Positions 1 through 64,000 of a stretch of 64,000 bases of DNA are shown one piece after another. The notes under the pieces are model-generated. The model saw nothing but the letters and a program-made list of their open reading frames with translations, was not told the DNA's origin and searched no databases. The position numbers and the translations under genes were made by a program. The stretch's first letter is position 1. Each line of letters starts with the position of its first letter. Source of the DNA: Nannochloris sp. 'desiccata' (lineage: Eukaryota; Chlorophyta; Trebouxiophyceae; Chlorellales; Chlorellaceae); NCBI GenBank assembly GCA_019044685.2, contig JAGTXX020000011.1:62001-126000 (forward strand), written 5' to 3'.

Positions 1-10
1 CCAATTAAAT

Positions 11-665
11 CTACGCGCTTGTGACTTCCTCCATACTTTCCTGACTCTTAAGCTGTGCAGACACATCGTCAATCGCAGAATTAAGTTGGGCAATTTTATC
101 AGCCAAATTTTGTTTCGTGATCTCAGGGTCCTCATCTTCATCATCCATGAACCGAGGCAAGCGGATACGTTGTTCTTCTCCCAATAAAGCCCGTGAAATT
201 TGAGGCGCAAAGACATATCCAAGGACTCCAGCAACAACGCCACCGACAACGAAACCAGACCAGAAGCCAGGTCCACGTTCAGCCCTGTAAAAGAGAGAGA
301 AAGTTATGAGTTAGCTAGTGACCAAGTTTGCCATAGATTCGATATTATGCTGCAGAAACACGATGCCAATTCATTTAACTTACTTGACTACCAAAGGTTG
401 CCCTCTGGCGGGCCTCGCCATGGTCATGCTCTGAATTTGCAATGGTCTAAGGCCTCCCATGAATCCAGCTTTGCTAGCAGAGATCCGGGTACATGCTGCA
501 CGGACAATTTAAATGCGTAGATATAAGAATGAGGAGTAGTTGCAACAAGCCAAAGACAGGGTTTCTGTCCCTTTTCTGGAATCAAAGAGTTAGATCACAG
601 CTAGCTGAAATTCAAAGCCCAAGCTTACCTTTGCTAGTCATAGTTGAAGTCATCATTGTAGCCAT
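11..665 (-). CDS. Chloroplast inner-membrane-like conserved protein
   Basis: Three exons are inferred (629-665, 384-495, 11-284), all with GT-AG borders and matching phase, giving 140 aa. The N-terminus is rich in Met, Ser and Thr with few acidic residues, like a chloroplast transit peptide. The mature part has one Gly/Val-rich membrane segment (core GFVVGGVVAGVLGYVFAPQI) followed by an acidic stretch and a short helix ending LNSAIDDVSAQL. This layout resembles a small plant protein annotated only as inner-membrane localized; its biochemical role is unknown to me. The start was chosen because it is the only ATG that splices in frame with the conserved part. It is head-to-head with the inositol monophosphatase gene. 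The exon structure is well supported; the function is not. Confidence 0.75.
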
Positions 666-1126
666 TTTAGATGGTTGATTGATACTGCTGTTGCGTGAAA
701 ATAACAACGAGCGAGAGGGAACAGAAATTGCGAAACAGGTTAAAGACCACACGTGTCGCTAAAAGAGATGCAGCCGTGCTTGCGCGTTTACTGAGTTGTA
801 AAAATAATGATCAATGGTATTGGATCTTCGTTTTAATGTGCGAAACGCATATAAGCACTCATCAAAGGGTGAACGTGCGTCGCCTTCAAAACGCAGCACA
901 CAAAGGAGAGCGTTGAAGCTTCGCCTTTGGCCATCCTTTGCCTCATTTCTCAATGCTGTTAAAATCCCCTAGGTGCATTAATTTTTGGGTAGGAGGCAAC
1001 GTTTCCATCTCAGCTCAACACTTGCTCAGGCCAAGCATTTGGAATTCGTTTTGGAACACCCTCCACCTCGCCAATTACAAGCCTGCTCCCGCTAGATACT
1101 GCGATAACAGTAGATCACATATCACA
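666..1126. promoter_or_regulatory. Shared divergent promoter region
   Basis: These 461 bases separate two divergently transcribed genes, so they should hold both promoters. I see no convincing TATA box, repeat or RNA gene. Short frames here have no recognisable content. The role is inferred from gene orientation only. Confidence 0.4.
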
Positions 1127-2181
1127 ATGGGTGCATCAGTAGCAATGCCTTCCAGGGAAGACCTAGATGGGTATTTGATTGTTGCACAATCGGTTGCCAA
1201 AGTGGCGGGGAAAATTATTATTGCCGCTTGGGACCAACCCAGAAAAATTGAGCACAAGGGTAAGAATTAGTAGCTTAAAGTTGGGATCCTTGAGATGAAT
1301 TTAGATAGTTTTGGTTGTTCATCAAGCTAGGAACAGATATCTATTTTTTCAAGTTGCCGTTCCCACCTTCAGAGGCTACATCTCAAGTCAATCTTATTTA
1401 ACAGCTTACTCATTCAATTATTCTTTTCTTCGTGATGTAATTTTCAGGTGCTGTTGATCTCGTTACTGAGACTGATAAACAATGCGAAAATTTAATTTTT
1501 GGTGCCATTCGCACTGCCTTCCCAACTCACAAATTTATTGGCGAAGAAGAATCTGCTGCACAAGGCTTCACTGCAGAATTAACAGATGCACCTACCTGGA
1601 TGGTCGATCCAGTTGATGGAACAACTAATTTTGTGCACAGATTCCCCTTTTCTTGTGTATCTATTGGACTAGCAATCAACCGACAAGTCGTCGTTGGAAT
1701 TGTGTTCAATCCTATTTTAAATGAAATGTTTCACGCAGTACGTGGTGGTGGAGCTTTCCGAAACGATGTGCCTATTTCAGTTTCTGATACAACAGAGCTA
1801 CAGAATGCGTTATTCGCTACAGAGCTTGGTACACGAAGAGACGATGCCTTTATGGATGCAGTTTTTGAAAGAATAAAACTAGTTTCGAAACAGTCACGTG
1901 CCATGCGAGCATGCGGATCATGTGCTTTAAATATGTGTAGTGTAGCTATGGGAAGATTTGATTTTTATTATGAAGTAGGACTCGGTGGGCCGTGGGACAT
2001 GGCGGCGGCGGCCTTGATTCTTGAGGAAGCTGGAGGGAAGGTACTAGATCCGTGTGGGGGTCCTTTTAACTTAATGAGTAGAAGAATATTAGCTACAAAC
2101 GCACATTTGGCTGAAAAGGCAAGTGAAATTTTGGCAGCAGCGCCTTGGGCTCCTGACGAACCTCAACCGTTGCCGCTTTAA
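1127..2181 (+). CDS. Inositol monophosphatase family protein
   Basis: The protein hydrolyses inositol monophosphates (or related sugar phosphates such as L-galactose 1-phosphate or histidinol phosphate) using Mg2+. Two exons (1127-1259, 1448-2181) give 288 aa, the usual family length. The metal-binding signatures are all visible: FIGEEES, WMVDPVDGTTNF (the DPxDGT motif) and GPWDMAAAALILEEAGG (the WDxAAG motif). The ATG at 1127 opens directly onto the conserved domain; the frame stays open upstream to about 938 but without a recognisable targeting peptide, so the protein is probably cytosolic. In green organisms this family serves inositol recycling and ascorbate synthesis, and sequence alone does not choose the substrate. 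Confidence 0.92.
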
Positions 2182-2831
2182 AAAATATCGATATGTGTTT
2201 TGTGAATTTTATCTTGAAGACCTGCTGTTTGAATTGAGTTAATCCTTATTTTTAAGAGTACATTAGTGTCTAAAAGGTTTACAGTGTTCAAATGGGGTAT
2301 GTTCAAAGTAGAGTAAAAGTAAGGAGTAGCTTTGCCACAAAGCAGAGACCAAAAATACATCTTATTTCGAAATCTGCCGCAAAGTGTTCCTCCTCTTCCA
2401 AATAAGTATTCTATCAGAAATATAAATCAAAGCGTGCAGTCACTCTTGAATCAAATGTATACAAAGTGAGCGACAATAATGCAAAAAGAAGTGCCTTGGT
2501 AATTCAAAAGATAGATTCCATTCTTTGTCGGTTTTGACAATAATGAAATAATAAAAAGAAATCTACCTGGATGATCTGTACGATATATGGTGTAATTGTA
2601 TATTTCTCATTATTCCATGGGTAAAGTGTATACAAAATGGGTGTGGGTGTTAGGTAGAATGGAAGGCTATACTAGTGCTTCTTTTTCCTCTTCTTCTTCT
2701 TCCCTATATACATCACCCAATCAATTTTAATTCGAGTAATCGTTATTGTTAGCATCGTCATGATCATAACGATCAAGTTATCCAAAATTTTCCTCGTCCT
2801 AGTCCAAAAAGTCACAGAAACACAAAATTTA
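2182..2831. other. Convergent 3' intergenic region
   Basis: These 650 AT-rich bases lie between the converging 3' ends of the IMPase and MAF1 genes. They probably hold both 3' UTRs and polyadenylation sites. No gene, repeat or RNA is seen. Confidence 0.5.
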
Positions 2832-3792
2832 CTACAAATCCATTTCGTTGGCCATTGACGTAGCAACACCGTCTTCCTCCCCATCACCACCTTCATCATC
2901 AGTATTATATTTGTAATCGGTAGTCACTGACAACTCGACAGCACTTTTCGACATACCTCGACAAGAAAAGTACAAAATTCGTTTTTGTTTCCTATTATAA
3001 AAAAAGTAGTTAAAAGACCAGACTGACCCTTTCTCACCAAACGGATCCGTCTCTAAATCACTTTGGTAACTGTACACGTCACATTCCTTCATATCTATCA
3101 CTTCGTCAATAGCAGCCCAAAGACAATCTAGGAATGGCTCCTCTCCAAACCCCGGAGTTGTCTCCCATACTTTCCCTACTTCTACTAAATGAGCATCTAC
3201 AGTCTCTTCAATTGAAGGAACGCCTTCTTCTTTGCGGAAATGCTGGGAACGGAGTAGTGTGAAGTCGTAATCAGGATATATTTGATTTAATGTGAGGATT
3301 AGGTAGACAAGAGTGCGTCGAGAGCCGGAATCAGAGAGAGGGCCGACGGGAGATTTGCCGAGTTCTGCTGGAGAGCTGCTTTCCATGACTTCTTCCTCTA
3401 AACTGCGACTAAGCTTCTTATCTAAGCCAGCAAGCTTGCCTATTCAATGTGAGGAAAGGGGTTGATAAATTAGTGAAGGGTATAAAGGGCAAATACGAGG
3501 ACGGAAAAATAATGTTGACTTACATGAAAATGCTTCTAAATCGCCTTGAACTATCAAATCTCCCACATCTACATTATCTAAGAAACTATTCAACCTGCAG
3601 AATAAGCGAGAAAACGGGCGAGATTTTCAGTTGTGAGAAGACCACTAGGAAAACACCAACAATCCAACGAGCGCCAAGGTGGATCACATTCTGTGCCTTA
3701 GAACACGGTCTAAAACTCTGTAAATATTTTCTATAGATGTTGATAAGCGCGTCATCGCACCTTGCTAAGGTTGGGATATCTAGAAACTTCAT
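2832..3792 (-). CDS. MAF1: MAF1, repressor of RNA polymerase III
   Basis: MAF1 binds RNA polymerase III and represses tRNA and 5S rRNA transcription under stress or when TOR signalling falls. Three exons (3761-3792, 3524-3594, 2832-3439) join in phase to give 236 aa. The start MKFLDIPTLARLNSFLDNV and the segment GDLEAFSCKLAG match the N-terminal MAF1 box. The second conserved block reads SRRTLVYLILTLNQIYPDYDF, and the third includes CDVYSYQSD, DPFGEKGSVWSFNYFFYNRK and the Trp-rich core typical of the family. The C-terminus is acidic. Recognition is strong because the short upstream exons recover family sequence that the long open frame alone lacks. It is head-to-head with the FANCE-like gene. 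Confidence 0.95.
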
Positions 3793-4213
3793 AGTTTATT
3801 ATTAACTTTTTCAAGGTTTCGATTTAAATTCTAACGTGTTCTCTGCACGTCGCGCTTAGAAAACATGACCACTTCTGGGAAACTTGTTGGAATTAATATG
3901 TTCAAATATGTAACGGAGCAACGAGCCCCGGTTAAGCAACTATAAGTAGCTTGGAAGAGGGTAGGGCAAGGCAAATCGTAGTTGAATTCGTCAAAACACC
4001 TGTTCCGCGAGGACAATGCTTCTAGTATTAGGATAATTGTTTATTTCTAACTTAATACAAGCCGTTGTTAGTGGTCTAAAGTCGCTTATTTAGAAACCGA
4101 ATCTAGCGAAAGCAGTTGAGAAAGAGTGCCACTCACTTGGAAGAAGGTTGCACATTGGACACAATTTCGGTGTTTTGAGAACATTCCGATACAATCAAAT
4201 AATTCTAAATGAA
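3793..4213. promoter_or_regulatory. Shared divergent promoter (MAF1 / FANCE-like)
   Basis: These 421 bases lie between divergent starts. No strong motif or hairpin is evident. The promoter role is inferred from orientation. Confidence 0.4.
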
Positions 4214-5831
4214 ATGATGGCAGTGCTGAAGGAGCCAGGAGGGGCTGCAACCGAAGCTGATCACTTCTTTTGGCAAAGTGGTGATCTAGCTCGAGCCTTG
4301 CAGCAAATCAACCAATCAAACGTAAGTATTCTAGCTATTTTGTTACTGATTGATATGTGTTTGAGCTGGATAAAATTGTAGTTGGTGCCTGAATGTACTA
4401 GTTCTCACATCATTCTATAAATGTCAATTTCAGCCGGCCACACTCGCCACCAACTTTGAGCACTTGACTGCTCCTGCTACATCCTCTGATGCCAATGGCA
4501 AGCCTATGGCACTATTCAGAACTCTATCAGTATCTGAGCAGTTGTGTGTGATTCTTTCTGTGCGTGCACGTCCGTCTAAATTTCCTAAAGATGCTGCCAG
4601 TACCTTGCAACAACTTGTGGCGGACGAGAAAGACGAGACTGAAGAAGGAGAAGAAGCTCCCTATTTGTCGATCGTCAGAACGCTTGTAGGGAGTGAAAGA
4701 CCGCCATCATGTCCAGAGTTTCTCTACACAAAGAGCCCTGCATTCCCTTGGGCGCCTGAACTGTGCACTTTAGAGGAAGCTAATGCGAGAAAGAAAAATG
4801 CAGCCTCACAGCACGCCGCCACTCTACAAAAAGCTGCTGTTATTAAAACCCAGGCAATGAAAAAGGACGGTAGTAATTATAATGGCTCAGAGGATACTGA
4901 AGATGGCGCCCGTTTAATAGAAGCCCAGGCACGCATCCGTGCTGAACTTTTGAACCCTACAACCATCACCTCCACAGCAACGTCACTCTCTCCCTCGTGC
5001 ATTGCTGCCCTAGATAATGTCCTAAATGCTGCAGCTGCAATAAGAGATAACCAACAACAACAACAACGAGACTCTAATAATAATACCCGCAATAATACAG
5101 ATCCATTAGAGGGTGCAGGGTTACGTAATATTCTACCCGATGATATTATATTGCACATAGTAGCAGCCACCATTTCTTTCTCTTCTAGTTTTTTGAGATG
5201 TACCACAGTCGCTGGTAGTATCTTGTTACCTGCTGTGGCAGCACTGGATGCTCCTCCTACGCAAAGTTTAACTGCTGCTGCACGACATTTAGGGAGAAGC
5301 AATCCCAAAGCCTTGATTGAGCACTGCTGGATTCCATTAATAATGATGACGCCGGCAGGAGGAAGAGGAGAAGAAGAAGAACTGAATGAGGATCTTTCGC
5401 TTTCTTTCAACAAATACCATGCTGAGTTTATACTAAGATCAATAAAACAGGATGCTGTACCGAGTGAATTATTGTATCTGCTAGTAGATGTAGCAGTACA
5501 AATAGAAGTACAGTTTTGGAATGACCACGTAATAGCAATACTACAAACTGTATTGGACACACGACCAGCAGTTGTACTTCCAACAACACCAACCGTCACT
5601 TCTCTACTTGCAGCACTGCTTCATGCAGGGCAAAATTCCAATTTCAAGGGGTCAATTAAACTGGCTAAAGTGTTGTTCACGTTTGTCAAGGGCCATGGCA
5701 AGCAATTGATTCGCACTGAAGAATCTGTCGAGCAATGCCGACGTGCTGTGCAGTTGATAGGCACCTTCATGATGAAATCAACCCTTAGTGCTTTAGATAA
5801 TGCTGAAAAAGCTTCTCGTATCCATCCTTAA
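4214..5831 (+). CDS. FANCE-like helical-repeat protein
   Basis: Two exons (4214-4321, 4434-5831) give about 501 aa. The C-terminal half, from about residue 255, resembles the Fanconi anaemia group E C-terminal domain: it starts with a LPDDIILHIV helix, then SSFLRCTTVAGSILLPAVAALD, and near the end has SIKLAKVLFTFVKGHGKQL followed by a final leucine-rich helix. In animals this domain bridges the FA core complex to FANCD2 during repair of DNA interstrand crosslinks. The middle is low complexity (poly-Gln, Asn and Thr, residues about 195-215) and the N-terminal half is not recognised. The start could be either of two adjacent ATGs (4214 or 4217). The assignment rests on remembered family pattern, so a structural search is the proper test. 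Confidence 0.6.
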
Positions 5832-5935
5832 GTAGATTAGGAATTTACTGATTTTAAACTTGTTCGGTAATACACGTTTTTAACTTTATTTTATTCTACT
5901 TTTATCTATCAATAGCATCAATTTCAGAAACTACT

Positions 5936-7468
5936 CTATTCACCGTCAAAACGTGCTTTTCTCACTTCTTCATATTGCTTCTGAGCAAATTTTACCAGCA
6001 TATGTTCATCCCCAAATTGTTGCAGAGTCTTCAATGACTCTTCCATCTTCCTCAAAAGCTCCTCTTTCTCCATTTTTGTCTTTTTCTTCTCTTCCTTGAG
6101 CTCCATCAAGCTCATCATGAACTCCAGTTCCTTTGAAATAGGATTGCCCTCGCCTAATTTCTCAACTAAATCCCCGGATATTTTATTAAAAACGTCACGT
6201 GCGTGTGCATACTTTCCACTCGCACCAAGCGCCATCCCTAACCGATGTCTCACTGTTATCAAGTGATCAGCGGCACCTTCAAATTCGTTCTCCAACAATT
6301 TCAACGCTCTTTCTAAACTAGCAATTGCAGCATCGTGCCTAGCGTTGCAGTACTGTAACGTACCTAGCTGGTAATACAATGCAGCAATTTGCTCGCTTTC
6401 AGGATCACATGAATGATGCAATCTAATCTCCTGGCCATATAAAGTCTCTGCTAGAGGGCCTTGTTCAGAATCTACCGCTCCTTCAGTTAAGCGATTATGC
6501 TCACGTAAGGCGCATGCTGTTAATGGATGGCGTGGTCCCAAATAATTTGTCATCGTTTGTAAACCCTGTTCCATGCCGTCAGTGTGCTTTTCTACGTCTT
6601 CTGGTGTCGGGTTAGGGATTGCAGAGAGGGAACATAAAGTAGAATAAAATTGAGCTTCTCCTTTTGCAGTATTGAATTTCTCAAGGTATTGTTTGATTTC
6701 GTCAGTAGAAGAGTCATCTGAATCAGCGCCATTGGGTTCGAGCTGGGATTCGAGTTCGGCTACAGCATTGTCGAGATCATCAAGTGCTGTCCCCAGTTGC
6801 TTCGCAGCTGAAGTAGGGTTCCCAGAGCAAATTACAGTCGTTGCATGACGTACTGCAGCAGTAGCAGCTGCACCACGTGCTTGTGGAGACCCCTCCTGCG
6901 CTGCGAAATTAGCTACAGCGTCCCATGCAAGTTTTGATGCTTCTTGAGCTACGTCACAACGATCATGCATAAATTGAAACAAAGCTAATTGATCCCATAA
7001 TGGAGCTACTTGGACGGATCCTGCACCAAGAGCTTCTTCCGCTTGTTCAGCACCTTTTTTTAATAAGATTTCAGCATCTATAGGTCTGCCCTGTGCCATT
7101 AATTCATACGCAGTAGTGATTAACCCGCTAAACGCTTCAGCCAGTTCTTGGAAAGCTACTTCATCATCAACGTCTGAAGCGTTGCCATCTTTGATATCAT
7201 CAGTACCCGCTGCTGGAAAGCATGTGGCTGAGATTGGGCGACAAAATTGGAGCCTGCTGCTTCGCAGAGCACCTCTATCATGGACCGGTGTTGAGGTCGA
7301 CAACTGAGGCGGCAGCTGGATGGAATTGTGACACGTGGTATGGAAAAGAGCAGCAGAAGGTTGATTGAACTGCAAATCCGTTAAATGCGTAGCGATATAA
7401 TTTTGAAATGCTGATGGAGCCCGCTGAAGCGTCCTGGCAAGACCGCCAAGTGATCTTATGCGTCCCAT
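5936..7468 (-). CDS. Organelle-targeted tetratricopeptide (TPR) protein
   Basis: A single exon encodes 510 aa. The first 60 residues (MGRIRSLGGLARTLQRAPSA...) are rich in Arg, Ser, Ala and Gln with almost no acid, like a mitochondrial or plastid presequence. From about residue 110 the protein is all helical, and around residues 360-440 the spacing fits TPR units of the kinesin-light-chain type (IAALYYQLGTLQYCNARHD, AIASLERALKLLENEF, VRHRLGMALGASGKYAHARD). The C-terminus is a highly charged coiled coil (KEEKKKTKMEKEELLRKME). Such proteins usually act as assembly or translation scaffolds; the partner is unknown. Its 3' end faces the FANCE-like gene with about 100 bp between. Confidence 0.75.
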   Translation of the reverse strand: MGRIRSLGGLARTLQRAPSAFQNYIATHLTDLQFNQPSAALFHTTCHNSIQLPPQLSTSTPVHDRGALRSSRLQFCRPISATCFPAAGTDDIKDGNASDVDDEVAFQELAEAFSGLITTAYELMAQGRPIDAEILLKKGAEQAEEALGAGSVQVAPLWDQLALFQFMHDRCDVAQEASKLAWDAVANFAAQEGSPQARGAAATAAVRHATTVICSGNPTSAAKQLGTALDDLDNAVAELESQLEPNGADSDDSSTDEIKQYLEKFNTAKGEAQFYSTLCSLSAIPNPTPEDVEKHTDGMEQGLQTMTNYLGPRHPLTACALREHNRLTEGAVDSEQGPLAETLYGQEIRLHHSCDPESEQIAALYYQLGTLQYCNARHDAAIASLERALKLLENEFEGAADHLITVRHRLGMALGASGKYAHARDVFNKISGDLVEKLGEGNPISKELEFMMSLMELKEEKKKTKMEKEELLRKMEESLKTLQQFGDEHMLVKFAQKQYEEVRKARFDGE

Positions 7469-7977
7469 GGTGATGCTAATATTTTATTTATATTCAATTA
7501 AACCTAAGTGTGAATTGATGTGACGTGTGATGAACTTACTCTATGCACTTTGAATCTATGCGTAGATTAAAGATTCATATGATGAGCAACTCAGCTTGGA
7601 CCCTGCCTTCAGCTCAAAATTTTGAGAAAGTTTCTCTGGCGCTAGCGCTAGGCCTGCCTAAATAGCTTATTTTGCAGATTCGACAGTATTTCTAGTATCT
7701 CTTAGAATATATAAAAACATGTGTGCAACCTTGGGGAATTTTTATCACCAAGGGATCGACCTCCTACTAAATCTTATTTTTTGGGGGGAGCCAAAACGTT
7801 CTGCTCTGTTACTGTGGCGCAAAAGTAGGTGTAATATTATATTATCCGAGTTTTTGTAACCCCCGAGACGAATATGGGAACGCTCCGCGTTATTATTCTC
7901 TTTCATGGGCAGCAGCGAGGCTCCTGTCTAGCTAAATTTTTTTTCTTTTTTTTCTTTCCATTAAGCAGGGTTGTAAT
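7469..7977. promoter_or_regulatory. Divergent promoter; pyrimidine tract before the + strand gene
   Basis: These 509 bases lie between divergent genes. A long T/C tract (about 7936-7960) ending in an AG at about 7970 looks like a splice acceptor a few bases before the ATG at 7978, suggesting a spliced 5' UTR for the downstream gene. A GGGGGG run sits near 7782-7787. Nothing else is recognised. Confidence 0.35.
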
Positions 7978-8406
7978 ATGTTCAGACGTTCGTATAGTCT
8001 TGGACAAACAATACTGAAGCGCGCTAATGCTACTGCTGCTAACACGGCGCACATGGATCCTACGACAATGGCAAGGGCGGTGAATGATATTGCTCGACTA
8101 GACAGACGTGTGGATGAGAATCAGAGGCACGTGGATGGTAGGCTTGATGCTAACATCAAGCATGTCGATGATAAGCTTGGTGCTAACGTCAAGCTTGTCG
8201 ATGATAAGCTTGACTCTGCGTTCGAAAGATTCCTGAAGTCAATTGAAAGCTTGAAAACTGAAATGAAGAACGTAACCAAGGAAATCCACAAATTAGACAA
8301 GAGCGTCACTACCGTGAAACAATTTGCTGTTCTTTTCGGCTCTTCAGGTTCCCTGTTGATTCTTTATAAGTCGGGGGCCTTTAGTTATCTATATGAGCTC
8401 CTCTAG
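7978..8406 (+). CDS. Small hendecad coiled-coil protein with C-terminal membrane segment
   Basis: A single exon encodes 142 aa. The N-terminus MFRRSYSLGQTILKRANATAA looks like a short mitochondrial presequence. Residues about 40-84 contain 11-residue repeats of the type V-D-(D/G)-(K/R)-L-(D/G)-A-N-(I/V)-K-(H/L), with the DNA itself repeated in 33-bp units. A long helix follows, then a hydrophobic segment (FAVLFGSSGSLLILY) near the C-terminus. This resembles coiled-coil membrane proteins of the CCDC90/DUF1640 kind in architecture only. The ATG is preceded by a pyrimidine tract and an acceptor-like AG. No function can be assigned. It stands alone beside a long unresolved stretch. Confidence 0.6.
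   Translation: MFRRSYSLGQTILKRANATAANTAHMDPTTMARAVNDIARLDRRVDENQRHVDGRLDANIKHVDDKLGANVKLVDDKLDSAFERFLKSIESLKTEMKNVTKEIHKLDKSVTTVKQFAVLFGSSGSLLILYKSGAFSYLYELL
8131..8229 (+). repeat. Three 33-bp tandem units inside the coiled-coil gene
   Basis: Units at 8131-8163, 8164-8196 and 8197-8229 start GTGGATGGTAGGCTTGATGC, GTCGATGATAAGCTTGGTGC and GTCGATGATAAGCTTGACTC. The second and third share their first 16 bases exactly, and the first and second are alike along their length. Each unit encodes 11 residues, one hendecad turn, so the repeat grows the coiled coil without shifting frame. Confidence 0.8.
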
Positions 8407-10120
8407 TGGCTGTTTAGAATCTACCTGTCTGATTTGTTTTCTTTTCTGGGTTTCCAAAATGCCTTGTGCCCGTTCGTTGCAACAGGGTGAACCCTAACCC
8501 GGGTCCCAGGAAGCTGAGATGTTCTCTCTCTCTCTCTCTTTAAATTCTCAATTTTACGTCGTACCATTTTGTTTTAAATCAAAGTAAATAAATTAAACTT
8601 TCTTTCGATAAGATATATACTGTTTCTCACTACTTTTTAATTCAATTTTTTTAAAGTATCTTCCTGTCTGTTATGTAAACGTAAAAATTCCCTGTGCAGC
8701 TATCTTTATCATGAAATAAACGATTTTCCATTTGAATTTTCAACAGAGGACGACGAGGGTGGCGGAGCTCGGGCAAACTTTGAGGCTCAAAATGAATGGG
8801 AGTCGCACTACCAGTTGCTTCATAATTCCGCCACAATACGAAGATGGCGTTTGCATTCATGTATATTCAGCTACAGGCACTGATCCTGACAGAATCGTCT
8901 CTATCTGCCCGCAAGCATAAGTAAGTCAAGTCGGGGCAGGCCGCCAGGGGTTCTGAGGCGCCGCGGACGGCTGATAAGACGGCCAGCAGTCTGCAGCAGG
9001 GCTCGACGTCACGTTCCTCCTCCCCCTCCTCCTGCTGCTGCTGCGTAGGCTGGACCTCTGCAACACGCTTTTTTGCAGGGCGTCCTCTCGTAGGCTTGAT
9101 ACCGGTGAATTCATCGAAAGTTGATTTGATTAAGCTGTGAAATGAAACCTAGACCGCACAATACACTCCATGCATGGGGCGTGTGGCAGCTCGCTCAAGG
9201 TTGGAAGCTGGTGGAGTACCGGCCAAGAAAGCTTTAAAGGTGCAAAGGATACTTGCCTTGCAGAAACTAGCATATAAAGGCAGTGCAGCTATCTATTCAA
9301 GTGATTGTGTTACATACAGACGATATCATATGAAGATATAGGGGCGATAGATATGGTGTATCTGTCCTGAATGCGCAATTAAAGAGTTTGGCGGTGGCTG
9401 GCGGTGAAGGCGGTGGAAATTCGTTCCTCACAAAACTGAGATAGAAAGGCAGTATAGCTGCGTCTCAGCAAGGCAACTCTCTGCATACGGGCGGTGCAGC
9501 GATAAATGAAGGCCTTGGTGCTGATTACCAGAGGTTTCTCCGCCAACTCGAGGTAGTAGACAGCTTGGCAGCCACCGGGGGGCTGGAGGGCGGCGGGAAC
9601 GGTGGTGGGAACCAGTGGGATTTGCCCAAGGCAGCAGCGACTCGGCCAAGAGGAGAACGAGCGCAGCTGGATATTCAACGAGCTGATGTCGATGATTTGA
9701 TATCATGGGTGCTGCCACTCAGGGGTGCAGACGCAGTGATCAGGACTCGCCTGAGCGATCATCAACTTTATGATCCACGCAGCATTGGTGGCGAGCAGGC
9801 AAGCTGGGCCACTCGGAGACATTTAATATGCATCTATATTTTACAAGAAATGCTCAAAACTGCGTTTAAATGCCAGTTCCCAGCCATCTCCCAGCTCTTC
9901 TCCCGCCCCTTACTGTTTTATCTCCCACACAAAATAATGATTTGAGCGATCGCTGCACTGCCTGCGGACTTAACTTTTAAGCCACCCGATTAATCAACTT
10001 GAAGATTAGCTGATCGCGAAAAAAATGATGCCACTGGCAGCATAATAATGGATCTCCGCGCCAGGGGTGCTATTTCATACAGAACTTGTTCGTTGTGCTC
10101 TTAAAAATTAAACTACCGCC
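8407..10120. other. Long unresolved stretch, locally GC-rich, with broken coding-like pieces
   Basis: This 1.7 kb has no gene I can support. It includes a TC microsatellite near 8523-8539. A + strand frame at about 8732-8882 reads protein-like (EDDEGGGARANFEAQNEW...) after an acceptor-like AG and then stops. A - strand frame at about 8884-9130 contains a basic GRPAKKR element and a Gln/Glu-rich run, also after an acceptor-like AG. Neither connects to a start or a recognised family. From 9380 to 9830 the sequence is richer in G and C than its surroundings and has several mutually overlapping frames. It may be decayed mobile or duplicated DNA, or unrecognised exons, plus the amylase promoter at the right end. 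Confidence 0.4.
8523..8539. repeat. TC dinucleotide microsatellite
   Basis: A run of about eight TC units lies just 3' of the coiled-coil gene. It has no evident function. Confidence 0.8.
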
Positions 10121-11713
10121 ATGAAACTAGGGTTGCAGCTGTCCCATGACCGGCCTCGAAGCCACGTTAGCAATTGCAATGTTTTCCCAGGCAACTCGAA
10201 ATTCTCATGCTGTCGCTTTCCATTGCTTCCGAGCCCTACAAACAGCGTTTTCAGGACATTTTTATTAACGTCAGCTAATTTCGCACGCTTAGGGCGCAAG
10301 ACAGCACTTGTGGCATCTTCATCTCCATCTGCCAGTGTCGACGGGGCCGCTTCGGGCCAACAGCAGCAAACACTTGGATCTATTTCTGAAGATCAATCGT
10401 ACCCAGGACCCTTGGAAGTACCTCGGCCACCAACTATCCCATGGGAAGATGTTATTCTCATGCAAGCGTTTGGCTGGGAGAGTAGCAAACAAGGCGGCAA
10501 TTTCCACGAAAGCGTTCAAGCAACCATCCCGGACCTTGTCAAAGCTGGAATTACACATTGCTGGTTACCCCCTCCATCGCACTCTGTTTCCAAGGAGGGA
10601 TACTTACCTACTCAATTGTACGATCTACGCAGTAATTACGGAGACTACTCATCTTTAGTTGCCTTGAACACGGCTCTGTTGAAAGCAAATCTCCGCCCAG
10701 TAGCTGACATCGTCATCAACCACCGTTGTGCTGATGAACAAAACGAAGCAGGCATATGGAATAAATTCCACGATGATATTCCGCACCCTGGTCGCCGTAT
10801 AGATTGGGATGCTACTGCTATTGCTAGTACAGATCCAGATTTTCAGGGTCGTGGTCATACAGATTCCGGTGCTGATTACGGACCTTCACCAGATTTAGAC
10901 CACGAAAATGAAGAAGTGCGTCTCGGATTACGTGATTGGTTGATATGGCTGCGTGATTATATTGGTTTTGAAGGGTGGAGATTGGATTTTGTGAAAGGAT
11001 ATAGTCCTGAAGCTGCTTCGTGGTACATAAAAAATAGTCTGAGATCCCCGGGAAAGGATTTTTGTGTTGGTGAGTACTGGGTTGATGCTGCGTGGAGTGG
11101 GAGTTATTTACAATATACTCAAGATGCTATGCGACAAGGGCTCTGTGATTGGATGGATGAGGTTGGCGATGGTTTAAGTGCTACATTTGATTTTACGACA
11201 AAGGCGATCTTACAAGAAGCGATTAGAAACGTAGAGTATGACAGACTACGTGATAAAGATAACAAGCCTGCGGGATTGATTGGGTGGTGGCCACATCGTG
11301 CTGTCACTTTTATCGACAATCATGATACGGGATCGAGTCAAAGACATTGGCCCTTTCCTAGTGGAGCCGAGAAAATTCTACAGGGTTATTCTTACATCTT
11401 AACTCATCCTGGTATTCCATGCATATTCTGGGAGCATTTCGCAGGCGATGATGATAATACTAATAATTTTAAGAAGCAGATTATTGAGCTTGTGGCTTTA
11501 AGAAAGCGTGCTGGTATTAAAGCGGACTCTAAAATTGATATTCTTGCTGCCGAGAAAGATTTGTACATTGCTGAAATCAATAGCTCACTCGTATTGAAAT
11601 TGGGTCCTAGGTATGATGGTGGAGATGCTATGCCGAAGGCGAGTGATGGTTGGGTGCTGGCTGCGTCTGGCAAAGATTGGGCAGCATGGGAAAAGAAGCA
11701 GCAGGAGAAGTGA
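10121..11713 (+). CDS. Alpha-amylase (GH13, plant plastid-like)
   Basis: A single exon encodes 530 aa of an endo-acting alpha-1,4-glucan hydrolase that degrades starch. The first 60-80 residues are rich in Ser, Arg and Ala with few acids, consistent with a chloroplast transit peptide. The TIM-barrel starts near VILMQAFGWES. Conserved regions follow in order: VADIVINHR, GWRLDFVKG with the nucleophile Asp289, FCVGEYW with the acid/base Glu318, and FIDNHDTGSSQRHWPFP with the transition-state Asp402. The pattern is that of plant alpha-amylases, but without the N-terminal starch-binding tandem of full-length AMY3. The window also carries starch branching enzyme, so synthesis and breakdown genes lie about 24 kb apart. 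Confidence 0.94.
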   Translation: MKLGLQLSHDRPRSHVSNCNVFPGNSKFSCCRFPLLPSPTNSVFRTFLLTSANFARLGRKTALVASSSPSASVDGAASGQQQQTLGSISEDQSYPGPLEVPRPPTIPWEDVILMQAFGWESSKQGGNFHESVQATIPDLVKAGITHCWLPPPSHSVSKEGYLPTQLYDLRSNYGDYSSLVALNTALLKANLRPVADIVINHRCADEQNEAGIWNKFHDDIPHPGRRIDWDATAIASTDPDFQGRGHTDSGADYGPSPDLDHENEEVRLGLRDWLIWLRDYIGFEGWRLDFVKGYSPEAASWYIKNSLRSPGKDFCVGEYWVDAAWSGSYLQYTQDAMRQGLCDWMDEVGDGLSATFDFTTKAILQEAIRNVEYDRLRDKDNKPAGLIGWWPHRAVTFIDNHDTGSSQRHWPFPSGAEKILQGYSYILTHPGIPCIFWEHFAGDDDNTNNFKKQIIELVALRKRAGIKADSKIDILAAEKDLYIAEINSSLVLKLGPRYDGGDAMPKASDGWVLAASGKDWAAWEKKQQEK

Positions 11714-11886
11714 AGTGACATGGCAAGGCCTTGCGTGTGAATTGGATATTAATAAAATAAACTTGTATTGATCGATATATTACTTTTGCAAATTTTTCTT
11801 CCTCTATTTTGTACGATTACAATAGTATCTATTAGTGTTTGTAGTGAAATAATAAAAGAACAATACTATTAGAGTAATAGATAAAT

Positions 11887-13189
11887 TTACTCCCCGACAA
11901 AACCACCACCACTATTACTGGGACTACCGCTCGTCAATTTATCCTTCCCTTCAATCAATCTTGCACTGACTAACCTATCCCCATTCTCAATTCTATACAA
12001 CTGATCTGATCCACTGGTAATATATCCAAACACACCAAACGCACCTTCGTCAAACGACAACCCAGCAAGCCCACTACTCTGTCTTTCGTACTTGTAAATA
12101 AAAAACTGTCGGGAAGAGACAAAGCCAACTGAAGCATCTGCACCTGGCAAATGCGTCATAGCTGCAGCTCCATAGATACTCAGGGGCAATACGGGTATTT
12201 CCCCACTACGAACATCTAAAGGTAACCTATATACAGGCTCTAAATCTCCATTAGGCATGATTTCTAAAGGCAAGGCGCCGATATCCTTTCCTTGATCTCC
12301 TGCCTGGATCGAATCTCTGGTCACAATCAATCGTTGACCGTCATATTCACCATCAAGTACATTTTGTACAAACTTACCAGCAGTCAAGGGGGCTGTATAC
12401 CCATCCACAGTCAAACGCAGCACAGCACGAGATTGTGGACCCTTGTCAGATGTTTCAGAAAAAAAAAAAATCTTCACCGTTGGCTTTTTCAAAAGTCAGT
12501 TCAACAACTGCACGGCCAGTGAGACGCGGTAAAGACGCGTATTGAGCAGGTATTGGGTATGGCAATCCTGGCGCTTGAAGCAATTCCAAGGCAGAAAGAT
12601 GTTCTAATGCATTATAAACACGGATACTAGTGCGATCTGAATCTTTGAGTGCTAATGCTGCAGCTACTTTACCCAAATCTGATCGTACATCAGCCACAAT
12701 AGCAACTGCAGTCTCACGATCTGGCGGCAATACACCACGAAGCATGCGTTGATCACTCGAGGCAATGTCCACTGCACCGGCAAGGTCTTGGCCCATCATC
12801 CCCCATGGCTTCCTTTGTGGAATTCTCAATTTATATTGAATAGATTCGAGCTCTTTTTGGATGGCTTTGACGTCCTGATTGAATGCAGGGATGGATCTTC
12901 TTAACGCAGCCTCAGGAGTGCGAGGTATCCTGGCAGCAGGACTGTTTAATAGGGCCTCTGCTGGTAGGACTGGGGCTGTCAAGGCAAAGGTGAAGGCAGC
13001 AAGGAGAGCTGCAAAGCTACAACCTGCATCTTGAGCAAGTGAAACAGCTGCCGTCTCTTCTTTTGACATGATACTGGTAATACAACGTTGATGATTTGAT
13101 GAGTAAACACAGTCGGGGTTCTTGCGTGCTGGCATCACACCTGTGTGCTTGCTGCCAGCGGAGGAAGCAAGGACGGTAAATGGTCTCAT
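11887..13189 (-). CDS. CYP38: Thylakoid-lumen cyclophilin CYP38/TLP40 type, with apparent frameshift
   Basis: The protein would be about 434 aa if read through. The N-terminus is a bipartite plastid/lumen signal: a charged, Ser-rich stretch followed by a hydrophobic segment with a likely cleavage after PVLPAEA. A helical region (residues about 95-230) and a divergent cyclophilin beta-barrel (PLTAGKFVQNVLDGEYDG ... GLSFDEGAFGVFGY) follow, as in CYP38, which assists photosystem II assembly. The frame breaks at a run of 12 A on the + strand (12459-12470): upstream frame and downstream frame are both clearly family sequence but differ by one base. One base fewer would join them. It may be a sequencing error, a real null or slippage. 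The barrel lacks the usual catalytic Arg, as in the family. Confidence 0.85.
12459..12470 (-). other. Homopolymer (12 bases) at the CYP38 frame break
   Basis: Twelve consecutive A on the + strand (T in the mRNA sense) sit exactly where the two halves of CYP38 change frame. Eleven would keep the reading frame. Confidence 0.85.
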
Positions 13190-13203
13190 TTTTATTATTA
13201 GTA

Positions 13204-13550
13204 TTATTGACTATTGGATTTATACCTTCCAGCTTGAGGATCGAGACCAATATCGTTAGACCCAGAGTTTACGTATGCACCGCGAATAGCCGCGTCAGGA
13301 TTAATGGCAGACTCCGAAGTGCTGATCTGCAGAGGTGATCACAAATTAGTGTATTTTAGACATAAATCGATTACGTATCCAAAGGACTGCACTTTAATTA
13401 TTGTTTGAAATGATATTCATAGTTACCACATGCCATAAAACTCGCCTTTGTTCCTCTAGAGGCGTACCAAACGGGGTATGAAGCAACAGCGCCGATGAAC
13501 AAAATTAAGCCTCCTACAGTTGCAAAATTGCCTCCCTTCCTAGGCCGCAT
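13204..13550 (-). CDS. 75-aa single-pass membrane protein of green-plant type
   Basis: Two exons (13446-13550, 13204-13326) are inferred. The first encodes MRPRKGGNFATVGGLILFIG and a membrane helix ending in SYPVWYASRGTK; the second encodes ISTSESAINPDAAIRGAYVN followed by SGSNDIGLDPQ. This layout, with a G-x-Y-x-N-S-G-S-x-D-x-G-x-D-P tail, matches small plant membrane proteins of unknown function. Joining the exons in phase requires a GC-AG intron (AAG|GCGAGT donor); the nearby GT donors give the wrong phase. The stop lies only 14 bases before the CYP38 start codon on the same strand, so the two may share a transcript. Confidence 0.65.
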
Positions 13551-14009
13551 AGTCGTAAAGCTTCAACATAGTTTTATGCAACTGCGACTGGCTTTTTTAA
13601 TGGCTACAATTGCTTCAGGACCAATGGAAGAAGATCCTCATTTCGCCTCGGCCATTTTTAGCATTTCACGCAGCATGAACAAGTTTTATTTTGGCAGAGG
13701 GATTGAATGGCCGAATTACCAACATGAGTACATAGTATGATATACAATTTTCATAAACAAAGCCCCAGAATAACCACTTTTCGGCAGATCCTTGTTTATC
13801 GAATGCAACTCAGAATTTGGAAGAACCCACAAGTTGACCTCGCCATGATTCCTTGAAATTTAATTTTAATTTTCTAGAATAAGCATTTATAATGTCGGTA
13901 AGGAGTTCTCATCTCATTGGTTTTAGTGTCGAGACTATGTGTGATTTGAAATCCTAAATCCTTTTCTTTTCAATCTATCTATGCAGACTCAGCCCCCTCA
14001 ATATCTGAA
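13551..14009. promoter_or_regulatory. Divergent promoter; probable 5' UTR intron of the methyltransferase
   Basis: These 459 bases separate the small membrane protein and the methyltransferase. A donor-like GTAAGG at about 13898 and a pyrimidine-rich acceptor ending ATGCAG at about 13985 suggest a 5' UTR intron of about 90 bases. An upstream ATG lies just before that donor, but splicing puts it out of frame with the methyltransferase. Confidence 0.4.
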
Positions 14010-17000
14010 ATGTCATTAGAAACAACTGAAGATCTAAACATAGACGACGAGGAGTTTCACGATGCCCAATCCGATCCTGTGCCGTCCCACAGCAACTGGG
14101 GCGGCGTTGAGGAAGAAGAAATTGAAGAGGTAGAAGACGAGCTTTCGGAAGAGCAAGAAGACCCTGGAAGTGCCCGACCAGGGCCACCGCACCATGGAAG
14201 ATCAAACTTACTCAAAGAAATCTCTCAGCCGCCTGTGGAAAATGGGGGCGTTATTGATTTGGTTTCTTCTAGTGACAAAGAAGCACAAGATGACGACGAC
14301 AACACTGTTGCTGCTGGTGATATACCCGCAACACAAGTTCTCCTTCCAGCACTCCCCTTTCGCCCTGCATCTGGCTACCTCACTAATAAAATATTAAAGC
14401 AACAGACGAAATGGGACGTAAAACCTGTTGGGTTGGCAATTCCTGCCTCGGCCACTCCATTTGGTGAATGTCCAGGAGCTTCTCAATTTACTTTTTATCG
14501 TTCATTTAGTATGCTACGCGATACAATTGGCGATTCTACAATTACCCGCAGCGTAGGGGATACGGTGTTAATTGGGTGGGAGAGACAGGATCCTAAAGAG
14601 GAACAAAGTGGTAAAGATCAAGCCGTATGTCGCATAATGTGTATTTTTATAGACCCTAGAGATAGAGTAATGAAATTTATTCCTCAGTGGGGCCGTTCAT
14701 GGTCGGATGTGCTCAATCCTTACAGTAATGAAAACACTGTAGAGCCAGATGATGCTTTAAGAGGAAGTAAAGAAATATTTTGGGAGGCTGAAGTCGGTAC
14801 TTGGCCAAATGTAGGTTCCAAGCCATTAATAGAACGTGGACTTGAACCTCTTGAATTTAATGACGTTCATAACATCACTCGATCGTGTATTGTGCGCCAC
14901 ATAGACGAGTTTGAGAAAGACGAAGAGCTTAACGAGTTTTTGTCGCAGCCTGATACGTACTTTTATAGATACTCCCTGCCACATGCCGGTCCCTTGCGCT
15001 TTGAAGAGCTGGCCTGCCCTACTGCTTTGCCAGAAATGAAAGAAAAGAAGCGGTTATCTGGACCCTTGAGGATGGTCGATGTCTTTTGTGGTAGTGGCGC
15101 TGTTTCCTGTGCTGCAATCGAAATTGGGTGGAACGTCATCACTGGTGTCGAATCAAACTTCAAAGCGTTTCAAACCTACATTAAAAATGCAACCCTTGCT
15201 GCAAAGAAGTCGTACAAAGTCCAAGAATTCTTAAAGTTAGTTAAAGAGGGAGCTGACCCGGATATACCCCGGAAAGGCGAAATTGATTGGCTCCATTTAA
15301 GCCCACCGTGCCAAAGTCTATGTAGCCAGAATGCTCATAAAGGCGTAGACAGGTACACTGAAGAGCTTATTCCCTTGTTAAATTGCATTCGGGAGCTCAT
15401 CCTGGAACTGGAATGTCCTTTCATCAGTATAGAAGAAGTTCCACGCTTTGTGTACGCTGAAATGCCGAAAGTGCAATTCACAAAAAGGAAGAAAGCAGCA
15501 GAGATGAAGGCAGCAGGTAATAATAATGCTGCAACAAATGCAGACGACGAACTTGAAGTAGACGACGCAGTAGAGGCAGAAGCTGAGATCACTGACGGTA
15601 AAGAACGCTTGCCTGTTCGAGCGTGGCTACACCTTGTTCCTGCTTTATTAACCTCCAATTGGCAAGTAGATATGCGGCTTCTTAATTCTGCTCACTATGG
15701 ATGTCCCCAAGAACGGCCTCGCCTATTTCTATTTGCCGCCCGTCGTGGCTATGAACTACCTTCTCCCCCGCCTCCCATGTACCACTCTAATTTAAAGCTA
15801 GGCGGCTTTTTTAAAAGAGACCCCAATTTAGCTACAATCAAAGATTGGGGTTCTATGGCCGTACACGCTGATCCTTCTTTACCTCCTGCAGTTACTGCTC
15901 TAGAAGCAATTGATGATTTACCACTCCTCCTCAAAGATAAAGGAGATTTATCCCAAGACGGGCATCCATGCTATGCAGGCGCCTACTTCGCTCGTAACCC
16001 TAATTGTATCTCTCGTTATGTGAAGTACATACGCCAAGGTGCCCCTGGCTATTTTGTTGATCACGTGAGTCCTCGCGGATACCCCCGCGGTCAGTTTGTG
16101 GATCCCACCAGCCCATTTGGCACCATCATCGGACAAGACGATAACTGGTCAAAATCAAGACACTATTCTGAACCTCGTGCTTTGAGTGTATTAGAACGGC
16201 GCCGTGGTCAATCATTCCCGGATAAAATGGAAATAGAAGGCGGCCCATCCGATAAAATGAAGATTGTTGGCAACGCCGTTCCTTATTTACTCGCTCGGGC
16301 GATTGCATCTACTATCATGGTGGCTGCTACCGGGAACCCTTCTTCTGCCCCACCCTTGCCAAATTTGAAAGGATGGGTCGATGCACAGGGCAATGAAGTA
16401 GCGCCACCACCAGCAAGTGAATATGATAATCGACAGGCAATGGGGCTTTTGAAATCAAAAAAGAAACGGAGAATACATCCCATCACTGCAAACGTCAATG
16501 GCACTGCCGAACAAGAAGAGAATGAGGAGGAGGAGGAGGAGGTTGAGTTAGAAGCTGCTGCATATGAAGACGAAAGTATGGATGCTGAGAAAGATGAAGA
16601 TGGGTACGAAGAACCAGATAACGACGAGGTGGAAGGGAGGGGGTTCGAAGGTAGAATAAAAATAAAAAAGAAAGCTCCTCCTCGGCATATTGGTCCAATT
16701 AGTCCAGAGGATAAGATAGAAGTGAGATCTTTTGCTGGAAAGAAATTTTCAACTCCAATGAAAATGCAGAAGATAAATACCTTCTTCATCCCTAGTCGTG
16801 AACTAACTGCTGAACCTGAGCAGCGATTACCACACCAGGAGCACCTGGAGTCGGAGCGAGAGCAAAGACAGCGACTTCGAGAACAGCTGCGGCAGCAGAA
16901 AGAAGAAGAAGAAGAAGAAAAGCATTTGAAGCTTGTTGCTGCAGAAGGAAGGGAATGCAACGAGCAAGAGGATGTCGTAGAACAACAAGAAGAAGAAGAA

Positions 17001-17282
17001 GAAGAAGAAGATGGTGTTCCTGAACAGACCACAAATTCTGATGATTTGGTATCTATTAAAGATGAGCCTGCTGAAGCCTTTGGTGTATATAATTATAATA
17101 ATATTAACGAGTTTAATTCTTTTGATCAAAGTAATGGTGAAGGCAGTTCTGGTAAGAGTAGTGGGAGTAAGGCAGTGGTAGAAAGTAACGAGAATGAAGC
17201 TGGTCGTCTTAATCAACTTGTCCAAGACGATGATGACGTGATCGACTTGACCATGGATACTGATGACGAGGTGATTGAATAA
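14010..17282 (+). CDS. BAH-domain cytosine-5 DNA methyltransferase
   Basis: A single exon encodes 1,090 aa that would transfer a methyl group from S-adenosylmethionine to C5 of cytosine in nuclear DNA. The acidic N-terminus carries VIDLV at 81-85 followed by SSSD, like a SUMO-interacting motif. A BAH-type domain spans about 160-325. Catalytic motifs follow: I at VDVFCGSGA (F359), IV at SPPCQ (nucleophile Cys434), VI as IEEVP (475-477 read EEV where ENV is usual), VIII at QERPRLF and X at GNAVP (754-758). An acidic insert sits between VI and VIII. After the domain come Glu-rich tracts, a PCNA-box-like MQKINTFF (919-926), a Glu/Gln coiled coil and a second VIDLT motif (1077-1081) at the very end. 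It has no chromodomain, so it is not a standard plant CMT. Confidence 0.92.
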   Translation: MSLETTEDLNIDDEEFHDAQSDPVPSHSNWGGVEEEEIEEVEDELSEEQEDPGSARPGPPHHGRSNLLKEISQPPVENGGVIDLVSSSDKEAQDDDDNTVAAGDIPATQVLLPALPFRPASGYLTNKILKQQTKWDVKPVGLAIPASATPFGECPGASQFTFYRSFSMLRDTIGDSTITRSVGDTVLIGWERQDPKEEQSGKDQAVCRIMCIFIDPRDRVMKFIPQWGRSWSDVLNPYSNENTVEPDDALRGSKEIFWEAEVGTWPNVGSKPLIERGLEPLEFNDVHNITRSCIVRHIDEFEKDEELNEFLSQPDTYFYRYSLPHAGPLRFEELACPTALPEMKEKKRLSGPLRMVDVFCGSGAVSCAAIEIGWNVITGVESNFKAFQTYIKNATLAAKKSYKVQEFLKLVKEGADPDIPRKGEIDWLHLSPPCQSLCSQNAHKGVDRYTEELIPLLNCIRELILELECPFISIEEVPRFVYAEMPKVQFTKRKKAAEMKAAGNNNAATNADDELEVDDAVEAEAEITDGKERLPVRAWLHLVPALLTSNWQVDMRLLNSAHYGCPQERPRLFLFAARRGYELPSPPPPMYHSNLKLGGFFKRDPNLATIKDWGSMAVHADPSLPPAVTALEAIDDLPLLLKDKGDLSQDGHPCYAGAYFARNPNCISRYVKYIRQGAPGYFVDHVSPRGYPRGQFVDPTSPFGTIIGQDDNWSKSRHYSEPRALSVLERRRGQSFPDKMEIEGGPSDKMKIVGNAVPYLLARAIASTIMVAATGNPSSAPPLPNLKGWVDAQGNEVAPPPASEYDNRQAMGLLKSKKKRRIHPITANVNGTAEQEENEEEEEEVELEAAAYEDESMDAEKDEDGYEEPDNDEVEGRGFEGRIKIKKKAPPRHIGPISPEDKIEVRSFAGKKFSTPMKMQKINTFFIPSRELTAEPEQRLPHQEHLESEREQRQRLREQLRQQKEEEEEEKHLKLVAAEGRECNEQEDVVEQQEEEEEEEDGVPEQTTNSDDLVSIKDEPAEAFGVYNYNNINEFNSFDQSNGEGSSGKSSGSKAVVESNENEAGRLNQLVQDDDDVIDLTMDTDDEVIE

Positions 17283-17423
17283 TACCACCCATAAAACAGA
17301 GTGTTTCACTGACTTTCTTGCTTGCTTTTACACTATTTCCTTCCATTGACGTGCATGAAAAATAGAATCACAGAATTTTTAAAAAAAAGTGCAATGACGA
17401 GATCTTTATTTCATAGAAATTTA

Positions 17424-18071
17424 TTATAGTTTGTTTTGAGTTCGTTGTGAGACCTCAAGCTGCAAACTTTCTACTTTTTCATTTAGTTTCTCTAAAGCTA
17501 ACTGCTGTTGTAGTACTATTTTTGTCAGTGCAGCTACTTCTTTGTCTAATTCAACAGAGGTGATCGTGGCGGAATTGGGAACAACAACTGGCGGCGTTTT
17601 TGGCGCCGCCGCCTCTGTAACTAGTTTACTAGATATTGCTCCGTTATCTACTGGTGCACTATTCAGGGTGGCACTAGTACTTAAATTTGCTGACTCTTTA
17701 GCTCGTGCAAGCTTTCCTGCAAGGCTGGGCGGTATTTTGCTTTTTAGTACTTCAGATAAAGAAGCCAAGGCGGTCGGTTTCAAATAAAAGCCAGCACCCC
17801 AACCATATCCTAGTGCTACTCCACACCCTGTACCTGCTCTCAAGCCCAGAGGTTTTGCTTTAGAATTCACTGCGCTGGTGATGCGCCACCCTATGCCGCC
17901 AAATGTAGAATCTAGTTGTCTTAAGCTGGTGGCAACGCTGCCAGCAATCTGACCAATCACAGGGATTGAATGAAGGCTCACTGGTGTCAGAATGCCAACA
18001 CCAGCACCACATCCTGCAAACAATCCGATGCCTGCACTACCAGCCCGAAACTCAAATGGGAGATTATTCAT
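17424..18071 (-). CDS. Gly-rich hydrophobic protein with C-terminal coiled coil
   Basis: An unspliced frame from the ATG at 18071 gives 215 aa. Two Gly-rich hydrophobic blocks, GIGLFAGCGAGVGILTPV near the start and LRAGTGCGVALGYGWGAGFY at about 80-100, look membrane-associated. A Ser/Ala/Pro linker leads to a C-terminal coiled coil (VAALTKIVLQQQLALEKLNE). Similar Gly-rich proteins occur in plants without assigned function. The frame stays open upstream of the ATG, so a 5' exon cannot be excluded. It ends head-on against the methyltransferase 3' end with about 140 bp between. Confidence 0.6.
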   Translation of the reverse strand: MNNLPFEFRAGSAGIGLFAGCGAGVGILTPVSLHSIPVIGQIAGSVATSLRQLDSTFGGIGWRITSAVNSKAKPLGLRAGTGCGVALGYGWGAGFYLKPTALASLSEVLKSKIPPSLAGKLARAKESANLSTSATLNSAPVDNGAISSKLVTEAAAPKTPPVVVPNSATITSVELDKEVAALTKIVLQQQLALEKLNEKVESLQLEVSQRTQNKL

Positions 18072-18391
18072 CTTCAGATTTTCGCGGTGAATTCTTATAC
18101 TTGACAATTTGATCGAATTCCTGGAGTAGTAAAATCACTGGGATAGTCAACAATATAATTAAATTCCACAATGTCACGAACGAACTTAAACATTTACAAC
18201 AAATTAGAAAAGACCGCCTGCAGCACTGCTTGGCAATAGACCCTAAACAAGATGTCCTATTCCTCAACTATCCTCACCAGTCTGGAAGACACTGAATATT
18301 GACCACTAGATAATAAACATTAAATGGTTAATGCATAAACATATGAATAAGAGTAATCAAAAACCCAAATCAATTCTATTAACAAATATTT
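18072..18391. other. Intergenic region between two minus-strand genes
   Basis: These 320 AT-rich bases probably hold the PLP-protein 3' UTR and the Gly-rich gene promoter. A short minus-strand frame (to 18267) runs into the next gene in another frame and is not supported as coding. Confidence 0.4.
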
Positions 18392-19202
18392 CTACCCATA
18401 ATTCCTCGCTCCAAAAATAGTACTCCCTACTCTCACGTTGGTACTACCCATCTCAATCGCAGCTTCAAAATCGCCAGACATCCCCATACTCAGTTCAAGG
18501 TCATTTTCAGAGACCCCCACCGCCTCTGCTACATCTTTTCTGCACCGACCTAGACATCTAAAATTTTCAGGTCGGGAGGTGTAATCAGGCATGCCTATCG
18601 TCATGAGCCCTGCCAGTTGCAAATTCGGACAATTTGTAGCTATATACCGTGCTAAGGCAACGCATGAGGCACCAGGTTCTACACCATATTTACTTTCTTC
18701 CCCGCTAGTATTCACTTGGACAAATACTGGTAGGCGAGAACGCCCAGCTCCCTCCACCGCTGCATTAAGCTTGCTGGCCAATTTTTCAGAATCTACTGTC
18801 TCCACCATAGCTAAGGAAGGCACTCCTTCAATTAATGCCTTTGCCTTGTTAGACTGCAAGTGTCCAATGAAGTGCCATCGTATATCTGAGGGAAGTATTG
18901 GCGCTTTTTCAAGAAGTTCTTGAACGTAATTTTCACCAAAATCTCGTTGACCGGCATCGTAGGCCTCTTGAAGAGCAGACGCTGGTTTGGTTTTGGAGAC
19001 GGCGACAAGACGTGTAGGACGAGCCCCTGCGCGTGATGAAGCTGCCTGTACCCTGGCGAGAACCTGGAGGAAGGGTGAAAATAATAAAGGTTAGAGAGAA
19101 GGGAGCGGTTGCGTCGGTGAAACTAAAGATTAGATAGAGGTAGTTTAACAACGGGTACTAAATGCGTACATCTTTGAGCGAGTTCGTAATACTAGATTCC
19201 AT
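18392..19202 (-). CDS. PLPBP: Pyridoxal phosphate homeostasis protein (YggS/PROSC family)
   Basis: Two exons (19170-19202, 18392-19063) give 234 aa, the normal family length. The protein binds PLP and controls its free level; it is a small TIM-barrel like the alanine racemase N-domain. Visible landmarks are RLVAVSKTKP with the PLP-binding Lys, FGENYVQEL, WHFIGHLQSNKAK, ETVDSEKLA, VFVQVNTSGEESKYG, GLMTIG and the phosphate-binding end LSMGMSGDFEAAIEMGSTNVRVGSTIFG. The first exon supplies only 11 residues (MESSITNSLKD), and there is no targeting peptide, so it is probably cytosolic. It is head-to-head with the lumenal-protein gene. Confidence 0.95.
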
Positions 19203-19543
19203 CTTGGTAGAATACGCAGCAGATGCCCGAAACAGGTTACAAACAAATCTTTGCATATGCTTTGTGATCACAAATTTGTTGGTGGGTTGATATGAGCGAA
19301 ATCTGCTGATGCCAAAGCTTCACAAGCTAGGCAAGCTTTTGAACATTCCCGATTTCATGCTCTCATACATTTGTATGAGAGCATCCAGAGGAAAATGCTT
19401 GGTTTACAAAGCTTGTTCAGTTGCTTTTCAGATCAGACCAGCAATAATTTAGAGCCAGCCTCAAATTCTCTTCATCGTCCTATTAATTTTACAGTATTTC
19501 ATTAGTCGACACTTTTGAACATCACTGACTATAGATTTGTAGC
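19203..19543. promoter_or_regulatory. Shared divergent promoter with central palindrome
   Basis: These 341 bases lie between the PLP-protein and lumenal-protein starts. A perfect inverted repeat sits in the middle (19357-19384), described separately. No other motif is clear. Confidence 0.45.
19357..19384. repeat. Perfect 13-bp inverted repeat with 2-nt spacer
   Basis: The left arm ATGCTCTCATACA is followed by TT and then its exact reverse complement. It is centred about 170 bp from each of the two divergent start codons. It could be a dimeric regulator site, a strong RNA hairpin or a relic of a small element. Confidence 0.85.
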
Positions 19544-20222
19544 ATGCAGGCTGCAATTTCAAGCCGGCAGAGTGCACATAAGCACACATTTACATGCAAG
19601 GCTCAATTAAATACCCACTTAAAACAGGCTATTCAGCCTTCTAGAACAGCGGCAATTACTACAAATAGATATAAGACAGCATCTTTATGGGAGCGATGGG
19701 CTGTCGGTGTCGCATTAGTTGCCACCCAAGTCCTTGCCGTCACGACAATCACTGCCACTGCCCCACTGCCTGTTCTTGCCAACACTGAGAACTATACAAT
19801 AGACGTCCGGCCCGGCACTGATGAAGAGGGATACTTCCAAACAGTACCTCAAGGACTAGATATTAGCGCAGATGATAAAGCTCCGCGGGTAGCGTTGGGC
19901 AAAATGCTTGAAGGTAAAAAAGGTAAAGAAGTGCAACAATGTGTTCGAAAGTGCATACCGACATGTACGCGTACTGGGCAAGGTGCTCCTGGGTTGGGAC
20001 CTATGACAGCTAGAAAAGAGATGATGGTGTTTAAGGAAGGATATCATAGTAGGCAATATTGTTTGAGCGAGGTAGGTTTATTATTTAAAATGGCCAGCGT
20101 TTTGCTAGCTGTCATAGTACTTTGTTTAAAACTCCTTTTCCTCTTTGCTCTTTAATTTTATGCAGTGCGTTCAAGTGTGCAATATAACAATCAATAAACC
20201 TGCTGCTAAACCTACGCCCTAG
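19544..20222 (+). CDS. Thylakoid-lumen-type protein with twin CX3CX3C motif
   Basis: Two exons (19544-20071, 20166-20222) give 194 aa. The N-terminus is a Ser/Thr/Lys/Gln-rich transit peptide followed by a hydrophobic lumen-targeting segment (WAVGVALVATQVLAVTTITA) with likely cleavage after PVLA. The mature part has two spaced cysteine triplets, CVRKCIPTC and CLSECVQVC, separated by a Gly/Pro-rich loop (GQGAPGLGP) and FKEGYHSRQY. The intron falls immediately before the second cysteine of the second triplet. The pattern resembles a small plant thylakoid-lumen protein conserved in green organisms; its molecular role is unknown. Disulfides or metal binding are inferences. Confidence 0.75.
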
Positions 20223-20331
20223 TCTACCTTAGTCTTACCATCAATTGACTCTTCTTACTTGTTAAAAAACTGCTTCTCTGTACAAAATATATAAAATTGA
20301 AAAACAAACTTGTAAAATTTTACTTCATTAG

Positions 20332-21184
20332 CTAAGTGGTAGCTGCTGAGGTAGGCAAAGCTTCCCCAGCTTGCAAGAACACCACATACTGCGCTATTTT
20401 TTGTAAATCAGTTTCACTAGGCTCAAATGCAGATCCTGTAGCAGGGGAAGCTGGCAGCAAAAGGCCATTTTCTTGCACCTCCCATCCCCGCTGGGCGACT
20501 ACTGAGGCAGTTTCTTGCTCCGAAATACCCAACAAACGAGATAAATTGCTAATTGAGACATTTGAATACGCTCTTTGCACGAGGAGCAGAGTTCTTTCTT
20601 GCAATTGCGTCCGTAAGGCAGCTACTAGGCTCTGTAAAGGTGCTGGCCAGGAGTATGCTAACGCCCCCCAAATACCTTCATAATCCTTAACCCAGAGGCG
20701 CTGCAATAGACTAAATGCGGCCTGGATATCGCTATTTGATGTGATAATGGTTTCTGGTGTGCGTTTATAGACGAAACGGGCATCTTCTCTGCAGATTAGA
20801 TAAAAGGGACGACAGGGTGGGTTTGAGTGATCAAACAATACGATTGAAAAACTAAAACTATGCAGGCAATTCCATGAGGAATGCAAGATCCATATAATCA
20901 ATGAACGTACATGTTATTGCTATAAATGTGTGCTATGATGTGAGCTGCGTGAGGCCATTCTGGAGTCTCAAAGAGATCAGGATTCTGCATTAAATCAAGT
21001 GATCAGGAAGATTTGAAGAGGGTCTTAACATCCGAATCCTAATCCAAAACTGATTACATGTATTTATATTGCACACGTTCGTAAAGCATACCTCGAGTTC
21101 TGCCTGATCAAGAGCTTTGCCGATGGATTGAAACTGCTCTTTAGCACCCAAAGCAGAGGAGAGTTTGATGAGCAGAACGTCCAT
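20332..21184 (-). CDS. CSN8: COP9 signalosome subunit 8
   Basis: Three exons (21092-21184, 20911-20984, 20332-20788) give 207 aa. CSN8 is a PCI-domain subunit of the COP9 signalosome, which removes NEDD8 from cullin-RING ubiquitin ligases. Recognisable elements are LWVKDYEGIWGALAYSWPAP, followed by LLVQRAYSNVSISNLSRLLG and the winged-helix end VVAQRGWEVQENG, then a final helix DLQKIAQYVVFLQ, all in the order seen in plant CSN8. The upstream exons supply helices (LLIKLSSALG, and NPDLFETPEWPHAAHIIAHI) of the repeat part. An FBXO9-like F-box protein elsewhere in the window belongs to the same ubiquitin system. Confidence 0.88.
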
Positions 21185-21487
21185 ATTTTCATTAGATTTC
21201 TCTGCAGAGCGTAGCACTTATATCAATAGAGGGAAATTAACCAGAGCTGCCTTCAGGTTGAGCAAGCCATAACCAAACCTTGGCGCCACTGGCAGCCCTC
21301 TGACCACAAATTGTTCGAGTTTATGTTACAATGCGCTATTGCAAATCGTTTGATTGTTATATTCAAAATAATTGGCATCTATAGCCACGAGATCAAACCA
21401 AGAGTAGCTCATCTAATTCAAAATTTAAGCGAACACATCTTGCTTTTCAAATCTCCCAAAACATATACTTTGGCCATCGAGAGCATT
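21185..21487. promoter_or_regulatory. Shared divergent promoter (CSN8 / NTF2-like)
   Basis: These 303 bases separate two divergent genes. No clear motif is seen. The + strand frame stays open through part of it without targeting-like content. Confidence 0.35.
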
Positions 21488-22846
21488 ATGCAGATGATTA
21501 CGTTTCATACATCATATATGCAAATTACAAAAACCCAAGTGGGTGGCTTTACCGCTTCTCTTACCACCAGGAGGCCTCGCATTAGCAGCCAGGTAGTTGC
21601 CGCTCCTGCCGCACCCTCTTCCTCTTCTGCCACCACACCAGCCCGAACCGCTACCGAGGCAGCAATAGCATATTACACCAACTACAACAACAAAAATATA
21701 CCTGCAGTACTTGATCTTATTGCAGAGGATTGCGTCTACGAAGATTTAATTTACCAAGACCCTTTTCGAGGCCGCAGAGAAATAGCAAAATATTTCGAAA
21801 AAATTGAGCAGTTGGTCCCAAAAGACATCAAATTTGTAGTGGAAGACATCACAGAAGGTGACCCTAAGAAAGTAGGTGTGCGATGGCATGTAGAATTGGA
21901 GGGAGTAGCTCAATTTCCATTTAGCAGAGGCGTTTCTTTTTACGAAGTTAATGACAACGGGCAAATTATTTTCGCTCGAGATATAGTCGAACCGACATTC
22001 AAGCCCGGAGCTGCAGCTTTACAAGGCATTTCAGTCGTTGCGCCGTTAGTTCGCAAGCTAGGTCCTGCAGCAGACCCTTCAAATTTATCTAACCTACCTA
22101 TTGCAGCTGCTACTATGGGTGTTTTTTGGTTGGCTTATATTTCCTACGTGATGCTCTCTACTGCTGCACCGGGTTTACCAGTTTGGCAAACTACTCCTGA
22201 TACTTTAATGTCGGTTATCAATGAATCGTACAACTTCTTTTATGTTAATATTTTATTAGAAAAATTCAACTTGAATCCAGTACCATGCATTGCCGAACAC
22301 CCAGTAGGAGAAGCTTTATTCAATTTTGTGAATGCCTGGAGTATGATGATGTTGCCTGTATGGGCTAACGATAAGCCACAGGGCAAGAAACCAGTGAATT
22401 CTACGATGAAAATAGGTCTTTTTGTTGGTACTATGTTTTTAACAAATGTGTTTCTACCAGTCTATTTGGCGCTCAGGTTGATTCCTGCCCCCAAGGAAGA
22501 AGGCGCAAAATTGGAAGAAAAGGTAACTAGTGGCACATTGACTCTTCCAAGCTACATTTCTCCTCTATTTGGTGGCGTTGCCGGTGTTGTTGGTGTTGTT
22601 TCAGTCATCTGGGCGGCTGCCGCGCGACCAGAGCTCGCAGGGGATCTCTCTTCTCGGTATCAATATTTTACCGATATGGCAAGTACAGATAGAGTATTTT
22701 GGGCATTCTGTGTAGACAGTATTTTATATTCAGTGTGGCAAGCGTGGTTGTTGGGTGATGCAGGTAATGCAAAGACCTGGCAACGATACATTCCATTCTT
22801 TGGAATGGCTGGATATTTAGTGGAGAAAAGGGAGGGAAGGGAATAA
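21488..22846 (+). CDS. Plastid NTF2-like domain fused to multi-pass membrane domain
   Basis: One exon encodes 452 aa from the chosen ATG, which begins a Ser/Thr/Arg-rich transit-like peptide; the frame is open further upstream (to about 21311). Residues about 55-175 form an NTF2/SnoaL-type fold (AIAYYTNYNNKNIPAVLDLI, then VYEDLIYQDPFRGRREI ... FSRGVSFYEVNDNGQIIFAR), as in plant chloroplast DUF2358-like proteins. Residues about 205-445 carry four or five membrane helices, including AAATMGVFWLAYISYVML, MKIGLFVGTMFLTNVFLPVY and GGVAGVVGVVSVIW. The soluble domain may bind a small hydrophobic ligand; that is inference. The gene is head-to-head with CSN8. Confidence 0.72.
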   Translation: MQMITFHTSYMQITKTQVGGFTASLTTRRPRISSQVVAAPAAPSSSSATTPARTATEAAIAYYTNYNNKNIPAVLDLIAEDCVYEDLIYQDPFRGRREIAKYFEKIEQLVPKDIKFVVEDITEGDPKKVGVRWHVELEGVAQFPFSRGVSFYEVNDNGQIIFARDIVEPTFKPGAAALQGISVVAPLVRKLGPAADPSNLSNLPIAAATMGVFWLAYISYVMLSTAAPGLPVWQTTPDTLMSVINESYNFFYVNILLEKFNLNPVPCIAEHPVGEALFNFVNAWSMMMLPVWANDKPQGKKPVNSTMKIGLFVGTMFLTNVFLPVYLALRLIPAPKEEGAKLEEKVTSGTLTLPSYISPLFGGVAGVVGVVSVIWAAAARPELAGDLSSRYQYFTDMASTDRVFWAFCVDSILYSVWQAWLLGDAGNAKTWQRYIPFFGMAGYLVEKREGRE

Positions 22847-22951
22847 AGCAGTGTAATTATGGTAGAGAACGTATTGGATGTTTGAAAAGAACGAATTAAT
22901 TGAATACGTTATCTTAAAATTTCAGCATAAGAAAAATTCAAAAAACTCAAA

Positions 22952-24590
22952 CTACACGCTGCTCTTTTGAGAAGATTGTAAACGCTCCCTCAGTTCCCTT
23001 AATTTCACCATTTTCTCCTCATCTTCATTTCCTACATTCTTAACGTCATTTTCTAGACTTTTCTCACCTAAGGCTGCTGCCATGGCTTCTTTAGCATGTC
23101 GTCTTCTTTCAACTTTCATTGCTCTTTTAGCTAATTCCTTATCCTTCAATGCTGCTTGTCTTTTTCTTCTTCTCGAAATACGGCCTTCTCCTCTACCTGT
23201 AGCCATTTTCTCTACTGGAGACTCATCAGAGTCACTTCCATCTCTCCCGTATTGAGTCCAATTTCCATATTGTCCTATAATTTTCACAGGGCGCAATAAT
23301 CTCGGCGCAGTTATACAAGCATCACAACAACACCCTTTGAGTTGTGTTTTACACCCAGAACACGCCATAAACAGCTTATTACAATCTATATTCGCACAAT
23401 TTGTGTGCGGTAATTCTGCTGTCCCTCCACATAATGCACACGGAGCAGCAGCTTCCAATGGGGCTTCTTCCTCTTTATTGGGCCGTATTGCCATTCGACC
23501 ATCAAAAACAAAAAGGGACCCATTCCACTTGTCGAGGCCTTCTTCCTTCATGTAGGTTTGTACACCACCTTCTAATGTATATAAATTACGATATCCTTTC
23601 TTTTTCAGATATGCCGAGTAGACGTCACATCGAATACCACCGGTACAGTACATCATAACCGGCGTGTCTGGGTCAGCTTCTTGTAAATACCTAGGCACAT
23701 CCACGGGAGTCGATTCGGTTGGTGTTTCATTAAATTCTTCTTCTAATGGACGTTCTGCACCTACAAAATGACCAGCATCCCATTCATAACTGTTCCTCAC
23801 ATCAAGCACCACCGGTTTTTGGCCTTTGATGCCATTACTTAAAAAATCTCGCCATTGTGAAGGCTTTAAAGGCGTAGCACGCGCAGCAGGGTCAGTTACT
23901 GGCAACCCAGACATACCTCCAGCAAGGGAAATTAAATTAGGTTTGTATTGAACACGCATTTTAGGGTATTGGTGGCCATCTGTACGATCCATCTTTACTT
24001 GATATCTAACCCCAAGAAATAAAGGCTGTGTTTTTGTAACCCATTCTGCATATTCCACGGCGTCTTTACGAGGTCCACCAAATTGGGCATTAACACCCTG
24101 TTCGGAAAAGTAAATGCGGCCACGAACATCTTTATCCCTGAGATAATCTTTGTGCGCTTTGATAACTGCGTGTGGGCGGTCGATGTCGACGAGGTGGTAG
24201 AAATTAATTACAACATACTCCTCCTGGTTTTGTTCAAGAGATGCTTCGGCTTCTTGGTCGGTAGGAGACGTCGATGCAGCTGCCAAATTAGACCAGCGTC
24301 TCAAAGCAAAGGCTGCAGGCGAAATTCTGAGGGCATCCGACTGCAGGTGGCGAAGAACCAGATTGGCACTGCTCAGAGAGGAGAGACGGCAAGCGAGGGG
24401 CATTGCCGTTCTAGACTTAGCCAACAGAACCCTAGGAGCACTTAAGAAAGGAGACATGGACGATGATGCCAAGGCTCCAAGCTTAGCCTGCGACAAGTTT
24501 TAGAATTGAAGTGATGTCGGTCAGGAATTCTTTTCTAGATTAATAGGGCATTTCAAAAATTTCGATATATATATGAAATGGACTCACCAT
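22952..24590 (-). CDS. Rhodanese-domain TrhO/STR8-like protein
   Basis: The main exon (22952-24487) joins an upstream exon that is just the ATG at 24588-24590 followed by GTGAGT, giving 512 aa; an internal Met (MSPFLSAP) is an alternative start. The N-terminus is an organellar targeting peptide. The domain order is that of the bacterial tRNA uridine 5-hydroxylation protein TrhO (YceA) and Arabidopsis STR8: an acylphosphatase-like part (VRGRIYFSEQGVNAQFGG), a rhodanese domain with active-site Cys in MMYCTGGIRCD, and a Cys-rich zinc-binding tail (CALCGG ... CKTQLKGCCCDAC). The last 90 residues are a basic, charged extension. A role in tRNA modification is inferred from TrhO. Confidence 0.88.
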
Positions 24591-24990
24591 TTTAAATCGT
24601 CGAAAATACACTGCAATCCTCGTGGTGTCCAACTTGCTTTAAAAACTGAATTGATTTCAAATAGCAATGCTGCACTTTGACAGGAGGCAACGTGCCTTCC
24701 AGTTGCTTGGACAATTGACAATAACTAATGCAATGTCTCGATTCTTTGCAACTCATTAAAGAAAATGCGGCAGAAGCGAATGAGGCTCATCATGAGAGAC
24801 GTAGCCTCAGACAGGGAAAAATCGCGGGGTCGATCGACAACTTGATTCTGATTTCACCGCACAACGTCCGGTATCTGGAATGACTTTGCTGTACTTCACA
24901 GCAAAGGCAGGTTGCTTGGAGTATATAGAAAAGTTTCTTTCAATAAAATCTATAGATTTGTCGATTGAAGAAAACAATGGTAAGACCCCC
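24591..24990. other. Intergenic region upstream of the rhodanese gene
   Basis: These 400 bases contain the promoter of the rhodanese gene at the left end. No gene is seen; the right end meets the LINE remnant. Confidence 0.4.
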
Positions 24991-25580
24991 TCACTTAGCT
25001 AGAGATAATGGACATACCGAGGTTGCAGAGTTGCTGAGAGACTGCATATAGCGAATTTCCAAGGGCCAAATGCCAAGTTCAGCATCGAGAGATACTATAC
25101 TAGTGTCATGTACTTGGAGGTGGAGGAGAGTACGGAGGAGGCGGGCTTGGAGCTGCCGGCCTGGCCGGAGGCCGTCGTTGCTGGAGAGCGGAGAGCGGTA
25201 CCGCGATGCTATGTATTGTGGTCCCCATACTTCACATCCGTACTCCAAACTTGGTCGTACCAATGAATTAAAGAGCCAGCAGAGGTCTGTAGCTCTGCTG
25301 ACCTCCATTTCAGCAGCTCTGCGGCGCATAGCATGGAAGCGGTGGCTCTGGTAGCTCTGACGTCGCCAGCTGTCAATAATAGGGAACCAGTACCTTGGAA
25401 GTGGTGGCCTAAGTATATAAAAGAAGTTTGTGGATGATACTGAGCGCAGACAGCAGACACCTGTACAGTAATGAAGACAATGCACAATATAAATAAATAA
25501 CAAGAGGAAAGTTTGATTATGATGACGAAGAAGGAAGGCAGCAAATAAAGAAAGCAAGAAAGACAATTGCCCTTTCCCAA
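24991..25580 (-). mobile_element. Degenerate non-LTR (LINE) reverse transcriptase fragment
   Basis: Two overlapping minus-strand frames hold pieces typical of the end of a LINE reverse transcriptase. In one frame (to 25209) is FIYLGHHFQGTGSLLLTAGD. In the other is LFNSLVRPSLEYGCEVWGPQ followed by RLLRTLLHLQVHDTSIVSLD and AELGIWPLEIRY. At least one frameshift separates them, there is no start, no endonuclease and no poly-A tail I can define. It is a short dead copy. Such RT ends are common in green algal genomes. Confidence 0.75.
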
Positions 25581-25815
25581 CGATTCCTACATTTTCATTG
25601 CCCAGCGCTGTGACTGAAAACTAGTAAAGCTGCTATTTGATTTTACGATCATAGACTCAACTTAATATACAAAAAATACATAAAACAGCTGATTTATGCA
25701 AGAGAAAAGGCAGCCATCATGCTGAATAATATTACATCAAGAGAACCGCATGGCCAAGAGCAGGAGGGAAAAACAACCACTGGAGCAACTCTTTCCCCTT
25801 CTTTTAAGTTTCTCT

Positions 25816-26918
25816 TCACCCAGGAATCCAAACATCCATCTGATCGACTGTTAAATTCAACACATGTGTTTGAACAGCATCAAATGGTATAAACACATAC
25901 GGTGCCAGCCCCCTTGAATACCGTCTTTGCTCAACTCCATCACCCAGTTCCTCTTCTTCTTCAGGGTTGCCCATCATCATAGGCACAATACTGCCATCTT
26001 CGCGATCATAACTCACTATTGAATTAATATCTAGTCTATTATGTGCTCCACGTACAGTAGATCTAATTCTCATCCGGGACCGAACTTCCGTAGAAGTACT
26101 ATTATGGTAACGCACTGCTGTGTATAGCTTATCATTATCTATTTTATACCGGCCATAATGTAGCCCTGTATCGCCTGAGAGCTGCTGTGATTTTCTAGAT
26201 GAACAAGAAGAAGCTCCAGCAGTGGGCTTTTGCATCGTTTTTGCAACTTTCCCAACAACCTCAGGTGTTGTCCTATACAAAAATGTACCGTCCGGGAAAA
26301 ATCTACAATATCTATAGTACGCAACTAAATGTACGGGATTTCTTACTTTCCATTCTGTAGCCCCTGTGCGTATATATGTGTTTCTAGCTACGTAAATGCC
26401 TTCAAACCGCAAGTGAGGTCGGTCTAAAAACATTACTTTCCAATTACTATTGTAAACTTTGAAGAGGAGACGTTCATTGGTTTCTTGTGGTGTAAGACGA
26501 AATGCATCCTTGCATGCTGCCTGCCAAAGCGAAGAGGTCTCGCCTACTGTGCGCCATTGTTTGCAGACTACTTGGCAAGCACCGACCGAGGCAATTGGAA
26601 GCCGGGAAAAAATGAGAAGAAGCATTTCGTTGTTTAGCAATGTTTCTATAAGAGAAAGTTCCCTCTGATGGTCCTAAAATATAGTTTCAACAAATAGGGA
26701 GTTAATACCTAGAGACTGCCAATTAATAAAGTTAATGAAGCTTGCTGACGGTGAACGGAGTCCAGGCCAGGATTTTTAAAAAGGCTTGGATCGAATGAAC
26801 AGGAACTCACATCGCCCCCAGTGTTGGTTTCTAAGCGTAGTCTCACATTATACAAACTATGCCACGGCCTATATGCTCGAATATATGCCGCTGCTGACAT
26901 TTTATTTTCATTCTGCAT
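25816..26918 (-). CDS. F-box protein, FBXO9-like
   Basis: Two exons (26811-26918, 25816-26673) are inferred in phase, giving 321 aa. The F-box itself reads NNEMLLLIFSRLPIASVGAC followed by QVVCKQWRTVGETSSLWQAAC. The rest follows FBXO9/Hrt3: RPHLRFEGIYVARNTYIRTG, NPVHLVAYYRYCRFFPDGTF and LHYGRYKIDNDKLYTAVRYH. FBXO9 is the substrate receptor of an SCF ubiquitin ligase. The animal N-terminal TPR-like part is missing; the first exon gives only a short stretch (YIRAYRPWHSLYNVRLRLET). It is head-to-head with the NIPSNAP gene. The first exon is less certain than the second. Confidence 0.85.
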
Positions 26919-27626
26919 TTCTCTAATTTTATGAAATTTGATGCGTAACGGTGGCAAGGGCCACAGGCGGCCTTTGACACGTATGCAAAAATTTTAAATT
27001 TTAGCTATATTAGGTGGGTGAGGCGTTGTTTAAAAACTGTAAGCGTTGGTGTGTTCAAAAAGAGCCCGCATATGTCGCAACTTCAAACTGATCAAAACTT
27101 GCGCTTACCGACCTGGAACTGGCCATCACCTCCTCCCATACTACTTTGTAGGTAAGTTCCCACTCCCACTGCTATTGCATTGCCATTTTCTTCTGTGCCC
27201 ACTATCTCCCCTATACTAGCGCGAGTTTTGGATTAGAGAATCCAGTAGAGTAGAAAATATATTACACAGCCTACGTAGCTTGCTTCCTCATTCTACAGTA
27301 AGGAGCTTCTTATAAGCTCACTCTTTATGATAAATTAACTTTAAAAAATAACTTTTTTAAAAGCGTTTGAAAATTCTGCGACTGATCAATCGTCCCTCAT
27401 GAGCTGGTCACTGCCAGTACAAAATGTCCACCACGGTGTCAGATCTGATCATAAAGCAGATTTTGGCTTTTTTGATTTGAATTGGATCATAAATATGAGA
27501 AGCGAGCGAAATCTGTGGCCAGCCAAAATTTGGCGAGAGTCTTCAAGTTTATATAGGTCATACAATGGCGCATTGCCAGCATTTTCAATTCATTCCAATA
27601 AACAAGTGGTTAATCAACATATCACT
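26919..27626. promoter_or_regulatory. Divergent promoter region (F-box / NIPSNAP)
   Basis: These 708 bases lie between divergent genes. The NIPSNAP frame is open upstream to an ATG at 27399, so part may encode an N-terminal extension. The rest shows no feature. Confidence 0.35.
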
Positions 27627-28604
27627 ATGCAGGCCAATGCCTCCTCACTGCGATCTCTTGTTACTTTTGGTCGGAGGGCCATGTCCTCTGTTGCATCTCA
27701 CCATACTGGTTTTCTGGAGTTGAGGGAGTATACACTCAATCCCAGTGGTATCTCAGACTTTATTAAACTTGCGTCCGAAACTTCAAGCTTGCGAAACTCA
27801 TTACTACCATTCCTTGGGTAAGAACATTTATTGCCTTTTCGTTGTTGGTGGTTCACAAAACAACTGACTCTTCCTTTTCACTATTGATTCTGTCTTTCAA
27901 TTCCAACGAACTTTCTTTATACAGAATGTTCACATGTGATACCGGAGGTGCATTGAACCGCGTCATCCACCTCTACCACTACAATGATTTTGATCAAAGG
28001 GATCTTGCCCGCCGAGCCGCAGCAAGCACCCCTGCGTGGAGCTCAGAATTCATTCCTAATAGCCGAGAATACGTAACACATCAAGAATCTACTATATATT
28101 TACCAGCTGTACCGGTACTTGAAGCGGCACAATCGATCCCAGTGCAAAATACAGCAAATAAATGGCCAGCACCACAACTGGGCACACCGCCAGCAATGTA
28201 TGAGTTAAGGCAATACCAGTTGCATCCTGGATACGGGAGCGTTCCCAAGCTTATAGAGGCATTCAAGAAAGGGTAAGGAGAAGATCGATGTTTTATTCTG
28301 CCAAGTGAAACTAGAAAATTTCAAGGCTCTAACCTCTTTTCTTATTTTCCCCAACAGCGTGCCAGAGAAGATTGCTGCTGATCCTGAAAAAGGCAGTCTT
28401 GTCTATTTTGGATACACTGACGTAGGTGTGTTGAACACAGTAATAGAGCTTTGGAGATATCCTACTGCAGGGGCATGTATGAAGGCCAGGCAGGCGGCGC
28501 GGCTAGTACCTGAGTGGAGAGAGACCATAGGTTCAATAACTCCTGGAGTGCAAATATTCCGCAGTACATTCATGAATCCGGTTTCCTTTTCGCCTATGCA
28601 GTGA
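27627..28604 (+). CDS. NIPSNAP family protein
   Basis: Three exons (27627-27817, 27925-28272, 28358-28604) give 261 aa. The N-terminus MQANASSLRSLVTFGRRAMS is a good mitochondrial presequence, which is why this ATG was preferred over the in-frame one at 27399. Two ferredoxin-like NIPSNAP domains follow: LELREYTLNPSGISDFIKLA ... GGALNRVIHLYHYND, and MYELRQYQLHPGYGSVPKLI ... DVGVLNTVIELWRYP. NIPSNAP proteins are mitochondrial matrix proteins tied to mitophagy signalling and branched-chain metabolism in animals; their role in algae is not established. Both introns interrupt Gly codons. Confidence 0.93.
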
Positions 28605-29469
28605 ATTTAAGTGTATTTTGGGTGCTAGAAAAATCGGTTTGCGAGAGAAAATACGAGTCCATTATTGCCACAAGGAATGCATTTAACTAAATTTTTTGTC
28701 ACATTGACCGGGCGGCCAGGACGATGCAAATTTTTGTTTTCAACAGCTAGCACCTGTGCTGCTCATTTCTTCCAAGTATTGTTAGTATCTCCCAGGAACT
28801 TTATGCTGGCCAAGACCATTCTGACAATAATTTATGTAACTAGCCAGTTTCGGGGCAACTGCTTTTGAAGATACCCGAATCCCTCGAGAGTGCAGCTCTT
28901 GCGCTTCAGCTTCAAGATTTTTTGTTCGCTTTTTGAAAGGTTTAGCTGTGGATCAAAGCCATGCACTAATTTTAACTTCTAATTTCTCGGCTAAAGATAT
29001 ATTCTTTCTGTCATATCGCGAAACCAAGAATAATGTACTTAACTTGGTAGAGCAAAAGCGGAAATTCAATTCAATTTTCAAGTCGGGGTTGTTCCGCTGG
29101 CGCATTGTCCAAATCGCTCCTTTATTATAACAACATGTTGAGCACATCACCTTCATGGGGCAAGACATCCTTCGGAAGCTCAGTCAAGGCAAGTTTTTTC
29201 GGGTGAAGGCAAATTGTTACCCTAAAGAGAGTAACAACGCCAGGCGGCCAGCGATAGAGCCAGAGGAGACGGCCATGCGTCGCTTGTCTTGATGCGTATT
29301 GCTGCTGAAGCATATGCATATGCAGTGCCGGTCCAACGAAGCTGCCGCCAGTATAGTAGGGCATTGTGCTGGTCAAATATCTTCATTGTTGCAAAATGAG
29401 CTTTACTCTTCTAGTCATAGGCGCTGCTTGCAGTGCTCTACAAATCTCTTGTTACTCTTGAATCTAACC
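28605..29469. other. Intergenic region with no recognised feature
   Basis: These 865 bases lie between two + strand genes. Short overlapping frames exist on both strands without family content. The RhoGAP-like frame is open back to about 29299, so its 5' end may lie here. Confidence 0.4.
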
Positions 29470-30858
29470 ATGATCTCTTCTCCAATGCAGGATCTTGCCC
29501 GCGCTGGGCAGTCTCCCCATGTCTTGCTCGACAGTCTCCGCTGTTTAGCAGCTCGTGGCCTTACTACCCCTGATCTCTTCTCTTCCCCAATAAATAAACG
29601 CCAGCTTTTGGCACTCAAAGAAGCATACGATGCAGGCCGCAGAGCTCTTCGCTCTGCCAGAGTAGCTACTAACATTGAGCCCGCTGCCGCAGCCAACTTA
29701 TTGCTACTCTGGCTTGGCGCTCTTCCCGAGCCTCTCTTTCCTGCAGAGCACGTCCCCGAGCTTCTTCAGTCTCACGCAAATCCCAATGCAACTCGTGCCG
29801 ACCGCGTGGCCTCCATGCGCTGCTTATTAAAACGCACAGAGCCTTTTATTGTTGAGGCATTGTTCCCACTTTTTGAGCTCTTACACCACTACTGGATCAA
29901 TCAACCACAAAGAGAATCCACATTAGCAACCCTAGCATCTACTTTCACAATCCCTGTCTTTGGAACACCTGCAGAACACGGTGCACATAGCCCTGAAGCT
30001 GCTATACTTTTACAAGAAGCAGCTGCTCTACTCATTACAGAGTACCGCCCTCTGTTCACTCAGCCTTACAATTTACAAAGGTACGAAGCAGATTTAGCTC
30101 GACAAGCTACTGCTGCTGAAGCGAAAGCTACTGCTGCTGAAACACGGGCTGTTCAAGAAGGAGTTCATGATACAGTCATCAATGGCTGCACCATTGCTAC
30201 CACCACTGCCAGTCGGTTATCACCTCTCCGTGTCTGCTCTTCTTCGTCGTCAGCAATAAACGGTGGTGCTACTAACAGTACACCAGACTGGGCGGAATTA
30301 GGTTCTCCATTACTCACCCCCCGTCGTATGGGTGCTCTATCGGTAATGGAACCAGCTGAGCCTCTCCTTGGATGCAGTCCCGATGAAAATAGTCCTTTAT
30401 GGAGTTTATTTTTATCTTCTTCATTGGCACCAATCAACTGCAACACCAATGGTAACGGTTCTGTTTCCATTACTCCTCCAAATGCTTCCACGGCTACTAC
30501 TATCAGTGAAGATATGGAGATGTTGTTGGACAGGATGCTTGAATCAACGGTCTCTGCTGCATTTGGAGCGACACCGGCGAGTATTGCTCCGATTGCTATG
30601 CCACAATACTTGAATTCTACATCCCACGTGACTGTTTCAGAGAAAGAGCATAAGAATTCTCCCATGTCAATTTTCTTAGGTGGCGGTTGTGGTGATGGTT
30701 GCGATGGTGCTAGTAGAGAAACAAGCACTGAAGCAAGTATCTCACCTTGTGATATGTTGAGTGACTCGTCCGATTGTGATACAGATTTGCCAGAAGCACA
30801 CGCACTGGTGGCTGCTGCTGCAATGGCATGTGCACAATTACCAGGTGCTGCATGCTGA
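29470..30858 (+). CDS. RhoGAP-like domain protein lacking the arginine finger
   Basis: An unspliced frame gives 462 aa from the ATG at 29470; a 5' exon is possible because the sequence before GATCTTGCC looks like an acceptor. Residues about 20-200 follow the RhoGAP fold: a helix ending in GLTTPDLFSSPINKRQLLAL, then ANLLLLWLGALPEPLFPAEH, then EALFPLFELLHHYW and LATLASTFTIPVFG. These match the landmarks of the LPEPL helix and the NLA-x-x-F helix. The position of the catalytic arginine (GLFR in active GAPs) reads GLTTPDLF, so GAP activity is doubtful. The C-terminal half is low-complexity Ser/Thr/Ala/Glu. It may bind Rho/ROP-type GTPases without activating hydrolysis. Confidence 0.7.
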   Translation: MISSPMQDLARAGQSPHVLLDSLRCLAARGLTTPDLFSSPINKRQLLALKEAYDAGRRALRSARVATNIEPAAAANLLLLWLGALPEPLFPAEHVPELLQSHANPNATRADRVASMRCLLKRTEPFIVEALFPLFELLHHYWINQPQRESTLATLASTFTIPVFGTPAEHGAHSPEAAILLQEAAALLITEYRPLFTQPYNLQRYEADLARQATAAEAKATAAETRAVQEGVHDTVINGCTIATTTASRLSPLRVCSSSSSAINGGATNSTPDWAELGSPLLTPRRMGALSVMEPAEPLLGCSPDENSPLWSLFLSSSLAPINCNTNGNGSVSITPPNASTATTISEDMEMLLDRMLESTVSAAFGATPASIAPIAMPQYLNSTSHVTVSEKEHKNSPMSIFLGGGCGDGCDGASRETSTEASISPCDMLSDSSDCDTDLPEAHALVAAAAMACAQLPGAAC

Positions 30859-31634
30859 AGAGCAAGCTTGAGGAGTCGTGTTCTTTCCCTCCACCAAGAC
30901 GGACTCCTTCTTAATTTGATGTTTCCCTTTTCTTGGCCTACTTTTTGATGTGTTTTTTCTATTCTTACTATACACACGAGGCACGAAAGACCTGTTTTTT
31001 CTTGCGATACATTCTTCGCACCTTTATCTTTACATTTTTCCCTCGATCTTATCCTGACGCATGCGGCACACCCGCCCCACTACGTCAATATAAGACGTAC
31101 CCATCTACTAGTACTTAGTTTCATTTATTTGACCGATAGACCGACGCATGCGCAGACCATCCATGCAGATTCTGAAAAGAAAAAGAAAAAAAAGATTTTC
31201 CACCTTTTTCCCTGCCAAGGTACCTTATTTCATTTGTTGCTCTAAGACTCTACCCTGCCTCCCCTGCCTGTTGCATGTACGCACAGATAGGTATGTACAC
31301 ATTTCTATAAAAAATTTAATCTTCATTTGGAATATACCCTTGTTTTGTTTTGTTTTCACTTCGCCCCGAGGGAGAAAAAAGTCAAAAGTTAAAAATGAAT
31401 GTGATATTGCAATACGCGTCACCTGTTCATTTTTCTAATTTTTGTATTTCGATGGCTGTTTTTTCTTTCTGCTGATCCTTTTTTGCAGCGAACCTCATCA
31501 ACGTGACGAATTTTTTCCTTTTGTGAGGTTAAGCTCAGTTAGTTACACTGAAAAGTACGCATTTCACATCCGATAAATGAACAGCAAAATACACTACTGA
31601 ATGTAAATAAATAAAACAAGTCAAATATTCTAAT
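30859..31634. other. Convergent 3' intergenic region
   Basis: These 776 bases, AT-rich with T tracts, separate the converging RhoGAP-like and FAM91 genes. They probably hold 3' UTRs. No gene or RNA is seen. Confidence 0.45.
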
Positions 31635-34570
31635 TTAATGAAGAAGGGACAAGCCTTGCACAGCACTGCCGAGTGCAATGTCAAGTATCTTTCCATTCGA
31701 ATTAATCTGCAGCAATCGCAGCGGAAGAGGCACCCCACCACTGCCGCCAAGCCCCTGACTACCATGGCGTGCAGTAATAGACGTCAACGCAGCATGCAAA
31801 ATACGCTGGCCTTCTTCATGTCTCTTACACGCCTTGGTTTCTAAGAATCCAGCTGCATCTGCCCTAGAGCAAACAGCTCGACAGAGCTCTAATGGCTGCA
31901 GGGGTACCCCCAACACTACTGACAACGGCACCCACATCACATCAGAACCATCGCCCTCTTCTTTATTATTAAAACCACGCAGCAGACGTAATGACCCTAC
32001 AGCGCCGCCTAATCCAAGCTGTTCGAACGCTTCTTTACACCTAGTAGGTAACACCACCTCTTCTGTACTGCCATCCTTGTAATACCCAGTAGTAGTGGTA
32101 GTAAACGAAGAAGCCGGCGAGAGGGGAAGAGGAACGCTGACCACTGCCTGTGCAGCTTCTGTGGAAGTCTCAATCGGCTGCACAAGTAGCGCTGTTTTAG
32201 CCAATAGATGATTTAAAGCATGTAACAGAGCATTTGATCCAATTTCCAATGGCTCAGCAGGCGAGGCACGTACAGCAGCAGCATCCCATGGCCACACCAA
32301 GGCTGCTGCACTGCCATGCAACACCGCCGGCAATCGAGACAACCTGTTGCCTGCTGGGATTATTAGAGACGGAGGACCTTGATTAGCAGCTTCATATAAG
32401 GCAATATGCATCCATGGAGTCGTTGATGCAGGTAAAGGGCCGTAATTAATAGGCCCTCCTTGTTTCGAGACAGGGAGCGGCAGCGGAGGGTTTGGAAGAC
32501 CAGCTACAGGCAAGACCACTGAATACGAATGAGATAAAATCCTATAGGCTGCTGCGGGAGCCAAGGTTCCTACTGATTCTTTACGTAATAATTCAATAGG
32601 ACGCCCACCAGATCCTGTACGGACACAGTCCAGTACCACAGCAAGCGCAGCAGCTGTACCGGCAAGCATTGCCATTTCTCCTTCGAAACCTGCTGCCAAG
32701 TCAACACTGGCTTTTAGTTCTTCCACTAATTCATTCATCACTTGAGTTCCGTACACACGACCACCTTCGAACAATGTAACAGAGTGTTTTTTCACTGCAG
32801 GAGTCAACGCACCCATCATTAGAAAGCCTGTGACCTCGGCATCCACTACCAGAGCCACACCACCACCTTCAGCTCCAGCTCCATCACCTGCGTCAGGTAA
32901 GCTTCCATCAGCGGGATCAGAAGTAGACATAAATGCAGACCCTGTTCTACTTGATGTTTCTACCTTTGCTCGTCCAGGGGTCGCTAACGTGCTATCTAGA
33001 TCTAACGCAGCTAAAGTATTTGTTGTACTTGATGCAGTGTCAATAGAGGTGCGGCGGTGTTGTTGCTGCTGGAAAGCAGCCGTCATTGACGTTGAAGGAG
33101 GCATGGCTGTTTGGATCCCTTTGTTATTAACATCACCGCTATTGAAATCACGAGCACTATTACCGGTATCATTGAAACCAGTAGCACTACCGCCGCCACC
33201 ACCACCACCCAGTGTAGTACTATTGTCCGGTGAAAATCCACCACGGGGCCCTCCATTCAATAATTTTCTACAAAATTTCAATCTACACGCAACTGAAATG
33301 CCAACTCGTAGCATTTCTATGTCTACATTGAGAATCGAAGCTAACTTGCCTACTGTAACTCTATCAGACGCAGCGACAAAGACCTGATACATTAAAGTTT
33401 CGATCGGATCTACCTCTTCTCTGCCACCGGGGGCGGTGCTTTTATTTGAGACAAAGCCCTCGAGTGGAGGGATCGATAAATGATCTTCAGAGCTCACTGG
33501 GACATCATACCACACTAACCCTCGGCGGTAGAGGTAGTTGACAAGGTCGGAATTGAGGGTGTCGTAACGGGCACCGTTGTGGCGTGCAGCTGCTTGGCAA
33601 ACTTCAAGTTCAGCTCGAGTCAACGAACGATGTTCCATTTCACCTGTAATTATAAAAAGGAGAAGAAAAAGGGGGCATGGGTAGTTTATTATTAGCTCAT
33701 ACACCAGAGTCCAATTCATGGAAATGATCCTAGTATTGCCATCTATTTTTAACAAAGAACCTTGAATGAGCCAATAGTAATGAACCAATAGTAATACATT
33801 GCCTGAGGGTAATGAATCCCGAATTGAGGAACAAAATTAGGGTAAAAAACTCACTGAGATTTACCAAATTGATAGTCCACCACGGCTCTGGCTCCATCAC
33901 TTTCGGTTCAGACGGCAATAAATCTTTGACTATCCCTTTATTCATCCTCCATAATAATTTCTTTGACTTTGCCTGTACCATTATCGCTATATACTCATTC
34001 CTACCAACTCCTACGACACGCACAGCATCAGCTGCGGTGAAATTCGGTACTGCGTCATACGGGAGATCTTCTCTCATGGCGTCTGCTAAAATATCACTAT
34101 AATATCTAAATGGAGTGATGCGAAGTACTCTACAGATGTACCCTGCTACGTGGTAGGGAAAAATGCGTTTCCTTGAGTGGTAAAAGGTGAGTAAGGCTTC
34201 GTAGTATTCGTGTTCTGTGCAGATGGTGGAGGCAGGAGAGGTAGACCAAGGCATGCCTCGATGGATACAATATGAACGGACTCTGTAGATTGGTCGATAG
34301 AGAAGATTAAAAGATTTAAAGACGACGGGGATTAATTAATTATCTTTGTTCAATCTAGAGGGTGCAAATGGTTGCATTTGGCTATGTAGAACAGCAAAAA
34401 TGTAGCTGCTTCCCACATGGCCACGACGGGGATTAATTAATTATCTTTAAAAAATAAACTCACTTTTTACCCCATTCATCTTCATTGATCGCAAGCTTGA
34501 GACGTGCTGGTAGTTCATCATATGTTTTATTGGCCTCGATGTAACGAAGCAAGTATTCTTGCGTAGCCAT
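31635..34570 (-). CDS. FAM91: FAM91 family protein
   Basis: Three exons (34464-34570, 33855-34282, 31635-33643) join in phase to give 847 aa. In animals FAM91A1 works with TBC1D23 and WDR11 to capture endosome-derived vesicles at the trans-Golgi network. Diagnostic stretches include YEALLTFYHSRKRIFPYHVA, RITPFRYYSDILADAM, YDAVPNFTAADAVRVVGVGR, EPEPWWTINLVNL, then LYRRGLVWYDVPV and IPPLEGFVSNKST, in the family order. The middle has low-complexity Gly/Ser/Thr inserts (residues about 280-390). The C-terminal domain (EVTGFLMMGALTPAVKKHSV; FEGEMAMLAG) is also present. Intron 1 carries a 26-bp direct repeat. Confidence 0.93.
34322..34448. repeat. 26-bp perfect direct repeat inside FAM91 intron 1
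   Basis: Copies lie at 34322-34347 and 34423-34448, both running from ACGACGGGGATTAATTAATT to ATCTTT, with 75 bases between. Both copies are within the 181-nt intron. The arrangement looks like a local duplication or a small insertion flanked by a long duplicated target. Confidence 0.85.
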
Positions 34571-35276
34571 GAACAAACTCAATCAATTTGAAGCGATCTA
34601 TGTTCAATTAATGCGAGCTAGCTAGTTCATAGTGCTCTTCAATTCATATACAAACAGTATAAATCATCGGAATTTCAGTTTATTTTTGATCTTTATAGCG
34701 CCCGGTGTGTCTTAAAATCTCATTTTGCAATCAGATCTTCGTTGTCCTTGAGGACGGCTTCCTGCTGCCCCAACACCGCCAAGTAAACGTTGGGAAGTCG
34801 TAGGCAACAAAAATGCCATCAGCACTAGATACAATCATACAATAGGAGCGCTGGTAGCTTTAATTTTCTTAATCCTTGGCCTCTGCACCCCTCGCTAATA
34901 AATTGGATAGGACATTACAATTCAACAAAAAACAAACGAACGAAAGGGAAAGGGGTTGAAACATAATTGACTATAGAATTCAAGTTCTCAGCAGCGCTAC
35001 TGCCTGCGTCTCATCCGTTTTTATTTTATAAGTAATAATCAATGAAAGAGAGAAAGAGAGAGAGGGAGAGAAAAGGGATTAAGATGAAAGTGAAAGATAG
35101 AGAGTTTTCCAAAAGTGAATCAAATTCCAAAAACCCTCGAGGGTGTGATACCAAATACTACCTAGAACTACTTTTTTAAAAGAAACAAACACAAAAAAAT
35201 AATTGTTGTCGATTGTTGATATCTCAGACTCTCTGTTAAACTATTAATTTAATTTTTAACTTCAGTTGAACTTCAG
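34571..35276. other. Intergenic region with GA-rich tract
   Basis: These 706 bases lie between the FAM91 start and the branching-enzyme stop. A GA-rich tract (about 35045-35105) is present. The region probably holds the FAM91 promoter and the branching-enzyme 3' UTR. No gene is seen. Confidence 0.45.
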
Positions 35277-38082
35277 CTAAACAGAGAAATAAGGCCCACG
35301 CCCTTTGACAGCAAGACCAGGGATTCCAGTCACCGTCTTATCAGCATCAGAGTCGACCCACTCTGAAGGTGCATAAACAACTACCGTCCTGCAAGGAGCA
35401 TACACATTGAAAGATTGAGGTCTGCCATCATAATCACCTTCGATGGTATGGAACTCGACGTTAGAGTTCTTGGTGACATTAGACCATCCACCAAAGACAT
35501 GCTCATCAGAAGAAAGAGCGACCTTGTAAGTACCAGCCTTGTAAGCACCGACACGGTAGTCAGTATATGAATTGGTAGGATGGAAATTGAATACAAACAC
35601 AAGATCACCACGTTCAACGACGATGACCTTGTCACCTTCATCTTTGCGAGATACCCAGGTATGAGGGGCACCTACAAATCCGAAGGCTTTATCCAAATGC
35701 TGCATTGCGCGGTCAAATGCATTCATTTCCTTGTAACGAAGATTTTGAGAGTCGGCGAGATCCCATCTACGACGGCACTTTTCAAGAGAGCCTCCATTAC
35801 CGGGGACAAACGCCCCAGTAGATGGATCATATGTATCATCACGAGGGAAATCAATCCATTCAGGGTGTCCAAATTCGTTACCCATGAAGTTCAGATACGA
35901 ATCGCCTCCAAGGGTCATGGTGATTAGGCGGATCATTTTATGAAGAGCAATACCACGGTCAACGACAGGGCTTTGAGGACCATGTTCAGGAGTAGCCATG
36001 AAATCATACATATCTTTATCCATCAACCAAAAGGCAATGGTTTTATCACCTACAAGTGCTTGATCATGAGATTCTGCATAACCGACGCAGGCCTCTGCAT
36101 ATCTTCTGTTGGTCATGGTGTGACACAGGTTACCCATATTCCATGAGTAGTCATCCACTTCTCTGAGAGTATCGATCCATTTGTCGGCAATAGCCATATT
36201 TAAACGGTAATCAAATCCAACACCACCTTCCTGCCAAGGCCTACAAAAGGATGGCATACCAGACACATCCTCACCAACAGTGACTGCAGTGGGGAACAGA
36301 TCGTGAAGGACATTGTTGACCAACATCAAGTACACGACAGCTTCCACATCGGTAGACATACCAAAGTACTCATCGTAGTTCCCGGTGAAAGTAGTTTGCA
36401 AACCGTGATGATGGTACATCATGGATGTGACCCCGTCAAATCGGTAGCCATCAAATTTGTATTCATCCATCCACCAACGAGCATTGGAAAGTAAGAAACG
36501 AAGAGTCTCCCAGTTACCATAGTTGAAGCAACGGGAATCCCACATCCAGTGATAGCCACGACCGCCTCCGTGGAAGTACATTCCGTCAGTACCATCAAAC
36601 ATGTTAATACCATCTTGAGTGTTCTTAGACGCGTGGGAATGGACAATATCCATGAGCACAACCATACCAAGACGATGGCATTCATCAATCATGGCTTTAA
36701 GTTCATCAGGGGTACCGCAACGGGAAGAAACTCCGAAAAAGTTGGTGACGTGATACCCAAAAGATCCATAGTAGGCATGTTCTTGGATAGCCATAATTTG
36801 AATAGCGTTATATCCTAATTTACGGATACGTGGTAACATTTCTTTTGAAAACTCTAAATAAGAGTTCACCTTGGGCTCTTGAGAAGACATACCAACGTGG
36901 CATTCATAAATGCGAAGGTTGGCAGGACGAGGTGGCCGGGGGTATTTGAACGTGTATGCCTTATCGGGATGGATTTCACCAGGAGCACCAACTTCAGTAG
37001 GTTCATAATGAACTCCATTATACTGAATTTCATTCCATTCTTGAGTAGCCCATTTGATCCAGGCAGGGATTCTTTCTACCCACTCACCATATGCAGTCTC
37101 GACACGAGCTTTTACTTTCGTGCGATGAGTGATAGCAGGAGTACCATCAGCAGCATCAGGTAAGAAGAGTTCCCAGGTACCGAACGAGTTTTTAATAGCC
37201 CAATGTTCAGGTTTAGGTTCCCAGTTGTTGAATTCTCCAATAAGAGCCATTGCTTTGGCGCCAGGTGCCCATTCACGATACCATAAACCGGTTTTACCTT
37301 CATGTTCACCTCTGTTAATACCATAGTACTTGTATCCTTGCGTGAAGTTTTCGATACCACCTTCATTATCGTCAATAGCCTGACGGATAGATTTGAAGAT
37401 GTTCCAGCGGTAGCGGAAATGATCAGCGTGAGACCAGAGAGAGGGATCCCACTGAAGGCATTCAGTTCCATCGTGGTCAGGAACGGGAGAGATGAGACCG
37501 TACTGTTCAACAAAGGCCTGGCCATCAGGGACGACCTGGGCAGGGGTCCAGAGGTCCTCAGGGGTGGTGGGGGCAGGAGGAGCGGCAGCGGATTTAGCAC
37601 GGGCAGTCACAGGGACGACCGGGAGAGCAGCTTTGGTGTCCACACCAGCCTTTTTGAGATCGGCCTCCTTAGCAGCAACTATAAGTTAGGGAAATAGGGG
37701 TGTCAAAGTTGGAATATATGTCTTAACTTCATAAAAGAAAAAGGAATACTGGATCAGCATAAAGATCAATAGGGGCAGAGACCTACCTGTAGCATCAGTA
37801 GCGGCAATAGTTTTCTTCAGCAATTCATTCTCCTGCTTGAGAATCTCAACGGGGGTAGAGGGTTTCTTGCCTTTGGCAGCAGAGGCCTTCAAACCTGCGG
37901 ATAATTGAGGGCAGACATGGGATGGGTCAGCGCCAGTTTTGTTACTGCATGGAGCCCGATCGGGGCCAATCTGAACTAAAATATATGGAACTGATGAGGT
38001 TCTTACCACTGAAAGCCCTGCGGCCTCCCGCAGAGCGGCCAGTCGCAAGGCGGGAATTTTGCAGCAAACTTTGTTGTTGCAT
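35277..38082 (-). CDS. SBE: Starch branching enzyme (1,4-alpha-glucan branching enzyme)
   Basis: Three exons (38007-38082, 37787-37894, 35277-37678) give 861 aa. The enzyme makes alpha-1,6 branches in starch in the plastid. The start [20 protein letters not shown] is transit-peptide-like, followed by a charged helix ([20 protein letters not shown]). A CBM48 domain ([20 protein letters not shown]) precedes the GH13 barrel. Catalytic regions are visible: [24 protein letters not shown] with the nucleophile Asp, [15 protein letters not shown] with the acid Glu, and [15 protein letters not shown]. The C-terminal beta-domain follows. The order matches plant and animal GBE-type enzymes. The start was fixed by splicing: the two short 5' exons restore the plastid signal. 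Confidence 0.95.
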
Positions 38083-38508
38083 GTTGAGATACCCGGTCTC
38101 CGGGGGCTATTATATGCGAGTAAACTTCAATCAACGACTTCCCACAAGTATATGTGAGAGATTACGCCAAAATATCACTGTTGAAAGTGCTCGATAGATT
38201 TCTGGCAACTGCACTTTGATCGTATACTTGTAGAAGCAAACTTTGGTGCCTTTGGTCTTCTATGCGAGCAGTGATACTTATACTCTGTCAGCAGAAAGCG
38301 ATTGATGGGCCACTTTATTGAAAATTGAAAAGTGCCTTTGGGCGCAACTTGTCTTGCAAGAGAATTTGCTTCGACCACGACGAGGAGAGAAATTTCATTA
38401 TGAACTTCTCTAGAGCTGTGGCGAAGCGGCTAAAGTACGAAGTGCTTTACGGCTTTACAGTCCATACTTACACGAATAATGAGTTCATTCAACCTAATTT
38501 CCAGCACC
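38083..38508. other. Intergenic region upstream of starch branching enzyme
   Basis: These 426 bases separate the GPN1 stop from the branching-enzyme start on the same strand and should hold the latter's promoter. No clear motif is seen. Confidence 0.4.
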
Positions 38509-39639
38509 TTATTCCCTTTCCTCCTCCCCTTCTTCTTTGGAGCCATCAAACACCACATCTCCCCGTCCAGCCACCGTCAGCGCCGCATCCACTCTCAACC
38601 TTGCTAAATCCTCCGCTTTCCTCTTCGCTTCTAAAGCTTCCATCTGTTCCTTTCTTCTCTTTAATTCAGGTAAATATTCATCATCATATTCCTTTCTACA
38701 ATATTCAACAGCTTTGAAAAAGTCTTCAATTCCCTCCCCCGTCACAGCAGAAACGCCCACTGCCTGTAAATTTTCATAGAATTCTTCTAAAACTAACGAT
38801 AAAGACCGACTTAATGATGCCGAGTATGACCCATCAGCGTCTAATGCAGCTGAAAATGCGTCAAAATCTGTCATCCATTCTAATGCGAATTCATGCCTGG
38901 CGACATCAACTTTATTGAAAACTAATAACAACGGTAGCTTTGTTTTATACAAAATACTACACGCTTGGAGCATATTCGTCATGAATGACTGCGGAGATGC
39001 ACATCGCGGGGTATCAATGACGTATGCTATCATCGTAGGAAAAGCTGAAGCGAATGCTTCGGTGATGATGGCGCCAGATGCTGACCAGGTGAAAATTTCT
39101 ATTTGACCCGGGGTATCAGCTACGATATACTGCAATGGAGGGTCTCTAGAACGTTCGCATAATGAGACTACTTGGTCAAAACGAGTGGCAAAGAGGTTTA
39201 GGGAGGTTAAAATGCCGCCATTTGGTCCAAGACTGTATTGTTTCATGACGTTTTTGTAATTAACAGTGTCTCGAATATCGACGTTGGGGCTGTATGGGAG
39301 CTCTAATACTGCTGGATCTAGGTTGATGATGTATGCCGGGGTTGAGGTTTGGTGCATGTGGGAGTTGAGGCGTTGGAGAAAGGTGGTTTTGCCTGAACCG
39401 GCCATACCTGTGGGGAAAAAAAAAAGCGGAGCGGAGCGGAAAAAAAAGATTACTTAATTTGATTTGAGAATAAGATGCAAGGTAATCAGAGATCTAATTG
39501 AAGACTAAATGTAGTTATATATGCAAGTTGTTTCTCCCTTACCGATAACGATGATGGCTACGGGCTTCTTATCAGACGACGAGGGAACATCTTCTCCCAA
39601 ACTCATCTTTTTAACAGATTCTGCTGCAGAGTCAACCAT
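38509..39639 (-). CDS. GPN1: GPN-loop GTPase 1
   Basis: Two exons (39543-39639, 38509-39407) give 331 aa. GPN1 is a cytosolic GTPase needed for assembly and nuclear import of RNA polymerase II. The P-loop GMAGSGKTT is rebuilt exactly across the intron. [12 protein letters not shown], the family-defining GPN motif in [23 protein letters not shown] and the base-recognition NKVD follow. A charged C-terminal helix ([20 protein letters not shown]) completes the usual layout; the animal acidic tail is short here. It is head-to-head with NAA50. Confidence 0.95.
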
Positions 39640-39865
39640 CGCGCCTGCTTAGCTTTTAGATTTACGCGAAAATTGTATAATTAAATTCAAATTTGCATGC
39701 ATGGGCGAAAACTCAGCGAATTTAAGCAGGTTCTCAAATCGCACAAAAAACCATGGACGAGAAACAAGGGTTTTCTAGCCAAATTCAGGCCTTGCTGGCA
39801 AAATCAAGCTCAGTATTTCAATTGTGAAATAAATACCCAATATAGATCCGCCCTTAAAAGCCGCG

Positions 39866-40425
39866 ATGGGTGATGACCAACTTCAAATAACTTTTGATCA
39901 AGTTGGACAACATAATCTTATTCAACTGAAAACACTAAATTGCGCAATCTTCCCTATCAAATACCAAGAGAAAGTCTACCAAGACATCCTAGCATGCGGA
40001 GAAGTGACCCAGCTCGCGTATTACAACGGGAATTTAGTAGGAGCCATTGCCTGTCGCCTTGAAAATTCATCGCAGGTACGCAGCGGTGAAAAAGTATAAA
40101 TTTAAGTTAGCTTAAATACGATTTATATCACTAATTTATCTTTCATATTGTTTCCTTACAGGGTCCCAAGCTGTATATTATTACTTTAGGGGTGCTTGCT
40201 CCTTACCGTGGCGTGGGTATTGGCACCCGCCTCGTCCAGCGCTGTTTATCTATTTTAGAGTCCTCCCTACCAGAGGTGAAAGAAGCGTACTTACATGTAC
40301 AAACGAGTAATGACGAAGCAATAGAGTTTTATAAAAGGTTCGGATTTGAAGTTGGAGACGTAATTGAAAATTATTATACAAGAATAGACCCACCACATGC
40401 CGTCATATTAAAAAAGAGCCTCTAG
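39866..40425 (+). CDS. NAA50: N-alpha-acetyltransferase NAA50
   Basis: Two exons (39866-40075, 40162-40425) give 157 aa. NAA50 is a GNAT-fold enzyme that acetylates N-termini of nascent proteins next to the NatA complex. The substrate-side motif LKTLNCAIFPIKYQEKVYQD is typical, and the acetyl-CoA loop YRGVGIGTRLVQRC is intact. HVQTSNDEAIEFYKRFGFEV and NYYTRIDPPHAVILKK complete the family pattern. It shares a 226-bp divergent promoter with GPN1. Confidence 0.95.
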
Positions 40426-40617
40426 TTATCCTATATTTAGTGCTAAACAGGCTTAGGGAGTAATCCAGTTTAATACTCCGCCCTAGACGTATTACTTTTA
40501 TATCTTCTAGTACTAAAAATATAAAGCGTAATTCATGTGTTAATCAAATCGTCATATAGTACATCAAAAGGCAAGGCACCGACAATCAAAATTTAATTAA
40601 ACTCAAATCTTTTCGTT

Positions 40618-41952
40618 CTAAAATTGTTTGTTAATGCCAAGATCTGTCTCATAGACTTCAATCGATTTAAACAAAGCTCCAAAATTACCTTTGCCAAATC
40701 CACCACACCCACCAATCTCCTCAACAACACCCTCACCAACCCTATTTCTATCATGTTGTTCTTCTGCTGTGCACAACCGTTCAATTATCTCAATGAAAAC
40801 AGTCGGCCTATCCCCCAAAGGCTTTGTAAATATCTGTAATAACACCCCTTGGTCATCAATATCTACTAAGATACCCAACTCCTCGCATTCTTTGTACTTT
40901 TCAGCAGGCAACGCATCGCCAATTCTTTCAGGAAGCTCTTTGTAATAGGACGGTCCAAGATTTGGCATAAAGTCAAATCCACCGTAATCCGATCTCGCTC
41001 TCATTTCTCTAAGAGTTTTTACTATATCATCCGTTTTAAGGGCTAAATGCTGTAATCCAGCACCTTCATTCTGCTCTAAATACGTCTCTATCTGACTTTT
41101 TCTTTTGGTTCCAAAGGTAGGTTCATTGATTGGTAATAAAATCATTTCTGTATTGTTGGCCAAAACCATAGAATTAAGGCCAGAGTCGACGGTACCTACA
41201 TCTTCCGAGACAAATTCAGCAAATTCATGGAATCCAGTGAAGTTACAGATATATTCCACTGCAGGAATAAGTTGGGGGACATTTCCAACTGCATGGTCAA
41301 GGCGCCGAAGACCATAGTCTACTACAGGAGCATCATTAACAGGCACATAGCCAGGTAAATAAGGGCCTGTATAATCACCACTAACATACCGAAGAACGAC
41401 ATCGCCGTATAAGACCACTTCAGAGACTGTTGACGACGTTCCAGTTATTTCATCTTTTAAAACAGTTGGTTGTTGGACTGCAATAGCGCCATTCTCTACG
41501 CTGGTCTGGAATGCTTCCTCAGCGTCAGAGACGCGAATAGCCATAGACCGTACAGCAAGACCATGCCTCTTGAGAAAATCGTAGGCGTGTTCTTGATCAA
41601 ACCATGGAATTGGAGGCGGGGTTGAAGAGGAGTCGTTTGCGGTGGCAGCGGTATGAGTGGCAGCGGCGGTGATGCTATAAGGGGCAGTGAAAGTAAACGT
41701 TATATCTCCAGAACGCATGACGTAGGAACAGAATCTGTGGTTGCCAGTGCCTTGATCGGATTTAGCTATGAGTGTCATGCCAAGGCCGTAACCAAACCTT
41801 CGCGAAGTGGTGGTTGCATCTCCACAGTAGAATTCAACATGTTCAAATTTGTGGGAAGCAAATTTGTCAGAAAGAGGGTTGTGGCGCTTGAATGCAGCGT
41901 GGCCGACAAGTTTACGGGTGTGGGCTGTGCCGTTTTCCCCCTCGGATACCAT
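40618..41952 (-). CDS. HPD: 4-Hydroxyphenylpyruvate dioxygenase
   Basis: A single exon encodes 444 aa. The enzyme converts 4-hydroxyphenylpyruvate to homogentisate, the entry to tyrosine breakdown and to tocopherol and plastoquinone synthesis. It has two vicinal-oxygen-chelate domains, and the Fe(II) ligands are recognisable: His in LDHAVGNV, His in LQHLALKTDDI and Glu in VFIEIIERL. The N-terminus (MVSEGENGTAHTRKLVGHAA) starts almost at the conserved domain (FKRHNPLSDKFASHKFEHVE) with no obvious transit peptide, so it is probably cytosolic. A Thr/Ala-rich insert (about residues 95-110) is typical of plant-type enzymes. It is head-to-head with the SET-domain gene. Confidence 0.95.
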   Translation of the reverse strand: MVSEGENGTAHTRKLVGHAAFKRHNPLSDKFASHKFEHVEFYCGDATTTSRRFGYGLGMTLIAKSDQGTGNHRFCSYVMRSGDITFTFTAPYSITAAATHTAATANDSSSTPPPIPWFDQEHAYDFLKRHGLAVRSMAIRVSDAEEAFQTSVENGAIAVQQPTVLKDEITGTSSTVSEVVLYGDVVLRYVSGDYTGPYLPGYVPVNDAPVVDYGLRRLDHAVGNVPQLIPAVEYICNFTGFHEFAEFVSEDVGTVDSGLNSMVLANNTEMILLPINEPTFGTKRKSQIETYLEQNEGAGLQHLALKTDDIVKTLREMRARSDYGGFDFMPNLGPSYYKELPERIGDALPAEKYKECEELGILVDIDDQGVLLQIFTKPLGDRPTVFIEIIERLCTAEEQHDRNRVGEGVVEEIGGCGGFGKGNFGALFKSIEVYETDLGINKQF

Positions 41953-42250
41953 AGTTGGTTTTATTTCAAAGAGTTTTTGGAAGCTTAGATCACTTTAATG
42001 CGCGACTCAAGACGTCTCGGTAGCGACGCTCGCCTTTATAGGTCTGTGGACACGCTATACGAGAATACAATAAACGTAAATTTGTTGCGCTTCGGCCTTA
42101 GAATGGGCTGCGTGGCTAGTTGACGTGGCCTCGGGGCCTGGTAGCACGCAACGCATGCAATTTAGCTCCCATTTACCCGTTAATTTCTGTCTTTTAACTT
42201 CACATAATTATTTTTCATACTTTCAAAAGGTGGCTAAAAATACTGAATAG

Positions 42251-43699
42251 ATGTTGGGATGCTGCGCCGTGAAAACGGCGGCTCTAAGGCCAACTTGTGC
42301 TTGTTGCAGCCTTCACCTTCCGGCCAGGGGCGCTCGTGTCGGTGTAGCTCACCACCCACAATATGCATATAGAACGAATCGCCCAACTAAATGGTCTATT
42401 CTGCCACGTGCTTTGCTACCCCAAAGATCAGAGGAGCAGTCTGAACAGGCATTTGATGACCAAGCAGCAGCAACATTTGCTTCTCTCCTTCAAGAGTGCT
42501 ATCAAACCACCGCTGCCTCTCCCACTCCTGCGGCTGCAATTGCTCTGAGACCAGGCATTAATGGCAGAGGCATTTTCTCCACTGGTGACATCCCTTCGAC
42601 CGGTAAAATACTCATGAATGTCCCATTAAAAACCTGTTTAGTGGTCGATTATTCCCAGCGGCTCCAATTACCGCCTGGAGGCTGGCCTCGTGTTCAACGA
42701 GGACTCGCCAAAGACGACGCCCTGCCATGGGATATAATACACGCATTAGCGTTATTAGACGGACTTGCTGGTGATGGCAATGACTTCTGGAGTCGATATA
42801 CTAATGAGTTACTGCCATCACCAGAGTCCCTCACGTTGCCCGTCTGCCTCCCTGAAGAATTATTAGTTCAGCTAGAGCACCCACCTATAATAGAGGCAGC
42901 ACGGCAACAAAAGCAGCGTTTAAGAGACTTATTTCCTGGTTTATCTGCGCCTCTCTGTGAAAATGGACCTACCTATTTAGAATGGGCCTTTGCATGTGTA
43001 CGTAGTCGAGCGTTTTGTCTCGGACAAGATATCTTTGCCTTTATTCCATTTCTGGACGCTGCGAATCACAACATTGACCCAAACACGAACTTCGAAATGA
43101 GCGCGGATGGTAGCACAGTGAATTTAGTTTCTTTAAAAGAAATTAAAGAAAATGAAGAACTGACTATTAGTTACACTGGTAGTATTGGCTATACAAATCA
43201 GCGATACATGGCACAGTACGGATTCGTTCCTTTAGGGGGTAACCCATTTGATAGAATAGTATTCCAGTGTATTGACGGTGATGGTAGCATGAATAGTAGT
43301 GTGATGCAGAGTCCTGTGCTTCTTTCCTTGGATTCATTCATGAATTTGTTTGGCGATGGTGAGGCCATGGTGGATGCATTTAGTGGCCGGGATGCATATA
43401 TGTATGCTGCATTGAAAAGTTTACCGTTTGCAGCAATGGAAAGTGATGCTGCCCCGATGGCGGAGCAGTTACAGCTTTGTAGAAACTTGTTGGACGAGGT
43501 ATTAAATGAACAGAAAGAGTGGAAGACCAGCATTGAAGAAGATGCTGCCCTGTTGATAAACTTAAGTGAGAAATCTAGTGAGATGAGCTGCAGCGTGGAT
43601 TCTAGACTGGAGGCTGTTGTGAGATATAGGCTGTATAGAAAGAAGATGGTTGATTCAACTATTAAAGTACTTCGAGCGTTTATTCGAGGAAGTCATTAA
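42251..43699 (+). CDS. Plastid SET-domain methyltransferase (Rubisco LSMT-like)
   Basis: A single exon encodes 482 aa. The first 55 residues are rich in Ala, Arg, Cys and Pro with few acids, transit-peptide-like. The SET domain is split as in Rubisco/aldolase lysine methyltransferases: GRGIFSTGDIPSTGKILMNV at the start, WAFACVRSRAF and FIPFLDAANHN in the middle, and ENEELTISYTGSIGY, with the last Tyr in the S-adenosylmethionine pocket, at the end. The C-terminal helical substrate-binding domain follows, ending in VRYRLYRKKMVDSTIKVLRA. The substrate cannot be told from sequence; the family also includes cytosolic SETD3-like enzymes. Confidence 0.85.
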   Translation: MLGCCAVKTAALRPTCACCSLHLPARGARVGVAHHPQYAYRTNRPTKWSILPRALLPQRSEEQSEQAFDDQAAATFASLLQECYQTTAASPTPAAAIALRPGINGRGIFSTGDIPSTGKILMNVPLKTCLVVDYSQRLQLPPGGWPRVQRGLAKDDALPWDIIHALALLDGLAGDGNDFWSRYTNELLPSPESLTLPVCLPEELLVQLEHPPIIEAARQQKQRLRDLFPGLSAPLCENGPTYLEWAFACVRSRAFCLGQDIFAFIPFLDAANHNIDPNTNFEMSADGSTVNLVSLKEIKENEELTISYTGSIGYTNQRYMAQYGFVPLGGNPFDRIVFQCIDGDGSMNSSVMQSPVLLSLDSFMNLFGDGEAMVDAFSGRDAYMYAALKSLPFAAMESDAAPMAEQLQLCRNLLDEVLNEQKEWKTSIEEDAALLINLSEKSSEMSCSVDSRLEAVVRYRLYRKKMVDSTIKVLRAFIRGSH

Positions 43700-43956
43700 T
43701 AGTTACAACTTCCCCGAATAGTTATATAATAGGTAGAAAGAAAGAAAAATGTGTACCCATCCATCGTACGTAAACTAAGAGAGACAGTTCAAAAATATGT
43801 AAAATGTATAGGAGCAAAGAAGAGAAAGAGTAAGAATAATAGAGTAAAGGGTATGTATACGGTATGCTCCTTAAAGGCGTGGTATAGTCGTTACTCGTCG
43901 TCACTGTCATCGCTAAATGGAAATAACATAAAAATAAAATAAACTCTTTCTTTTGT

Positions 43957-44947
43957 CTAAAATTTTTTCTTGGTGCCGCGTTTTTGGTCGAAAGCCACCA
44001 ACTGTGCAGCCGCAGTACGCAGCTGCACCACATTAATCGCTTGTTTTATAATAAACCCAGGAATCACAAGGGAGCATAATATATACAGCAATGGAACTTT
44101 CCCACCAGGCAGGAGTTTCAATCCGGCAGCAGAGAAAATTGGCAGCACCGCCTTGGGCATTCCAACCGGTGCCCATTTTTGATACTCCTCATGGCCTAAT
44201 AAATACGCAAACAGATACAGCGCTTCCACACAAACACAACAGAATCCCATAAATATCCTGTGTTTATAATAAAATCTCACAATAAATGAACGAGAATGAA
44301 CATCTTTGTGTGTTGCCGAGCCCATGGCAAGGGTGGCATACATTTGGAACCAATGACTAAAAATATCGAGCATTAATAAAGACAGAAAGATAGGCTGTAC
44401 AGAAGGGTATATTGTGCACAATACAGCGAGTAGACACGACGTAGCTACGCGGTCAGTGACCATGTCAAGTACTGCACCTAGTGTTGAAGTTTGATTAAAC
44501 ATTCTGGCAAAGCGACCGTCGAGCTCATCGCACACAAAACTGGCGAGGTAGAAGATGAAACAGCGGGTGGGGTTGGTGCGTGCGACGGAAAATGCGTACA
44601 GAGCAAATGCAACACGGGCGTAGCCTGTTTAAAGAATTTAAAGAATAGGGGAAGAAAGGAAAGAGTCAGAACAGAACTCCCAAGGCCAAGCGGCGAGCAG
44701 GAAAACAGAGAGTTTATTTTATTTATTTTATTCTTGGTTTTTTACAAACTTGTTGGCAGTAGATCCGTTGTTGAACGCAATCTTGGCACCATAGATCCAG
44801 ATAATCAGAACACGCTATCCTTTCCTCGCTTCTTCTCCGTCTTATCTTACCTATCAGATTGGGGACGTAGGTGTACACGTTGCCATGCCTACCCAAAAAG
44901 CCAGGCTTAGGAGCCTTGGCTCGAGATCGTGAGACTGAACGTGCCAT
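43957..44947 (-). CDS. PIS1: Phosphatidylinositol synthase (CDP-alcohol phosphatidyltransferase)
   Basis: Two exons (44851-44947, 43957-44624) give 254 aa. The enzyme joins CDP-diacylglycerol to myo-inositol in the ER membrane. The CDP-alcohol motif D-G-x2-A-R-x8-G-x3-D-x3-D is intact in DELDGRFARMFNQTSTLGAV followed by LDMVTDR. The first exon ends with NVYTYVPNLIG and continues GYARVAFALYAFSV across the intron, as in plant and yeast PIS. Several membrane helices follow, with a basic tail (DQKRGTKKKF). The first 15 residues are very basic. It is head-to-head with the giant coiled-coil gene. Confidence 0.94.
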
Positions 44948-45362
44948 GTATAGCTTTTACGACACTTGTGTTCCAATATCAATCTACCAAAAAGGCTGGA
45001 CGATAAAAGAAGATGAAGTGTTTGCTTGTGTGTTGATGATGAAGCAAATTCAAAACAATAAAGTGATGTTGATAGACAGGGGCAGTGGGTAGTCCCTGAT
45101 GTTTTGAATGTTAGATTTTAATGGGTCGGTATTAAACGATCTAATGCCTTGAATGTCTAGAATTTAGAGTTGCCATTGCAAGCAAGAAAATTAAATTTGA
45201 ATCAAGTTTAAAACCGTTTTGACCGAGGATTTTCAAAAAGTAAAATGAATCAAAATAACATTAAAACTGCGTATTAGACATCTGCAGGATATCATTCTGC
45301 AGCGCGACAGACAGTATGCCTAATCTCTGGGACCTCATCTTGTTACATTAGTTGAGACGATC
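44948..45362. promoter_or_regulatory. Shared divergent promoter (PIS / coiled-coil)
   Basis: These 415 bases separate divergent genes. No strong motif is seen. The promoter function is inferred from orientation. Confidence 0.4.
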
Positions 45363-48300
45363 ATGAAGAGAAGAGAAGAAGAGAAGAAACTGAAAAGCTC
45401 TAGCAAGCTGATAGATTTGGAACAGCAGGTACGTAGTTAGCGCAGCTTTCGGGTCTCATCCTGTCAACAGAGAGCCTTTCAAGTATAGTTTGTGCAATTC
45501 ATTCGAAAAATAACCAACCTGCAACTTTCACTTCATCTATATTTTACAGTGGCAGCAATATGAAGCCAAAGTAGCACAGAGAAGCAGCACAAAGAAGAGT
45601 ATCCAGAGCAACATAACCCCTATGACTACCCCGCAAGGCTATGAAATGGAAACACCTCTCTTCACTGCTGCTGCCACGCTCAACCCAGCCAGCAACAACA
45701 ATAAAACAGCCTACTCCGGAGCGGTCCCTCGATCCCCATTAACCGCTGCATTTTCGATGGCGGCAGTATCCTCAACTACTCCACTGAATGGACTTGCACG
45801 CACCAGTCAGAAGACCCCTGTAGGAGGTAGAAACAGTCCTGATGGAGGCGAGCGTATACCAGCAATAAAAGCAAATGCACCCTCAACAGATATCCGTACT
45901 GCCGGCAACCCTTTTTTCACCCCCATGACACAGCTACCAAGCCCCTTGAGAACTCGTGCCACTGCAAATGAAGACGATCCAGCCTTACAGCAAGCTTCAA
46001 ATGCGTTTTTACAACAAGTCGAACAGCTTCATCGAAAATACGCAGCTCAGGTGGAACAGCTTAAAGACGAGGTTCAAAATTTAAGTGAACAGCGTGATGC
46101 GTTGGTGGCAGACGTGGAGAATGCATCGAGCTCTGCAGAAGAGTTGCTGGCGCGGCGTGTATCCGTTCAAAGAGATCTGGCACAGGCAACAGCAGACTTG
46201 GAACGAGCACGAGAGCGATTAACCGCGCTTGAAGGTGCTATTTCAAAAGAAGAGGATCGTATTGAAGCTCAGCGCGCTCAAATGATGGATGCAGTTGAAG
46301 CTGAAGCTGCCCTTATGCGTGAAATGCTTGAATCTGAAAGAAGAGCGCTGCATGCTGCAACGGAGGAAGGCAATGCATCTCTTGAGCGCCAAGCAAATGC
46401 TCTAGCTGATCGCGCTCAGCGTATTGATGAGGGCGCAAAAGCCCTTGCTGACCGTGATGCAGAATTGCAAGAACGGGAGCTTGAGTTTGAAATGCAAATG
46501 CGGGAGATTACACGCTCTCTTAAAGAGAGGGAGGTGAAACTGCGAGAAGCTGAAGACGTTGCTGCACAACATTTAGCTCGAGAAAAAGAATTAATTGCAA
46601 AAGACGAAGATTTAGCTGCTAAAGAAACGAAACTAAACGATGCATATAGTATGCTTGAGAAAGAAAAGGATGAAATTGAAGCTGCAGCAGCGGCAGTTGC
46701 TGAAGAACAGAAAAATCTCGAGGTTGCAGCTGCCGAGCAGGCAGCAAGAGAAGAAAAACTGGCCCTTCGTGAGACGCATTTGGACGATGCAGTAGCACAA
46801 TTTGAAGAATTGAGCGCTGAACAAGCTGTAGCAGATGAAGAAACACATGCACAGCTGGTAGAAGAAGCGAGACAAGTTCAACAAGCAGCAAGCGAAGCTG
46901 CGGCACTGACTGAGGCAGCTGTCGCTGAAGAAAGCGCAGCTCGCCAACGTCTTGAAGACTTGCGTGTATCAATCAGTGAAGCTGAATCTGCTCGTCAAAA
47001 TGCTCTTGCTGCGAAAGATGCTGCAGAAAAGGAGGTTGCTGCTGCTCAAAGCGCCCACGAGTCTGTGCTGCGGAGCACAGCTGCTAAGGAAGAAGCTCTA
47101 ATTGCTCGTGAAAAGAGCCTTGCTGAGTTGGAATCACGCTTGGATGCCCGCCAAATGGAGCTTGATAGTCAGGAAAATGTACTCTCTCAACGTTCAAAGG
47201 AACTGGATACTAAAGAGAACGCTTGCCAAGCGGAAGAACGTAGAATCCGAGAGGCTGCTGACGCGCTTGCATCTGGTAAAGACCACCTTAAGGCAGCACA
47301 AGCTCAAGCTACTGCTGATGCCCAACGTTTAGATGCCGCTCTTACAAAAGTTGAAGAAGATGCAGCACACGTTGATGCTCGTGCTGCTGAACTGTCCGCG
47401 AAAGAGAATGCGTTGGAAGCGAAAGCATCGGAATGGCGGTCTGAGGTTGACAACCACTTGGCTGATCGTGAGCAATTATTAAATGAGTACCAAGCTAAGT
47501 TAGAGCGTAGGTCAGTGGAGCTTGAAGAGGGTCAAAAGATGTTTAACGCTCGTGAAGAAGTTGTTATCAATCGCGAGCGTGCTTCTCTACAGAATGTCCA
47601 AGAGCTTGAAGCCAAGACAAGAGCGGTAGATGAAAAGGAGAGAAGAATCCTGAGAGAATTGGCTGAACGGGAAGCTGCACTGACAAACGCTGAAGCAAAG
47701 GTTGCCGCATTGAATTGTGAACTAGCGCAACGTCAATCTGTATTGGATGCCTTGTCTGAAAAATTGACAAAAGAGCAAAGCGCTGCCGAAAAGGAGCGTG
47801 AAGAGGCTGCTAAAGTACAGTCTGATGCTCGCTGGGCAAGAACTGACGCTGAAATGGCATTGGCAGAGGTCGAAGATGAGCGCCGTAGGCTACAACATCG
47901 TGAGAAACGTATTTCTGACTTGGAAATTGAGGCGCAAACTGTGCATGAACGTATTCAACAGCAAAGTGCAGAGTTAGCAGCAGCAGTGAATGCTGCCTGC
48001 CAGAGAGAAGCTCATGCTGCAGCGCAGCTTAAAGAAGCAGAATACAAACTTCGTGAAGCTATTGACCGTGATTCCCAGCATGCTTACGAATTAGAGAAGC
48101 TTGAAGTTGCCACTGCAGAGGCAGCACAGCGTGCTGCTGCAGCTGACGCTGCTGCTCAGCGGGCAAAGCGGGAGCACATGTTGGCTCAAGCGAGTCGTGC
48201 TGCGTTGGCTGATGTTGAACGCTCGTTAGATTCTAGGGAAGCCAAATTACAAGATAGCTGGAGAGCTCTTAAATCTCGCCTTTCTTCTCTCAGCAGTTGT

Positions 48301-51300
48301 ACTAGTATTTCAAATGCTGGTAATACGAGTGATGGTCCTGCTGATGAGTCATCAGCTTGCTTACTCCACAGCAACGACTCTCTTTTGGATGACGCTCGTG
48401 TCGCTTCTGGAATCGACCCTTCTCGCTCAATATTAGCTGCTTTACCCGAGGTTCACACCGACAATGCCACGTGTACTGCTTCTGCCAATACAGTACAGAA
48501 TGAAGAAAGTGTGAATGCAGTGGTAGCGGCATTGCACCGACGTAGAGCCGAGTTATTAGAAAAAGAAACGTCAATGCAACGCTGGGCTGTCGCACTTCAT
48601 TTAGAAGCTTCTCGTCAAGTTGAAGCTGCCCAACGTATCCGTGCACGTGAACAGAATCTTGGCAATAGAGAACAAGGATCTAAAAATGATCGTAGTACTG
48701 CTGAGAAGTTGCTGAGTGAAGTTGCCAAGAAAGAAGCAGAGTTGCACAACATGGCCGTGGAGCTTGAATCCGGCGAACTTCGTCTCAAGCGTGACCGTGC
48801 TACTCTTAATGAAGACCGTGCTAAATTGGATAATCAAATTGCTGATGTGTCCAAACGAGTGAGCGAGCTTGACACTCGAGAACAGCGAGTCAAGGAAGCT
48901 GAAGTAGTCTGGGGAGATCGATTAGCTGAAGTTTGTGAAAAAGAAAAAGCAGCTGAAGAGCTTCAACGCCGTGTGTCTCGTCAGCAACACGCGTGTGAAG
49001 TGAAAGAAGCCCAGCTTGTAGAAAGAGAAGCAACAATCAACGAGGCAAAGTCAAACGCGGCGTCCCGTTTGGCCAGATTGGAAGCTACCGAGAAGGAGCT
49101 GACGCAGCGTGCAAAGCACGTCGCTACTGCTGAACTTGAAGTTGAAGGGTTGCGAGCTGATGCACATAAAGAGCGTGAAGAGGCAGCTTCTGCGGCAGCT
49201 GAGGCCAGAGTCAAATTATTAGCTGCAGAAGAAAGAACAGCACAGTTGACTCAATTATCAGATGAGCTGGAAAGTCGATTAGCTGAAGCTGCTCATGTAG
49301 AAGATCGGGCTGCCGCTTTGATGGACTTTGAAAAGGATCTTCAAGGTCGTGAAAATGCTTTGCAACTGCATGAAGAAGCGACTGAGCGTGCTGCCACTGA
49401 TGCTGCAGCGGCTGCACAACGTCTTGCTGTAGATGAAGAACGTTTGCATTTAGCTGCTGCAGCTTTAGAAGAACGCGAATCTGCTGTACGTGAGGTAGAT
49501 AATGATCTTCGTAGGAGACTAAATGAAGCAGAAGCTGCTGAAGAGAGAGCAGAAGGTCGTTCTGCTGAACTGGCGCATCTTGCCGAAGAGTTGGCTGTTC
49601 AGAGGGAACAGCTCCATGCTGAGCAAATTGCCATTTCAACGCTGAAATCTGAGTTAATGGATTCACAAAAGCGTGCCGATGCTGCTCTTGCACGTGCTTC
49701 TGATGTATGTGACCGTGAAGCTGACGTGGCAACACGTGAGCAGCTTCTTGCCAAACGGGAAGCTTCTGCTGCTGCAGCGGAAGTTGAGGTAAATAAACTT
49801 TTGCGCGAGGCTGAAGGTTTGGCACGTCGTGAATCTGCTATTATTGAGCAGGAAGAAAGTTTGAAGCTTGCTAAAGAAGAGATTTACGCTGCTCGCAGAG
49901 AATTAGAGGTCGTTGAAGCTCGTGCTGCGGTCCTAGATGAGAGGGAAAGAAGGGTTTCGAAGGAGGAAAGCTTCATTAGTGCTGCCCGTGCTGAGAATGA
50001 GAATACAACAAAAGAATTACAACGGGCATCTATTGAAGCTGAATCTTTAAAAAATGAAGCCCGAGCTGAAAAGGAGCGTGCTGAGGCTGCCCTCAATGAA
50101 GCGGAACAACGAACAGCCGCTGCAGAAGAGCAAGCCCGCAAAGCCACTGAAGAACTCGCCACCGCTGAAAAGAAACGCGCTGAATTACAACGTGATGAAG
50201 ATGCGTTGGCGGAAGAAGTACACACTCTAGAACTATTACAGCAGCGCTTGCAGACAAAAGAGGCAGAAGTAAATAAGTCTGCTGCTGTTGTTGCTGAGGA
50301 AGCAGCGAGGTTACATGCTGAGCAAGCTCGCTGGGAAGAAGGTGCTTCTTCCCGTAAAGAAGCTATCACTCGCCATGCTGAATTAATTGCTGAAGCTGAG
50401 AGGGCCAAGGCAAAAGCTTCTGCTGCGGCTGAAGAGTTGAAGGACGCAGCTACAATGCAAAAACAGTTGCAGCAAAAGGAAAGAGAGCTCGCTTCAAGAG
50501 AAGTTCAGCTTGCTCGTGATGCAACTGAAGCTGAATCTCGTGCTCGCGAAGGTTCTAGAGCTTTAGCTCAAGCAAAGGCTTTGGAAGAGGCAGTTGAGCG
50601 CAGGAGAGAAGAGGCCGTGGCTATCGAAGCCAGAGCAAGAGATACTCAGTCCCGTGCAGAACAGCAGCTTCGCTCTCTTGAATCACGTGAAAACGATCTT
50701 CGAGGTGTAGAAGTTGAATTAAAGCAAATTCGCCAGCGTGAAGAAGCAGTATTAGAAGCGGAAGCCAGGATTAGACAGAGCGAACGACGGGTTGCTAATA
50801 AAGAAAATGAGCTTGAGGAAAAGAAAGAAGCTGCTTCGCTTGCCTTGTCTGAAGCAGAACGTAAACGAGAAACGTTAAAAGAACGTATTAAAGCTGCAGA
50901 TTCACGTGAAAATGAGCTCGAAACCCAGCAGGAAGAACTTTTAAAGCGAGTTGACGCGGCCACCTCAGAAATCGATCGCCGAAGAAAAGAAGCAACGGCC
51001 GCAGAAGCAGCTGCTACAGCCGCTTGGGAGAAGCTAAATGCTCGTGAAAAGGATATATCACGTAGAGAAGCTGGTCTTGACGGTCAATTTAGCGTTGCTG
51101 TGTCTCAGAAAGAAGCAGAGCTGTCGGAAATCAAAGAGCGGTTGGTTGCTGCTCGCAAGGAGTTGGAGCACGTACAGATGTCAGCCCGCCAAGGAGCGAG
51201 TAAAGAGGTGGCTGCTTTGATTGAGGAGGCACACGCTGAGGCTGAAGCGGTCGTACAACGTGCTCATGATGAATCTCGCGCAGTGCGTGCTGAGCTCGCA

Positions 51301-52092
51301 GCACAGCGGGCAGCTCACCATGATGCCGAAGTCGTTTTAAAAAGAAAAGAATTGAGTTTAGAGACTGCTGTAGCTGAAGCAAATGCTGCTGCCGATGCAG
51401 CACACGCTGAATCACGTCGTGTACAGGAATCTCGAGATATTTTGGCTGATAGAACTCGTTTAGCTGCTACTAGAGAGGAAGTTATTTCTTCAAAGGAAAG
51501 TGAGTTGCAAAAAAGACGGGACGAATTGGAGGCAGCTGAGCAACGGGCAGCGAGATTAACACACCGCTTAGAGAATGGTCTTACCACTTTAACCTTAAGT
51601 GAGCATAAAGATGATGTTGAACAGGATGAAGAAGAAGAGGACGTGGGGGAAGCACACGAACCTCCTCGTGGCTTTAAGGAAGCCGTGATAGTTACAGTTG
51701 AACCAGCTGCCTCTTCAACCCCTACTACTACCACTACCCAGCCCGCTCGTTTGGTGGCGCTGTACGAGACATTAGCTAAAGGTTCCAAGAGATTAACTCG
51801 TCTCGAAGGTATTGTTGCAGCTATCGCACGTGGTGGATCTGCTGAGAATGCTGCTATGACCTCAGCACAGCACAGCGTGAAGAATTTGAGACGGGAATTG
51901 ACTTCAATTGAATCTGCCATAGAACAGTGTGCTAGTAGGCAAAATTCTAATGGCATAGAATCAGAGACACACTGTAGGGAGTTAAGTGCTTGGGAGGGGC
52001 GTTTAGGTCAGGTGTTGGAGACTGTTGTGGCGATGCAAAGGCTAGCGTTGGGATGCAAAAGCGGGCCTCCGTCAAACACCCTTGGAAAATGA
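45363..52092 (+). CDS. Giant coiled-coil protein (2,202 aa)
   Basis: Two exons (45363-45428, 45550-52092) give 2,202 aa. The first exon encodes a basic start (MKRREEEKKLKSSSKLIDLE). Residues about 45-150 are Ser/Thr/Pro/Asn-rich with many S/T-P sites (for example NPFFTPMTQLPSPLRTRA). From about 150 to 2,000 the protein is almost uninterrupted coiled coil rich in Ala, Glu, Arg and Leu, built from degenerate copies of a L-x2-R-E-x2-L unit. One Ser-rich break falls at about 900-985. The last 170 residues contain an acidic/Thr-rich linker and a compact helical end (LVALYETLAKGSKRLTRLEG). There is no motor, membrane or DNA-binding domain. It could be a cytoskeletal, basal-body or nuclear-lamina-like filament (NMCP type); no family is recognised. 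Confidence 0.8.
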
Positions 52093-52625
52093 TTAGAACA
52101 CGAGATAAGAAGTACTATAGTATATAATACATGTTTTTGGTTATATTGATTGACGAATTAAATTATGAGACCAAGTGAAGGACCAAATAATAATAATAAT
52201 AATAAGTTTGTAAAGTAAAAGTACGCTGGAAATTTCGTTGAAAGGAACTTCCTTTCCTAACTAAGGAAGCTCATGTTCAAGATCACGAAACCACCGCAGC
52301 CATTAAAAGCTCCAAACATTCTGATATAGCAAGTATGAATGGAGATTTTCATCTATAATACTACATCCTTTAATTTTAAGATATCGTAGAAGAATTTAAT
52401 AAACATGCCATCTCTGCGTTTAGGTGTCACGTCGCCATAAATCAATAAATCTGATCTCGACGGCATCAAAAGGGACTTTTGCGGCACTCAAGCATCTTTA
52501 AGTCTCTTATGCTATGATAATCCAGTCAGCAAAATTTAAATAGTATATATCAAATGCCAAACGGCATCTTCTCCCTACAAACCTTTGAGTTTTAAGTCTA
52601 ATCTCTATTCTTTTGATCAGTCAAG
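52093..52625. other. Intergenic region with Dicer promoter; AAT microsatellite
   Basis: These 533 AT-rich bases lie between two + strand genes. An AAT repeat lies at about 52186-52204. The right half should hold the Dicer promoter. Confidence 0.45.
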
Positions 52626-55600
52626 ATGTCTGAGAACCTCACTCCCCGCCTTTACCAATTAGAAATAGTAGAGCTTGCCAAGAAGAGCAACGTCGTAGCT
52701 TACCTAGATACCGGATCAGGTAAAACTTTTATTGCCGTTCTCCTGCTCCGCCATCGACAAGAAGCGGCTGCTGCTGCTCACGCTGCCGCCCTTGCCGCCG
52801 CCACCCCTCCCCCACCACCATGGAAGGCTATTTTCCTTGCCCCGCAAGTGGCACTCGTAGAACAACAAGCTGCAGTACTTTCACGTCATCTCCCTGCTAG
52901 GGTCCGTAAACTTGTTGGGGCAGATATTGAATCTTGGACTGGACATTCTTACATTTTAAATTGGCGCCAAAGTTTAGCAGAACTGGACGTGTTGGTAGCA
53001 ACTCCACAACTTGTGGTAGATATGCTGCGCCATGCTGTAGTTCCCGGTTTATGGATGTTTGATACTATTGTATTCGATGAAGCACATCACTGTAAAGGTG
53101 GCCATCCATATAATAGAATCATGGAATGCTACAAACAACCCTTACCTCGTCGTCTAGCCAATGCGGCTGCCTCGGGTAATGAAGCAAGAAATCCCACCAC
53201 CGGTATGAATTCCTTTACACCTTCTTCTAGCTCTTCGTATTCTTTATCAAAGCCAAGGATTTTTGGTATGAGTGCCGCTCCAGCTGGCGCTGGTGCTGCA
53301 AAATCTCACCTATTACCTAAAAACCTCGCTGTATTAGAATTGAATATGGAGAGCCAAGTTGTCACCGTGGCCGACCGCAGCATGGTCAACGCGGTCGTTC
53401 CACAGCCAGAGCTAGAGATAGAGGAATACCAATGTGGCGAAGCAATGATAGAAGCAATACCAAATTTAACTGCCTTACGGCAGGGGATACAAAGGGCATT
53501 GGCGAGATTAGATGTCGCAGTCACATTAGAGCAGTAAGTGTATTTTATTTACCATTTGAGAATGCGTTTCCCGCATCTTTTTAAGTCAAAAAGTGTTAAA
53601 TACTATTTCTCTCCTGATTCCCTTTCTTCTGAATATTCTTAGGCTTCGGTGGACTGCGAGTTTACAAGGTACGGTCGGTCTTTCCGGTGCATCTGATGTT
53701 ACGTATTGCACATTTGATCCTGGTGCCCCTAAATTTAAAATATCTAGATTGAAGGATATATTCCGTAGTATACTACATGTACTACAACAAGTGGGTGCGT
53801 ACGGAGCTGTACGATCCACGCTACATGCATTTCAATGGTTGGCTAAGGGAGCACCAGATGCACGACAGTCTACCTACACTTTTCCTTCAACGTCAACCTA
53901 TAATTCAATCAATAAAGCAGGTAGTGCTGCTGCCAGACCCAGAGCTGCATCAGGGACGGGCGATGAGGCTATCTCATTACAGGACCTTGGCTTCGGTGAC
54001 GATACCATTGGTCCTTCTTCTTTTATTGCTACTGATATAGAGTACAGACTCGCTGACTTACGGCGCAAAGCCTCGGTAGAAAATGTTACTTGGTCTGAAG
54101 CTGAAGATCTCGGCATAGCTGCGGTGTTATCCACAGTGGAAGTGTTGAAAAGTTTCTTAGCTGCGTTTGGCGAAGTGTTAGTGGATCAGAATGTGGCATA
54201 TGCGTTAAGTATACTTGAAGAGGCATATGGCGATATCAAATCTGGTGGTACTGGTAGAAACTCTGATGGTCCTACCAAGAGTGGCACCCGCATGAACGGT
54301 GCTGGTGGGAAGGGACACCCTTTCTCCTTATCGTTAGGTAATGCACCTATTTTTATAATGCAGCGCATTATAGATCTTATTACTCCACAGGATCTAGGAC
54401 AGAGCTTGGATTTCATTCTTTCTTCTACTGGAAGGAGTTCAATCACTGCATGTAGGGCGCTGGGGGCTGAGGGAGCGTGTTCCCTACTTCGATTTGAATT
54501 TCCTTTGATATCGCCTAAAGCAGCAAAGTTAGTCGAAATTCTGCAACGCTACAGCCCCTTGCAACCATCACCAGCACCGGAAAATTCAGTTTCTGAGGCA
54601 GCCGAGGCGTCTGTTCCTAGATTTCAAAATATATTTTCTACTTATTGGAGTGGAATAGTCTTTGCACAGCAACGCACCACGGTTCTGGCCCTTTCCGCTT
54701 TACTTGCACACCTCCCTACCGCCCATTCGTGGCTGAAAAGCAGCCCCTTCATGGCTCAGGGAGTTGCTTTAGGTGGCTGTGCCTTTATGCCAGATGAACA
54801 GAAAGCTATTTTAGATTCATTTCGAGCTGGAAAATTGAATTTATTAGTGTCTACCTCTGTCGCTGAAGAAGGTATCGACGTGAAATCATGCCAATTAGTA
54901 ATTCGGTTTGATCCTGCACCCACTGCTCAAGCATTTCATCAAAGTCGAGGCAGAGCACGCGCAGCAGGCTCTCAACTTATTGCTCTGGTAGAACATGGAA
55001 ATGTAGAAGAGCATGCCGCTGTGCATGAAATGGCTGCATACCAACATAAAATGAGGGAAGCTGCACTGCAAAATGTCGCAGACCTAGTTCAAGCTGAAAA
55101 TATAAATCTCGATGAACTGGACGACCACGACGACGGCAAAATTTTAGAAGATGATCTCTATGGCAATAGTGATATAAATTCTATTACAGAGAGTAATAGA
55201 GCGTATATAGTACCATCTACAGGTGCTAAGGTAGATTTATATTCTGCTGGATCTGTGCTACAGCATTATATATGTCAATTACCAGCGGATGAATATATGT
55301 TGCTACGACCTGCGTGGAGGGTTGACTATATCGAGGGTGGCAGTACTATTCGTAGTGGTGTTACTAATGGTGTTCATTCTACTTCAAGTGCTGTGTTTGG
55401 AGGCCCGCCTTCTGCTGGTTCCTACCAAGTTCGCGCCACTGTGCGTTTGCCAAGCTCCAGCCCTGTACAATTAGCCACGGGGCAGCTGGTGGTATCTAAA
55501 AGGATGGCAAAAGCATCAGCTGCATTAGAAGCATGCAGAGAATTACATAGATTAGGTGCATTAAATGATCATTTGTTACCTGCTGGGTTGGTTCCAGATG

Positions 55601-58600
55601 ATAATGAGGAGGAAGACGTCGACCTGCTACCAGGTGGTGAAGAAGGTGATGCTGGAGCCACAGGGATCGGGAAGAGGCGACGTGCAGGTACAACTTTTGC
55701 AAGTATTAATATAAAAACTACACCTCCTGCTGGACTTTCTACCCCATTGCCTCGTAGCATTGAACCTCCTGGTGTGACGACAGTTACTGTCTATGGGTAC
55801 GGGTGGAAGGAACGACGCCGGCGGGGAAGCACCGAGGCGAATGGCACTTGGTTTCCTTTACTGTTATTGCTGCCAAAGTTTATAGATATTAGCTGCTGTA
55901 GCAATGGCGATGGTGGCGGTGGAAAGAAGGCTGGTCAGTGGGGTGATGCAGTGCATCTAGGAGAATTTCAGCTTGATGAAGCTCAGCTACGATTAGTTTT
56001 GCAGTGCGATGATTACTTAAAGACTGCCTCTGGTCCTTGGCACTCTCTTTCTTTAAGCATTTCTAGCATCAGTGGCGGTGAAAATTCGAATGGAAGTCCA
56101 TATCCTCCTGCTTCGACGTATGCACTGGCTCCATTACTTGTAGAAAGTGGCACCACCTGCAACACCCCGCAGCAACTTGATTGGGCAAAGCTTCAAAGAA
56201 TAGTTTGGCTGCAAGACGCCTCTCGGTCTAGACTTTCAGTCCTTGACATCATGCGTACACAAGATGATGGTACGAGTAATAATACTAGTACGAATCAACA
56301 GAATATACTTAACGATTCTGTATTGATTACAAAGTACAATTACATGGTGTACGAATTCCTGAATGTGTCTAGTACGATGACACTTTCTTCCAAATTCCCA
56401 CAAGACCGTCACATTCAAAATAATGGTACTGGCGCAAGGATTGGCAACCATACTAGTACGAAACATTCCAAGGCTGACAAAACTAGAGGAGGGGATATCG
56501 ACGCTTTGCTTGATGATAATGCTACCTTTTCAGATTTTTATGCTCAGCGGTGGAACGAGAATAATTTACATCAAGAGCAACCTCTCTTACAAGCTGCGCG
56601 CGCAGGTTCTAGTTCAATGGCTCGTCGACACACACACCAGCAGCACGTTTCTACTATTTCTACGCTAATTGAAGAAAGGGAAGATGGTGAAATCGAGAAA
56701 GAACCGGTGTTCCTAGTGCCTCAACTCTGCACTCTGCACCCTATTCCTTCATCACTCTGGCCAGCATTAACAGCAGTCCCAAGGTTACTTTGGGATATAG
56801 AAGGTGGTTTTCACGCATTTGAACTTGTCACTGAGCTACAAAATGCAGGTTTTCCAGCACAGGTATGCCCTCCTTTATATTTAATTAAACAAGCGCTCAC
56901 GGCGCCGTCAGCCTCCATCGATGCAAAAGATGAAGGCAATTACGAAACTCTGGAAGCTCTCGGTGATGGATTATTGAAATTCGCTGCATCTACCCAGTTA
57001 TTTTTAAATAATCCTGTGTGGCATGAAGGCCAGCTGACTGGTGCAAAAGATCGAATGGTATCGAATAAAAAATTAATTAAAGTGGCGCTTACTTTGGGAT
57101 TAGAGAAAAGAGTGAGATTGACCGGGTGGAGGGTTAAAGAAAGGAAGAAAAGAAAAATTAATAGTCCTCGTGGAACGGTATGTGTGGTAGATGATGGCGT
57201 CGGGGATATCGAATTGAAAGACGCTAGGGGAGGAGAATTAGAAAACGGGGAACTACACAATGATGATGAGGAAGAAGATGTTGCCCCTGCCGCTGCTGCT
57301 GCTGCTGTCCTTGAGAGCGCTGAGAACGACGCTGGGGAAGAAGAAGGAAGATCAACTAGAAGGGTAAGGGTATATTAATAGGTTGATAGTACATTTATTC
57401 ATCAATTTAGCTATGAATGCATAATGAACTAAAATTTCTTTCTTTCTTTTATTTTTCCCATCCTCGTCCTTTCAACAGAACGGCAAACTATTGGCTGATG
57501 CTATGGAAGCCTTGATTGGTGCCTTTTATGTAGGCGGTGGTATAGAAGCTGGACTTGCGTTTTTACGCCATGTGCAACTCGCTGACTGCCCTATAGAGAA
57601 ACTCATTCAATATTCCAGTAGCATGAGTGCTCCTGGTACCGCTCCAGCTCTCCATGGTGGTGGTAGCAATCTTTTTAATACCTCCAACCAGAAATCAAAT
57701 GCGTTCTTCCCGATCTATCTCTCGTCTTCTTCTTCTTTGCACTCTCTGGACATATCCCAAGTAGAAGCAGCTCTTGGTGGCTATAACTTTCAAAATCCTG
57801 CACTCGCACAAGAAGCGTTGACTCATGGCAGCGTCCTCGGTGAACGATGCTACCAACGATTGGAGTTCTTGGGAGATTGCATTCTCGATTTAATTCTATT
57901 AAAAACAGCGTACTGCGCGTATAAACGTGATGTCTCTCCAGCACAGCTGCATGATATTCGTAGTATCACGGTAAATGCAGAGCGACTTGCCCTGGCGGCG
58001 GTGAGGGCTAATTTACACACGCATATACTGTATCACTCTGCTGCACTGTTTAATCAAATCGATGAATTTGTAGTAGAAGCAGAAAGTGCTGTGAAGAGAG
58101 CAGGTAAAGAAGCTGCTGGTATGGTTTATACTCCTTCACTTTCTACTTCTCAATTTGCCTGGGATGACGTCATGGTACGGTACGGGTTTGGATTAGATCG
58201 CATATGTGCTCCTAAAGTCCTTTCTGACATCATAGAAGCTTTAATGGGGGCGGTGTGGCTCGATTCCCAGGGAGACTGGGAAGTGGCAGCAGCGGTGGCG
58301 AAGCATTTACTTTCCCCTTTGCCCTGGATTGACGAGGTAGCAGTGGATGGACGACAGCCGCGTATTCCACCGCATCCAGTGCGACGTATTCATGTACGTG
58401 TATTCCTATGCTTCATTGATGTATAATTGATCCAATTACTCATTAATAACAATTCATTAATTATAATTTTCAATTCTAAACTTTGTGCAGGAGCTGGCAG
58501 CCAAGGTGGGTGTCACAGTTGATTTTCAAGTGGTTCGAGATGTTTCCAACAATTCAATTAGTTCTGTTAATACGATGGCTGTTCGTGTGATGTTCGGGGA

Positions 58601-58754
58601 TCGGTGTTTAGGGCAAGGTCCTCCCAGTGGCGGTAATAAAGCTGCAGCAGCAAGATTGGCGGCACAGGCGGTGTTGATCGCAAAGAGCGAAGAGGACATA
58701 CTGAGTTTGTTTATGAAACACGGAGATAGAGTACTAGGTAACTTTTTTATGTAG
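52626..58754 (+). CDS. DCL: Dicer-like ribonuclease III
   Basis: Four exons (52626-53533, 53643-57363, 57479-58393, 58491-58754) give 1,935 aa. Dicer cuts double-stranded RNA into small RNAs. Order: DExH helicase with DTGSGKT (28-34), DEAH (151-154), SAAPA in motif III, helicase C with VSTSVAEEGIDV and HQSRGRARAAG (near 736); a Dicer dimerisation (DUF283) domain at about 843-947; a poorly conserved platform/PAZ region (about 1017-1340) ending FYAQRWNENNLHQEQPLL and FLVPQLC; RNase IIIa with Glu1407, Asp1411, Asp1550, Glu1553; RNase IIIb with Glu1672, Asp1676, Asp1793, Glu1796; and a C-terminal dsRNA-binding domain (about 1849-1935). All eight catalytic acids are present. RNase IIIa has a long acidic insert. 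It sits directly upstream of Argonaute. Confidence 0.96.
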
Positions 58755-59096
58755 ATAGCATGTGTAGAGGTGATGTCAATTAAATTAAATTCCATTTGTA
58801 GAGACGTAGAAAGAACCAAGAGCTGCAGAGAGCCTTCAGGCAGGCTCAGAATAGTGCCAAGTCGACCTTTCGACTTCGGAAGGTCACCCTTTCTTCCTTC
58901 AATCCAGAGATATAGAGCTCAATAAAAACTTGAGCCAACCTGCCATGATGTCAAAGAAGTATTCTCGCCGATCTATCGAAGAACAGTAGTACTTGATAAC
59001 GAGGCCAAGCCGAGGCACTGCGATCAGCGATCAGGAAAGCAGGTCAGCGACAAAATCTACTTTTAATTCTGGCAGCTACGACACCAAATAACTGTC
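58755..59096. promoter_or_regulatory. Dicer-Argonaute intergenic region with overlapping hairpins
   Basis: These 342 bases must contain the Dicer 3' end and the Argonaute promoter or 5' UTR. Two mutually exclusive small hairpins overlap at 58859-58885: AAGTCGA with TCGACTT, and GACCTT with AAGGTC. Confidence 0.45.
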
Positions 59097-62000
59097 ATGT
59101 CTGGTCGCGATAACAGTGATAACCGACGTGGGGGTCGAGGCAGGGGCCGCGGCAATCGTGGACGTGGCAATCAGCAAGGTGGCCAACAACCTAGAGGCTA
59201 TTCCGCAGAGCCTCCTCAGGCGCAGGAGTGGCCATCTCTTGGGGGTGGCCAATCTTCACATCAGGGGCCCCCGCGGGGCCAGGCACCTCCTCCTAGGCCT
59301 CCTCCTTCCTACCCTGCTCAGGCGCCTCCTCAGATGCAAGAGGAATTCCCTGCTCTTGGTGGAGGCGGCTGGGGCCCTCCACCTGGCCATGCATCCCAAC
59401 CTTCACCTCAACCCATGCAATATAGCCAACCCTCTTCTGGTCCTGTACCTATGGAAGCATCACCTGCACCTCCTCCTGCATTGCCCATAGCTCAGATACC
59501 ATCTCAAGAGATCAATCAACAAGTGATCTCAAACCCTCAAGGCAGACGTGCCCTTGCAAACGTTCCGAGTCGCCCTCTTCGCCCTGGATTTGGAAAGCAG
59601 GGAAAGCCTCTCAAACTTTTAGCAAACTGGTTCTCGGTAAGAAATTCGTTTGTTGTATCGCCGTTTTTTTTTCTATTTCTAAACCACTCTTCCTTCTGAA
59701 ACCCCCTTCTCTCTCGTCAATTTCTCTCCAGGTCGATTTAAAAGCGAGTGAACTTTATCATTATGCTGTTCATGTCAAGAAACTCGTCATTGAAGAGGCT
59801 GAACCTGCTGCAGAGACCACCGCACGCCGCCGCCCTGCTCGTGCCGCTCCTTCTGGCCCCTTGCCTTCTCTCCTCTGCCGTGCTGCCATGCAGAAACTTG
59901 CCACAGAAATGCAATGGCCTGTTGGATGCTGGGCTTTTGATGGCCGTGCCAACATGTACACCAGCAATGTTAAAGTCGTTCCTGGAGATTTGCTTGAAAA
60001 AGAAGTCATCACCACACTGCCTGGGGAAGCACGTCCTGTGAAATTCTCTATTAAAGTGGAGCGTGTGGCCATCTTACCTACCTCTGCTTTGAAAGATTTC
60101 CTCGCTGGACGCAGCGACTCGGGTCTTGCTCCTCACCATTGTTTGCAAGCTCTTGATGTTATCTTGAAGCATCGTATGGGAGTCAATGCGCTCAATCGAC
60201 CTGACATTATGGCTCAAGGTCGTTCGTTCTTAATGTACGGCCCTGAAACTCAGCGACAAAGCATCGGTGGAGGTGCCCAAATTTGGATGGGGTACAAGCA
60301 AGCTGTGAGACCTTGCCAAACTGGACTTGCGTTGACTGTCGACACGGCGGCAGGCGCCATCGTTGATGTGGGCAACCCCGCCCAGCCTCGTGATTTAACG
60401 AAGCTGATGTATGATATTTTGGGGGGACCCGATAAAGTACGTCCTCAGGGATTAGATGGCCGCCAAGTTCGAATGCTGGAAAGCGCTCTTCGTGGTCTTA
60501 AAGTTCAAGCTACCCACAATGGTTTCAAGCGGACTATCGTAGGAGTAGCTCGCACTACGCCTTTCACTGAAAAGTTCACTGATGGCGAAGGCAGGGAGAC
60601 TACTGTAGCTAATTACTTCCAAAGACAGTACAACGTGCGTTTGAATGATCGCAAACTGCCCAATGTGAAAATTGGCAATGGCAAGACGGTGCTCCCTCCT
60701 GAGATCTGCACCGTCCTACCAAAACAACGCCTTGGCAAATTAACTGGCGACCAAACCGCTGGTATGATTAAATTCGCTGCTCAAAAACCTCAGGATAAAA
60801 TCAAGTTTATCCAGAAGAAGGTGCAAGATGTCCAGGGGGAAGCACAGCATGAAATGAAGACTTTTGGAGTCAGTGTTGGCGGTACCATGGCATCAGTATC
60901 TGGCCGAATTTTACCCAACCCCAATCTGTCGTACGGAGGAGGTAAAGGTGCATTTAACCCTGGGGCCAATGGAGCTTGGAATTTAAAAGATATCAAGTTC
61001 TTAGAAGGGCAGAGAATGGAAAGTTGGGCTGTCGTCAGTTTTGCGAATCGACGCTGGGAGGTTGAAGACGTCCCAAATTTCATCAGAGAATTCACTAAAG
61101 TCTGCAAATCCTGTGGAATTAGCGTGGCGGATAACCCACCCTTGATTTCTCCTAACCCGAACAGCCCTGCTGGACCGGTTTTGGAACGTGCCATGCAGCA
61201 GGCGGCACAGAAGTTTAGAAAACCTGCTGATCTAATTTTAGTTATTTTACCCGATACCGGTACCGAGTTGTATCGTGAGGTAAAACAAGCTGGCGATAGT
61301 TACTTGGGAGTTCCTACCCAGTGTGTGGTCGCTCAAAAGGCCAAGATTGGAGCCAAGCCTGATTTCAAACGAGGTCAATTACAGGTATGTAGAATTACAA
61401 TTATAAATTATGATGAATAATACTATGTTGCTCCTTCCCAATCAATCGTAACTCGATAATTTCAACTTATTCTTCCTCTTTTTTTTTCCTGGTCTCTCTT
61501 TGGCAGTACATTGCCAACGTAGCTTTGAAAGTAAATGCTAAACTTGGTGGCCGTAATGTGGTGGTTTCTCCTAGTACTATCAATGCATCTGCCGACTTTT
61601 TGAAACAATTTGGAAAATCTCCCTTCATGGTGATGTCTGCAGACGTGACTCACCCTGGCATTGGCTCATCTATGCCGTCATTAGCTGCAGTAGTAGCGTC
61701 AATGGAGGCAACTGCATCGAAGTTTGCGTGCAGATTATCCTGTCAACCTGTTCAATCAGGCCGTCAGGTCGAAGAAATTATTACTGACCTGAAGGACATT
61801 GCCAAAGAACTGTTGGTAGAATTCTACCGCACTACGAACGGAAAGAGGCCCGAACGGTTATTCTTTTACAGAGATGGTGAGTGTTCTTTCGCTTATTAGC
61901 TTTCCAATTAATTAATCAATTTTCCGAGCACTTACCAAACTATTTTTGACTAAAAAAACCTTATTGTAGGCGTCTCTGAGGGACAGTTTGATCAGGTGGT

Positions 62001-62523
62001 AGCTTACGAATACGAAGCATTACGCCAAGCATGTGCTGAAATGGGTGACCCGGGCGCGAAGTACGCTCCACCTATCACCTTTATCGTAGTACAAAAGCGT
62101 CATCAAACTCGCCTCTTTGCTCGAGATCCCCGTGACGCTGATCGCTCTGGCAATGTGCTTCCCGGCGTCGTTGTCGACAGAGACATCTGCCATCCCTTCG
62201 AATTCGACTTTTACTTGAATAGTCACGCTGGCTTACAAGGATGTAACCGGCCTGCCCATTACCACGTCCTAATTGATGAAAATCGATTTGGCGCTGATAT
62301 GCTGCAGCTGTTTACATATCAGATGTGCTATACCTTTGCTCGCTGCACTCGTTCCATTGCGGTGCCCGCTGCTACAAGGTATGCACATCTCGCGGCCTTT
62401 AGAGCCCGTACTTTGATGAGCGGAGGTGGTAGTGAAGGTGGAAGTGTGGCGAGTGGTGAGGGTCCACCTCCAACATTGCTGCCTGTGAACGCTAAACTGC
62501 ATAATTGCATGTTCTATATCTAA
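59097..62523 (+). CDS. AGO: Argonaute (AGO clade), slicer residues present
   Basis: Four exons (59097-59636, 59732-61384, 61507-61876, 61970-62523) give 1,038 aa. Argonaute binds small RNAs and cuts or represses matching RNAs. The N-terminus is RG-rich ([16 protein letters not shown]), then Pro/Gln-rich with EWPSLGGG and EFPALGGGG. The N domain ([27 protein letters not shown]), PAZ (about 440-560), MID and PIWI follow. The PIWI catalytic tetrad is recognisable: Asp777 in SADVTHPG, Glu821 in EEIITDL, Asp854 in FYRDGVSEG, and His in [11 protein letters not shown] (951/953). The C-terminus ends MFYI, close to the usual FYx end. It is clearly AGO, not PIWI, clade by the PAHYHVLxDEN motif. Its 5' end is 342 bp from Dicer. 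Confidence 0.96.
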
Positions 62524-63154
62524 ATAGAAGTAGTAGATGGAGGTTAAGTAAGTGAGATAATACTCGGTTTTGAGCGTGGGTTCCATTATGAAGGGATACT
62601 AGGAACTCTCCAAGGCTATCTCAATGGTATGTATAGAAGAAAAGTAATTTTGGGGCTTTGTGCGAGTTAGCCCCGCCTGAAAAATATTTTGGAAAATAAA
62701 AAGTAAAGCGAATGTTTTAGGGAACCTGTCCTATGTGTGCATGCATCCCATTTAGATGATGTATCTCCCCCTTCTTTAAATCTGTTTTGAATAAAACCAT
62801 TGTTTTTAATTTAAGAATACGGTAGTAGCTGGCAATTTGAGAAACTTCGGGTGTGTCGGCTCACTTTTTGAACCGCGTCGAAAAGAAGTGTGCTGCAGAT
62901 CTAAAACCAATAATTCCATCTTCAACGGTTCCGAATTTTATTATTTAAATCTGCTTCTAGTCCGCGCTGCAATTTTCTCGGCCCTGTGGGTCTATGAAAT
63001 GAAACTGCTGTGTGCTTGAAAGATGCTCATGTAATTTAACTTGAGGTATGTTAAGTGTTCATCTAAAATGAACCTCATCTAAATCCATATAACCTAGCAA
63101 TAACATATACCAAAATCTAGAAACTGACCTTCCTTAAAATTTAAAAGCAGGAAG
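62524..63154. other. Intergenic region downstream of Argonaute
   Basis: These 631 bases lie between two + strand genes. No gene, RNA or repeat is seen. A pyrimidine-poor AG just before 63155 is a weak acceptor candidate. Confidence 0.4.
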
Positions 63155-64000
63155 ATGAATTTTCTCGCATCATTCTTGCTCCTGAATGTAGTGTTTACTG
63201 TGATTGGTGCCAACCCAGTGCCTCCCAGTGGACGCTTTGCCTATCCCGGAGGCCCTGATCTGGCAACAGGGGTTTGGATGGCTGTAGCAGAAAACTCAGA
63301 TTCAGCCGTAGTTATGGCGGTGGCGAATGCAGGTGGCCAGCTCTCGGTCCGCCAACCAAGTACTGGCGAAGTTATCACAACCGTGATCAACTATATTTCC
63401 TATGAATGCATCGATGACAACGTCTTTGTAGCCACTATAGAAGGTATTAGCTACCCTACGTTGGCTCAAATTAGTCAATGTAGCATATATTTTATTAATG
63501 AAACACATAGAGCGGTAAATAGTTTACCGTTGAGTGGAGGAAAGTGTCCAAATGCTGCCTTTTCTGGATTTAATTTAGGGCCTAATGGCGCATTTGTCAG
63601 CTCTAATATCTACAGATACGTAGATGGAGTATTACCCAGGCCAACCTCTTTTGTTTGCCAAAACAGGACGACAGCAACATTCGCTGCCGTACCTCCTACT
63701 TCCTCACCTAGTCTCCCAATCATGCGTCTTCCTCAAAACACCACTAACACTTCGAGTACCACTCTTTTCCCATCATCCGGTTCCTTAGCACTTCCACCAG
63801 CACCAGCACCCCCTTCACCACCCTCCCCTTTCCCTACTCTATCTAAATCTGGTGGGGCTGCAGTGCCTCTAGGGATCTGGAAAACAGCAGACAATGTAGA
63901 AATTATAACCAGAGATGGATTTTATGCTATTATTTATGATCCATTTACTAATAAACTACTAGCGAAACGAGCAAAGTATTTTAATCACCAGTGTCTTGAT
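63155..64000 (+). CDS. Secreted Pro/Ser-rich protein with repeated module (3' end outside window)
   Basis: The frame is open for 282 codons and runs off the window. MNFLASFLLLNVVFTVIGAN is a secretory signal peptide. A first module begins GVWMAVAENSD, has a QPSTGEV turn, and ends YECIDD. A Cys-containing stretch with two N-glycosylation-type sites and a Ser/Thr/Pro linker (ALPPAPAPPSPPSPF) follows. A second module begins GIWKTADNVE, has a DPFTNK turn and ends HQCLD, matching the first in spacing. This is typical of algal cell-wall or matrix proteins, in which Pro-rich linkers join small globular domains. No family is recognised. No stop codon or intron is visible before the edge. Confidence 0.7.
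   Translation, partial: MNFLASFLLLNVVFTVIGANPVPPSGRFAYPGGPDLATGVWMAVAENSDSAVVMAVANAGGQLSVRQPSTGEVITTVINYISYECIDDNVFVATIEGISYPTLAQISQCSIYFINETHRAVNSLPLSGGKCPNAAFSGFNLGPNGAFVSSNIYRYVDGVLPRPTSFVCQNRTTATFAAVPPTSSPSLPIMRLPQNTTNTSSTTLFPSSGSLALPPAPAPPSPPSPFPTLSKSGGAAVPLGIWKTADNVEIITRDGFYAIIYDPFTNKLLAKRAKYFNHQCLD

Follow-up and report, generated by a model that had tools for sequence, protein, structure and literature searches.

The window analysed here, a 64-kb stretch of the Nannochloris genome (C11:62001-126000; GC about 0.45), carries a Dicer-like gene (DCL) followed by an Argonaute gene (AGO) on the same strand. Both lie within a single stretch of about 10 kb, with 342 bp from the stop codon of the first to the start codon of the second (Table 1). 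Splicing of the window sequence gave four DCL exons (52626-53533, 53643-57363, 57479-58393 and 58491-58754), separated by introns of 109, 115 and 97 nt, and four AGO exons (59097-59636, 59732-61384, 61507-61876 and 61970-62523), separated by introns of 95, 122 and 93 nt; all introns of both genes have GT-AG ends. The positions, order, strand and spacing of the two genes proposed in an earlier sequence-only reading were confirmed to the base by splicing, as was the similar length of their introns (93-122 nt). The whole genome comprises 21,550,525 bp in 18 contigs; for Nannochloris desiccata UTEX 2526, the accessible part of PMC12636532 gives 21.6 Mb, 9,123 genes and 45.0% GC.

Table 1. Features of the DCL/AGO locus and its upstream neighbours (window positions)
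Feature	Position	Strand	Description and basis
C-5 cytosine DNA methylase ORF	13950-17279	+	1,110 aa; also matches Cons_hypoth95 weakly; lies about 35 kb upstream of DCL
SET-domain ORF segment	42329-43621	+	431 aa; about 9 kb upstream of DCL
Coiled-coil-like open frame (by eye)	45514-52092	+	2,192 aa; no Pfam match; directly upstream of DCL
DCL (Dicer-like gene)	52626-58754	+	1,935 aa, 4 exons; splicing, Pfam, best solved relative, tree
DCL N-terminal helicase part	52626..53150	+	DEAD match at residues 11-159; LDTGSGKT from residue 27, FDEAHHC at 150
DCL Helicase_C	54787..54963	+	match at residues 685-741; QSRGRARA from residue 736
DCL platform/PAZ/connector and start of RNase IIIa	55612..57054	+	residues 960-1440; AlphaFold model, Foldseek
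DCL RNase IIIa catalytic motifs	56941..57530	+	split by an acidic insert and intron 2 (57364-57478)
DCL RNase IIIb	57797..58270	+	residues 1650-1807; profile matches, motif positions
Intergenic gap	58755..59096	+	342 bp; contains four ATGs, an AATAAA (58921) and a single 9-bp hairpin, but no TGTAA
AGO (Argonaute gene)	59097-62523	+	1,038 aa, 4 exons; RG-rich N-terminus, DEDH tetrad, C-terminus MFYI

A database gene model, P0001 (1,406 aa, 17 member sequences), is also encoded by the window; its source contig measures 2,531,113 bp and C11 of the present genome 2,532,334 bp. P0001 joins AGO to the next downstream gene (window positions about 62440-63200), losing the AGO C-terminus. The model in Table 1 was preferred because its unspliced MFYI end resembles the MFYV, MFFV and MYYV ends of aligned algal relatives. 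The fusion in P0001 represents either an annotation mis-splice or transcripts that read through from AGO to the gene behind it. For the window's own DCL, no database model was found among the DCL matches listed (32, and the best 120 of 196).

Profile matches over the Pfam cut-off were obtained in the DCL protein for DEAD (4.7e-14), Helicase_C (2.1e-13), Dicer_dimer (DUF283; 2.8e-20) and Ribonuclease_3 (two stretches): a helicase with its N- and C-terminal parts, a dimerisation domain and two RNase III domains are all present. The PAZ domain stayed under its cut-off (19 vs 28.8 bits; 23.1 bits in a genome-wide PAZ search), and the relative P0121 likewise reached 28.7 bits against the cut-off of 28.8. 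An AlphaFold model of this region (mean pLDDT 69.2, with 135 of 481 residues below 50) was matched by Foldseek to plant DCL3 and DCL4, to mammalian Dicer and to human Dicer platform-PAZ-connector cassettes, with no TM-score to the model above 0.45. DCL thus appears to have a PAZ domain with a platform, weak by sequence and supported by a predicted fold with modest TM-scores. The C-terminal dsrm (dsRBD) profile gave 17.3 bits against a cut-off of 23. Counted from motif positions, the RNase IIIa site comprises E1407, D1411, D1550 and E1553 and the RNase IIIb site E1672, D1676, D1793 and E1796, residues which we take to be the catalytic ones. With E, D, D, E in both RNase III sites, the catalytic completeness ascribed to this protein holds under that assignment. 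By sequence, its best solved relative is plant Dicer homolog 1 (7eld).

In the AGO protein, ArgoN, ArgoL1, PAZ, ArgoMid and Piwi passed the Pfam cut-off and ArgoL2 stayed below it (30.7 vs 33.3 bits); the domains follow the order N, L1, PAZ, L2, MID, PIWI. Alignment with plant, animal and algal AGOs placed a DEDH slicer tetrad at D777, E821, D854 and H994, the catalytic role and positions of these residues being our assumption. The catalytic columns are common to the relatives, with a D in place of E821 in one of 11 aligned rows (P0006). The tetrad is complete in the alignment, so that AGO too, on the presumed assignment, has the full catalytic set claimed for it. The best solved relative by sequence was human AGO1 (2.8e-145), vs 1.4e-36 for Piwi-like protein 1, and the protein is closer to the AGO clade than to PIWI proteins.

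Genome-wide searches were performed in six frames, exon by exon, a procedure that a very divergent second copy could escape. All Piwi matches were confined to the AGO gene, both with the Piwi profile (2/2) and with a plant AGO query (3/3), and both PAZ matches with E up to 0.001 are those of DCL and AGO. RNase III gave seven matches in the genome, two in DCL and five elsewhere. No Dicer architecture was seen in the ORFs, examined by eye over about 3.2 kb each, at four of these five loci (L004, L005, L007 and L009), and the fifth, L008, has a score and frame length equal to those of L007. Since no second Piwi, PAZ or Dicer-type RNase III was found, the detectable RNAi core is one locus. Beyond this pair, no Dicer and no Argonaute were detected in the alga, a point absent from the sequence-only reading. 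A search of the genome for RdRP found none, but the control genomes, which likewise gave no match, were uninformative.

A polycistronic mRNA had been considered for the pair. According to such a scheme, DCL and AGO would share a dicistronic transcript, with leaky scanning or reinitiation as the route to AGO. Chlamydomonas and Auxenochlorella both have bicistronic mRNAs, and the accessible part of a preprint (PMC11291117) gives for these two algae ORF 1 medians of 357 and 291 nt respectively, median spacings between the ORFs of 183 and 40 nt (3,415 and 2,518 nt for monocistronic loci), ATG observed/expected ratios of 0.49 and 0.43 before ORF 2, and a weak ORF 1 start context with leaky scanning as the mechanism. 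The present locus, same-stranded and in a green-algal host, resembles these examples in its collinear ORFs; as to the spacer, its 342-nt gap is above both bicistronic medians and far below the monocistronic ones. The P0001 fusion of AGO with the downstream gene might also reflect read-through RNA here. However, DCL as ORF 1 measures 5,808 nt, 16-20 times the median lengths of green-algal bicistrons, and contains 117 ATGs at an observed/expected ratio of 1.14, that is, with no ATG depletion. Nor is its start context weaker than that of ORF 2, as judged by eye with no species matrix: DCL has A and AGO has G at -3, and both have T at +4. The AATAAA in the gap, weak evidence of a poly(A) site, is a further, minor argument against a common transcript. 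Because the DCL ORF is long and rich in ATGs, because four more ATGs lie in the gap and because A stands at -3, translation of AGO from a shared mRNA would be poor. In ORF 1 length, ATG depletion and start context, the locus departs from known green-algal bicistrons; a shared DCL-AGO mRNA would be unlikely judging from these features, and we attach very little weight to it.

The same reading had raised joint transfer of the two genes and a history common to both. Trees were built with 33 rows for AGO and 24 for DCL, hand-chosen from the matches listed (the best 120 of 1,329 for AGO; 32, and the best 120 of 196, for DCL); Chlamydomonas DCL was absent among the matches listed. AGO groups with P0002 (83% identity) and P0003 (64%), and together with these and six further rows forms the sister of a Parachlorella/Chlorella/Micractinium clade (100/99). 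Trebouxia, Myrmecia and Apatococcus group in this tree with chlorophycean and ulvophycean rows and not with Chlorellales (95/89), and trebouxiophytes are therefore not recovered as a single clade in the AGO tree. DCL groups with P0122 (65% identity) and P0121, then with P0123 and P0160; this group is the sister of Parachlorella, Chlorella, Micractinium, Auxenochlorella and P0157 (100/100), in a tree where five branches are long and the composition of several rows is unusual. Chlorella, Micractinium and Parachlorella, with Auxenochlorella in the DCL tree only, thus share the same protein families in the same clade. Single copies of Dicer and Argonaute are reported for Chlorella in the accessible part of PMC4014436.

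DCL and AGO both nest with named Chlorellales; each fits vertical descent within that order, and joint transfer is not supported. Horizontal acquisition of both genes together would draw on the adjacency itself and on nothing else, and the strongly supported nesting of the two proteins with named Chlorellales and the short introns in both genes speak against it; we find it scarcely credible.

The sequence of the gap has a single match in the genome. Its 9-bp hairpin (58864-58885; one found vs 0.3 expected in shuffles) was detected by a bacterial-type promoter/terminator scan, the rest of which is not meaningful for this organism. Rfam searches of the 64-kb window gave nothing above gathering scores. 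The flanking same-strand gaps measure 533 bp upstream (stop at 52092 to ATG at 52626) and 631 bp downstream (stop at 62523 to ATG at 63155). A crude survey collected 15 same-strand gaps longer than 180 nt, of which 11 come from the window and four from three of four 10-kb samples (none in L032), with a range of 362-1,994 and a median of 1,095. This survey overestimates gaps because short exons are missed: the DCL-AGO pair itself, counted among the 15, is read as 739, the last DCL exon having been missed. The true gap is shorter than all 15 crude values, in a comparison that is biased upward. We thus consider the spacing short but not special, adding little given that the exact flanking gaps are of like scale. 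As for the adjacency, the probability that two given single-copy genes out of 9,123 sit directly next to each other is about 2.2e-4, and about 1.1e-4 on the same strand, with no correction for how many other pairings would have seemed remarkable.

Gene order in other algae bears on the assertion that clustering of RNAi genes is unusual among green algae. In the one green alga named in both the AGO and DCL lists, Parachlorella kessleri, the two genes are unlinked (1/1), N2152v2_006229 lying on a contig of 4,246,843 bp and N2152v2_003174 on one of 3,067,154 bp, whereas in Nannochloris they are 342 bp apart. The comparison of gene order, which covers this single named relative, shows that the order is not kept there; the pairs P0016/P0157 and P0063/P0206, each alike in annotation style and on different scaffolds, stand outside the count, as do DCL P0122 and AGO P0003, which may or may not belong to one species and whose longest contigs differ (86,339 and 49,873). 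As a general rule, the assertion may be too strong. We take Chlamydomonas AGO1 to be Cre02.g141050, the next locus number after that of DCL1 and, if this is right, Dicer and Argonaute are neighbours in Chlamydomonas reinhardtii too. These consecutive numbers would suit a DCL-AGO neighbourhood dating back to early core chlorophytes, which Nannochloris and Chlamydomonas would have retained and Parachlorella would have lost. The DCL1 number, Cre02.g141000, is confirmed by the accessible part of PMC11905391. Against such an old neighbourhood, Cre02.g141050 was not found in the open-licence literature searched, the Parachlorella genes are unlinked, and the accessible part of PMC6668577 calls CrAGO1 the more divergent among the three; we hold such a neighbourhood to be improbable.

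Chlamydomonas differs from Nannochloris in other respects. As far as the accessible parts of these papers go, it has three Dicers and three Argonautes (PMC4817775), against one detected of each in Nannochloris, and its DCL1/2 are without PAZ (PMC7676726), whereas the Nannochloris DCL has a PAZ region. No report of a Dicer-Argonaute gene neighbourhood was found in the titles and abstract starts of the open-licence papers listed, and such a neighbourhood is likewise missing from the accessible parts of PMC5093975, PMC4817775, PMC7676726, PMC6129010 and PMC6668577.

That some algae lack RNAi genes, as had been stated, is supported by published losses. In the accessible parts of the sources, the genes are reported missing from Helicosporidium and two Ostreococcus (PMC4014436), and from Medakamo, C. 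merolae and O. tauri. Accounts of Coccomyxa diverge in the portions available: one paper gives two argonaute-like proteins and an RdRP with no Dicer, unlike PMC4014436, which gives single copies of both genes. Both genes are reported present in Prototheca wickerhamii and Auxenochlorella, again by partly accessible text. No protein named Picochlorum occurred among the best 120 of 1,329 AGO matches, many of which carry no species name. Searches of viral_contigs (8, 32 and 18 pattern stretches) and genome_contigs (57) yielded no confirmed relative of AGO or DCL.

Within the window, the nearby genes are mostly unrelated to the pair: two amylase-type genes, RhoGAP, rhodanese, FAM91, TPR and glyoxalase. 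The SET and DNA methylase genes upstream (Table 1) might suggest surroundings devoted to silencing. Three further methylase loci are found on C12, C14 and C15. These surroundings matter for the idea that the linkage is selected, the two genes having separate promoters but staying side by side for common chromatin control or so that the RNAi trait is inherited jointly, like eukaryotic pathway clusters. The low prior of adjacency (about 2e-4), the restriction of the detectable RNAi core to this locus, the SET gene at about 9 kb and the methylase at about 35 kb upstream, and the presumed Chlamydomonas case, of which the DCL1 number alone is confirmed, speak for it; the unlinked Parachlorella genes and the lack of relation of the other nearby genes to RNAi speak against it. 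We regard selected linkage as possible, at well under even odds. That the RNAi core of the Nannochloris lineage is a co-regulated two-gene cassette whose members stay together and are acquired, retained or lost jointly, is more doubtful still; if true, relatives without RNAi would have lost both genes by one deletion.

The explanation we prefer, with a probability of about 0.6, is that these are the only detected DCL and AGO of the alga, ordinary and vertically inherited, forming two separate transcription units and brought together by ordinary rearrangement. Their adjacency most likely would have arisen in this way in a compact genome. In its favour stand the gene models and domains, the Dicer-like fold of the PAZ region, the catalytic columns that AGO shares with its relatives, the failure to find second copies, the trees, the ORF features that speak against one mRNA, the unlinked Parachlorella genes and the unrelated kinds of several nearby genes. 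Several observations count against this explanation: the prior of about 2e-4; the Chlamydomonas pair, a second green-algal case if the presumed number is right; the 342-bp gap below the 15 crude values; the SET and methylase genes nearby; and the limitation of the gene-order comparison to one named relative. The neighbourhood is real and mildly surprising, while both of its genes are ordinary; as a gene arrangement it is a curiosity until the gene order of relatives is known.

Small RNAs are cut from double-stranded RNA by Dicer and taken up by Argonaute, which then slices or represses the transcripts that they match. DCL and AGO would probably act together as canonical RNAi, and their most likely job, judged from the context, may be retroelement silencing, a reasonable role given that no RdRP was detected and that many near-identical retrotransposon copies are present. 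With the two genes adjacent, one deletion can be enough to take out the entire RNAi core. RNAi was lost in several small-genome algae and, with one core locus of 10 kb, loss by single deletion is easy to test; in such a species it would be equally easy to test a complete RNAi knock-out against retroelement activity in a compact algal genome.

The genome contains 131 reverse-transcriptase matches, 17 of which have an identical top score. Many of them are no more than 30 kb away from the end of a contig (C2, C3, C4, C6, C9, C11, C14, C15, C16 and C18), and on C8 they are densely packed between about 5 and 242 kb, a few others following as far as 444 kb. We read these match positions as recent retroelements of subtelomeric or centromere-like distribution. 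Reverse-transcriptase matches are also found at 624-634 kb between L007 and L008 (G000:C15:616410-642775), two RNase III fragments that are equal in score and frame length, on opposite strands and 26 kb apart, which look like an inverted duplication.
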